A program made the translations under genes and the position numbers. A stretch of 40,272 nucleotides of DNA from a virus: the IMG/VR virus record IMGVR_UViG_3300009788_000182, positions 1-40,272 of that record, one strand, 5' to 3'. The notes beneath the pieces are model-generated. The model was not told the origin of the DNA. It saw nothing but the letters and a program-made list of their open reading frames with translations, and searched no databases. Shown here in pieces: positions 1 through 40,272 of the stretch (position 1 is the stretch's first letter; each line of letters begins with the position of its first letter).

Positions 1-159
1 GATGCCCCAGTCAAGCTACCACCTGAAAACCTTTTTGAAGAAGAAATAACAGAAGAGGTTGCAAAAATTGAAGAATCTGTTACAGTAGCATTTATTGATA
101 ATATTGTAACTGAAGAAGACGCAGAACAATTAATTAGTCTTGTAGAAGATTTTGGATAG
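1..159 (+). CDS. C-terminal end of an unidentified protein (5' truncated by window)
   Basis: An open frame runs from the first base of the window to a TAG at 157-159 and gives 52 residues. The visible part is very acidic (an EEEITEEVAKIEE-type stretch) and ends in LISLVEDFG. No motif identifies it. The next gene begins inside or just after its last codons, so the two are probably co-transcribed. Its position just before the terminase genes would suit a head, neck or tail-completion gene in a T4-like order, but this is inference only. Confidence 0.6.
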   Translation, partial: DAPVKLPPENLFEEEITEEVAKIEESVTVAFIDNIVTEEDAEQLISLVEDFG

Positions 160-163
160 TATT

Positions 164-433
164 ATGCCTGAATTTCAAGAATCAGAAACTATAACGATAA
201 CAATTGATAATAAGGAATATAAATTATTTCGTGATGAAATTTTAAGTGACCCAGAACTTAGTGAGATATTCCTCATGCTTGACAGAGTTCGAAAAGAGTT
301 ACACGATCTCGATTACGAGTATGGTAAGCTGCAACACGCGAGGAGATCCTTGCAGATAACATTAGAGCAGATGTCTTTAAAACGTGTTAAAGCTAAGTTT
401 AATTTAGATAAACCAATTAACGAGGAAGATTGA
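164..433 (+). CDS. Small coiled-coil protein, unknown function
   Basis: An 89-residue protein if started at ATG 164. A TTG at 152 in the same frame would add four residues, but the ATG is preferred, with a GGA six bases upstream. It opens with a short beta-type stretch containing DNKEYKL and continues as a long charged helix (about residues 30-75) likely to form a coiled coil. The layout is reminiscent of the small DUF6447 type, a short N-terminal 'K-Y' strand followed by a helical hairpin, but this was not confirmed. It overlaps no other gene and is followed 1 nt later by the next start, so it belongs to the same operon as the small terminase gene. Confidence 0.7.
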   Translation: MPEFQESETITITIDNKEYKLFRDEILSDPELSEIFLMLDRVRKELHDLDYEYGKLQHARRSLQITLEQMSLKRVKAKFNLDKPINEED

Positions 434-434
434 T

Positions 435-797
435 ATGGATCAATTAATTAGAGCCATGGCTTTACTTATTAGTAAGAAGATAGATATGACCGGGTTATCC
501 GTTGATGATATAAACATTCTCAATAGTGTGGTGGAGTTAGCACGTGTCCTTGATGAACCCGCATCCGAAAAAGAACTAAACACTGATATTATATCAGCTA
601 TTCAGAAAGGATATGAGGAATATTTGATAGGTAAACTTGCCGCATCGTATAGTTTAGTAGACTGGTATAGCCACACATGTAACAGAACACTTACTGATCA
701 ACAACTTACGGCAGTTTTAGAAGACAATGCTGACTTAATGTATGGTATTTTCAGTAGGGTATGTAATACCGTTATTACGAACGCAAGAAAAGAATAA
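435..797 (+). CDS. Hypothetical helical protein
   Basis: A 120-residue, mostly helical, mildly acidic protein. ATG 435 has a good Shine-Dalgarno sequence (GAGGAAG at 422-428) inside the end of the preceding gene. No catalytic or metal-binding motif is visible; the two cysteines are not arranged as a zinc site. It sits two genes before TerL, in the stretch where T4-like phages carry tail-completion and head-tail joining genes, but I cannot assign it to any of them. Confidence 0.7.
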   Translation: MDQLIRAMALLISKKIDMTGLSVDDINILNSVVELARVLDEPASEKELNTDIISAIQKGYEEYLIGKLAASYSLVDWYSHTCNRTLTDQQLTAVLEDNADLMYGIFSRVCNTVITNARKE

Positions 798-798
798 A

Positions 799-806
799 CA
801 TAAATA
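799..806 (+). promoter_or_regulatory. Candidate T4-type late promoter (CATAAATA)
   Basis: The octamer CATAAATA differs by one base from the T4 late promoter core TATAAATA. It lies 31 nt upstream of the TerS-like start at 838, a spacing that would leave a leader of about 25 nt. In AT-rich DNA the match alone is weak evidence. Confidence 0.35.
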
Positions 807-837
807 CCTTATATACAAACAATAATGGGTATTTAGC

Positions 838-1287
838 ATGAACAATAAGAAGAAAGTTGTTAAAGTCATAGAGCACCCACTTGAGGATTTCTTCGATATC
901 GAACCTAACTCAACGGAGATTGAGGTGTTCGAACGAGGGGGAGAGTTGGTCAAGGATGAAGAATATGATCCAAAAGATGAAGAAATTGAAGAGCAGTTTC
1001 AAGAGATATACGATAGTGCTATGGATGGGTTCGATGAACTGTCTGAAGAGGTACACCGAGTAGAGGGAAGATACAAAGCCCGCATGGGTGAAGTATCTGT
1101 CCAACACTTGAATGCTGCTTTGAATGCCGCCGCTCATAAGGCAAAGATGAAAGAACATAAAGATAAATTAGACTCTAAAGGAACTGGTGGCGGTCCAAGG
1201 GTAACTAATAACACTCTGATAGTTGATGATAGAAGTGCGTTATTGGATGAACTACGTAAGAAATTGAGTGAGGGAAATGATGGTTAA
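838..1287 (+). CDS. Terminase small subunit-like protein (gp16 type)
   Basis: A 149-residue protein with the layout of T4 gp16. It has an acidic N-terminal third, a central helical hairpin (about residues 55-115, including EIYDSAMDGFDELSEEVHR), then a short extended segment TNNTLIVDD followed by SALLDELRKKL. This resembles the T4 end 'NIQNATVFMGSPTELMDEI'. In the family, TerS forms oligomeric rings, recognises concatemeric phage DNA and regulates TerL ATPase and nuclease activity. Position supports the call: TerL lies three genes downstream. ATG 838 has only a weak ribosome site; the nearest upstream ATG in frame is followed at once by a stop. The identification rests on pattern and context, not on catalytic residues. 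Confidence 0.6.
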   Translation: MNNKKKVVKVIEHPLEDFFDIEPNSTEIEVFERGGELVKDEEYDPKDEEIEEQFQEIYDSAMDGFDELSEEVHRVEGRYKARMGEVSVQHLNAALNAAAHKAKMKEHKDKLDSKGTGGGPRVTNNTLIVDDRSALLDELRKKLSEGNDG

Positions 1288-2383
1288 GCATAGCCACTTA
1301 GCTGAACTGTATTTACCAACGCCGTCTCAAGCAGTTCTTGATGAAGTCGCTAATACGGTGTTGGCGTACTGTATAGCCTCTGTGTTTCTTATACGAAACC
1401 AAGGTGTTAAATTGGCTTCAGATCATGTGGTTCATCTTTTGGGATATCTGGCTCGTGGTAAATCTAGTGTTGATTTTCAAAGTATAGAACCATCCACCGG
1501 TACTGTAGACCAAATTTCTATACGAGTAACTGTTTCGGAGGCAGCAAAAGCATATCTTCTAGGAAAGCTTATGCATGATACATTATCACGTGAATTCGTT
1601 ATGGTCAACCACATCATTGACTTTGTAAATGATGATGCCGGGTTTAACCAAATGGTATCTCTAGTTACTAACAATGGTGTCATTAACAGGATTGTGATAG
1701 ATGTAGACAATATCTCAGTTGATAAGCCTAGAGACACCAGTGTAATGGTTGACAATACTAAAGTTAATGTGTTTCAGTCATTTTTACCAATTTACAATTT
1801 TAAGACTGGAATTGGCGGGATTGGGCAGAAAGAATTGAATAAAGATTATGGGTTTGACTCCCAGCGTAAATTTATAAATGCACATTTAGGGCTTGACATT
1901 GGAGTCGATTCGTCTGTATACTATCAGACTGCCCACAATAATGGATCACCAACAGTTGAAAGTGTTGAGTTGGCCACACGTAATTTGTACATAGAATTAT
2001 GTAAAAGAATAAACATGGGGTTTGCTAGAACATTTGACTCTGCTCTAGTTGATTTCAAACAAAACCTTTTACAGCATATGATCGAAGCATGTTATGGTGT
2101 GTCTATTTCGTATGATGGTGAGTGCATATTAATATCTACGGATGACACCGCTAACGGGAACTTTAATGCAGAGAATATGTTTTGTAATTTATATGATGCT
2201 AAACTGGAAGCTATATGCCCCGAGCATCTAAACCCATCAATCCGCATTGCTGATGAGGACGGCAATGATCTGTTTAAGTTGCGGTTTAAGAAGGAAAAGT
2301 ATGCTAAGAATGTTACGGGATACAGATACAAGATTTATTTTACCCCATCTAGGAAACTGGATGCGTATTTTAAAACTGATTAG
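1280..2383 (+). CDS. Hypothetical protein between terminase genes
   Basis: About 367 residues from ATG 1280. The frame stays open back to a GTG at 1268, but GAGGG at 1270-1274 is best spaced for 1280. The start overlaps the end of the TerS-like gene by 8 nt, so translation is probably coupled. The protein is mixed alpha/beta with no recognisable catalytic motif. It contains a glycine-rich turn, TGIGGIGQKELNKDYGFDSQ, near residue 170, and the C-terminal part (GNDLFKLRFKKEKYA, YRYKIYFTP) looks like beta strands. Its place between TerS and TerL suggests a role in packaging or an associated structural role. I do not recognise the family. Confidence 0.75.
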   Translation: MVKHSHLAELYLPTPSQAVLDEVANTVLAYCIASVFLIRNQGVKLASDHVVHLLGYLARGKSSVDFQSIEPSTGTVDQISIRVTVSEAAKAYLLGKLMHDTLSREFVMVNHIIDFVNDDAGFNQMVSLVTNNGVINRIVIDVDNISVDKPRDTSVMVDNTKVNVFQSFLPIYNFKTGIGGIGQKELNKDYGFDSQRKFINAHLGLDIGVDSSVYYQTAHNNGSPTVESVELATRNLYIELCKRINMGFARTFDSALVDFKQNLLQHMIEACYGVSISYDGECILISTDDTANGNFNAENMFCNLYDAKLEAICPEHLNPSIRIADEDGNDLFKLRFKKEKYAKNVTGYRYKIYFTPSRKLDAYFKTD

Positions 2384-2391
2384 GTAACCAC

Positions 2392-4110
2392 ATGACTAAT
2401 ATAATAATAAAAACAGACAACAAAGATTTCATAGCAAGATATAACGCTGCACAAACAGCAAAATTTACAAGGCAAGAATTTGCCAACTATCATGGAGTAG
2501 AAGTTGACACCATCTCCAGACGAAGGCTAAGGATAATTGAAAGGGTTGGTTTGTTTCTCTCGTATTTACCGTTTCAAGACGACTTCGATGGTTCAATAGA
2601 TATCGAAAAGGTTGAACTTTTCGAAAGAACATATAAGAATATCCTTAGAAAGGATGCTGGCCCGACACCAGCTAAAGTTTCCAAAAGTAAGAAACAAATT
2701 TTTGTCATAACTTCTGCACAGAACGCTACTCCAGTCCATGATAGATTTAACAAAACTTGCCTTAAGTATTGTGAAATACGTAACGGTAGATATATGGTCA
2801 TACCGGTCAGGTACAGAAACCCAACATCAATATGGACAGCAGCAAACAAAGCTGATGAATATTGGTTTAAAGAGTTAGAACCGTATCTTGTTACTTCTGA
2901 TGTTCAGTTATGTAAGGGGTTACGACTTATTGCTGAAGCTAAAATACAGCCAACTGCCAATATTCCGTTGTCTGGGTATGATGGGTTGACGGGATCTGAT
3001 TCCGCTATATTTGGTCATCCAAAAGTCCAGATGAAAACGGTTGCCACCCCGAACAAGAACATGCCTAAGATTCTCACCACATCTGGAACGTGTACAGTTG
3101 ATAATTACTCCGATAGTAAAGCTGGTCATAAAGGCAAGTTTCACCATAATATCAGTGCCATAATTGTTGAAGTTGACAACGATAAATTCCACATTCGTCA
3201 AGTTCATGGTGATGAGGATGGTTCTTTTTATGACCTTGAATATCTTTACACTACTACTGGTAGAACAAAGCATGAAGGTATAGCAGGATTTGTCCCCGGA
3301 GATATTCATGCTGAATTTCTTGATGAAGGCGTAGAGAATGCCACGTTTATTGGCCCACAGTCCATAGTTGGTGCTTTGCATCCAAAAATTATGGTCCTTC
3401 ATGATGTTGAAGATTTCTATCGTAGAAACCATCACCACAAAAACAACGATATAATAGCATACGGTAAGCATCACTTAGGTCGTGATAATGTTGAAGAAGG
3501 GTTACAGATTTCAGCAGACTTCATTAGTAAGATTACTAGACCGGGAATGACCAATCTGATAGTGCCGTCAAATCATAACGAAGCGTTTGATCGTTGGTTG
3601 AATGATTGTGACCCTAAATTAGATCCAGAAAACGCCCGTTTATTTCACTATATGAAACTACAGCAGTTGTCAAACGTGAGGAAGACATCAACCGGGTTTG
3701 AAACAATCCCAGCATTTGAACTTTGGTGCAATAACCCACTGGATCAGGATGGGTTACCCTCAAGCAAAATCACACGGTTCTTGAAGCGTGATGAAAGTTA
3801 TATGATTGCTGGTATTGAAATTATTTTCCATGGTGATGTTGGTATTAACGGTGCTCGTGGAAATATATCGTCTTTTGCAAAAATTGGTCCCAAGACTGTT
3901 ATCGGTCATTCACATTCACCGGGTATCACTGAAGGTGCATATCAAGTTGGTGTGTCAGCCAGAAGGGATCTTGAATATGCCGTGGGGCCATCAAGTTGGT
4001 TGCACACACATTGTATCATCTACCCCAACGGTTCCAGAGCATTGATTAATGTAATCAATGGGGAATGGAGAGCAAGCTATTATGGCAACGAGGCTTCCCT
4101 CATTAGGTAA
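2392..4110 (+). CDS. Calcineurin-like metallophosphoesterase, T5 A1-like DNA transfer/DNase protein
   Basis: A 572-residue protein with an ordered set of metallophosphoesterase metal-ligand motifs in its C-terminal half: GDIH (about 303-306), HDVED (about 337), SNHNE (about 394), FHGDVGINGARG (about 479-490) and GHSHSP (505-510). These fit the family pattern D-x-H / GD / GNH(E) / H / GHxH for a two-metal phosphodiesterase. The N-terminal 100 residues contain a possible helix-turn-helix-like segment (EFANYHGVEVDTISRRR). Length and layout resemble the phage T5 A1 pre-early protein, which acts in DNA transfer and host DNA degradation. A role here in host DNA breakdown or DNA entry or processing is inferred from that resemblance. 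The last 28 nt overlap the next gene's start (4082), and it is encoded among terminase genes. Confidence 0.75.
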   Translation: MTNIIIKTDNKDFIARYNAAQTAKFTRQEFANYHGVEVDTISRRRLRIIERVGLFLSYLPFQDDFDGSIDIEKVELFERTYKNILRKDAGPTPAKVSKSKKQIFVITSAQNATPVHDRFNKTCLKYCEIRNGRYMVIPVRYRNPTSIWTAANKADEYWFKELEPYLVTSDVQLCKGLRLIAEAKIQPTANIPLSGYDGLTGSDSAIFGHPKVQMKTVATPNKNMPKILTTSGTCTVDNYSDSKAGHKGKFHHNISAIIVEVDNDKFHIRQVHGDEDGSFYDLEYLYTTTGRTKHEGIAGFVPGDIHAEFLDEGVENATFIGPQSIVGALHPKIMVLHDVEDFYRRNHHHKNNDIIAYGKHHLGRDNVEEGLQISADFISKITRPGMTNLIVPSNHNEAFDRWLNDCDPKLDPENARLFHYMKLQQLSNVRKTSTGFETIPAFELWCNNPLDQDGLPSSKITRFLKRDESYMIAGIEIIFHGDVGINGARGNISSFAKIGPKTVIGHSHSPGITEGAYQVGVSARRDLEYAVGPSSWLHTHCIIYPNGSRALINVINGEWRASYYGNEASLIR

Positions 4111-4687
4111 GTCATACGAACATGTTCCGAACGGAATAGTGGACTTTATTAGAAACCATTGTCGGTTTAATGATGTCCACCATCTGTTTTCTGATATAAA
4201 ATTTGATGACTCTGAACAGCGGTTCGTTGAAAAAGTTTTCTATGGCGAAAATACCCTTGTCACGAGGTCACAACGAAGAGCAACGGGGGGATCTACTTTA
4301 TTGGCTATCATTGCCTCTTACTATGCCTTGTGTGGAAAGAATGTGATAATGTTGTTTAATAAAAAACATTTAAATGATCATATGATGCGCGGCATATTCC
4401 GATCTTTTACTATAAATGGGATTGTCATGGAATACCCCACTAATAAGAAAATAGTATTAAAACATCTTAATTCTAATGAAATGGGGGCCATTGATTTTTT
4501 GCATTCTGATAATTTGATAATTTCCATAAAAGGAAGATCATCTGATTATATATTTCTGGATGCTCCCACGGCCTTATCTGATCGAGAGTTGTACGAGATA
4601 ATGGCTCATTTACGACCATCGGGAAAGATGATAGTAAACAAAATGCCGGAGTACGACCAGAACTACGGTTATAACTACGGTTATTAG
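4082..4687 (+). CDS. Degenerate terminase-like P-loop ATPase (pseudo-ATPase), immediately upstream of TerL
   Basis: 201 residues from ATG 4082; an in-frame upstream start at 4058 would lie deeper in the A1-like gene. The sequence tracks the ATPase half of the neighbouring TerL. QRRATGGSTLLA (about 65-75) sits where TerL has SARQTGKTETSAA. YIFLDAPTAL (about 156) sits where TerL has LYCDELAF. SGKMIVNKMP (about 180) sits where TerL has GGKMIITSTP. The Walker A lysine is therefore replaced by glycine and the Walker B glutamate by alanine, so it should not hydrolyse ATP. There is no nuclease domain, and the protein ends in a Tyr/Gly tail (NYGYNYGY). It may be a regulatory or structural partner of TerL, or a decayed duplication. 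The homology is my alignment by eye. Confidence 0.65.
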   Translation: MATRLPSLGKSYEHVPNGIVDFIRNHCRFNDVHHLFSDIKFDDSEQRFVEKVFYGENTLVTRSQRRATGGSTLLAIIASYYALCGKNVIMLFNKKHLNDHMMRGIFRSFTINGIVMEYPTNKKIVLKHLNSNEMGAIDFLHSDNLIISIKGRSSDYIFLDAPTALSDRELYEIMAHLRPSGKMIVNKMPEYDQNYGYNYGY

Positions 4688-4700
4688 CCGGTTGCTAATA
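4682..4700 (+). other. Hairpin overlapping the stop codon upstream of TerL
   Basis: A perfect 7-bp inverted repeat, TATTAGC/GCTAATA, with a CGGTT loop. It includes the stop codon of the pseudo-terminase gene and lies 23 nt before the TerL start. No T-tract follows, so it is not a typical terminator. It could be an mRNA processing or stability element, or chance. Confidence 0.4.
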
Positions 4701-4711
4701 AGATTTGCTCA

Positions 4712-4719
4712 TATAAATA
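4712..4719 (+). promoter_or_regulatory. TATAAATA box immediately before TerL
   Basis: An exact match to the T4 late promoter core TATAAATA in the 36-nt gap before TerL. It ends only 4 nt before the ATG, so a transcript starting 5-7 nt downstream would begin at or after the start codon. It is either a promoter for a leaderless transcript, a promoter serving downstream genes, or chance. Confidence 0.25.
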
Positions 4720-4723
4720 AGGT

Positions 4724-6271
4724 ATGAGCAGAAAGAACAACCCATATCTAAAGAAAGCACATGAACCCATTGAACTTGACTTTGATAAATTAGAAGAGTT
4801 AAAGAAGTGCTTGCTATCCCCCATTTATTTCATTGAGACTTATGTCAAGATAACACATCCAGTTCGCGGGCGAATTCCTTTTAAGATGTACGATTATCAA
4901 AAGGATATAGTCAATAACTATTTAGAGAACAGATACAATATCGTACTATCTGCTAGGCAAACAGGTAAAACAGAAACATCTGCTGCATTTTTACTATGGT
5001 ACGCCATATTTCATGATGATAAAACCATATTGGTGGTGTCCAAGGATGCTGACAGTGCAATGGAAATCATTAAGAGGATTCAGGAGGGTTATGAGGGTTT
5101 ACCCAATTGGTTGAAGCCCGGTATACAAGACGATAACTGGAACAAGGGTACTGCCGCGTTTGATAATAGATCACGCATCATTGCTAGATCAACCACAGAA
5201 ACATCAGGTCGTGGTCTTTCCATTTCTTTATTGTACTGTGACGAATTGGCGTTCGTGAAGGCACATATCCAGCAAGAGTTTTGGGGAGCTATCTCACCAA
5301 CGTTGAGTACTGGTGGTAAGATGATTATCACCTCCACCCCGAATGGGGATGTTGATTTGTTTTCTACTCTTTGGAAGGGAGCAGAAGCCGGTAGCAATAA
5401 CTTCTTCCCACGTAGAGTTTATTGGGATGATCCTCCGGGCAGAGATGAGGAATTTAAAGAGAATGAAATAAAGAATATCACTGAACATAGGTGGCGTCAA
5501 GAGTATGAGTGTGAGTTCATATCATCCGATAGTTCATTGTTTGACTCTCGTGTGGTTCAGAAAGCAGAAAAGCTGGTTGAGAATATCCCAATTGCGTTCA
5601 ACATTGAAGAACAGGACTTTTTTAAGCCAATATCTCAAGAAATGACGTACTTGATAGGAGTAGACCCGGCCACAGGAAGTGGTGCTGACTATTCTGTGAT
5701 TGAAGTATTTGAGTTTCCATCTATGTATCAGGTGATGGAGTGGAGGGAGAATACTGTTAGTGAGGTGGTGTTGTATTCTCATCTGAAGAAAGTTATAGGA
5801 TTTCTAGAAAAGTATAGTAACGATGTATATTTTAGTGTAGAATCTAATGGGGTTGGCAGAGCAGTGATAGCCTTGTATATGCAGGATGAGAAACCACCGA
5901 TGTATGCCCATTTTATGAGTGAACCGGGCAAAAACAAGTTGGGCTTCACAACCACAGCCACATCCAAGAGAGATTGTGCTATTCGTTTCAAGAACATGTT
6001 TGAACGAGACGAAATGCTTATTTACTCCAAGATGCTGTATAGGGAGATGAAAACATATATTAGAAGGGCAGATGGCTTTCAAGCTCAGAAAGGTTCCACA
6101 GATGACTGTATTTCAGCCCTATACGTGATTATCAGAATGCTAGGCGAAATTTCCATGTACGATCCTAGAGCCTACGCTAAGCTCTATAGGTTTGAAGATC
6201 AGGCCGAAGGAGACGAGTGGTATACGGAACAAGAATACGAGCAAATGCCGATTCCGGGGGGAGTTCTCTGA
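4724..6271 (+). CDS. terL: Terminase large subunit (gp17-type ATPase/nuclease)
   Basis: A 515-residue packaging motor protein. The N-terminal ATPase carries Walker A SARQTGKT (about 77-84), Walker B LLYCDE (about 170-175) and the coupling motif ITSTPNG (about 201). The C-terminal RNase H-fold nuclease carries GVDPATGSGADYS (about 312), ESNGVG (about 372) and DDCISAL (about 460), which provide the acidic metal ligands. TerL docks on the portal, cuts concatemeric DNA and translocates it into the prohead. It is somewhat shorter than T4 gp17 (610 aa), mainly from a short N-terminus. ATG 4724 gives a native-looking N-terminus although the Shine-Dalgarno is poor (AAGG only 1-2 nt away). Its C-terminal codons end 12 nt before the next start. 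Confidence 0.97.
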   Translation: MSRKNNPYLKKAHEPIELDFDKLEELKKCLLSPIYFIETYVKITHPVRGRIPFKMYDYQKDIVNNYLENRYNIVLSARQTGKTETSAAFLLWYAIFHDDKTILVVSKDADSAMEIIKRIQEGYEGLPNWLKPGIQDDNWNKGTAAFDNRSRIIARSTTETSGRGLSISLLYCDELAFVKAHIQQEFWGAISPTLSTGGKMIITSTPNGDVDLFSTLWKGAEAGSNNFFPRRVYWDDPPGRDEEFKENEIKNITEHRWRQEYECEFISSDSSLFDSRVVQKAEKLVENIPIAFNIEEQDFFKPISQEMTYLIGVDPATGSGADYSVIEVFEFPSMYQVMEWRENTVSEVVLYSHLKKVIGFLEKYSNDVYFSVESNGVGRAVIALYMQDEKPPMYAHFMSEPGKNKLGFTTTATSKRDCAIRFKNMFERDEMLIYSKMLYREMKTYIRRADGFQAQKGSTDDCISALYVIIRMLGEISMYDPRAYAKLYRFEDQAEGDEWYTEQEYEQMPIPGGVL

Positions 6272-6282
6272 TATATAATAGT

Positions 6283-6819
6283 ATGATCGAAATAATCATA
6301 CCTGTACAATTTTTAATAGAAACTCCTTTAGCTGGGCTATATAGTAATACGCTACGGGGGTTTAATACCCCACGGAAGCAAAGTGCTGGACGAGTGCAGA
6401 TAGTGAAGACAGTTTATATAGCGGCACCAAGAATAAACGCGGTGGGGATTGGAGCTACTACTCGTTCAAGTGCCAAGGAGTATGAGACAAAGATGTTTTT
6501 TGATAACATCACATATTTGGGGGGAGATGATGATCAGGCTAATGCCTTTAGTTTTCAGACCCCGGATGATCAGGATTACGTCATTGAACCAGTTGGTTAT
6601 ACTGGTAAAGATGTGAAAGTACGATGCAGTTGTCTTGATTTTTATTACCGTTTTTCTGTATGGAATAATAAAGACGGTAGTTTACTTGGTGACCCACCAG
6701 ATCCTTATATTAATAAGACTGATAATAGGGAACCAGTCAACCCCACTAGGATACCGGGGTTGTGTAAACATCTTATTGCACTTACGGATAAACTTAGACA
6801 AGAAAGATTTCTTCGATAA
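6283..6819 (+). CDS. SWIM-type zinc-binding protein, unknown function
   Basis: 178 residues from ATG 6283; the frame is open further upstream inside TerL, but 6283 avoids that overlap. The C-terminal half holds CSCLDFYYRF (cysteines near 115-117) and, about 45 residues later, GLCKHLIAL. This is a CxC...CxH arrangement like a SWIM zinc finger, with the conserved-looking insert DPPDPYINKTDNREPVNPTR between the pairs. SWIM domains bind DNA or proteins. The N-terminal part contains an RGFNTPRKQSAGR segment. Similar proteins, as I recall, occur in marine T4-like phages without known function. It lies between TerL and the gp32 promoter. Confidence 0.7.
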   Translation: MIEIIIPVQFLIETPLAGLYSNTLRGFNTPRKQSAGRVQIVKTVYIAAPRINAVGIGATTRSSAKEYETKMFFDNITYLGGDDDQANAFSFQTPDDQDYVIEPVGYTGKDVKVRCSCLDFYYRFSVWNNKDGSLLGDPPDPYINKTDNREPVNPTRIPGLCKHLIALTDKLRQERFLR

Positions 6820-6833
6820 ATTAAAAATAAGTG

Positions 6834-6861
6834 TTGATAATTATAAGCAGCGTAGTATACT
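6834..6861 (+). promoter_or_regulatory. Sigma70-like promoter upstream of gp32
   Basis: TTGATA (6834-6839), a 16-nt spacer, then TATACT (6856-6861). Both hexamers are within two mismatches of consensus, which suggests early transcription by host RNA polymerase. The start would fall near 6868, leaving a leader of about 110 nt before the ssDNA-binding protein gene. Confidence 0.6.
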
Positions 6862-6867
6862 GCTCTA

Positions 6868-6885
6868 ACGTTGGGACATCAACGT
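6868..6885 (+). promoter_or_regulatory. Leader hairpin with GGACAT loop (gp32 mRNA)
   Basis: ACGTTG/CAACGT, a 6-bp perfect stem with loop GGACAT, placed at the expected 5' end of the gp32 transcript. The same core (GTTG-GGRCAT-CAAC) occurs at 21243-21258 in another leader, with one compensating base-pair change. Three nucleotides after the hairpin a 10-codon frame begins (ATG 6889, stop 6919-6921). Confidence 0.5.
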
Positions 6886-6924
6886 AGTATGGATGCTAAA
6901 TCCTTTACGGGAATATGTTAGACT

Positions 6925-6953
6925 CTTAAGCAACAAGAATCTTAAGCAACAAG
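6925..6953 (+). repeat. Tandem 13-bp direct repeat in the gp32 leader
   Basis: CTTAAGCAACAAG occurs at 6925-6937 and 6941-6953, separated by AAT, with a 16-nt period and one difference in the third spacer-equivalent base. It lies 27 nt before the gp32 start. T4 gp32 represses its own translation by binding its mRNA leader, so a repeated, weakly structured A-rich element here is a plausible operator. That role is inference. Confidence 0.6.
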
Positions 6954-6979
6954 CATAATAAGAAACGAGGAATAAGAAA

Positions 6980-7945
6980 ATGACTAGACGTTCGATTAAA
7001 GCCTTGCAAGAAAGGCTTACTAATGAAAGTAAGGAAAGTGGTTCTAATAGTGGATTTTATTACCCCCATTGGAAATTACCTAAAGACGGCATAACCAAGA
7101 TAAGAATTCTGGAAGATCCAGATCAGGAAAACCCCCTAGTAGTTTACACCGATTATATGGAGCATGTTCTGCATATAAATGATGAGATTACTCGCGTGCC
7201 CTGCGTCAAGAACAATGGCAAGGAACAAAGTTGTCCTATCTGTGAAATGTCCCAGAAGTTTTACAAAGCCAAAAACGACGATAAAGGCAAATATTTCTAC
7301 CGTGATATGTATGCCCTTGTCCGTGGTTTGGTTACAAAGGATGGTCTTGAGTACGGTGAAGATGACGAGCCTGCAACGGGCACAGTCAAAGTATTCAAGT
7401 TCAGTTATCAGTTAGCTACTAAGCTAAAATCTGAAATCGGAAAACTTGACGAAGAAGATGTTTTCTGGGATCTGGACGATGGACTTGATTTTATTATCGA
7501 GAAGCAAATTCAGCTCAGTAAGGGCGGAAAGGAATATGGTAAGTATGATTTGGGTAGCGGTTTTGCACGCAAATCGTCAAAGATCAAGAAGGGTTGGAGA
7601 GAAGGAATTACAGATGAACCATTATCTGCTCTTATTCCAGACATTCCTTCCTATGATGAAGCCGATGAACTCCTTCAGCGGTATTTGAAGGCCGAATTCA
7701 ATGGCGGTAGTTCAGATGATGATAAGACTGAATCTGAAGACGAATTAATGGATAAGATCAATCGCAACCGTAGAGCTAAGTCAGAAAGCAAGACAAGCAC
7801 GAGGGATGACGATGACGATAATGCTGATACTGATGATGATAGTGGAGATAAAAGCCCCCTTGATTCCATAGTTGAAGCTGCTGGTGACGATGGTGACGAT
7901 GACGATGACGGTGATATTCTAGCTCAACTAAGAAGCGAAGATTAA
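6980..7945 (+). CDS. Single-stranded DNA-binding protein (gp32-like)
   Basis: A 321-residue protein with the three-part plan of T4 gp32. The N-terminus is basic (RRSIKALQERL), for cooperative binding. The core OB domain carries a zinc site, with a His near residues 62-65 and Cys at about 75, 86 and 89 (VPCVKNN...SCPIC). The C-terminal tail (about 240-321) is strongly acidic (DDDDDN, DDGDDDDDGD) and in the family recruits replication and recombination partners. It coats ssDNA at forks and recombination intermediates. A ribosome site (GAGGAA) precedes ATG 6980. It is transcribed alone, from a promoter at 6834 to a strong terminator at 7976, with a structured leader suggesting autogenous control. 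Confidence 0.93.
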   Translation: MTRRSIKALQERLTNESKESGSNSGFYYPHWKLPKDGITKIRILEDPDQENPLVVYTDYMEHVLHINDEITRVPCVKNNGKEQSCPICEMSQKFYKAKNDDKGKYFYRDMYALVRGLVTKDGLEYGEDDEPATGTVKVFKFSYQLATKLKSEIGKLDEEDVFWDLDDGLDFIIEKQIQLSKGGKEYGKYDLGSGFARKSSKIKKGWREGITDEPLSALIPDIPSYDEADELLQRYLKAEFNGGSSDDDKTESEDELMDKINRNRRAKSESKTSTRDDDDDNADTDDDSGDKSPLDSIVEAAGDDGDDDDDGDILAQLRSED

Positions 7946-7975
7946 GAAATATCATTGCGTCACACATTCGATTGG

Positions 7976-8003
7976 GGAGGGGGAAGTTCCCCCTCCTTTT
8001 TTT
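7976..8003 (+). terminator. Rho-independent terminator after gp32
   Basis: A 9-bp stem GGAGGGGGA/TCCCCCTCC (7976-7984 and 7988-7996) with a 3-nt loop, followed by seven Ts (7997-8003). It separates the gp32 unit from uvsX, allowing independent, high-level gp32 expression. Confidence 0.9.
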
Positions 8004-8033
8004 CTTCAATTATAATAACAAAGGAGAATGCCT

Positions 8034-9176
8034 ATGTCGTTTATGGCAGATTACAAAAAGGGGCAAGCTAAAAAAGTCAACATCAACACTCAATTGTTGC
8101 CACCGAATTATTTTTTGCATTCCGGCAACTATGCTTTAAACAAGTTGATGTCTGGTAATTTTGCTAGAGGTCTTCCACAAGGCCGTCTTACGATGTTTTC
8201 TGGACACTCCAGTTCTGGTAAAAGCCTTGTAGCTGCTAGTTGTGTTGCAAGTGTCCTCAATGAAGGTGGATTTACATTCGTTGTGGATTCGGAAACATCT
8301 CTTGATGAAGCATTCATGAGAAATTGTGGGGTTGATGTTGATAACAAAAACTACAACTATATTGGTGTGGACGGAATCCCAGAAGCAACTTCTGAAGTGA
8401 ACAACATCCTTAAGATGTATCGACAAAGTGGGGAACAAACAAGAGGGTTAATCGTTGTTGACTCACTCAACATGTTGCTAACATCTACCGAAATAGATAA
8501 GTTGGATAAGACTGGTGCCATTTCTGGTGACCAAGGACAGCAAGCCAAGCAGATCAAAGCAACCTTGAAAACTTGGGTACACTCTGTTAATAGCCTACCA
8601 GTGACTATCATCTGCACACAACAACCGTATGTGCAACAAGATAAGACTTTAGCATATGAGGAACCGTGGGTAATAACAGAGTCATGGAAATTTGCTTTCA
8701 GCCAGATCATTATCTTTGAAAAGTTAGTTTTCAAAGAAAAGATTGGTGATAAGAAGGTACACAGGGGTTTCACTCTTAAGAGCAAATCCTATAAAAACAG
8801 GTTTGCTCGTGAGAAGCAAGTAGTTAAGGTTGAAATACCATATGATAATGGTGTTGATCCGTTTTCTGGTTTGATTGAGATTGCCGTAGAATACGGTGTT
8901 GTTTCGAAGAATGGTGGGTGGTTTACCCCGAAAACCTATGAAGGTAAAAAGTTCCAACAGAAGAAAGCGGAAGCCGATCTTGACTTCATGAATATGCTTC
9001 TTGAGGAAATCAAAAAAGTCGATACCGACGACAGGGAAGTTAATGCCAATCTTGATGATTACGTAACTGAGATAACTCCAGAACTAGAAGAAGATATTGG
9101 CGAATCCATGCGAAATAAACGCCAAAGAAACGCCAAGAAGAAAAAGGAAGCGGAAGAGACCGACGATAAATCATGA
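8034..9176 (+). CDS. uvsX: UvsX-like RecA-family recombinase
   Basis: About 380 residues. ATG 8034 is chosen over ATG 8028 because AAGGAG (8021-8026) is 7 nt upstream of 8034 but only 1 nt from 8028. It has Walker A GHSSSGKS (about 57-64), a FVVDSET segment (acidic catalytic region) and Walker B-like GLIVVDSLN (about 138-146), then CTQQPY, matching RecA/UvsX cores. The tail is Lys/Glu-rich. It catalyses homologous pairing and strand exchange on gp32-coated ssDNA, driving recombination-dependent replication. The genes for a UvsY candidate and UvsW follow in the same direction. Confidence 0.93.
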   Translation: MSFMADYKKGQAKKVNINTQLLPPNYFLHSGNYALNKLMSGNFARGLPQGRLTMFSGHSSSGKSLVAASCVASVLNEGGFTFVVDSETSLDEAFMRNCGVDVDNKNYNYIGVDGIPEATSEVNNILKMYRQSGEQTRGLIVVDSLNMLLTSTEIDKLDKTGAISGDQGQQAKQIKATLKTWVHSVNSLPVTIICTQQPYVQQDKTLAYEEPWVITESWKFAFSQIIIFEKLVFKEKIGDKKVHRGFTLKSKSYKNRFAREKQVVKVEIPYDNGVDPFSGLIEIAVEYGVVSKNGGWFTPKTYEGKKFQQKKAEADLDFMNMLLEEIKKVDTDDREVNANLDDYVTEITPELEEDIGESMRNKRQRNAKKKKEAEETDDKS

Positions 9177-9207
9177 AAATTAAACAATCTATCGAAGAGG
9201 AAATAAT

Positions 9208-9432
9208 ATGAGAGTAATCAAAGCAGGAAAGGACGTTTGTAAAAGGATATGGGAAGGGACGTGTAGTTGGTGCGAAGCAGTGATAGAGGATGAAGAGGGC
9301 TCAGATAGAAATATTAACAAAAATGACCCCCGTTTTCCACCCTTTATAAGAGTTAATTGTCCAAATTGTAGGACCGAAGTTGATTTAAGTTTAACTAAAC
9401 GAGTAGCGGCTGAGAAAGCCGAAGAGGATTAA
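9208..9432 (+). CDS. Small zinc-ribbon protein
   Basis: A 74-residue protein with two cysteine pairs, CSWC (about 19-22) and CPNC (about 50-53), the classic zinc-ribbon spacing. A good Shine-Dalgarno (GAAGAGGAAA) lies upstream of ATG 9208. The tail is acidic and alanine-rich. It may be a small nucleic-acid- or protein-binding adaptor; its placement right after uvsX suggests a role in recombination or replication, but no specific function can be read. Confidence 0.75.
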   Translation: MRVIKAGKDVCKRIWEGTCSWCEAVIEDEEGSDRNINKNDPRFPPFIRVNCPNCRTEVDLSLTKRVAAEKAEED

Positions 9433-9435
9433 TAC

Positions 9436-10014
9436 GTGGATAGTCCTATACTTTCTTTATTAAAAACTAAAGAAGCGTTTGAACTACATATCTTGGCGAA
9501 GTATCAGGATATACTAGATCGAACGTTTCAGGTTATCTATGAAATTAAAGCCTCAGTTTCGTGGGAAAATATTTACAGGTTCTCTCCAGAAAGCAATTTC
9601 ATTATGGTGGTTGGATTTGTTATATTAGAAAAGGGGATGTCTTTGGGTGATGCCGGTGAGATAAACGAAGAACTCAAACTATCTGTCAGTTTTACTATAC
9701 CTTGGACAACACTTGATGATGGCACAACACCTTATCAGATTGCAGACATATCCAGTTCCTTACGTGCTGTTAGTCAGGTTATGGGGCCAAAAGAGTTTGT
9801 CACAGGGCTGAAAGACAAGAGCACTACGATGGAGACTCTTCAAAAATACATTCCTGCTGATGTTACAGAAAAACAAGCAAAGGAAGAACCAGAGAACGGG
9901 GGGGAAAAACTAGAAAAACGCCCCCATTTTATTTCAACCTTTAATCTTGATGAATTAACTGATGAACAAAAAGAAGCGTTTAACCTTACTATGATGCGGG
10001 ATACAAGTAAATGA
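9436..10014 (+). CDS. Hypothetical protein in the uvsX-uvsW cluster
   Basis: A 192-residue protein starting at GTG 9436, preceded by GAGG inside the end of the previous gene. The first 130 residues are mixed alpha/beta; the last 60 are charged and probably disordered (KQAKEEPENGGEKLEKRPH). No motif is recognised. The stop overlaps the start of the next gene (ATGA), indicating translational coupling with the UvsY candidate. Confidence 0.75.
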   Translation: MDSPILSLLKTKEAFELHILAKYQDILDRTFQVIYEIKASVSWENIYRFSPESNFIMVVGFVILEKGMSLGDAGEINEELKLSVSFTIPWTTLDDGTTPYQIADISSSLRAVSQVMGPKEFVTGLKDKSTTMETLQKYIPADVTEKQAKEEPENGGEKLEKRPHFISTFNLDELTDEQKEAFNLTMMRDTSK

Positions 10015-10514
10015 AAGATATACAAAAAGTTAGAGAACAACTGCATCTTCTTAAACTACAGACATTTGAAGATTTAGAAGATGATATGTCAAATCTCGAT
10101 GATATATTGGAACGGTACCGGGTAATACATAAATCAACAAAAGTTTTGGTTGATATAGAAGGGCAAAACGTGCAGGATGTATTGGCTACCCACCCATCCG
10201 AATTTCATTTCTTCATAACCTGCGCTGGTAATATCCGGGCGTTTTTGGATTATCTAGATTTACTTATCAAAAACAAGCGTGGCCGGAAGTATAAGGATAT
10301 TAAAGGCAATACTCCCCGAGACTTGAATCATGCTGCAATAAATCAACTAATTGACGGGCATGATGACATCTTTGATTTGTTTTCTCGTTACTTGAAAGTT
10401 AAAGAGGTTCACGATAAATTCCTTGGTAGAGTAGAGTCTTATAAGCAGCGCGGTTACACACTAAACAACTTGATAAAGGCGTCAGAAACCGGATTTCTTG
10501 GCATTAACATATGA
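10011..10514 (+). CDS. Probable UvsY-like recombination mediator
   Basis: A 167-residue helical, charged protein coupled by 4-nt overlaps to genes on both sides, and lying directly before UvsW, as uvsY lies near uvsW in T4. The pattern of a central DLNHAAINQLIDGHDDIF segment followed by a C-terminal helix with ESYKQRGYTLNNLI resembles the T4 UvsY C-terminal layout 'SRGFAIKHIQDM'. UvsY loads UvsX onto gp32-covered ssDNA. The call rests on position, size and a weak motif, so it is tentative. Confidence 0.5.
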   Translation: MKDIQKVREQLHLLKLQTFEDLEDDMSNLDDILERYRVIHKSTKVLVDIEGQNVQDVLATHPSEFHFFITCAGNIRAFLDYLDLLIKNKRGRKYKDIKGNTPRDLNHAAINQLIDGHDDIFDLFSRYLKVKEVHDKFLGRVESYKQRGYTLNNLIKASETGFLGINI

Positions 10515-11995
10515 CAGTAGCCACGATTCATATTAAAGATGAAATCAACATAATTGTTAGAGGTTTGTCAATAGCAGATTATTCTGAACTATCAAACATC
10601 TTTGCAGTTTACGCTAAAGGATTTCGTCACCAAGCAAGATACAAATTAGGCCACTGGGATGGTAAGATTCGTTTCTGTGATAAGCAGGGCAAAACGTATG
10701 TCAGACTTCTCCCAGAGATTTTAAACTTCTTACGAATTCGCAAATACGGTATCAAATTGGTTGATGACCGGGCTAAGTATAACTTAACTGTTCAGCCCAT
10801 AGACAACCAGTATTTTCAATGTAGGGGCATTGATATTACGCTTGGTGATCATCAAGTTCGTGGTGTTAACGCCTTGTTGTCGGAAGCTGGGGGGATTTTT
10901 GAGGGCGGGACTGGTGCCGGAAAAACGTTAATGGCGGCTGTATTGGCCCTCTTATATGAGGAAGAAAGAAAACTAAGAACAATCATAATTGTACCAACTT
11001 CAGACTTAATTGATCAAACCTATGATGAACTAACTAGGGTTGGCGTTGATGTAGGTGTGTATGGTGGAACCAAAAAGGATATTGATCATAAGCATTTAGT
11101 GAGTACATGGCAATCCTTACAAAACAATAAGGGGCTGATTGGGCAATACCATATCGTAATAGTTGACGAATGCCATGGTGTATCCGGTCTAGTTCTGCAA
11201 GAGATATTAAACAAGCATGGTGCCTGTTGTCGTGTTCGTATGGGGCTCACTGGTACTTTACCCGAAGAAGACATTGACAAAATGGCAGTACGGGTAACAA
11301 TGGGTGATGTTGTTGAAGGGGTAGAAGCATCTGAACTCATTGCAGTTGGTTGGCTTGCTGAATTACATTTGTATTGCTATTCACTTATAGAGGATTTACG
11401 CTCTGAGTATCACAAGTTTTGTGATGAAAACCCGATAGATGCGGCTAAATTAACATACAGAAAATTTAAATCTGAATACTTTAAAGATTACATTGCAGAG
11501 AAGAAGTATATACAAAAGAAGCCAGAGAGATTGCAGATGCTGGCTAACCTTGTTGCTAAACCACCCGGAAACTCGCTGGTTTTGGTGCCTAATATAGCCT
11601 TTGGTAGGGCAATTACGAAACTTGTACCCAACGCAGTCTTTTTTTATGGGGCCGATTCGAAAGCAGTACGGAAGGAATTATATAAATCATTTGAAGAAGA
11701 GGATGATGTTATAGCTATAACGACGTATTCTCTGGGGTCAACTGGATTGAATATCAAGAGGATATTCAATCTGTTTTTGATAGATCCCGGTAAAAGTTAT
11801 GTACAGGTTATTCAGAGTATTGGTAGGGGATTAAGAAAGGCTTTCGATAAGGTGAGAGTAAACGTGTATGATATACATAGTGACTTGAAATTTTCTCGCA
11901 GACATGCTAGTATTAGAAAGAAGCACTATAAAAATAAAAAATACCCATATAAAGAAACGAAAGTTGATTATATGGAATTGATCGGAGAATTGTAA
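10511..11995 (+). CDS. uvsW: UvsW-like superfamily 2 helicase
   Basis: A 494-residue DExH helicase, close to T4 UvsW (about 500 aa). Motif I is GGTGAGKT (about 133-140), motif II VDECHG (about 218), motif III TGTLPEE, and motif VI QSIGRGLRK (about 434-442). The N-terminal 110 residues would be the DNA-binding subdomain (KLGHWDGKIRFCDK). UvsW unwinds branched structures and R-loops and shifts replication from origin- to recombination-dependent mode. ATG 10511 overlaps the preceding stop by 4 nt. Confidence 0.93.
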   Translation: MTVATIHIKDEINIIVRGLSIADYSELSNIFAVYAKGFRHQARYKLGHWDGKIRFCDKQGKTYVRLLPEILNFLRIRKYGIKLVDDRAKYNLTVQPIDNQYFQCRGIDITLGDHQVRGVNALLSEAGGIFEGGTGAGKTLMAAVLALLYEEERKLRTIIIVPTSDLIDQTYDELTRVGVDVGVYGGTKKDIDHKHLVSTWQSLQNNKGLIGQYHIVIVDECHGVSGLVLQEILNKHGACCRVRMGLTGTLPEEDIDKMAVRVTMGDVVEGVEASELIAVGWLAELHLYCYSLIEDLRSEYHKFCDENPIDAAKLTYRKFKSEYFKDYIAEKKYIQKKPERLQMLANLVAKPPGNSLVLVPNIAFGRAITKLVPNAVFFYGADSKAVRKELYKSFEEEDDVIAITTYSLGSTGLNIKRIFNLFLIDPGKSYVQVIQSIGRGLRKAFDKVRVNVYDIHSDLKFSRRHASIRKKHYKNKKYPYKETKVDYMELIGEL

Positions 11996-11997
11996 TA

Positions 11998-12495
11998 ATG
12001 GTTATCTCAGACGAAAATTCTTTCCCCATATTAATTGACAGCATTGATACACCTACATTAACAAACTATTTTTGGGTTCTTCAATTAGCGCTTCATGGTG
12101 AAATTGATTTTACCCTCCAAGAATTGGTAATGTTTGAAGAACAGGTAACTCCCACACTAGAGTTCCTCATTGATGGTTATATTGTGGAAGCACCCACAAA
12201 TTGGAATATTTTAGTATATTCTGAGGAAACAGCACAAGTTGATGTTGCCGAGATTTCAGACTTAACCAGATCAAGATTCACGGCTCTTGTTTACATGCAT
12301 GAGACTGGTAAAATAATTCCCGGTCCAGTACAAGTGGTCGATTACCACCAAGAGGCTCACATTAGAAGTCCAGCACTAAATAAACATACAATGTTGTGTC
12401 ATCATGTTGGGCCAGATGGTTGGGTTTGTCTTGCCCCAACAGACAATTATAACAAATATTTAAGGAATACATTAGTTGGTGACCTGATGGCCTAG
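11998..12495 (+). CDS. Conserved-looking hypothetical protein after uvsW
   Basis: A 165-residue protein with GGAG upstream of ATG 11998, 2 nt after the uvsW stop. It shows an N-terminal helical part (TNYFWVLQLALHGEIDFTLQ), a middle with IVEAPTNWNILVYSEE, and a C-terminal stretch NKHTMLCHHVGPDGWVCLAP followed by DNYNKYLRNTLVGDLM. I recall similar proteins beside uvsW in marine T4-like phages, but no function is known to me. The Cys/His residues are too sparse for a confident zinc site. Confidence 0.75.
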   Translation: MVISDENSFPILIDSIDTPTLTNYFWVLQLALHGEIDFTLQELVMFEEQVTPTLEFLIDGYIVEAPTNWNILVYSEETAQVDVAEISDLTRSRFTALVYMHETGKIIPGPVQVVDYHQEAHIRSPALNKHTMLCHHVGPDGWVCLAPTDNYNKYLRNTLVGDLMA

Positions 12496-12506
12496 TGAGG
12501 AACGAT

Positions 12507-12950
12507 ATGCCTAGAAAGAAGAAAGTAAAACAAGTTACAGTGCCTGAACTACAAGCATTTTTAAATGGAGCCATGGAATTCAACGCTGACAACTGGCTAC
12601 CAGATGGATCTCAGTGGAAAAGAATTGTTGAAATGATAATGAATCTCAAACCAGAAGAACCACAAGTTGTGGTACAAAATACTGGTGATAGATTATTACC
12701 AAAGAGCAACAGAGAGACAATTTTGGATGATAGTAATTTGGGTGATAGTAATTCAAATGCCGCAGTAACAGAGTTTAGGTCCAGCATGGAATCAAGTGCC
12801 CCAAAGACTGATATGCGAACGGATAATACCGAAGAGCTTCATTCTATAGTAGAGGGAAAGGATGAGAATGGTGTAATTAGCTCTGGGAAAAAATTTAAAA
12901 CTAAAAATCGTGATGATTCAGACGGTATGCAAGAGAGTGAATATAAATAA
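12507..12950 (+). CDS. Small protein with basic N-terminus and disordered acidic tail
   Basis: 147 residues from ATG 12507. GTGAGG at 12495-12500 serves as ribosome site; it is also an in-frame GTG, judged less likely as a start. It begins MPRKKKVKQVTVPEL and has one predicted helical module around DGSQWKRIVEMIMNL (about 35-50). The rest is polar, low-complexity sequence rich in Ser, Asn, Asp and Glu, probably disordered. Function unknown; the helix could be a docking motif for a replication protein. Confidence 0.7.
   Translation: MPRKKKVKQVTVPELQAFLNGAMEFNADNWLPDGSQWKRIVEMIMNLKPEEPQVVVQNTGDRLLPKSNRETILDDSNLGDSNSNAAVTEFRSSMESSAPKTDMRTDNTEELHSIVEGKDENGVISSGKKFKTKNRDDSDGMQESEYK
12942..12949 (+). 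promoter_or_regulatory. TATAAATA box at the gene junction before 12953
   Basis: An exact TATAAATA. It overlaps the last sense codons and stop of the preceding gene and ends 3 nt before the next ATG. Overlap with coding sequence and the short spacing make a promoter role doubtful; noted because the same arrangement recurs at 4712 and 30960. Confidence 0.2.
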
Positions 12951-12952
12951 GT

Positions 12953-13513
12953 ATGAATTTAGGAACATTCAACACTAAATTAAATGACCGTATCCTTTTC
13001 GGTGATGGGGATTCCGTTGTACCGATGGAATTCCTGTATGACCATATATTGAAAGGACAGCCAGCGTCAGAAGTGTTTGTTTCTAAACAAGATTTTGAAT
13101 CAAATGAGGTATCTACTTATAACGATAAGTTCCCAGAAGACAAGGTAACATTCAAGCATAAGGTAAATGACGTATCTCTCGAATGGAATATCCCAGAAGA
13201 ATACAAGACTCTTGATATCACGCAGTATGTTTTGGATAAACTTAAGGCTGAAGATAAAGAGAGAGTATTTACAGAAGACGAATTAAAATTACGATTCTAC
13301 CGCTCTAAGATGGAATTGAGACTCTGGGAAAAAAGAAATCTTAATGATATGTTGCGTACCTTAATTTTTATAGTAAATACCTTTGAAGAAGAAAATGTCG
13401 TATGGGGTACGGGTAGAGGAAGTTCTTGTGCATCATATATACTATATCTGGTCGGATTACACCAAGTGGACTGTGTGGAGCATGAAATAGATATTGGTGA
13501 ATTTTTCCGCTAA
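12953..13513 (+). CDS. DnaE-like polymerase palm, N-terminal half (GRGSS module)
   Basis: A 186-residue protein. Its last 80 residues follow the entry to the C-family polymerase palm: RSKMELRLWEKR and a hydrophobic helix, then VVWGTGRGSSCASYILYLVG (about 149-168; DnaE has G-x-GRGSaAGSLVAY), then HQVDCVEHEIDIGEFFR, matching the DnaE run 'ITDIDPL...LLFERF'. The protein stops exactly where bacterial DnaE would continue to its P-D-(I/F)-D-(I/V)-D catalytic aspartates, which here open a separate gene at 19779. No PHP domain is evident; the N-terminal 100 residues are unassigned. In DnaE the GRGS loop contacts the incoming nucleotide. Whether the two halves associate is unknown. Confidence 0.7.
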   Translation: MNLGTFNTKLNDRILFGDGDSVVPMEFLYDHILKGQPASEVFVSKQDFESNEVSTYNDKFPEDKVTFKHKVNDVSLEWNIPEEYKTLDITQYVLDKLKAEDKERVFTEDELKLRFYRSKMELRLWEKRNLNDMLRTLIFIVNTFEEENVVWGTGRGSSCASYILYLVGLHQVDCVEHEIDIGEFFR

Positions 13514-13542
13514 GATATTGAGAATAAGAACGAGGTCTTGAA

Positions 13543-13977
13543 ATGGTAAAAAGAAAAGCAAGAAGCATACGTGGGGAAGTTGTTGACTTTGACTTGCTTA
13601 AAGTCAAGCAGAGTATTGAAGGCCGCAGAAAGCCAGAAAGTGCAGAACTACGTGAAAAATATATTGATATACGTCGTCGTCGTAACCCACGCCGTAACGT
13701 ATCTGATTTGGTTAAAGAACAAAACAAAAACGCAGCAGATGCTAGAGATAAGATAGAACAGAGCAAACGTAATGCGTTGAAGGCTGCTAAAGAAGCCAAG
13801 AGTAAGGCCGATGTGGTGGAAGTGGCCGATGTGGTGGAAGTGGCCGATGTGGTGGAAGTGGCCGATGTGGTGGAAGTCCCGGCTGAAATGGGGAAATCCG
13901 TAGTTGAACCAGATTCAACGGCAACTGCGAAGCCAGTAAAAAAGATTGTAAAAAGAACTCCGAAAAGTAAAAAATAA
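13543..13977 (+). CDS. Basic protein with a tandem ADVVEV repeat
   Basis: A 144-residue protein, Lys/Arg-rich throughout: an IRRRRNPRRN cluster near residue 45 and a KKIVKRTPKSKK tail. A helical region (about 60-88) is followed by four exact ADVVEV repeats (89-112). Ribosome site GAGG precedes ATG 13543. It could be a nucleic-acid-binding or head-associated protein. The opening (KRKARSIRGEVVDFDLLKVKQ) looks conserved, and I recall relatives in marine T4-like phages, but no function is known to me. Confidence 0.75.
   Translation: MVKRKARSIRGEVVDFDLLKVKQSIEGRRKPESAELREKYIDIRRRRNPRRNVSDLVKEQNKNAADARDKIEQSKRNALKAAKEAKSKADVVEVADVVEVADVVEVADVVEVPAEMGKSVVEPDSTATAKPVKKIVKRTPKSKK
13807..13878 (+). 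repeat. 18-bp tandem repeat, 4 copies
   Basis: GCCGATGTGGTGGAAGTG is repeated four times in frame, differing only in the last base of the fourth copy, and encodes ADVVEV each time. Near-identity at DNA level indicates recent slippage or recombination expansion. Confidence 0.95.
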
Positions 13978-13986
13978 GGATTTATT

Positions 13987-14316
13987 ATGGAAGCAGTAGC
14001 ACTGTCTGAATTGGTCCCGATTCATAACCAGATTATTTTTGAATTTATTGAAAAAACCAGAGGTGGGCAGTTTGATTCGGTAACTTCTAGCGGTGTTATA
14101 ATTCGCCAAACATCTGATAAACAAGTTGATTATTGTAGATGGGGGAGAGTTTTAGCTGTCGGCCCCAAGGTTACTGAATTTGAAGAAACCCAGATTGTCC
14201 TTATAGAGAAATTGTGTTGGACCAGCGGGTTTAAAGTTACCGATAAACAATATTGGATCACAACTGATGAAAAAATTCTAGCTATTTGGGACGATCTTCA
14301 TAATCTACCATCATAA
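13987..14316 (+). CDS. GroES-like co-chaperonin (gp31 type)
   Basis: 109 residues, as expected for GroES or T4 gp31. Strand pattern and landmarks match the GroES fold: NQIIFEFIEKT near the start, a mobile-loop region with TSSGVIIRQ (about 34-42), WGRVLAVGP (about 52-60), and a C-terminal strand pair ending in DEKILAIWD. In T4, gp31 replaces GroES on host GroEL to fold the major capsid protein gp23. A good ribosome site (AAGGA) precedes ATG 13987. The call rests on fold pattern and length; the sequence is divergent. Confidence 0.75.
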   Translation: MEAVALSELVPIHNQIIFEFIEKTRGGQFDSVTSSGVIIRQTSDKQVDYCRWGRVLAVGPKVTEFEETQIVLIEKLCWTSGFKVTDKQYWITTDEKILAIWDDLHNLPS

Positions 14317-14335
14317 GTTCTTATATCTAGTGGGG

Positions 14336-14363
14336 TAGGTGCAAACCAACTTGGTTGTGCCTA
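14336..14363 (+). terminator. Strong hairpin after the co-chaperonin gene (possible terminator)
   Basis: TAGGTGC, a bulged A, AACCA, loop ACT, TGGTT, GTGCCTA: a 12-bp stem with two G-T pairs and one bulge. The following bases (ATTTCTG) are only partly T-rich, so termination may be weak; an mRNA-stability role is an alternative. It lies in the 66-nt gap before the membrane protein. Confidence 0.5.
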
Positions 14364-14382
14364 ATTTCTGATATATATCTAT

Positions 14383-15321
14383 ATGAGAGCTTATATTTTT
14401 CCCTCCATTGTTATGATCACTGCCCTGTCCCTTGCTTTTGGGGCAGCTTTGTTTACGGTACTTGGTTTTCGTGAATTATTTGAACCAACCTTGAAAATAA
14501 CATACATGGCAGCAACCATTGAAGTTGGTAAAATAGTTGGCGTATCTGTCATTTACCAACTCAGAGACATACTTAGTATGCTTTGGAAAGGTATAATATT
14601 CAGTATGATCATTGTAGCCATGGCAGTCACGTCGATGGGTGTGTATGGTTACCTCTCAAGTTCTTATCAGAAAGACTCATTATCCATCACACAGAACGAT
14701 GCCCGGTTAACACTCCTAGACAACCGTAAGACGGTTTTAACTGATAGGTTAGCCGGTATGGACCTACAAATAGCAAACGTCCCAGAAACCTATGTAACGA
14801 AGCGTATGGAGCTGATTGGAACGTTTAAGCCTGAACGCCAATCTATTTTAGAAGAATTGGATGATTTGGGACAGAAAAAACTTGACTTAACCTTGGAACG
14901 TATTGAAGGGGAAGCAGAGTTTGGTGCTATTTTACTACTCTCTAAGACCATAGAGGGCCTTGAATCTGGTAAAGCCATGCTGTATTTCATTCTGGCTGTC
15001 ATTTTTATCTTTGATCCAATGGCAATATCCTTGACATATGCTGCCAACGTGGGTTATTATAATGCCGTGAATAGAGCTAAAGAAGAAAGAGAAGTTCCAG
15101 AAAGGGACGATAATGGGGAACTTATATCCAAACTAGATTCTTTTATAGAAAATGCCGAAGTTGAAAATAAAGAATCAAAAGAAGCCATAGCGTCAATCGC
15201 CAGTTCAGTTGAGGATGTATCCACAGAATTAACTGATTTTAAGCAAAGAAAGCCTACTCCAGACAAAAGATCATCTGTTGTTGATGGTATGAGAAAACAA
15301 CCCAATAATCAAAATTCTTGA
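14383..15321 (+). CDS. Four-TM membrane protein with periplasmic or cytoplasmic coiled coil
   Basis: A 312-residue protein. Hydrophobic segments at about 3-28, 38-58, 68-92 (GIIFSMIIVAMAVTSMGVYG) and 196-222 (MLYFILAVIFIFDPMAISL) enclose a charged helical region (about 95-190) likely to be a coiled coil. The C-terminal 80 residues are polar and disordered. The motif AATIEVGKIVG followed by a TSMGVYGYLSSSYQ-type segment occurs, as I recall, in membrane proteins of many T4-like phages with unknown function. No Shine-Dalgarno is visible. It may remodel or sense the host envelope, but this is speculation. Confidence 0.8.
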   Translation: MRAYIFPSIVMITALSLAFGAALFTVLGFRELFEPTLKITYMAATIEVGKIVGVSVIYQLRDILSMLWKGIIFSMIIVAMAVTSMGVYGYLSSSYQKDSLSITQNDARLTLLDNRKTVLTDRLAGMDLQIANVPETYVTKRMELIGTFKPERQSILEELDDLGQKKLDLTLERIEGEAEFGAILLLSKTIEGLESGKAMLYFILAVIFIFDPMAISLTYAANVGYYNAVNRAKEEREVPERDDNGELISKLDSFIENAEVENKESKEAIASIASSVEDVSTELTDFKQRKPTPDKRSSVVDGMRKQPNNQNS

Positions 15322-15346
15322 TTTTTATTTCTTTTTCTAGTATACT
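15318..15346 (+). promoter_or_regulatory. Sigma70-like promoter before the clamp loader gene
   Basis: TTGATT (15318-15323), a 17-nt spacer, TATACT (15341-15346). It shares the TAGTATACT -10 context with the gp32 promoter. The predicted start near 15353 leaves a leader of about 18 nt containing AGGA for the gp44 start. Confidence 0.6.
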
Positions 15347-15370
15347 CTCCCTACTTAACAGGACAAAACT

Positions 15371-16303
15371 ATGCCAAACAGACTTTGGGTTGAAGTGTAT
15401 CGACCGGAAGAGATTGCCAATTATGTCTTTCAGAACGAATCCCACAAGGAAAGGTTCACTAAATTCATAACGGAACAATCCATTCCGCACCTTCTTTTAA
15501 AGGGACACCGTGGTACCGGTAAGACCACCTTGGCCTTTATTTTGAAGAACGAATTGGGTATTGCCGACGGTGATTTCAAAATATTGAATGCATCTGATGA
15601 TAATTCTGTTGACACCATCCGTAATAGTGTTAAAGGATTTGCGCAGACAATGCCGCTTGGTGATTTCAAGATAGTCTTTCTTGATGAAGCTGATTATTTG
15701 ACACCTAATGCACAGGCAGCATTACGCCGAATGATGGAAGAATACGCGGATACTGTTCGTTTCATCTTGACCTGTAACAAGCCGCACAAAATTATCCCAG
15801 AAATTAAGTCTCGTTGCCAAGAGTTTTTGTTTAACGAGTTCAATAAAAGTGATATGAAAGTACACGCCTACCATATTTTAAAAAAGGAAGGTATTAAGAA
15901 TATCAAAGCAGAGGTCATTGAAGCGCATGTTGATGAATGCTATCCCGACATGCGTAAGCTGTTAATGAACATGGAAGGCAACATTATTGATGGCGAGTTA
16001 GTGGAGTCAATGGATGTTGATGATACAGCCCGTCTTATGATAAATGTTGTTGAGCAGCTAACTAAAGGGAAATGGATGGAAGTACGAGAGAACATCATTC
16101 AAAATGTAGAGAGTGGTGAGTGGGATGATATTTACAGATTCTTGTATGATAACATAGATCAGGTTGAAGGGTTTGATGATATAATGAATTGGAAGAAAGC
16201 TATCATAATCATTGCTGACTATATACGATTCAATCAACAAGTCGCTGATCCTGAAATAAACTTCAGTTCTTGTATGATAAAACTATCAAACATTTTGGAG
16301 TAA
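15371..16303 (+). CDS. Sliding-clamp loader large subunit (gp44-like AAA+ ATPase)
   Basis: 310 residues (T4 gp44: 319). Opens with LWVEVYRPEEIANYV, the RFC/gp44 signature. Walker A is GHRGTGKTT (about 45-53), Walker B IVFLDEAD (about 101-108), sensor 1 LTCN and the SRC motif SRCQEF (about 147). The C-terminal collar domain is helical. Four copies with one gp62 form the loader that opens the gp45 clamp around primed DNA. The matching gp62 candidate lies 1.3 kb downstream. AGGA precedes ATG 15371. Confidence 0.93.
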   Translation: MPNRLWVEVYRPEEIANYVFQNESHKERFTKFITEQSIPHLLLKGHRGTGKTTLAFILKNELGIADGDFKILNASDDNSVDTIRNSVKGFAQTMPLGDFKIVFLDEADYLTPNAQAALRRMMEEYADTVRFILTCNKPHKIIPEIKSRCQEFLFNEFNKSDMKVHAYHILKKEGIKNIKAEVIEAHVDECYPDMRKLLMNMEGNIIDGELVESMDVDDTARLMINVVEQLTKGKWMEVRENIIQNVESGEWDDIYRFLYDNIDQVEGFDDIMNWKKAIIIIADYIRFNQQVADPEINFSSCMIKLSNILE

Positions 16304-16309
16304 ATTGCA

Positions 16310-16570
16310 ATGTCTCTCTATGCTGATATAACTAAAGATGGTCTAGTATTAAAAGTAGACGAGGAAGTGCTTGGAACCTATATCTCAGTGCAAGACTTCG
16401 TTGATAGGGTTTCCGATGATCTTCCTGATGATCCTGATACCCGCATGGTTTGCTCATCTTCACTGGATTGGCCAGAAGATTACACAGATGACCTTGACAT
16501 TATTGAATTAGCTGATATGATAAGGGGCAACAACGTATCAGGTCGTAACCCAGAATTTAAATCGTTTTAA
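16310..16570 (+). CDS. Small acidic protein, unknown
   Basis: An 86-residue, strongly acidic protein (DDLPDDPDTR, EDYTDDLDIIELADM). Start ATG 16310 lies 6 nt after the gp44 stop, with GGAG overlapping the end of gp44. Its charge is reminiscent of small DNA-mimic or inhibitor proteins, but no specific family is recognised. Confidence 0.7.
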   Translation: MSLYADITKDGLVLKVDEEVLGTYISVQDFVDRVSDDLPDDPDTRMVCSSSLDWPEDYTDDLDIIELADMIRGNNVSGRNPEFKSF

Positions 16571-16580
16571 GGAAAAATAT

Positions 16581-16817
16581 ATGGCATATTTCAGAGATGT
16601 GTTTTGTCAGGAGTGTCATCAAACCAAGGAGATGTCTGTTGGTAGTGGGCAATTTCCTACGATGTGCCATGAATGTGAAGAAAAGGTTGCCGAAGAAAAG
16701 GTACAGGCCCATCTTGCTGAGATGCGAAAACTCACCACTGAAGAAAGGATTGAGCGACTTGAACGGTGGGCATTTACATATAAGCCACCCATATCAATTT
16801 ATGATATGACATTTTAG
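16581..16817 (+). CDS. Small zinc-finger protein
   Basis: 78 residues with two cysteine pairs, CQEC (about 9-12) and CHEC (about 29-32), followed by a helical segment with EERIERLERWAF. It is a single treble-clef or ribbon-type zinc finger plus helix. AAGGAAAA precedes ATG 16581. Likely a nucleic-acid- or protein-binding adaptor; function unknown. Confidence 0.75.
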   Translation: MAYFRDVFCQECHQTKEMSVGSGQFPTMCHECEEKVAEEKVQAHLAEMRKLTTEERIERLERWAFTYKPPISIYDMTF

Positions 16818-16825
16818 GGGTTGAT

Positions 16826-17188
16826 ATGAGTGGAATAAAACAGTTAATGGAAGAAGTGCTTAATGATCACAGCGCGACACGTGTTATTGTTAAGACGCTT
16901 GTTGATAGGATAGATCCGACAGTACCCTCCACCGAGGTGGAAGGGAAGGTTTTGGCGCTTTACAAGAGTCCATTTCGTCGTGAGTTCAGGTATATTCTTG
17001 ATGCCAATGACGAGTTAATTATAGATGATAGTGGCGATCAAGCAGCTATGACCCATGTACATGATTGGGGTAGAATATCACAGACGGAAGCCTCAGAGGA
17101 ACTTCAAAACGCTGTGGGTGATCTTATAGCAAAGGCATTGACCTTGTATTGGGATCTACATGCCGAGGAAAATGAAACAGATGACTGA
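16826..17188 (+). CDS. Hypothetical protein
   Basis: A 120-residue alpha/beta protein. It has an N-terminal helix (IKQLMEEVLND), central strands around GKVLALYKSPFRREFRYILD, then HVHDWGRISQTEASEELQNA. AGGGG precedes ATG 16826. Its end overlaps the start of the next gene. No family recognised. Confidence 0.7.
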   Translation: MSGIKQLMEEVLNDHSATRVIVKTLVDRIDPTVPSTEVEGKVLALYKSPFRREFRYILDANDELIIDDSGDQAAMTHVHDWGRISQTEASEELQNAVGDLIAKALTLYWDLHAEENETDD

Positions 17189-17492
17189 TGTACGATTAGA
17201 TGAAGATCAAGTGGCAAAGGAATTAGCAGATATTTCGAAGTTTGCCGATAAGAACCAACGATTGTCATGGCGTAGAAAGAAAACCAGAATGGAGACTCTT
17301 CTTAGAGAGTTAGAACCTCTTAACGAGGAAGCCCTCCAGTTAGTATTAAAGAAACAACCTATTCTAGATAAGATTCAGGTGGTTCGGCAAAAAATGATTC
17401 TTGAATGCGTTCATCCTCTGGATTATTTGGTTCATAGGGGGAGGCATATTTTGTGCAAGTTCTGTGGTAATAAAATACACCCCAAGAGATGA
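17172..17492 (+). CDS. Coiled-coil protein with C-terminal zinc motif
   Basis: About 106 residues from ATG 17172; ATGs at 17160 and 17181 are alternatives, and GAGGAAA at 17164 fits 17172 best. A long charged helix (about 10-70) precedes a compact Cys/His cluster, ECVHP followed by CKFCGNKIHP, likely one zinc site. It overlaps the preceding gene by 17 nt. It resembles small phage DNA- or RNA-binding zinc proteins; no function can be stated. Confidence 0.7.
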   Translation: MKQMTDVRLDEDQVAKELADISKFADKNQRLSWRRKKTRMETLLRELEPLNEEALQLVLKKQPILDKIQVVRQKMILECVHPLDYLVHRGRHILCKFCGNKIHPKR

Positions 17493-17586
17493 CCGGTTAC
17501 ATGACCGGTTTGAAAGCCCCTAATGTTAGATAAAAGCAACATAAGGGGGATTTATGTTGCTTTTATCTAACATTTCATGTCCGGTT
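17489..17586 (+). repeat. ATGACCGGTT direct repeats flanking a hairpin
   Basis: ATGACCGGTT occurs at 17489-17498 and 17501-17510, and a one-mismatch copy ATGTCCGGTT at 17577-17586. The first two precede and the third follows the large inverted repeat at 17522-17574. Confidence 0.7.
17522..17574 (+). repeat. Perfect 23-bp inverted repeat with SD-like loop
   Basis: The left arm 17522-17544 and right arm 17552-17574 are exact reverse complements (23 of 23), with loop GGGGGAT. The stem is AT-rich and no T-tract follows, so it is not an ordinary terminator. The loop holds a strong Shine-Dalgarno-like GGGGGA, and an ATG (17554) sits in the right arm and opens a 19-codon frame to 17613. A second small hairpin (AAATGCC/GGCATTT, 17587-17610) follows before the gp62 start. 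Confidence 0.95.
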
Positions 17587-17628
17587 AAATGCCCACTATT
17601 ATTGGCATTTTGATACGAAAGAGAGTAA

Positions 17629-18087
17629 ATGGCAAACAAAGTTGACATTTTCGAAGTTCTTAAAAGGATAGATGCCTTTGACCTTGCTTTCTTCAACAAC
17701 CTAACCGACGAAGAAAAGAAAGGCATTGCACCATATACTCTTATGCTGTGGATGGCCGGTTGTAAATCTCCCATACAAATACGACAGCTCAATGCGTTTA
17801 TGAACTCGTTGATATTTGAGATGCCCTCAGTGCACCGTGACTTGTTATATAAACTAGCGTGTATTTCTAGTGATGGGAAACCAAAGAGATACAAGTGGGT
17901 TAAGAAAAAGACTAGCAGTAAAAAATATGCTGCGTCTGTTGATACCCTTCGGAGACATTATCATTGTAGTACAGCAACAGCGTTGGGATACATCCCATTA
18001 GTTGATCATGATTTTGTTAGAACAATAGCGGAGGGTTTGGGCGAACAAGAAGATACACTGAAGAAAATTAAAAAAGAGTTAGCATGA
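17629..18087 (+). CDS. Sliding-clamp loader small subunit (gp62-like)
   Basis: 152 residues (T4 gp62: 187). The order is helix (VDIFEVLKRI), TLMLWMAGCKSP, a loop, FMNSLIFEMPSVHRDLLYKL, then GKPKRYKWVKKK and a C-terminal bundle ending in EDTLKKIKKEL. This parallels gp62 ('AVYAMNLIGSG...NYLMAAVPRGKRYGKW...QLKKLALEW'). gp62 is the non-ATPase arm that completes the gp44/62 loader. Being downstream of gp44 on the same strand supports the call. No catalytic residues exist in this family, so it rests on pattern and context. Confidence 0.7.
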   Translation: MANKVDIFEVLKRIDAFDLAFFNNLTDEEKKGIAPYTLMLWMAGCKSPIQIRQLNAFMNSLIFEMPSVHRDLLYKLACISSDGKPKRYKWVKKKTSSKKYAASVDTLRRHYHCSTATALGYIPLVDHDFVRTIAEGLGEQEDTLKKIKKELA

Positions 18088-18097
18088 AGGTGATACT

Positions 18098-18298
18098 ATG
18101 AGAGGAGAATTACGATTAGTCGAGTGCAAAGTCGGAGATGCATGGGTTAAGATAAGGCTAATGGACATAAAGGGAGGGGATACTTTTAGAATGTTTGAGG
18201 GGATAGAACCAGTTGGTAATCCAGATGGAATGGTAGCTGTAAGTGATGGATATAGAAACATTGATGGTCAACCCACAATTGAAATAATATCAAAGTAA
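18098..18298 (+). CDS. Small hypothetical protein
   Basis: A 66-residue, probably all-beta protein (ELRLVECKVGDAWVKIRLMD) with ribosome site AAGGTGA before ATG 18098, 10 nt after gp62. No motif is visible. Confidence 0.65.
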   Translation: MRGELRLVECKVGDAWVKIRLMDIKGGDTFRMFEGIEPVGNPDGMVAVSDGYRNIDGQPTIEIISK

Positions 18299-18308
18299 AA
18301 GAATAACA

Positions 18309-18983
18309 ATGAGTTATATGGAATGCCAGCACTGCCTCAAGAAATATGTGAAAGAGGCAGCATTTAAGAAGCATGAATGTGAGCAGATGAAGCGTCACAA
18401 GATACTGCGTTCAACGAAGGGAATAACTGCGTGGGAAGATTACTCCACATGGTTACAACTTAAAGGACGCCGTAACTATGGTCAGGATAGGTTTGTAGAC
18501 TCAAGAGTTTTTGTGCCGTTTTTTAGGTTCGTTAAATTTGCCGCTAAATTTGCTCTTCCAAGTAAGAAAAAATTTATGGAGTACATGGTTAAGCTGGACG
18601 TTCAGCCTAAGGATTGGTCATCTAATCTAGTATATGATCATTTCATATCTGAATATGAAAACCTGTTAACACCAGAAGAACAAGCAGCGGTTACCATTGA
18701 AACTGTATTTGAATTAACCCGCATATTTGAGTGCGAAGCCCATGAGATTTTCGTATATATTGAACCATCGTCGCTGATTCAGATTATACAGGCCAAGAAA
18801 ATGTCCCCTTGGATACTTCTATTTTCAAGTAAGTTTCTTGGGTTTGTCAAAAACGAAATGACCCGTGAGCAACGCATTGTGTTGGGGAAGTTCATGGATT
18901 TTGATAAGTGGGATTTGATTTTTGAAAAACAACCCAAAGAAATGGAAAAAATGAAAACTTATGTTAAGGCATTAAAGCTTTAA
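18309..18983 (+). CDS. Protein with N-terminal C2H2-like zinc finger
   Basis: 224 residues. The N-terminus CQHCLKKYVKEAAFKKHEC (about 6-24) has C-x2-C...H-x-C spacing, a single zinc finger. The remainder is helical with the aromatic-rich stretch FVPFFRFVKFAAKFALPSKK (about 69-88). It lies between gp62 and the tail-assembly-like gene. Possibly a DNA-binding or late-transcription cofactor; I do not recognise the family. The ribosome site is weak. Confidence 0.75.
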   Translation: MSYMECQHCLKKYVKEAAFKKHECEQMKRHKILRSTKGITAWEDYSTWLQLKGRRNYGQDRFVDSRVFVPFFRFVKFAAKFALPSKKKFMEYMVKLDVQPKDWSSNLVYDHFISEYENLLTPEEQAAVTIETVFELTRIFECEAHEIFVYIEPSSLIQIIQAKKMSPWILLFSSKFLGFVKNEMTREQRIVLGKFMDFDKWDLIFEKQPKEMEKMKTYVKALKL

Positions 18984-19015
18984 ATAGGGTATACAACCAA
19001 CAAAAGAGAACAACA

Positions 19016-19789
19016 ATGGCAGACGAAAATAGAGAACTTCCGTGGGACGATATTAGTATGGCCCGTAATCTGTTGCTGACCCAATCTGATTGGACACAGT
19101 TACCAGATTCGTCGTTATCGAAATCTTGTGTTACAGCGTGGCGTCTTTGGAGAAGGGAAGTACGAAAGATTGATAAAGAACATTTCAATCGTCGTTTATC
19201 TGCCGTTAAAAGGTTAACCAAACTGAAGATGACCAAGCCAAAACTTGAATATACTGAAGATGAGGTGTATTTTGAGAAAGAGGGGCCAATTATCTCCAGA
19301 ATTGACGTAAAAAGGCAAATGTTGGAGATATTAGCCGAAATAGAACAAGAAAATACCCCTCAGGAGCCCATACAAGAGAATACCCCTCAGGAGTCCATAG
19401 AAGCCCCTATAGAGGATTATCTAGACACTATAGATGATATCAAACTTGGAAGGAAATACGCTCAGAATGAAGCTGAGGAGGCGTATAAGAAGAAAATATG
19501 TGCAAAATCGCCTGCAATTGAAATAAACGTATTATATGCGGAGCGTTTAAGCGAAGCCATTGATTTTTTGTCTGGAGTAGGCTCAAATTTTCCATTATTG
19601 GAGTTATTGTCTGTAACCTTGGATAAAAATTTAGACAGCGTGGCCACCCGCATACTTAAAACCCATAGCAATACTATTAGCAATTTTGTTTCCATTGAGA
19701 GTGACTATATTGATGTGTTGAAACAAATCAAGGAAGCTCGTACAATACCCAAACTAAAGAGAATACTAGAAGAATACAATGGACATTGA
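19016..19789 (+). CDS. Helical protein with tail-chaperone-like WTQLPD motif
   Basis: 257 residues. The N-terminus ARNLLLTQSDWTQLPDSSLS followed by AWRLWRREVRKI matches a short motif (LL..sDWt.lpD..l....W...R..lR.i) common in phage tail-fibre or tail-assembly chaperones. A charged middle follows with a duplicated QENTPQE(P/S)I segment, and the C-terminal third is helical. It may assist appendage assembly; the motif alone is weak evidence. The last 11 nt overlap the DnaE-like gene at 19779. Confidence 0.65.
   Translation: MADENRELPWDDISMARNLLLTQSDWTQLPDSSLSKSCVTAWRLWRREVRKIDKEHFNRRLSAVKRLTKLKMTKPKLEYTEDEVYFEKEGPIISRIDVKRQMLEILAEIEQENTPQEPIQENTPQESIEAPIEDYLDTIDDIKLGRKYAQNEAEEAYKKKICAKSPAIEINVLYAERLSEAIDFLSGVGSNFPLLELLSVTLDKNLDSVATRILKTHSNTISNFVSIESDYIDVLKQIKEARTIPKLKRILEEYNGH
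19346..19399 (+). repeat. 27-bp in-frame tandem duplication
   Basis: Two adjacent 27-nt units (19346-19372, 19373-19399) differ at two positions and encode QENTPQEPI and QENTPQESI. Confidence 0.9.
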
Positions 19790-20405
19790 TATTGACATAG
19801 CCCCTGACCATGATCCACAAAAACTATTTCCCACTGTCATACGAGCATCAATGCTGGAAGAAGGGGGGGAATTAAAACAACACCCGGTGGGATATTATTT
19901 TCAAACCATTCCCGTGGATGTAATAACTGGGCTTGCTGCAATACCACACAAACAAACTGAGGATTTGGGGTATTTCAAGACAGACTTCTTGAAACTCTAT
20001 ATCCTTAAACAATTCAGATCAAAGGCAGAAATGCGGAGACTTCAGAGAGAAGAACCCAATTGGAAATTGCTTGAAGATCCAGAAGTTGTAAAAAACTTGT
20101 TTCACCTTGGAAAGCATTTTAAATTGGTTAACACTGTTCGCCCCACGTCAATCCAAGAAGTTGCAGACGTGTTTGCTCTAATTCGTCCTAACAAAAGACC
20201 ACTCTTGTATAAATACATTAAGAACCCGGAGAGATATAGGGAAGAACTGTACACTAAGAGGATGCCGGAGGATATGAGAAAATCTCATGCCTTCGCATAT
20301 GCTCTTACAATAGTTCTACAACTCCACTTAATAGAGCAAGGTAGATATGAGATCGTTAAGGACAATTCTAGAGAACATTCAAGAAGCGAGATTGAATCTG
20401 GATAA
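19779..20405 (+). CDS. DnaE-like polymerase core, catalytic half (MDIDID start)
   Basis: 208 residues. Its first residues, MDIDIDIAPD, match the C-family catalytic aspartate motif (DnaE P-D-I/F-D-I/V-D-F). Next come TIPVDVITGLAAIP and DLGYFKTDFLKLYIL (about 61-75; DnaE 'glvK.DfLGL', third aspartate), then RPTSIQEVADVFALIRPNK (DnaE 'kp.sfed..a..alyRPGp'). KSHAFAYAL (168-176) matches the DnaE fingers motif KSHSAAYAL. It is thus a miniaturised palm and fingers without PHP, exonuclease or OB domains. The preceding palm segment is encoded separately at 12953. I recall related conserved hypotheticals in T4-like cyanophages. Catalytic competence is unknown. Confidence 0.75.
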   Translation: MDIDIDIAPDHDPQKLFPTVIRASMLEEGGELKQHPVGYYFQTIPVDVITGLAAIPHKQTEDLGYFKTDFLKLYILKQFRSKAEMRRLQREEPNWKLLEDPEVVKNLFHLGKHFKLVNTVRPTSIQEVADVFALIRPNKRPLLYKYIKNPERYREELYTKRMPEDMRKSHAFAYALTIVLQLHLIEQGRYEIVKDNSREHSRSEIESG

Positions 20406-20709
20406 CACCCAGAAAGCGGCAGTCGCCTATATCGGCACAGCGCCCACACCCCAGATGGCATATTCTATTGTAACTGGTGCCAGAAATTCTGTAGCAGCAA
20501 GAGACAGCCTAGACTTGGCCGGGTATGTCACTGTAGACGATAAGAACAAGACCGCCGCATTAACCCCACGTGGGAAAGAGATATTAACATCTGAAAACTT
20601 AGTAGATGATATGGGTGAACTGACAGACCGTGGCAAAGCATTGCTTGATAAGTACATGGCAGATAGAGAAGAATGGCAAAAGTTCGAATCCTTTAAACAT
20701 TTCGTATAA
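20347..20709 (+). CDS. Small winged-helix-like protein with CTS-like N-terminus
   Basis: 120 residues. The N-terminus MRSLRTILENIQEA resembles the T4 capsid-targeting type (MKTYQEFIAE). The body reads as a winged helix: helices through APTPQMAYSIV and ARDSLDLAGYVTV, a wing (DDKNKTAAL), then TPRGKEILTS and ELTDRGKALL, which is MarR-like. It may bind DNA; a T4-type tag would imply entry into the prohead. It overlaps the DnaE-like gene by 59 nt at its start and the convergent minus-strand gene by 17 nt at its end. Confidence 0.7.
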   Translation: MRSLRTILENIQEARLNLDNTQKAAVAYIGTAPTPQMAYSIVTGARNSVAARDSLDLAGYVTVDDKNKTAALTPRGKEILTSENLVDDMGELTDRGKALLDKYMADREEWQKFESFKHFV

Positions 20710-21130
20710 TTCGTTTACGTACAACTTCTATACCTTTTGGTACTTCTTTCCTTTTTCTTTTCCTGACTTTACTAGGTCCACCCATGTTGAATTGTGGAAG
20801 TGGCCCGATTACTCTCGTTACATAATCCAAAGGGAATGCCCTCAATATGGTCTCTGCCTGTGCTAACATGCCTCTCTTTGAAAACTCAATGGATATAGGA
20901 TAACGATCACCGTTAGAATGGAACCAATCAAAGGCCGTCTTGATTAGTAGATCTTCGTTAAATCCTTCAGGACCACAAAGGTCAATTACATATCCGTATA
21001 TGTACTTCTTTGTCACATTATCAATGATATTTAAGAAACTTTCATCGTTGAAGCGTATGAGCGTAATGAAATCGTAACCTTCGTAATCACTTGGATGTTC
21101 TTCTATTACTAATGGAAATTTCTTGCTCAT
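20693..21130 (-). CDS. Hypothetical protein, minus strand
   Basis: 145 residues, the only minus-strand gene in this half of the window. It has a good ribosome site (GGAG, 7 nt upstream of the ATG on its strand), an alpha/beta body (DFITLIRFNDESFLNIIDN, YVIDLCGPEGF) and a very basic C-terminus (KVRKRKRKEVPKGIEVVRKR). It converges with the gene ending at 20709, overlapping by 17 nt. Basic tail and strand switch suggest independent regulation. Family not recognised. Confidence 0.75.
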   Translation of the reverse strand: MSKKFPLVIEEHPSDYEGYDFITLIRFNDESFLNIIDNVTKKYIYGYVIDLCGPEGFNEDLLIKTAFDWFHSNGDRYPISIEFSKRGMLAQAETILRAFPLDYVTRVIGPLPQFNMGGPSKVRKRKRKEVPKGIEVVRKRIIRNV

Positions 21131-21242
21131 TTAAACTCCTATAATATCATACAATTAATATCTATAATAGTTTCCAAGGAAAGGTCTTATTTTCAATAGT
21201 GTAAAATAAAAGATGACAAGCCATTTAGCATAAATATAATTA

Positions 21243-21258
21243 AGTTGGGGCATCAACT
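21243..21258 (+). promoter_or_regulatory. Leader hairpin with GGGCAT loop
   Basis: AGTTG/CAACT, 5 bp, loop GGGCAT. It repeats the core of the gp32 leader hairpin (6868-6885), with an A-T pair replacing C-G next to the shared GTTG/CAAC. It ends 3 nt before the GTG of a 31-codon frame, exactly as the first hairpin ends 3 nt before ATG 6889. Confidence 0.45.
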
Positions 21259-21261
21259 ATT

Positions 21262-21357
21262 GTGTTAGATACTGTAAGTCGAGAAGTTTTGCAAGTATTG
21301 TTTGACCGCAGAAAAGCCATACAAATGGCGTATGTCAATAGATATATTGAAGGATAA
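21262..21357 (+). CDS. Possible 31-residue small protein
   Basis: A frame from GTG 21262 to TAA 21357 encodes a plausible helical micro-protein, LDTVSREVLQVLFDRRKAIQ followed by a short MAYVNRYIEG-like end, with gene-like composition and a stop 5 nt before the next gene. It fills most of the otherwise empty 232-nt gap. GGGG at 21247-21250 is a distant ribosome site. I believe comparable tiny frames occur in marine T4-like phages. Confidence 0.45.
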   Translation: MLDTVSREVLQVLFDRRKAIQMAYVNRYIEG

Positions 21358-21362
21358 AATTT

Positions 21363-22325
21363 ATGAAACCCACAAGGTTCTTTGAGCTATTACGAAGCAG
21401 ACGGTTTGAACTGACTGATAATAAGTTCAATCCAAACGCTGAATCAAACCCATTTATTGGAAAGAAGGGCAAAATGGCAATGCTTGCCAGTTTGTCTAAT
21501 GTTGACGATGACGATGATGAGGGTATGGATGAGTTCGTAAGAAAGAGGGGAGCCCGACAGGGGCTTGATAGGGTTTCACGAGCACATACCGGTCCACACT
21601 CTGGTGTTATGGCCAGCCGTTACGATAATATGGTACGTGATATAGATGATCTTGATTATGATGAAGAGGAAAATCATCGTAACCCAGCAACACGTAATTT
21701 CTCAGATGATTATCCACAAGATTTTGAAGATAACGAAGACGATCTATATAAATCAACCAAAGACCATTCGTATGAACGTAATGAATTCAATGATGAAGAA
21801 GACATAGATGACTTTGATGCCGACGCTGGTTGGAAGTTCATGCGTCAGCTTAATGCAGAAGCTGGTGAAATGGACTCAGACGATGATAATTTCAAAATCA
21901 ATTTTGGCAACGATAAGATGGGTGAAATAAATACGGTTAATGGTTTTAATCCTGAAAAGGGTGATGATGTAGATAAGATGGGTGAAGAGGAAACGGAACA
22001 AGAGGAAATGGGGCAGGATGACATGAACCCAGATGAACATGAACCCGAGGAAGAGAAAGAGGAATCAAAATTCGAAGGTATTGTACGGTCTATCAAAGGT
22101 GCCAATCTAGTAAGTAAGAAGCAACAAGCCGATGAAACTTTTACAGAAGTTTGGATCTATAATGTTGGTAAGAAATTCTCCGATGAAGCAGGTATTCGTA
22201 AGGGAATTTTATCTGGAACTGACATTGATCCTACCAAAAACTTCTCCGAGGATGGGTCACAGGAAGCAGTAATCTCTTCCCTTGGTAATGTTCAATACTT
22301 AACATTGACAGGAATTCCAGATTAA
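21363..22325 (+). CDS. Acidic protein with conserved C-terminal domain, probably virion-associated
   Basis: 320 residues. A CTS-like N-terminus (MKPTRFFELLRSRRFEL) precedes about 200 residues of strongly acidic, low-complexity sequence (DDDDDEGMDEF, EEEKEESKFEG). The folded C-terminal domain (about 240-320) contains FTEVWIYNVG, then IRKGILSGTDIDP and a final strand LGNVQYLTLTGIP. I recall this C-terminal domain in proteins of T4-like marine phages with no firm function. A head-internal or scaffold-related role is inferred from charge and N-terminus. Confidence 0.75.
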   Translation: MKPTRFFELLRSRRFELTDNKFNPNAESNPFIGKKGKMAMLASLSNVDDDDDEGMDEFVRKRGARQGLDRVSRAHTGPHSGVMASRYDNMVRDIDDLDYDEEENHRNPATRNFSDDYPQDFEDNEDDLYKSTKDHSYERNEFNDEEDIDDFDADAGWKFMRQLNAEAGEMDSDDDNFKINFGNDKMGEINTVNGFNPEKGDDVDKMGEEETEQEEMGQDDMNPDEHEPEEEKEESKFEGIVRSIKGANLVSKKQQADETFTEVWIYNVGKKFSDEAGIRKGILSGTDIDPTKNFSEDGSQEAVISSLGNVQYLTLTGIPD

Positions 22326-22327
22326 GC

Positions 22328-22356
22328 TTGCATTGTTTTTTATAATGTGATATTAT
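22328..22356 (+). promoter_or_regulatory. Sigma70-like promoter with extended -10
   Basis: TTGCAT (22328-22333), a 17-nt spacer, TATTAT (22351-22356) preceded by TGA, i.e. a TGn extended -10. It lies just after the stop at 22325 and before AGGAG of the next gene. Confidence 0.6.
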
Positions 22357-22380
22357 TTTTATCTTCAGGAGATAATGATA

Positions 22381-22764
22381 ATGATAAAAGAATTCTGGAC
22401 TTCAATAGTTAAGCAATTTCGTCGGCTATTTAAAATCCAACCCCCGGTCCCGGCAGCAGATGCCGAAGCTCTCAAAACACTTCATGATGTGACTGTTCAA
22501 TCGTTGTTAATGTATGCAACCGTAGCCACTAAATATACTAAAACCATTGCGGAAGCCAAAACCAATCATAAGAGAGATTTGTATGAAAGGAAGTTTAACA
22601 AAATTAAGCCGAAATTTCAAGATGAACTTGCTCGGTTGCTTCAGATAGAACAAATCATGAAAGACAACAAAATAAAATTAGAAAAGTCTTCAAATGTGAA
22701 ATTACAAGAAATCCTTGATACCGCAGAAGAAGCTGAGAGAATAAAAAGGGGCATTAAAAAATGA
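22381..22764 (+). CDS. Helical coiled-coil protein, unknown
   Basis: 127 residues from ATG 22381, which is 8 nt after AGGAGA; an ATG at 22375 is too close to it. The protein starts with an amphipathic segment (MIKEFWTSIVKQFRRLFKI), which could bind membrane, then Pro-rich PPVPAADA, then charged helices to the end. The stop overlaps the next ATG. Function unknown. Confidence 0.7.
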   Translation: MIKEFWTSIVKQFRRLFKIQPPVPAADAEALKTLHDVTVQSLLMYATVATKYTKTIAEAKTNHKRDLYERKFNKIKPKFQDELARLLQIEQIMKDNKIKLEKSSNVKLQEILDTAEEAERIKRGIKK

Positions 22765-23327
22765 TCATAGGCATTTCGGGGGCACAAGGGCAAGGAAAAT
22801 CAACGCTCATTCAAGCGGCCATTGAAAAAGATAGTAGGGTAGTTGATTCGAAGTTACAGACATCACGCCATTTATTAGAAAATTGGAACTATAGTTTACC
22901 AGAAATAAACAAATACCTTCCTCTTAAGATCAGGTTTCAAGAAAATCTCTTGCTCAACCATATACAGAGTTTACATGGTTTTCTTCAACAAGAAAACACT
23001 ATTCTTGTAGAACGTACCTTTGCTGACATTTTTGTATATGCCCTTGTATCAGTTGGACCATTCAATGAATACTCTGATTGGTTAAACAATTATGCCATGG
23101 AATGCCAAGCAGCGCAACAGAGGCTGTTTGATTGGTCTATATACTTATCGGGGAGAGATTATATTCCCGAAGAAGACAACGTTAGGTCTGTCAATCCACA
23201 CTTTACCGCTATGGTGGATAGCCTAATTAAAAAATACACTGTGGAATTCAGTATGGGTAAGGGTGCTGAAATCACGGTAGCATATTTAAATGATCGAGTG
23301 AAGTCGTTACTAGCTCGTATAGAATAG
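22761..23327 (+). CDS. P-loop ATPase/nucleoside kinase-like protein
   Basis: 188 residues with an N-terminal Walker A, GISGAQGQGKST (about 4-15), and LVERTFADIFVYALVS (about 81-96), the DR/ER-T-x-x-D layout of AAA_28 and NadR-like kinases. A LSGRDYIPEEDNVRS segment could be the lid. It could phosphorylate a nucleoside or cofactor precursor. A link to the NMN adenylyltransferase at the window end is possible but unproven. It overlaps the preceding gene by 4 nt. Confidence 0.75.
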   Translation: MIIGISGAQGQGKSTLIQAAIEKDSRVVDSKLQTSRHLLENWNYSLPEINKYLPLKIRFQENLLLNHIQSLHGFLQQENTILVERTFADIFVYALVSVGPFNEYSDWLNNYAMECQAAQQRLFDWSIYLSGRDYIPEEDNVRSVNPHFTAMVDSLIKKYTVEFSMGKGAEITVAYLNDRVKSLLARIE

Positions 23328-23335
23328 GAATAATT

Positions 23336-23950
23336 ATGTCATCAGGCACACCTATAAACAGAATATTAGCAATGGATTGTGAAACTAGTGGAATATGCTG
23401 GGAAGCAAACAAATCACATTCCAATAAAACTCCAGCAACCGGAGTACAAGCTGTATCTTGGGGATTGGTAGTTGCCGACACTTCAGATTATAAGCCCATT
23501 GCTCAGATATATAGAGAAATAAAATGGAATGGCAAATCCCTCTGGGATGTTAAGGCTGAAAAGGTACATGGTCTATCTAAGGAATACCTAGAAGAACATG
23601 GGGTGGATGAAGAAGACGCCTTGATAGATATGGTTGAGTTCATCATGGAACACATAGGTGTCAAAAAGCCATTATATTGCCTTGGGCATAATTTAGTATC
23701 ATTTGACATACCCTTCTTCAAAGACATGCTATACCGCTACGGAATCAAAGGAATTAAGTTCGGCCATCGCCATTTTGACACTTTTGCCCTATCAATGGGC
23801 ACTGTTAAACAGTTTGATTCCCCGACGTTATTCAATCGTCTTGGGCTGAAAGATAGAAAGACACACAATTCTCTTGAAGATGCTTTACTTTCTCTGGAAG
23901 TTTATCGGCGTATAAGCATAGCATGGGAACAAATGCTGAAAGGAAAATAA
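23336..23950 (+). CDS. DnaQ-like DEDDh 3'-5' exonuclease
   Basis: 204 residues with the full DEDDh set: D14 and E16 in MDCETSG, D124 in GHNLVSFDIPFF, and H177/D182 in HNSLEDALLSL. The fold matches RNase T/DnaQ exonucleases that hydrolyse DNA or RNA from 3' ends with two metal ions. A 25-residue insertion (CWEANKSHSNKTPAT) follows the first motif. AGGAA precedes ATG 23336. It could act in proofreading, end trimming or nucleotide salvage. Confidence 0.9.
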   Translation: MSSGTPINRILAMDCETSGICWEANKSHSNKTPATGVQAVSWGLVVADTSDYKPIAQIYREIKWNGKSLWDVKAEKVHGLSKEYLEEHGVDEEDALIDMVEFIMEHIGVKKPLYCLGHNLVSFDIPFFKDMLYRYGIKGIKFGHRHFDTFALSMGTVKQFDSPTLFNRLGLKDRKTHNSLEDALLSLEVYRRISIAWEQMLKGK

Positions 23951-24020
23951 ACCCACCAAAAGCGTAACATCTTTAATCCATTGGGGTAAATACTAATATA
24001 ATAACTATAAGTATCAGAGC

Positions 24021-24224
24021 ATGGATAAAGATGTTAAAGCAGAGTTGGATTCTCTTAGAGACGAAATCAACTCCATAAAAGATAGTAATAATCGACAAGT
24101 ACGTGTTATACGTGAGACCACACGTCGCCTTAACCTTGCTCTTAAACAGCTAAGAACAGCTAGAAATGAAATCAGGAATGCAAAGTATAATATTTCTGCT
24201 TTGAGTTCCAAAGTTTCCAGATAG
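24021..24224 (+). CDS. Small coiled-coil protein
   Basis: 67 residues, almost entirely heptad-like helix (AELDSLRDEINSIKDS, LNLALKQLRTARNEIRNAK). No membrane segment. It directly precedes the spanin pair and may belong to the lysis unit or be structural. The ribosome site is weak and no clear promoter is seen in the 70-nt gap before it. Confidence 0.65.
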   Translation: MDKDVKAELDSLRDEINSIKDSNNRQVRVIRETTRRLNLALKQLRTARNEIRNAKYNISALSSKVSR

Positions 24225-24239
24225 TAACCGGAGAGCATA

Positions 24240-24650
24240 ATGATAAGTATGATCCTTAAAATGTTTGGGGGCAACCAAGCTATGGCTATTGGGGCCGCAA
24301 TTTTACTTGCTGTTGTAGGTGGCTATATTGGTTTGCTTAAATGGGACATACACAGTCTTAAAGCTGACAAAGCTAAATTGAAAGTACAGGTTGTTGAGTT
24401 GAAACTTGATGTGGAAAGGGAGAAGGCTAACACTCGTGAATGTATTGGTAAGATCGAATCAACAAACAACCATATCAATGATTTGAAGGAAGCAAATACT
24501 AATCGTACTGAAATAATTGGTATGCTGGAAGATAATATTAAGGCTGTCAAGGAAGTCACGGAAATACGTGTTAATGAAATAGAAGCCATTGCCACCCCGA
24601 TCAACTGTGAAGAAACCATGGCTCTGTTGAGAGGGGGAATAACACAATGA
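24240..24650 (+). CDS. Inner-membrane spanin (Rz-like)
   Basis: 136 residues. One N-terminal membrane segment (about 14-33, MAIGAAILLAVVGGYIGLL) is followed by a long periplasmic coiled coil (about 35-115), the architecture of Rz-type i-spanins that join inner and outer membranes after peptidoglycan is cut. GGAGAG precedes ATG 24240. It overlaps by 4 nt a lipoprotein gene, the usual spanin arrangement. The call rests on architecture and context. Confidence 0.7.
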   Translation: MISMILKMFGGNQAMAIGAAILLAVVGGYIGLLKWDIHSLKADKAKLKVQVVELKLDVEREKANTRECIGKIESTNNHINDLKEANTNRTEIIGMLEDNIKAVKEVTEIRVNEIEAIATPINCEETMALLRGGITQ

Positions 24651-25375
24651 GAATTTTATTTCTAGTAATTCCAATCATTTTATCTATTGGCTGTGCCACG
24701 AAAGAACCTAAAGTTATCACAAAGCATGAGTACCATGATGTTTTGGTGCCTGTATCAAATGTGCCTGTTCCACCAAACACTGATTGCCCCATTGATGCCC
24801 TTAAGGTTATAAATCGTGATGTAAGTGACGGTGAGGTAGCCAAGGCATACAGAATTGCTATCCTACAGTTACGTGACTGCTCAAATCTTAGACAAAAGGT
24901 CATTGATAAGTATAGAGAAATAGCTAAGGAAGATGCAACTAAAATAAATGACATGGAAACTATTCCTGCTTCTGCCTCTGTACCGTTTGGTTCTTCTGGC
25001 CCGATAGTAAACCCGGCATCTGTTGATGGTGATATTGATAGAGCCCATGTAGAATTAGATCAGGCACTTGCTGAATTTAATGCCGTGGTGGATTCTGCTG
25101 CAAAAACACTGAAACAGAAGGTTAATGATAAATATAAAGGACTAGAAAGGGTTAGTGCACCAGTAAGTGCATCAGAACCAATAGTTACCCCATCATCTGG
25201 TGGTTTTAATAGTGAGTATCCAGAAGATGAATTAAGGAAGGAGCTTGGTCTTGGGCCTGCTGGTAGTGCTGCTCCAATGAGTAGTGCTCCACCACCGAAA
25301 ACGGGAAGCAATGCCTTTGATAGTATAACATCAGAATTTACTGATCTATCTGGGAAGGATTACAAAATAGAATGA
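24647..25375 (+). CDS. Outer-membrane lipoprotein spanin (Rz1-like)
   Basis: 242 residues. A lipoprotein signal (MRILFLVIPIILSIGC) has a lipobox with Cys16 as the acylation site. The mature part contains a polar helical region and Pro/Ser-rich stretches near the C-terminus (APMSSAPPPKT). Rz1-type o-spanins are usually shorter (about 60-150 aa), so the long tail is unusual. A 4-nt overlap (ATGA) with the i-spanin gene supports pairing. Confidence 0.65.
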   Translation: MRILFLVIPIILSIGCATKEPKVITKHEYHDVLVPVSNVPVPPNTDCPIDALKVINRDVSDGEVAKAYRIAILQLRDCSNLRQKVIDKYREIAKEDATKINDMETIPASASVPFGSSGPIVNPASVDGDIDRAHVELDQALAEFNAVVDSAAKTLKQKVNDKYKGLERVSAPVSASEPIVTPSSGGFNSEYPEDELRKELGLGPAGSAAPMSSAPPPKTGSNAFDSITSEFTDLSGKDYKIE

Positions 25376-25773
25376 GAATATTTGAAGAATATACGAAGAA
25401 GGAAGGCCAAATTATCCTAGATAGTTATGAGCACCCGGATGGTACTAAGTTTTACTGGCTCATGAATGAAGCTATGGGCAAAGTATCGTTCGCCACCAAA
25501 AGTAAAGCCGGTATCAAAGGATTCAAAGATTTCTTGAGTAAGCACCCGTATATGACAGGTATGGCAGTTGGTGTTGGTATCAATGCCCTTGATTCCTATC
25601 GAACTAACAAAAGATTAACAACTAGATTTTTTGCAAATAACCAAATTGAACGTGACCTTTACAGAAATGTAGCAAAGGATTTAGTTAATACCGGTAAATA
25701 TACCATGGTAAAGAATGGCAAGCGAATTGCCAATGGCTGGCTCTGGGAACTCAAGCGCAAGGGGCTATACTGA
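25372..25773 (+). CDS. Hypothetical protein, CTS-like N-terminus
   Basis: 133 residues. It begins MRIFEEYTKKEGQ, then a strand pair (HPDGTKFYWLMNE), a glycine-rich segment HPYMTGMAVGVGINALDSY (about 60-78) and a basic C-terminus (WLWELKRKGLY). It overlaps the lipoprotein gene by 4 nt. Function unknown; it could be membrane-associated or an internal head protein. Confidence 0.65.
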   Translation: MRIFEEYTKKEGQIILDSYEHPDGTKFYWLMNEAMGKVSFATKSKAGIKGFKDFLSKHPYMTGMAVGVGINALDSYRTNKRLTTRFFANNQIERDLYRNVAKDLVNTGKYTMVKNGKRIANGWLWELKRKGLY

Positions 25774-26108
25774 TGAGACATTTATTGGAGATCATGGAAC
25801 TGACTGAAAATAAAAAGGAAGACGAGAAAAGAGCAGTTTTTAAAGAAACTGATCCCGAGGCCCCGTTTCCTAATGATACCATGAGCGCCCTTAAACGAGA
25901 AATTAATACCGGAGCTAAAGATTTGGAGACACAGTGGGAAAATGCTCTAGCTCTTATAGACCACGCATTTAAAATACTAGAGATACCAAAACCGCGTCCA
26001 AGCCAAAAATCTAGATGGAATCAGCACACTACTTTGATTGCTGATTCAGTTAAACAATTATATGATGCCCGTGGGTTAGAAGGTAGTTGGAGAACTACTA
26101 ATACATGA
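25773..26108 (+). CDS. Small helical protein, CTS-like N-terminus
   Basis: 111 residues, starting MRHLLEIMELTENKK. It is highly charged at first, then helical (NALALIDHAFKILEI) and basic near KPRPSQKSRW. Start ATG 25773 overlaps the preceding stop by one base. Function unknown. Confidence 0.65.
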   Translation: MRHLLEIMELTENKKEDEKRAVFKETDPEAPFPNDTMSALKREINTGAKDLETQWENALALIDHAFKILEIPKPRPSQKSRWNQHTTLIADSVKQLYDARGLEGSWRTTNT

Positions 26109-26142
26109 TATTATGGATTTAGATATAGAAACAACCCTTATC

Positions 26143-26150
26143 AATAAATA
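26143..26150 (+). promoter_or_regulatory. Candidate late promoter (AATAAATA)
   Basis: One mismatch from TATAAATA, in the 67-nt gap before the large acidic protein gene and 25 nt upstream of its ATG (26176), leaving room for the AGAGG ribosome site. Confidence 0.3.
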
Positions 26151-26175
26151 GAATAAAGAACAGAGGTTTCGTACT

Positions 26176-28212
26176 ATGGACAAACAATTACGCAGATTAC
26201 TTGAGTTATCCGGGCAACTTGGTAAAAATGAAATCGTGAAAAATCTTCAGGAAAGCCATGGTGACTCCGAGTCTTTAGACCATCAAGGTCCATTAGTTGG
26301 TCTTGAAGGCCCGTTCACGATGAAAAATGGCCGGGTTGTATACTATAACATCAATGAACAGAAGTATTATGACCGTATTACTGAACAATATCTTAATGAA
26401 AATGAAATAACAGCTTTGGAAGATGACACGCCGTTTAATAATGGTGTAATACTACATGCTACTCGTGGTGAAGAGAAGATTAATCTTCGTTTGGAAGGTA
26501 TGATGGCAATGCTCCCCATGGCAACTATGTTGAGAAGGAATGGCTATGGTAACTTCGAAATGACAGGAGAAGATGGAGAACGTGGCTCAATGCCTGACAT
26601 GGATGACGAAGATCCAGATATGGACGGTGAGCCCGATATGGATCGTGCGGAACCAGATATGGAACCAGAACCAGACACAGATGTTGATATGGATGATATG
26701 GACGGCGGTGATAGCCATGACGCTAAGATGGATACTCTTGCTGCGAAGGCAGAAGAACTAGCAGACCTAGCTAAAGATGTTGCAAGTGATGGTGAGAAGG
26801 AAGAAGAACCGGAGATGGATGTGGAACCCGACATGGAACCTGAGATGGAACCCGATGCGGAAGAGCCTGATTTGGGTGATGAAATGGGTGACGCAGAAGA
26901 TGATGGGCCTGAGATGGAAATGAGAGACGGAAGAACTGAAAAGAGAACACCATCCTTATCCAAAACTTGGGACAAATCCAACAAAAGGCGGCTGAATGTA
27001 AAAGATCGTCAAGAACGTAGAAAAGATCTGACTCGTTTCATGGGTATAAAACCAATATCATCTATGGGTTTACGTAGAGAAGGTGAGGAAGGCGGAATCA
27101 TAAGTAGCCTCATTGCCGAAAACAGCCCCGACGGTCAATGGCACTCAGACACCATGAAGAAACTTGCCGGATATTCCGAAGATGAACTAAAGTTTGTCAT
27201 TAAGGATGCTGGTGAAGCAGGCGAGTTAGCTGATAAGATGGGCAACGAAGAACAATCCGGCAAGTATGCGGATGAAATTCATTACGCAACCATGGAACTT
27301 AGAAAGCGTCAACAGGCAGCTATGGGTGAAGGCGAAGAAGTGGACGAAACCACGGAACATAAGAAAGGTAGTAAGCATACTAGTGCGTGGAAACCAACTT
27401 CAGCAGAAGATAAGAAATCATCAAATAAGGGTAGTCGTAAAGACGCCAAAAATGTTATACGTAACGACCTTAAGGAAGAGGAAGAACTTGAAGAACGTGC
27501 TCTTTCTGATGATGAAACAGCCAAGCTAGACCGCCTCAAGAAGAAGCATGAAGGTGGACCAATGTGGAAAGGTATCGTGGATGAGTATGGTGAAGAAAAG
27601 GGCAAAGATGTTTTCTATGGCAAATTAACAAAGATGGCTAAGGAAGGTGTGGAAGAACTTGAAGAGGAAGTGACCGAAGACGACGTGAGGAAGGTAATGG
27701 CCCAGCAAAAGAAGGAGGCACTTGCTAAGTATGCTAAGTCAAAGGACGCTGCTGACGCAACTGCCGCACGTAAGACCGGTGCTACTTCTGCCGAACTACA
27801 GAAAGCCGTTGATACTAAGGTTGAAGAAGCTGTTGATGCTACTTTTGTTGACAACAGTTCTATGCCAGCCAATGCTGTCGATGATATGGTTCAAAAGGCA
27901 GAGCGCACTGGTCAAGCTGACCGCGTTGGCACCAAGAACAAAACACCGGCTGAAGTGATGACGGCCATCAACACACGTATCAAAGAACTTGAAGCAGCAA
28001 TTGACAGATATGACGAGAAGGGCTTCAATGATGGTGGTGTCAAACCTAATGCAATAGAGGCTCTTGAGAAAATTAAAGAGCATCTGCAAAAGAATGACCA
28101 TGAAGGATTCATGGCAGCACAAATATACTTTACTACGCTGATGAGCCCAATTTGGGATTTGCTACCAGCACAAATGGTAAATTATCTGGCAAAGGGAAGT
28201 GACAGCGAATAA
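26176..28212 (+). CDS. Large acidic low-complexity protein, possible head or scaffold-related
   Basis: 678 residues. N-terminus MDKQLRRLLELSGQLGKNE (helical, CTS-like), then a small folded part (GRVVYYNINEQKYYD). A long Asp/Glu/Met/Pro-rich stretch (about 130-250, repeats like EPDMEPEPD) follows, then charged helical regions including AGYSEDELKFVIKDAGEAG, and a C-terminal globular domain (about 590-670). It is longer than T4 scaffold gp22 (269 aa). Its acidity and N-terminus suggest a capsid-internal or scaffolding role, inferred only. It is followed by a strong terminator. Confidence 0.8.
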   Translation: MDKQLRRLLELSGQLGKNEIVKNLQESHGDSESLDHQGPLVGLEGPFTMKNGRVVYYNINEQKYYDRITEQYLNENEITALEDDTPFNNGVILHATRGEEKINLRLEGMMAMLPMATMLRRNGYGNFEMTGEDGERGSMPDMDDEDPDMDGEPDMDRAEPDMEPEPDTDVDMDDMDGGDSHDAKMDTLAAKAEELADLAKDVASDGEKEEEPEMDVEPDMEPEMEPDAEEPDLGDEMGDAEDDGPEMEMRDGRTEKRTPSLSKTWDKSNKRRLNVKDRQERRKDLTRFMGIKPISSMGLRREGEEGGIISSLIAENSPDGQWHSDTMKKLAGYSEDELKFVIKDAGEAGELADKMGNEEQSGKYADEIHYATMELRKRQQAAMGEGEEVDETTEHKKGSKHTSAWKPTSAEDKKSSNKGSRKDAKNVIRNDLKEEEELEERALSDDETAKLDRLKKKHEGGPMWKGIVDEYGEEKGKDVFYGKLTKMAKEGVEELEEEVTEDDVRKVMAQQKKEALAKYAKSKDAADATAARKTGATSAELQKAVDTKVEEAVDATFVDNSSMPANAVDDMVQKAERTGQADRVGTKNKTPAEVMTAINTRIKELEAAIDRYDEKGFNDGGVKPNAIEALEKIKEHLQKNDHEGFMAAQIYFTTLMSPIWDLLPAQMVNYLAKGSDSE

Positions 28213-28235
28213 TTGTTCTTTAACAACAGAGAATT

Positions 28236-28261
28236 AAAAAGGGGCCTTATGGCCCCTTTTT
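28236..28261 (+). terminator. Bidirectional-type terminator 1 flanking the sulfotransferase
   Basis: AAAAA-GGGGCC-TTAT-GGCCCC-TTTTT: a 6-bp GC stem extended by an A/T tract on both sides. Confidence 0.9.
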
Positions 28262-28269
28262 AATAAATA
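28262..28269 (+). promoter_or_regulatory. Late-promoter-like AATAAATA before the sulfotransferase
   Basis: One mismatch from TATAAATA, directly after terminator 1 and 6 nt before ATG 28276. Being right behind a terminator, some promoter is needed here, but the spacing to the ATG is very short. Confidence 0.3.
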
Positions 28270-28275
28270 TCTTTT

Positions 28276-28890
28276 ATGGAATATCTTGTAGTTGGTACTG
28301 GTAGAAGTGGTACAGGGTTTATGAGTAGGTTACTTACCATGAACGGTATTCCCTGTGGGCATGAAAAGGTTTTTAAAATTAGACTTCCTAATGTAGATTA
28401 TGCAGAATGTATAAGATCTACACGTTTGAGGGGAGAAAGCAGTTGGCTTGCAGCACCTCATTTGGATGATATTAAAACATCTATGGCACCAGATTTACAG
28501 GTTATACAAATTACCAGAAATCCTATAAAAGTGATTAAATCATTTATTGCGTTGACGGTTAATACCAGTAATACAAATAAATCATTTGTTCCATACATTC
28601 CATTTTTAGAAAGTGATGATATGTTTGATGTACTAATACAATATTATATTTCATGGTATCGTTTTATTGAAAAACACGCTGAAATCACATTAGATATAGA
28701 TAACTTTGATTATGATTTATTATCATCATTTTTAGGAAAACCTATGAGACATCTAGATGAAATTATTAATACAAAAGATAATCTTAAAAAGGTAAAAATT
28801 AGTTGGGAAGTAATAGAATATGCTATTCAATCATCCTACAAATACCCTGAATTGAAAAAACTGTGTGAAGAATATAATTTTGTTGTTTAA
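28276..28890 (+). CDS. Sulfotransferase-like P-loop protein (auxiliary gene)
   Basis: 204 residues. N-terminal VGTGRSGTGFMSRLL (about 6-20) is the 5'-phosphosulfate-binding loop type of PAPS-dependent sulfotransferases. VIQITRNPIKVIKSF (about 76-90) matches the R-x-P...S 3'-phosphate site. The family moves sulfate from PAPS to alcohols, sugars or proteins. The gene is visibly more AT-rich than its neighbours and stands alone between two near-identical terminators. It may modify host surface or phage glycans; substrate unknown. No good Shine-Dalgarno is visible. Confidence 0.75.
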   Translation: MEYLVVGTGRSGTGFMSRLLTMNGIPCGHEKVFKIRLPNVDYAECIRSTRLRGESSWLAAPHLDDIKTSMAPDLQVIQITRNPIKVIKSFIALTVNTSNTNKSFVPYIPFLESDDMFDVLIQYYISWYRFIEKHAEITLDIDNFDYDLLSSFLGKPMRHLDEIINTKDNLKKVKISWEVIEYAIQSSYKYPELKKLCEEYNFVV

Positions 28891-28893
28891 TAG

Positions 28894-28918
28894 AAAAGGG
28901 GCCTTGTGGCCCCTTTTT
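28894..28918. terminator. Bidirectional terminator 2 flanking the sulfotransferase
   Basis: AAAA-GGGGCC-TTGT-GGCCCC-TTTTT, a one-base-different copy of terminator 1. It lies between the convergent sulfotransferase gene and the minus-strand gene ending at 28917 and can serve both. Confidence 0.9.
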
Positions 28919-29906
28919 ATTTCTTCTTGGAAGTTTTTCTAATAGCGTCCTTAACTATTTTATTTTTCTTACGGCGTTCATTAAGTTTTTTCATCCCCTC
29001 GATTTCATCAAAGAATTTATCCGGTTCTTGTGTTTCCATAACATCTATGGCTATTTCTGAGGAAGGTGTTTCCTTTGGGTTATTGATGGAGGACAATATA
29101 TCTTTAACCCTTTGGTTGGGATCAATAGTATCTTCAATAACCTTTTCTTTCTTTTTGGTAGACGGTTTTTTAGTTTTTGCTCTTTTGCTTGGAACTGGTT
29201 TCTTTTTAACAGCCGTTACTTCCGGGGTTACTACTGGGGGTGCCTCTACGGTAACTTCTATAGTAGCCTCTATGGGTGTGTCATCAACCTGAACTTCGTC
29301 CTTTTTAGTTTCCTCTTCGGTTGTAGGTTTTATTTTAGAACGAACACTCTTTGGCAATTCAGTTGGATATATGGTAGGAAACTTTCTGTTTTGAAATTTT
29401 TCTTCAGCAAGGTCTTGTTTTGATTTAAAGAATGGAAATTTATCTCGATGTTCTGCTCTTTCCGCAATTATTTTCTTAACGGTATTGATGGTTTGTATTG
29501 GTGCCTTCCCATCATCCTCGTTTTCGTTCGCCAACGCTTTATCTTTCTTTACTACTTTCTCTTTCTTTGCTGGTTTTTCTTTAGCAGGCTCCATTTCTAC
29601 TGGAATTCCAGAAACTTTTATGATTTCAGCAGAAACAACATTAAGTTTACCAGTAACAGGCTCAAAGAAGAATTCATCTACAACTACGCATAAAGAAAAC
29701 TTGTACGAACCATTAGGTATCAACCCTTTAGGTATAGTAACAGACCATTTTCTATCTTCACCCTTTACACAGTTAACATTATACCGTATACCGGATGATA
29801 TCTCTGTTTGAAAAGAAGCTATGCTAGAACTCAAGTCCACACCAGTGGCAGTCATCTCAAATTCGAACGTGCTATCGATTTTTGAACTTATGGTTATGTT
29901 TTCCAT
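28917..29906 (-). CDS. Two-part protein: N-terminal beta domain and long Lys/Glu-rich tail
   Basis: 329 residues. The first 100 form a probable beta-sandwich (FEFEMTATGVDL, WSVTIPKGLIPNG, FFFEPVTGKLNV). The remainder is charged, low-complexity sequence with KKDKALANENEDDG, a PVPSKRAKTKKPSTKKK stretch and a basic tail. Such two-part proteins occur among T4-like head-associated proteins, but no family is recognised. Its stop lies in terminator 2, and its start overlaps the stop of the gene at 29906-30292. Confidence 0.75.
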   Translation of the reverse strand: MENITISSKIDSTFEFEMTATGVDLSSSIASFQTEISSGIRYNVNCVKGEDRKWSVTIPKGLIPNGSYKFSLCVVVDEFFFEPVTGKLNVVSAEIIKVSGIPVEMEPAKEKPAKKEKVVKKDKALANENEDDGKAPIQTINTVKKIIAERAEHRDKFPFFKSKQDLAEEKFQNRKFPTIYPTELPKSVRSKIKPTTEEETKKDEVQVDDTPIEATIEVTVEAPPVVTPEVTAVKKKPVPSKRAKTKKPSTKKKEKVIEDTIDPNQRVKDILSSINNPKETPSSEIAIDVMETQEPDKFFDEIEGMKKLNERRKKNKIVKDAIRKTSKKK

Positions 29907-30292
29907 TAATTGCTATTCTTTTTTGTAAATTGTGTCGTTATATTCTTGAATTTGCTCTTAAAATTTGTAATGCTTACACCCATATTTTGTAATGTTTTGT
30001 TGATAAAATTGGCTATTTCCACTATCTTATCACTTCCTTCCTTACTAACTATATATTCCCGGTAGATATCATTTTCCCCCATTTTAACCGTTATACACAC
30101 AAGCTTCTTAAGCTCTTGTTTTTCATCATCGTCATCCCTGTGAATAGGAAATGGTGCGCCAACCCCACCGGGCCTCATAGGATTTACGTCTCTTACCTCG
30201 ATAAAAATTTTAAGACGAAATGGTCCTAATATCATGGCAGTGCAATCACCACCTAGACCATTGGTAAGTATACCACCCAAAGAATCAGCCAT
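29906..30292 (-). CDS. Hypothetical protein, possible virion component
   Basis: 128 residues. The N-terminus is glycine-rich (MADSLGGILTNGLGGDC), followed by beta strands (FRLKIFIEVRDV) and a C-terminal helix. It overlaps neighbours on both sides by a single base, so the three minus-strand genes form one operon. Function unknown. Confidence 0.7.
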   Translation of the reverse strand: MADSLGGILTNGLGGDCTAMILGPFRLKIFIEVRDVNPMRPGGVGAPFPIHRDDDDEKQELKKLVCITVKMGENDIYREYIVSKEGSDKIVEIANFINKTLQNMGVSITNFKSKFKNITTQFTKKNSN

Positions 30293-30870
30293 TATTGTGG
30301 TACTCTTTCAGCAACCTCATCCACACTTGGTGAACCTGTACCGTCTAATAAATCAAATACCTGTAACGGTGTCAATCCATCATCATCAAATACTGTCAAG
30401 GTTTTAGCCAATTTATCTATTTTAGTCCTATTTGACTCATACTTAAGTAATGTTTGAACCAAAATAATTGCACTATCTACATCAATTCTTAATGCCGTGG
30501 TATCTGCTTGTGTAGCGGCAATCACAAATCCCAATGAACCAGCAGACAAGTGATCAGTGACCGTTTCATCTAACACGGCATCTGCAATATCTTCCTTGAA
30601 ACTCTCATTACCTGAAGCTTGGTATCTATCATTTCCGCTTAATGATCCCCCGCCATCCACTTTAACCACATAATCAATATCGGTGTCATACGTGGTGAAA
30701 TTATATTTGTATAACCCCTCTCCTATTTCGATCATGGACTCCCCATCTATGACCTTAGTGTGGCTAGTTGGAGTTACTGTCCATATATCAATTGTGGGCG
30801 TCAATCCGTCAGCCGGAACACCATCTGAAGTGAAGAATGAATTAATTAATGTGTCTACTTCTATAGCCAT
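30292..30870 (-). CDS. Probable virion (tail/appendage) protein
   Basis: 192 residues. The N-terminal beta part (VDTLINSFFTSDGVPADGLT) is followed by ADAVLDETVTDHLSAGSLG, a motif also ending the spike-like protein at 39493 (VWDEDLTGHDVADSAG). Then comes a helix and RTKIDKLAKTLTVFDDDGLT with PLQVFDLLD. This C-terminal signature is common in structural proteins of marine phages. A ribosome site AAAGGAA precedes the ATG on its strand. Confidence 0.75.
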   Translation of the reverse strand: MAIEVDTLINSFFTSDGVPADGLTPTIDIWTVTPTSHTKVIDGESMIEIGEGLYKYNFTTYDTDIDYVVKVDGGGSLSGNDRYQASGNESFKEDIADAVLDETVTDHLSAGSLGFVIAATQADTTALRIDVDSAIILVQTLLKYESNRTKIDKLAKTLTVFDDDGLTPLQVFDLLDGTGSPSVDEVAERVPQ

Positions 30871-30886
30871 ATCGGTTCCTTTATTT

Positions 30887-30894
30887 TATTTATC
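30887..30894 (-). promoter_or_regulatory. Candidate late promoter (GATAAATA) for the minus-strand operon
   Basis: On the minus strand GATAAATA lies 16 nt upstream of the ATG at 30870, with AAAGGAA between them. One mismatch from TATAAATA. Confidence 0.35.
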
Positions 30895-30959
30895 AAAAGC
30901 TACTGAAAAGGAGGCTTATATCTAATTTATGATATATATAGTTGTTCACTTTCATAGGG

Positions 30960-30967
30960 TATAAATA
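30960..30967 (+). promoter_or_regulatory. TATAAATA box before the plus-strand virion genes
   Basis: An exact TATAAATA in the divergent 102-nt gap, ending 5 nt before ATG 30973. It probably drives the downstream virion genes, and with such spacing the first gene would be leaderless or start at a later codon (ATG 30979). Confidence 0.35.
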
Positions 30968-30972
30968 GTGTT

Positions 30973-31257
30973 ATGGGAATGATATTTACACGAAAAATCG
31001 GAGGATCATCAGTCTCCTTTCTAGATATTTGGCTTGCAACCAAAGATGAAGTGGAGTTGGAAGGCATACCATTATCTGCCGCGTTTACCTATTTTGTAAA
31101 TAAAGCTGTGGAGACCATAACTAAGGGTTCCATCACAAAAACATTTACATATAGTCCTGATGCCACCGTAAACACTATCAATGACGGTACGTATTTAAAA
31201 ACATTTGTATACAACCCAGACAAAACGGTGGATGAGATACAGGTTTCAGTAATATGA
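30973..31257 (+). CDS. Small hypothetical protein upstream of virion genes
   Basis: 94 residues; ATG 30973 or 30979. The C-terminal half has an internal near-repeat (KTFTYSPDATVNTINDG and KTFVYNPDKTVDEI), suggesting a short beta-hairpin duplication. Probably a minor structural protein or chaperone for the next gene. Confidence 0.65.
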   Translation: MGMIFTRKIGGSSVSFLDIWLATKDEVELEGIPLSAAFTYFVNKAVETITKGSITKTFTYSPDATVNTINDGTYLKTFVYNPDKTVDEIQVSVI

Positions 31258-31371
31258 TTGGATTAAATAAAGCACCCCAAATGGAACACAATAAATAAAT
31301 AACATATGAAAACTATACAGTTATACGCATTGTTTGGCGAAGTAGGATGATTTGAAAAATAGGATTATACA

Positions 31372-34017
31372 GTGGCAATTAGTTACTCATCAGGTACAGG
31401 AACTTTAATCACATCCTTTGTGATGACTGAGACCCTTGGCTCTCAGGCTCAACAAACAGGAAACAATACTGTTGTTGTATCAGATGATCTCGCCACGCTT
31501 GGAACCCAAGTAGGGGACAAATACACGACCTACACTAACCGGGCAATTTTGATAGACAGAACAGGCACTCCCCAGTTACGGGAAGTAATTAGCCAAGCTG
31601 CTGGTACTGGAAACACAATAATCCTAACTGTTGACCGTGACTGGGATACCAATCCAATAGAAACAACACATGATATTGATGTTTTTTATGATGTAGATGA
31701 TATTGAGACTGGAATTTCGGGCACATCTGGCAACGGTATTTCCCTAAGCGCAAGGACTGGACTGTACGAGCTGTCCAATGTCCTAACTGTTCAAGCTAAT
31801 GCTGGTTTGCACAACAGTTATGGTCAGGCATTAGAAGCTGATGACAGGGGATCAAATGTAGCAATTATAGTTGCCAGTACTGGATGGTTTGTATCTGGAT
31901 ATCCGGCGGGGGATGCATCTATTAATGGGGCAATATATACATCTTACAATGGATCTGCTGCTGAACCTAGCTGGCAATTTCAAAGTGGGTCCGTAGGTCG
32001 TTTTTATGACAGTCTTTTCTGGGCACAATTAGTTACTCAGCAATTTGAATGTGTTGCTGGATCTGATGTTCGTTTTGATGGATGCAAACTTTTAAAAAAT
32101 ACCGAAGAATTGCATTTGTATGATGCTGAATTAGTTAATTCTGGTATTGGTGGTTTAGCCGCTACAACGGAAATAGTCAGAGTCAATGCAGGAACTATAG
32201 CCAATGGTTTATCATTAGCTGATATTGATACATTAGATACTGTAGCTGATACGGCAGCAGAAACGATAGAACTTGAAGGAGTAGTTTTTTCTGGAGTAAC
32301 AGATTTATGGAATATTCGCCAAAATAAGACGATCAACATGATTGATCCTATCTGGGATGCAACGGTATATACTGATTTTACGTGGGTTGGCACAACCACA
32401 GGAAATGTATTAAATGACAGAAGAAGTATTAAAGTTACTGTGCAAACATCAGATGGCACCAAGTTATCAGATGCTCTTGTTAATGTATATGAAAATACCC
32501 AATCCGATGACCTTGTATTGGAGCTAGTTACAGCGGCAGTTACTGGGTTTGTTGAAGATTCTTTTATTTACCTAGCTCATGCCACCAATTCATCTACAAC
32601 TACCTACGGCGGTCATGCTTTGCAGAGTAATAAGTGGCTGTATCTACCTTTTGTAGCTGCACAGGTATCAGATGAGAAATTCAATGGTGTTATAGTTTTA
32701 AATCCTGATAATAATATCGTTCAGACGACTCAATCTACAGCAATAGCAGTAGGGTCTAGTGTTACATGGAATGATGATACCAATCCCTCTGAACTGTTTA
32801 ATTTTACACTTGGTTCTGGTACATTAGCTGTGGGTATGATCTTGACGTTTACTAGTGGTGCTACTGGAACCATTACCGAGGCTCTTGATGGAGATTCTGT
32901 TGCTGGAATAATTCATCTGAAAGACAGAAATGCAACGGCAATAACTAATGGGGATACATTTAGCAGAACAGGAGGCACAGCCGGGACATTTAGTGGCACA
33001 TATACAAATGACTCAAAGCAGCCATTTTCTATATGGATTGACGCAGCAACCATAACGTATCAAGCATTGTATGATTATATTGCAGCCATAACTACTGAAA
33101 CTACTCTAGGAGCAACTGGGGAATTAGTATGGGAGTGGTGCCGATCTGCTCAAACACAAGCATTCTATTCCACAGGATCGACCTTTTTGACTGAGAGATC
33201 TAATGGCAAGGGAATAATGATAGTCAATTCTGGGGGAGGTACATTGGATTATGTTACAGACGATGCAGGCGCTCAATGGTCTCCACCAGCAGTAATCACA
33301 ATAAGGGTAGAAGGGGTATCAGAGGGGGCTGCTGTTGTAGTTATAGCTGATGAAACCGTTGGAAGTATGACAGAAGGAGATATAATTTTTGAGAAATTTG
33401 CTGACTCTGATGGAGTTGCAGAGGTTACAAATTTTAAGTATGAATCCGCATTTAATCCATCTGGTTTAGATGTTGTTGTTAGAGCCCGATCATCAGGTAA
33501 TGCCATTGCTGTTTTACAAGATGATAACGGTTCTTTTACTGATGAGACAACGGAGGCTAACAGCTCAACTACTGATGATATGCTACTCCTTCCCACAGTC
33601 CCTGTTGTTAATGAAGACCGCTATTTATTTGGTCATACTGAGAAGTTTAGTCAATTGAAATTAAATGTTAGTGTGGTTGGTACTGGTGGGTTTACAATGA
33701 CTTGGCAATATTGGAATGGTGCTTGGACCAATTTATCAGGAGTATCTGATGGTACAAGCAGTTTTTCCGTGTTGGGGGAAAATATCGTGTCGTGGACAAT
33801 GCCGGGGGATTGGGCCACAACTACTATTAATGGCCAAGGTCCATTTTATTATGTAAGAGCCGCATATACAGCGGGATCAGTAACAATAGTTCCGAAAGGT
33901 AAAAAATGTACTTTAGATGTTACCAAATATCTACCATTTGCACAAGATCGTATTGTTATTTCTACTGGGTTAGGTGTGGTTGCTACATGGATTGAAGATG
34001 CGATTGCTAGTTTTTAG
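31372..34017 (+). CDS. Large beta-rich virion structural protein (probable tail/appendage)
   Basis: 881 residues, almost entirely beta-type: Thr, Ser, Gly and Asp rich with no catalytic motif. GTG 31372 has AGGA 8 nt upstream. The central part (about 120-330) alternates short strands as in beta-helices. Near residue 780 a carbohydrate-binding-like unit appears (MTWQYWNGAWTNLSG followed by GQGPFYYVRAAY), a motif recurrent in phage tail and baseplate proteins. It likely contributes to host recognition. Confidence 0.8.
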   Translation: MAISYSSGTGTLITSFVMTETLGSQAQQTGNNTVVVSDDLATLGTQVGDKYTTYTNRAILIDRTGTPQLREVISQAAGTGNTIILTVDRDWDTNPIETTHDIDVFYDVDDIETGISGTSGNGISLSARTGLYELSNVLTVQANAGLHNSYGQALEADDRGSNVAIIVASTGWFVSGYPAGDASINGAIYTSYNGSAAEPSWQFQSGSVGRFYDSLFWAQLVTQQFECVAGSDVRFDGCKLLKNTEELHLYDAELVNSGIGGLAATTEIVRVNAGTIANGLSLADIDTLDTVADTAAETIELEGVVFSGVTDLWNIRQNKTINMIDPIWDATVYTDFTWVGTTTGNVLNDRRSIKVTVQTSDGTKLSDALVNVYENTQSDDLVLELVTAAVTGFVEDSFIYLAHATNSSTTTYGGHALQSNKWLYLPFVAAQVSDEKFNGVIVLNPDNNIVQTTQSTAIAVGSSVTWNDDTNPSELFNFTLGSGTLAVGMILTFTSGATGTITEALDGDSVAGIIHLKDRNATAITNGDTFSRTGGTAGTFSGTYTNDSKQPFSIWIDAATITYQALYDYIAAITTETTLGATGELVWEWCRSAQTQAFYSTGSTFLTERSNGKGIMIVNSGGGTLDYVTDDAGAQWSPPAVITIRVEGVSEGAAVVVIADETVGSMTEGDIIFEKFADSDGVAEVTNFKYESAFNPSGLDVVVRARSSGNAIAVLQDDNGSFTDETTEANSSTTDDMLLLPTVPVVNEDRYLFGHTEKFSQLKLNVSVVGTGGFTMTWQYWNGAWTNLSGVSDGTSSFSVLGENIVSWTMPGDWATTTINGQGPFYYVRAAYTAGSVTIVPKGKKCTLDVTKYLPFAQDRIVISTGLGVVATWIEDAIASF

Positions 34018-34068
34018 ATGTAAATTGACAAATAACCCTCCATTATTTTGAAATAAGTTTTCATTTCA

Positions 34069-34076
34069 TATAAATA
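34069..34076 (+). promoter_or_regulatory. T4-type late promoter (TATAAATA)
   Basis: An exact match in the 83-nt gap, 24 nt before ATG 34101, leaving room for AGGAGATG. This is the best placed late-promoter candidate in the window. Confidence 0.5.
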
Positions 34077-34100
34077 AAAGTATTACAGGAGATGCCATAA

Positions 34101-36698
34101 ATGACAACTATATCACTGCTCGGAGGAGATTGGGAGTATCAGTTTGAGGATGAGACTACTGATCCTGCCGCAAATGTTGGAACACGAATGCTAGTATATG
34201 TATCTGGGGTTGTACGCTCGACAAATGAAGTGTATTCAGCCCTAGCTGATGTCACAGATGAATTTCAAGCAATGGGATTTAAAAATCCAATGCTTCCTGT
34301 AACTCCGAACGCATATACGATGGAAAATAAAGCTTTTATTTCAAGAGCTTCGTCAGAACAGCTTAAAGAAGGAACAATTACAGCAGACTGGGCATTAGTT
34401 GGTGTTGCTGGAAATGATGCCGGTCGAGGAGTATTACGGGTACCGTATACAGGTGGTACCAACTTTGATTCTGGTGATGTTGGAAAACTTGTTACTCAGG
34501 GCGATTCTGGTGATACTGGAACTTTATTAGATTTTGAAATAGAACCCGATGGTACCCTTGTGGCGTGGATTAGGCCAGACGATTCTACCCCCACAACGGG
34601 AGATATTTTTGATGGTACTGGTACTCTTGTGGTTACTAATGGTACTGGTTCAAGTACTTCTAGTACTGCCGCAACTTCTGGGCAAACTAGATTTACAGCT
34701 ATTCAGGCTATTGGTAGTGTACCTACAGCCACCGAAGTTTATGTTGTTCAAAATAGAATTAAACTAAAGGATGCTGTTACTGATAGTTTCCAATTCTGGG
34801 CCACAGATACTGCCGTTTCTTTGGGTATTGTTTCTGTTTTAATTAGAACACAAAGTGTAGGAGCATTGATTGCCGATGGTGACCTTGAAGTATTCGCTAG
34901 AAGGTATACGTCATTGTATGATAATTTCCGATTGAACGTAGCAGCGGGTGGTTTTTCCGCTTTGCCGTTAGCTTCTGCACCAGATATTAACAACACTATT
35001 GGTTATAGAAGAAATGTAATGACTGGAAGTGGGGGCACATGGACTGTAGGAAATGCCTTGTATGTTGGTGCTTCATGGGCAGCGGCTACAATAAAGGGTG
35101 TTATAACTGCTGAAGATTCCGGTACAATAGAATATTATTTAATTGGTGACTTAACTGATTTAACTGGTTCTGAAGCCATAAAAGAATATGATTTCGTAGC
35201 TGAAGGTGATGGTGATGCCACGGCTACTGGTGCTGCTGGTGGATCAATCCCTAACTTGCTTGGGCCTACTGATCCCGCTGCAACGCAAGGCGGATCAGTA
35301 ACAATTACAAACGGTAACACAACCCGTGATCATGATAACACTGGAGTAGCAGAACCTTATTCTGTTATAATTGATGCACAAGGCGATGTTCCTATTGCTA
35401 AGGTGTACGAGCGTATCAAGTATGTAACTCGTCGTGGTGCTGATGCAGCGGATTTATTCGGAGCTGGCGTAAATGTACCGGGAGAAACGTACCGTGGATT
35501 GGAAGGGTTGTATTATTATGACGGTTTGACATCTGGACCATTTGGCGAAGGTGAAGACATCGATCACAATGGTGGTACATGGACAGCCCGTTCAATAGCT
35601 GTACGTACAACTGTGGTAGGTGAGGATGTGGCTCAGATATACTTTACAACGACTGACGAACAGACATCTCTTGATAGTGTTGGAAACAATGATCAGATTG
35701 ATGATGAAAGTTCGTCCTCTGTTGACATACAAACGGATGGTGCTGGTGGTGCAGCGTTATCTATTTCCTCTCCTAAGTCGTCTCCGTTTGGTACGTTCAC
35801 AGGTTCACAAATTTTCGGTGCCCAAGGTATCGATTTTCGTAATCCCGGCCCAGATGATACTCAAGCATATATTTTGACTGATGACCTTGGTACCTTGCGT
35901 ACTCCACCTAACACACTATCATTTACAGTTGCTAATACTAGAGCGGCTGATAGAATTCTTGTTGCTAGAGACACAGGTACTTCCGGTGTAATTGATAAAG
36001 ATCAATTTGGTGGAATAGATACTCCGGGTGGATCTTATAATAGTATCGACGATGCGGAGGTTAGGGCTGCTGGTACTGTAGATGGGGAAGTTCCTACTAT
36101 TGGTGTAGTTAGAGTTGTAGAGACCACACTTGAAGAAGAACATAGATATTACTATTCATCCCGTACTACTGGATCAAACGGTGTATTTACTCTAAAGGCT
36201 ATTGCTAATAGTCCATTTACTGCTACAGCAGGGAGTACCACCCAAGTTGTTGATGATGGTGAAAACTTTGTTACAAACGGCGTTGAAGTAGGAATGCTTA
36301 TTAGAAATACTTTTGGTGGTAAAACCACACATATTTGGGAAGTAACTGGGTTTGCTCAAACTGGGGCCACACCAAATGATACATTATTGCTGAGACCATT
36401 ATATGGTTCCCCAGATGACTTTGATGTAGGTGACACATTTACAATTAATTTGTTAATTCAAACTTATGCTACTTCTGACGATGTATATGATACAATTCTA
36501 GATTATGAAGAAGATGTAGGTGATGATGTTACACCGGGATCAATTGTGAATACATTTGTTAAGTTAGGTGGTACATTTGGTACAGTAGTTCAAGTGAGAC
36601 AGGGTAAAGTTATTCTACCATTTGAACAAAATCAGGACCAAGGACAAGGCAATACAACGGTAACCACTGTACGTACACCTGATTCAATTGCTGTATAA
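34101..36698 (+). CDS. Large virion structural protein
   Basis: 865 residues, beta-rich, starting MTTISLLGGDWEYQFEDETT. The first 70 residues form a conserved-looking N-terminal module; later segments read FWATDTAVSLGIVSVLIRTQ and FARRYTSLYDNFRLNVAAGG. A good ribosome site (AGGAGATG) and a late-type promoter precede it. It resembles structural proteins of T4-like marine myoviruses; exact location in the virion unknown. Confidence 0.8.
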   Translation: MTTISLLGGDWEYQFEDETTDPAANVGTRMLVYVSGVVRSTNEVYSALADVTDEFQAMGFKNPMLPVTPNAYTMENKAFISRASSEQLKEGTITADWALVGVAGNDAGRGVLRVPYTGGTNFDSGDVGKLVTQGDSGDTGTLLDFEIEPDGTLVAWIRPDDSTPTTGDIFDGTGTLVVTNGTGSSTSSTAATSGQTRFTAIQAIGSVPTATEVYVVQNRIKLKDAVTDSFQFWATDTAVSLGIVSVLIRTQSVGALIADGDLEVFARRYTSLYDNFRLNVAAGGFSALPLASAPDINNTIGYRRNVMTGSGGTWTVGNALYVGASWAAATIKGVITAEDSGTIEYYLIGDLTDLTGSEAIKEYDFVAEGDGDATATGAAGGSIPNLLGPTDPAATQGGSVTITNGNTTRDHDNTGVAEPYSVIIDAQGDVPIAKVYERIKYVTRRGADAADLFGAGVNVPGETYRGLEGLYYYDGLTSGPFGEGEDIDHNGGTWTARSIAVRTTVVGEDVAQIYFTTTDEQTSLDSVGNNDQIDDESSSSVDIQTDGAGGAALSISSPKSSPFGTFTGSQIFGAQGIDFRNPGPDDTQAYILTDDLGTLRTPPNTLSFTVANTRAADRILVARDTGTSGVIDKDQFGGIDTPGGSYNSIDDAEVRAAGTVDGEVPTIGVVRVVETTLEEEHRYYYSSRTTGSNGVFTLKAIANSPFTATAGSTTQVVDDGENFVTNGVEVGMLIRNTFGGKTTHIWEVTGFAQTGATPNDTLLLRPLYGSPDDFDVGDTFTINLLIQTYATSDDVYDTILDYEEDVGDDVTPGSIVNTFVKLGGTFGTVVQVRQGKVILPFEQNQDQGQGNTTVTTVRTPDSIAV

Positions 36699-36766
36699 TA
36701 CTGTAATGTACACCATGTGGAATTATCGTATATATTGTATAATTGCTTAATTAATGGGGTAACAAT

Positions 36767-37321
36767 ATGGGTCAGGATAATTCTAATCTTGGATTAACTG
36801 GAATAGATTCCATTCGCCTGAATGGAATGAAATTGGATGCCCTTCCGATTGCTGAATCAGCAATAGCAAAACAGCAATGGTCTGAAGTTCAAGCCATGGA
36901 CATTAAAAACAAAATTAACAGTATACTTGGGCGATACCCCAAACCAAGTGTTGCCTATATAGACGGCAGAATTATTGAATGTCAAGATAATATTAAACGT
37001 ATCAAGAAATTTAAATCTGATCAGGATACCATGATAAATGAATATTCTATGCATATACGCATGTGTGTGCATAGAGATACTGAAATATCTAAATTAGATC
37101 AAGTGGATGATATGGATGAAATAAAACGGCTTAAACTTCAATATCCACCATATGATATTATCGCAATGGAACAACAAATCATACAATGTAGAGAAGCTAT
37201 GATCCGTTGTGATGATGTTGTTGATGAAGAAAATAACAGTATAAATACGTTGTATGGAGTTCTTTCCTTATGTAAGCAACGAGATGAAGAATTAAAGCAA
37301 TTTGGGGTTAAAGTGGGGTAA
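36767..37321 (+). CDS. Helical protein between virion genes
   Basis: 184 residues, mostly charged helices (IECQDNIKRIKKFKSDQ, IIQCREAMIRCDDVVDEEN), coiled-coil prone. GGGG precedes ATG 36767. It could be a chaperone or connector for adjacent large proteins. No family recognised. Confidence 0.7.
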   Translation: MGQDNSNLGLTGIDSIRLNGMKLDALPIAESAIAKQQWSEVQAMDIKNKINSILGRYPKPSVAYIDGRIIECQDNIKRIKKFKSDQDTMINEYSMHIRMCVHRDTEISKLDQVDDMDEIKRLKLQYPPYDIIAMEQQIIQCREAMIRCDDVVDEENNSINTLYGVLSLCKQRDEELKQFGVKVG

Positions 37322-37324
37322 GCC

Positions 37325-39493
37325 GTGACAACTCGATCAGACGTAGATGTCGAATTTAACACCAGCCCGCGAATTGCTGAAGTAGCTTCTCCTTCTGTTG
37401 AAATTACGATGCAAGACCTAGTGGATACTCTTAGAAAACAAGAAGATTCCTTTGTGGGTATGTCATTTGATAAGCTCATCAATGCTTCTGGTAAAGAGGA
37501 CTTGGGCGGCGGCGTTAAAGTTGGTATTACTGTTGCTATGCAAAACCTTCTTCTAGCGTTTGCTGGTAGAACTGTTCCGGCAGAAACAGGCACAGTAACA
37601 GGCTCTCCAGCATCCCCAGTAGCTGGTAGACAAATAATACAAGATACTGCCGCTTTATTTATTTCTAATAATGTGCAACGCGGATCATTGATTGTTAATT
37701 TTACTGATCAATCTATTGCCGAGGTTGTATCCGTAGATTTTGAAACACAACTCACAACTAAAACATTAACAGAAGGTATTGGTAATACCTATGATATAGA
37801 TGATGAGTATAAGGTATGGAACGTTGTTCAAGTATCTGCAACCGGCGGTAATCTTGTTGCTGTCAATGATCTACAAGATGTTATTGATGCCATTTTACCC
37901 ACAGCATTCACCCAAGTCATATTAACCGCATCATCTTCAGCAACATTACAAGAACAAGCGGATATTCAATACGCATCGTTTGGTGGTGGTGTAACTATTG
38001 ATGTTATTGGCGGTGAAGCCGGGACAGTGTTCCCCGCCGGAACACCCAGACAGCCATCTAATAATTTAATAGATGGTCATACAATTGCAGATGATAGAGG
38101 ATTTTTTACTTTTCTCATAAAAGGGGATATAACAATTGACGCATCGGTGGATGCCGATGATGGCCACACTTATGAAGGGGAATCAAAAGCAAGAACAAAG
38201 ATAACATTATTAGATGCCGCTAAGATTGCAGATAGTGAGTATAAAAATGCAACAATTACTGGGGTTTTGGATGGAAGTTCGTCAATTAGCAACTGTGTAA
38301 TAGAAACTCTTACTTTTTTAAATGGGTATATTGATCACTGTATTTTGTCTGGAACAATAACTTTAGGTGGCGGTGTAGATGCTCATATTGTAGATTGTTG
38401 GTCAGGTGTTCCGGGGGGATCTACCCCAACTATTGATATGGGCGGTACCGGTCAAGGTTTAGGATTACGTAATTATAACGGTGGCATTACGTTAACAAAT
38501 AAAACTGGAACAGAGGATGTATCAATTGATATGAATAGTGGTCAAGTAATCATCGATGACACGGTTACAGACGGAGATATTTACTTAAGGGGTGTAGGAA
38601 CTTGGACAAACCGAGAGACCTATACTGGTGGGGCAAATGTTGTTAATCAATTGATCGACGGTGTTTTAGTACAAGAAATAGAACAACTCTCTTATACTGG
38701 AGTAGTACATATAGATACTGTTGGTGGTTCGAGTGGAACTGCATTTCCAATAGGCACACTTAGTACCCCTGTTGATAATATGGCCGATGCATTACTTATT
38801 ATGGCCAGTCGTGGTATAGAGACGGTGCATATACATAGCGATTTAACTCTTTCATCTGGTTCGTATAATAATTTATTTTTAGGGAACGGCATTGAGACAA
38901 CTACAATAACCATTAGCGGAAGTGCCACAGTAGACGGGGCTAGGTTTGGAGATTGTACTCTAACTGGTTCTGTAGGTGGAAGTGTGGTGTGCACCGATGC
39001 TGTACTGAGAGACTTGACATCATTCAATGGGCAAGCAACAAATTGCGGGCTTCAGGGAGATATAGTGTTATCCGGTGATGTAATATCTAGATTTGTAAAT
39101 TGTTATAATCATGCAATTGTACCTGCTACTAGAACCACTATAGATATAGGTGGAAGTGGTAACAGTGCTGTATTTCATGGATACCAAGGTAATTTAGATA
39201 TTGATAATATGAGTGGTGCAGCAGACGCTGCTGTTATTGGCTTACATGCTGGAAATATTAGACTTTTATCTGGACTTACTGATGGAAATGTTATATTGTT
39301 TGGTATAGGAACCATAGAATCTGATGCAAGCAGCGGTATAACACTTAATATAGATGGTTTGGTTAACAAAGAAGTTATATCTGAGACAGTATGGGATGAA
39401 GATTTAACAGGACATGATGTAGCGGATTCAGCAGGAAAAGAACTTACAGATGCCCGTATTAATGCAGCTAATGCTTTTGCTGTATCAGCATAA
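37325..39493 (+). CDS. Spike-like virion protein with duplicated beta-helix domain
   Basis: 722 residues from GTG 37325 (GGGG upstream). An N-terminal helical region (to about 90) precedes two tandem copies of a domain of about 225 residues. Copy 1 (about 225-460) opens VTIDVIGGEAGTVFPAGTP; copy 2 (about 460-690) opens VVHIDTVGGSSGTAFPIGTL. In both, 'NCxL/I' turns lead to a TIDxGGxGxxxxxxxYxGxL/I stretch and a G(D/N)(I/V)xLxGxGT end. This suggests right-handed beta-helices. The C-terminus has the SETVWDEDLTGHDVADSAG motif. Likely a tail spike or fibre. Confidence 0.8.
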   Translation: MTTRSDVDVEFNTSPRIAEVASPSVEITMQDLVDTLRKQEDSFVGMSFDKLINASGKEDLGGGVKVGITVAMQNLLLAFAGRTVPAETGTVTGSPASPVAGRQIIQDTAALFISNNVQRGSLIVNFTDQSIAEVVSVDFETQLTTKTLTEGIGNTYDIDDEYKVWNVVQVSATGGNLVAVNDLQDVIDAILPTAFTQVILTASSSATLQEQADIQYASFGGGVTIDVIGGEAGTVFPAGTPRQPSNNLIDGHTIADDRGFFTFLIKGDITIDASVDADDGHTYEGESKARTKITLLDAAKIADSEYKNATITGVLDGSSSISNCVIETLTFLNGYIDHCILSGTITLGGGVDAHIVDCWSGVPGGSTPTIDMGGTGQGLGLRNYNGGITLTNKTGTEDVSIDMNSGQVIIDDTVTDGDIYLRGVGTWTNRETYTGGANVVNQLIDGVLVQEIEQLSYTGVVHIDTVGGSSGTAFPIGTLSTPVDNMADALLIMASRGIETVHIHSDLTLSSGSYNNLFLGNGIETTTITISGSATVDGARFGDCTLTGSVGGSVVCTDAVLRDLTSFNGQATNCGLQGDIVLSGDVISRFVNCYNHAIVPATRTTIDIGGSGNSAVFHGYQGNLDIDNMSGAADAAVIGLHAGNIRLLSGLTDGNVILFGIGTIESDASSGITLNIDGLVNKEVISETVWDEDLTGHDVADSAGKELTDARINAANAFAVSA

Positions 39494-39503
39494 TTTTTTG
39501 TTC

Positions 39504-39532
39504 TTGCATTTTTGAAAAATTTGGTGTATACT
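39504..39532 (+). promoter_or_regulatory. Sigma70-like promoter before the NMN adenylyltransferase gene
   Basis: TTGCAT (39504-39509), a 17-nt spacer, TATACT (39527-39532). The same -10 as the gp32 and gp44 promoters, consistent with early expression of the NAD gene just downstream of late genes. Confidence 0.55.
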
Positions 39533-39565
39533 CCGCTATATATTTAAGAGATACGTGAATTCTGA

Positions 39566-39580
39566 TGATCGGAGCGATCA
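39566..39580 (+). other. Leader hairpin before the NMN adenylyltransferase gene
   Basis: TGATCG/CGATCA with loop GAG, a perfect 6-bp stem about 67 nt before the ATG at 39648. It would lie within the transcript from the 39504 promoter. Confidence 0.4.
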
Positions 39581-39647
39581 ATATACAGTAAATGTATCAA
39601 AGTTATAAAGGTTTACGGCATTTTATTGCACTAAGGAGCTTAGGCAG

Positions 39648-40272
39648 ATGATGAAAACATACGATTATGTAATATACATCGGTAGATTCGAACCACCTCA
39701 TTCCGGGCACCTCGAAACAATCACCAAAGCATTTCATTATACAAAGAATCTAATAATCATTATTGGTTCTGCTAATGCCTCCCCAACACCAAAAAATCCA
39801 TGGTCAGCAGATACCCGCATAGAGATGATTAATTCTCTGCTGAATATTATCCGTCCCGACGTAAATTCAAGCATTCATTTTATACCAATGGAAGATCGTC
39901 TGTACAATGACGATAAATGGCTGGCATATTTACAAGAACAGGTCAGCAAAATAGTTGATAATAAGTCAATGGCCATCATTGGTCATGATAAAGGTGATTC
40001 GGGATATCTAAAACAGTGTTTCCCCGGCATTGACTATATTGATACCGGCCCGTACACCAAAGAATCAGGATCAGCCGGTAAAGTTGTGAGTGCCACCAAG
40101 ATCAGGGAGTTAATGTTCGAAGGTGACGTTGGCTACACAGCAAGTAATCTTCCAGCACCAATCTACAGAAAGTTGGAAGCATATGCGAAGACCCCCGAAT
40201 TTGAACTTCTTTGTGGGGAATATGCTCATATCTTAGTGGAGGAAGATATGGTTAGACCCTTGCCATATGGCA
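39648..40272 (+). CDS. NMN adenylyltransferase-like protein, NAD+ synthesis (3' truncated by window)
   Basis: ATG 39648 (AAGGAG 9 nt upstream; ATG 39651 possible) opens a frame running off the window, 208 residues seen. Nucleotidyltransferase motifs are present: YIGRFEPPHSGHLETI (about 9-24, with the S/T-x-GH motif) and VSATKIREL (about 145-155, the ISxTxxR type). It joins NMN and ATP into NAD+. In KVP40-like phages such enzymes carry a C-terminal Nudix domain, which could lie beyond the end. It may rebuild NAD+ against NAD-depleting defence systems. It has its own sigma70-like promoter. Confidence 0.85.
   Translation, partial: MMKTYDYVIYIGRFEPPHSGHLETITKAFHYTKNLIIIIGSANASPTPKNPWSADTRIEMINSLLNIIRPDVNSSIHFIPMEDRLYNDDKWLAYLQEQVSKIVDNKSMAIIGHDKGDSGYLKQCFPGIDYIDTGPYTKESGSAGKVVSATKIRELMFEGDVGYTASNLPAPIYRKLEAYAKTPEFELLCGEYAHILVEEDMVRPLPYG

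Follow-up and report, generated by a model that had tools for sequence, protein, structure and literature searches.

Organization of the locus

The window, i.e. the whole stretch of 40,272 nucleotides analyzed here, is an incomplete viral contig of an uncultivated T4-like jumbo myovirus. Its TerL is 51% identical to those of the Xanthomonas phage XacN1, which has a genome of 384,670 bp, and of the Stenotrophomonas phages CM1 and RAS14; the window represents about one tenth of a jumbo genome. A sister contig (L002), with a TerL identical to that of the window, overlaps its first part.

The gene under study lies between two intrinsic terminators, T1 and T2 (Table 1). An earlier note on this DNA had described them as differing by one base in the loop and this was borne out: the loop is TTAT in T1 and TTGT in T2, the hairpins being otherwise the same (predicted stem energies of -21.6 and -19.7 kcal/mol, respectively). 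T1 is symmetric and predicted to stop transcription in either direction. T2 overlaps the stop codon of the 329-aa minus-strand gene and is therefore best seen as serving two convergent genes in both directions, rather than as the private end of a cassette. The 329-aa gene was also tried as a homologue of XacN1 ORF217 and no homology was found.

Table 1. Positions of genes and terminators around the variable slot of the window.
Feature	Coordinates	Strand	Remarks
678-aa gene, left border of variable slot	26176..28212	+	C-terminal homology to XacN1 ORF218 and the corresponding RAS14 gene
T1, intrinsic terminator following the 678-aa gene, symmetric (bidirectional)	28233..28264	.	Hairpin ends 11 bases before the sulfotransferase ATG
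PAPS-dependent sulfotransferase-like gene	28276..28890	+	204 aa, ATG start
T2, intrinsic terminator common to the sulfotransferase gene (+) and the convergent minus-strand gene	28893..28918	.	
329-aa lineage-specific gene, convergent with the sulfotransferase gene	28917..29906	-	No relative found
128-aa gene, a possible divergent homologue of XacN1 ORF217	29906..30292	-	Weak, single-pair E 0.008
NadM-like nicotinamide-nucleotide adenylyltransferase domain, cut by the contig end	39648..40272	+	Right border of 11.4-kb region

The protein has the fold and motifs of a PAPS-dependent sulfotransferase

The AF2 model computed with a 50-sequence alignment of the family had a pLDDT of 89.8 and a pTM of 0.88 (pLDDT 31 from the single sequence). 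A 5′-phosphosulfate loop, GTGRSGTG (residues 7-14, GTGRSGT motif), follows the first strand and is framed by strand 3-6 and helix 13-22, while strand 75-80 and helix 83-96 form the 3′-phosphate site, R81-x7-S89. A further family motif, [DE]xSW[LM]AxP, occupies residues 54-61. Across the alignment, E30, W57, A59 and R81 are invariant (50/50), and R10 of the 5′-phosphosulfate loop, H29, S56, P61 and S89 are each found in 49/50 sequences. E30 and the neighboring H29 are, by sequence, suitable candidates for the catalytic base. The window protein thus retains the cofactor and candidate-base residues that are nearly invariant in the family, and these agree with what sulfotransferases require, namely a Lys/Arg in the 5′-phosphosulfate loop, a serine on the 3′-phosphate helix and a His/Glu base (reviewed in PMC11625862).

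The best Foldseek matches were PAPS sulfotransferases. With VIA-align, Z scores were 13.8 for TPST1 and for the olefin-synthase sulfotransferase domain, 12.7 for Cpz8, 12.2 for SgdX2 and 11.6 for 3-OST-1, and all of the 50 matches listed were sulfotransferases. A search of the PDB with the family profile (50 relatives) returned solved sulfotransferases first and almost only; at E values up to 1, every match was named as a sulfotransferase, or was a sulfotransferase domain or relative such as SgdX2.

Shikimate kinases appear lower down the Foldseek list and one PHROG match is labelled 'hydrolase', as might be seen if a different P-loop protein, such as a shikimate-kinase-like protein or other kinase, had been mistaken for a sulfotransferase. 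We consider this very improbable, given that GTGRSGTG has no Walker A lysine, that the 3′-phosphate arginine and serine are conserved, and that neither the 50 listed VIA-align entries nor the PDB profile matches at E up to 1 include anything other than sulfotransferases and their domains or relatives. The PHROG in question, phrog_10855, weakly matches five members of the sulfotransferase family and its label may be wrong.

In a single-sequence Pfam search, the window protein scored 24.1 bits against PF13469 (Sulfotransfer_3), under the curated cut-off of 27, and we therefore file it under the PAPS-dependent sulfotransferase superfamily rather than PF13469. A match to PF13469 at E up to 0.1 was seen in 9/12 family members. 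The NodH/PF13469 carbohydrate sulfotransferases have an RXG motif in the PAPS loop in common with the window family (NodH in PMC11625862), but differ from the window protein by this score.

The earlier note had called the product a sulfotransferase with PAPS-binding motifs and proposed looking for a PAPS pocket in a predicted structure. The GTGRSGT loop, R81-x7-S89, the fold and the PDB profile search all agree with this designation and, since the predicted fold and motifs are those of a sulfotransferase, a PAPS pocket is expected at the fold and motif level. The gene probably encodes a compact, apparently intact PAPS-dependent sulfotransferase, for which the predicted fold and motifs would imply activity.

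The gene occupies a slot that is filled differently in related phages

Genes between about 19.8 and 28.2 kb of the window, followed by the NadM-like gene at 39.6 kb, are arranged in an order that XacN1 and RAS14 share. The interval between the ORF218-type gene and nadM is about 640-670 bp in XacN1 and RAS14, vs. 11.4 kb in the window. In XacN1 (L037 15481-15696) and RAS14 (L038 15367-15609), the first ORF behind the ORF218 terminator is an unannotated BFD-like [2Fe-2S] ORF (PF04324, E values of 1.6e-11 and 3.7e-13, respectively). It starts a few bases past the hairpin, without a Shine-Dalgarno sequence, and the gene that comes next is convergent, on the minus strand. The layout is thus that of the window (terminator, ATG a few bases later, convergent minus-strand gene), but the protein is unrelated to the sulfotransferase and the terminator differs in sequence.

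The earlier note had suggested comparing the locus in relatives. Direct reading of the syntenic slot of XacN1 and RAS14, at only 51% TerL identity to the window, revealed no sulfotransferase gene, another gene being in its place. The family profile also returned nothing from XacN1, RAS14 or the sister contig, although the search was run without a positive control and the absence thus rests on the reading of the slot. Because the same layout holds a different terminator and a different gene in the window and in XacN1/RAS14, the position behind the ORF218-type gene is a variable accessory slot.

The 11.4-kb region of the window (28213-39647) encodes three large proteins (881, 865 and 722 aa) and has almost no recognizable relatives. 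The match of the 722-aa protein to Fibritin_C is weak and under the cut-off. In the 881-aa protein, a stretch of 156 aa is similar to a protein encoded near the sulfotransferase gene of locus L069 (28.8%, E 2e-7). In XacN1/RAS14, the counterpart of the NadM-like gene encodes a protein with two functions, NMN adenylyltransferase and Nudix, and further downstream lies a gene for a phosphoribosyltransferase acting on nicotinate or nicotinamide (NAD salvage).

The sulfotransferase gene, described as AT-rich in the earlier note, is indeed the most AT-rich of the 48 window genes and atypical in composition. Its GC content (0.30) and GC3 (0.18) are the lowest of all (z about -3.8 and -3.3, respectively), compared to means of 0.39 and 0.34 for the remaining genes. 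Other lineage-specific genes nearby also lean to low GC3 (0.23-0.35). From the slot comparison and this composition, we infer that the gene was acquired horizontally. Novel ORFs of T4-like phages are mostly of normal GC content and not moron-like (PMC1524935), making an AT-rich, terminator-bounded sulfotransferase gene a modest exception.

The two terminators belong to the stock of the phage group

The core GGGGCCTTNTGGCCCC occurs at only two sites in the window, T1 and T2, with no matches in 100 shuffles, a control that addresses random sequence and not the terminators of relatives. T1 and T2 have identical 6-bp stems, three of four loop bases and A and T tracts in common, amounting to about 25 bp with one mismatch, within which the longest perfect run is 13 bp. 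The flanks are identical at 9/40 and 10/40 positions (12.5 and 12.7 expected from shuffles), and no similarity outside the hairpin and A/T tracts was detected in this comparison.

The earlier note had proposed that the matching terminators provide homology for gain or loss of the cassette. The shared 25 bp, together with the AT-rich gene sitting between the two hairpins, would fit with T1 and T2 having arisen from one terminator by duplication together with the gene, and with their acting as short direct repeats. Several observations make this quite unlikely. RAS14 has seven sites with at most three mismatches to AAAAGGGGCC-N4-GGCCCCTTTT, of which one, GGGGCC-TTAT-GGCCCC, has an identical loop; the A4-GGGGCC stem is found again in this phage with several loops. 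Additional AAAAGGGGC hairpins are present in RAS14, and XacN1 has such a hairpin too. The similarity of T1 to T2 is therefore not unusual, the same stem being a stock terminator in a relative, and it does not exceed that of the stock terminators of the phage group. Given a stock stem and equal base frequencies, random tetraloops agree at three or more of four positions in about 5% of cases (13/256). In addition, the longest perfect run is short, the slot of XacN1/RAS14 is filled by another gene behind a different terminator, and the flanking similarity test led us to reject T2 as a duplicate of T1. As far as these sequence comparisons go, the match is explained by the stock terminators of the phage group rather than by a special recombination device. 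Loss of the gene by slippage between the short repeats is conceivable but improbable.

Expression of the gene

A moron, in the strict (lambdoid) sense, has its own promoter and its own terminator. The designation of the gene as a moron in the earlier note holds in part: T2 lies directly behind the stop codon (albeit shared with the convergent gene) and the gene is an outlier in composition, but we found neither a promoter nor a Shine-Dalgarno sequence of its own. Between the stop codon of the 678-aa gene and the ATG, there was no convincing sigma-70-like promoter, scan matches being no more numerous than in shuffles, and no Shine-Dalgarno sequence was recognized before the ATG. A candidate late promoter (TATAAATA) just upstream of several start codons was dropped, with 6 sites vs. 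6.7 expected.

Only about a dozen A/T-rich bases separate the T1 stem from the ATG which, together with the missing Shine-Dalgarno sequence and the shuffle-level promoter scan, raises the question of whether the ORF is carried along unexpressed or in decay, directly behind a strong terminator. We think this unlikely: the 204-codon frame is intact, with every family-invariant residue kept, and the orthologous place in XacN1 and RAS14 has a different intact ORF equally close behind a terminator, so that genes located here appear to be retained. The identical arrangement of the BFD-like ORF suggests that it and the sulfotransferase gene have a common mode of expression, which could consist of read-through or rely on a phage-specific promoter that overlaps the hairpin.

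The subfamily and its closest known systems

Direct searches of viral contigs with the window protein and with its neighbors gave no match, and we found no relative closer than XacN1 and RAS14 that spans the site. A degenerate DNA pattern for the P-loop identified 14 viral stretches, and a profile search 55 viral loci plus 4 in bacterial assemblies, or about 45-50 distinct loci after removal of duplicates. The nearest relative, at locus L057, is 38-39% identical over its full length and is sister to the window protein (support 98/90). In two contigs (L086/L085 4351-5680; 3300017963_000242 and 3300017971_000652), two diverged family copies lie in tandem in one phage, and the first has lost the P-loop arginine (GTGACATG).

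No match was obtained by tblastn against 50,697 deposited phage records, either with the window protein (E 0.01) or with three other members (E 0.001); up to an E value of 10, the window protein had two marginal matches only. Since four queries match nothing in these records, the subfamily appears, at the sequence level, to be confined to uncultivated viruses and a few assemblies.

Closest in size (195-212 resolved residues) and identity (20-21%) are two small bacterial PAPS sulfotransferases, Cpz8 and SgdX2 (PDB 9kf1/9kf2 and 8y9p; Z 12.2-12.7). According to the entry titles, Cpz8 is a Streptomyces caprazamycin-pathway enzyme and SgdX2 a 'bacterial activating sulfotransferase'; unlike the window protein, both are non-viral. 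TPST1 and TPST2 (PDB 5wrj and 3ap1), with the best Z score (13.8), have a 5′ loop, a 3′ loop and a His/Glu base as in the window family (PMC9774471), but are eukaryotic Golgi enzymes of about 275-300 residues with 12-14% identity to the window protein. Phage-encoded genes of the sulfotransferase family, of the Sulfotransfer_3 type, occur in the marine Synechococcus phages S-SCSM1 and S-SRM01 and in OM43 phages, where their function was called unclear (PMC10580990). The S-SCSM1 protein (281 aa, 14% identity) is a structural match only.

Family members adjoin, or are fused to, glycosyltransferases

We compared the genes directly adjoining family members with genes at least 3 positions away in the same loci. 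GT1 and GT2 glycosyltransferases accounted for 8/80 and 7/80 adjacent genes, respectively, vs. at most 3/78 glycosyltransferases among distant genes (Fisher p about 0.005; the counts, taken from family tallies, are rough, and loci that are related do not count as fully independent). Glycosyltransferases also lead among the PHROG models of adjacent genes, which include GtrB-like O-antigen conversion. Some family members are fused to GT2 (L058, L069, L088), to an FkbM methyltransferase (L067) or to GT41 (L053). At L057, the surroundings read as a run of glycosyltransferases, methyltransferases and a UDP-GlcNAc-epimerase-like gene, names that we gave by reading the sequences, model searches contributing only in part. 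No recognizable glycosyltransferase was found within the window itself, a contig of about one tenth of a jumbo genome.

Some other family members lie near capsid or tail genes. At six loci (L059, L073, L076, L078, L084 and L089), the sulfotransferase gene is shortly downstream of an apparent HK97-type capsid gene, several with a sugar epimerase nearby, and this arrangement is possibly a virion-glycan module. In the literature searched, we found no direct precedent for a phage sulfotransferase linked to virion glycosylation.

The acceptor could instead be a peptide or protein tyrosine, as for TPST, or else a nucleoside, secondary metabolite or other small molecule, as for Cpz8 and SgdX2. These enzymes have Z scores (13.8, 12.7 and 12.2) that equal or exceed those of glycan sulfotransferases (about 11.6). 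Global fold similarity does not report the acceptor, however, and the family is adjacent or fused to glycosyltransferases; we thus give a non-glycan acceptor a lesser, though appreciable, chance. A role in surface or glycan modification, raised in the earlier note, is plausible. Because the family adjoins or is fused to glycosyltransferases, and some members lie near capsid or tail genes, our best guess is sulfation of a glycan on the virion or cell surface, this link being drawn from relatives that share 20-39% identity, and some of which come from phages of a different type.

Discussion

The best explanation of our data is that the gene encodes a PAPS sulfotransferase, most likely directed at glycans, and is an accessory gene in a variable slot of a jumbo myovirus of the XacN1/RAS14 kind, flanked by ordinary terminators. 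We put the probability of this reading at roughly 60%. In the mechanism we propose, PAPS would be supplied by the sulfate-assimilation pathway of the host, its 3′-phosphate would be held by R81 and S89, and R10 would stabilize the leaving phosphosulfate. With the invariant E30 (or the neighboring H29) as base, the enzyme would pass sulfate on to a hydroxyl group, which most likely belongs to a carbohydrate carried either by a glycosylated virion protein of the phage itself or by the host surface. The accessory gene would have been acquired into the slot directly behind the terminator of the ORF218-type gene, with T1 ending the upstream operon and T2 insulating the converging genes.

The enzyme class is already known and phage sulfotransferases have been reported before; taken alone, this single locus is an ordinary accessory gene. 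The slot comparison offers a view of accessory gene exchange in jumbo phages, with different genes settling directly behind the terminator of the same operon. The adjacency and fusion to glycosyltransferases lead to a testable statement, that these phage sulfotransferases sulfate glycans. More tentatively, and with odds we would place somewhat below even, the family may represent a distinct subfamily of compact glycan sulfotransferases, essentially restricted so far to uncultivated viruses, which phages use alongside glycosyltransferases of their own to decorate virion proteins or the infected cell with sulfated sugars. If true, this would represent a novel type of glycan modification by phages.
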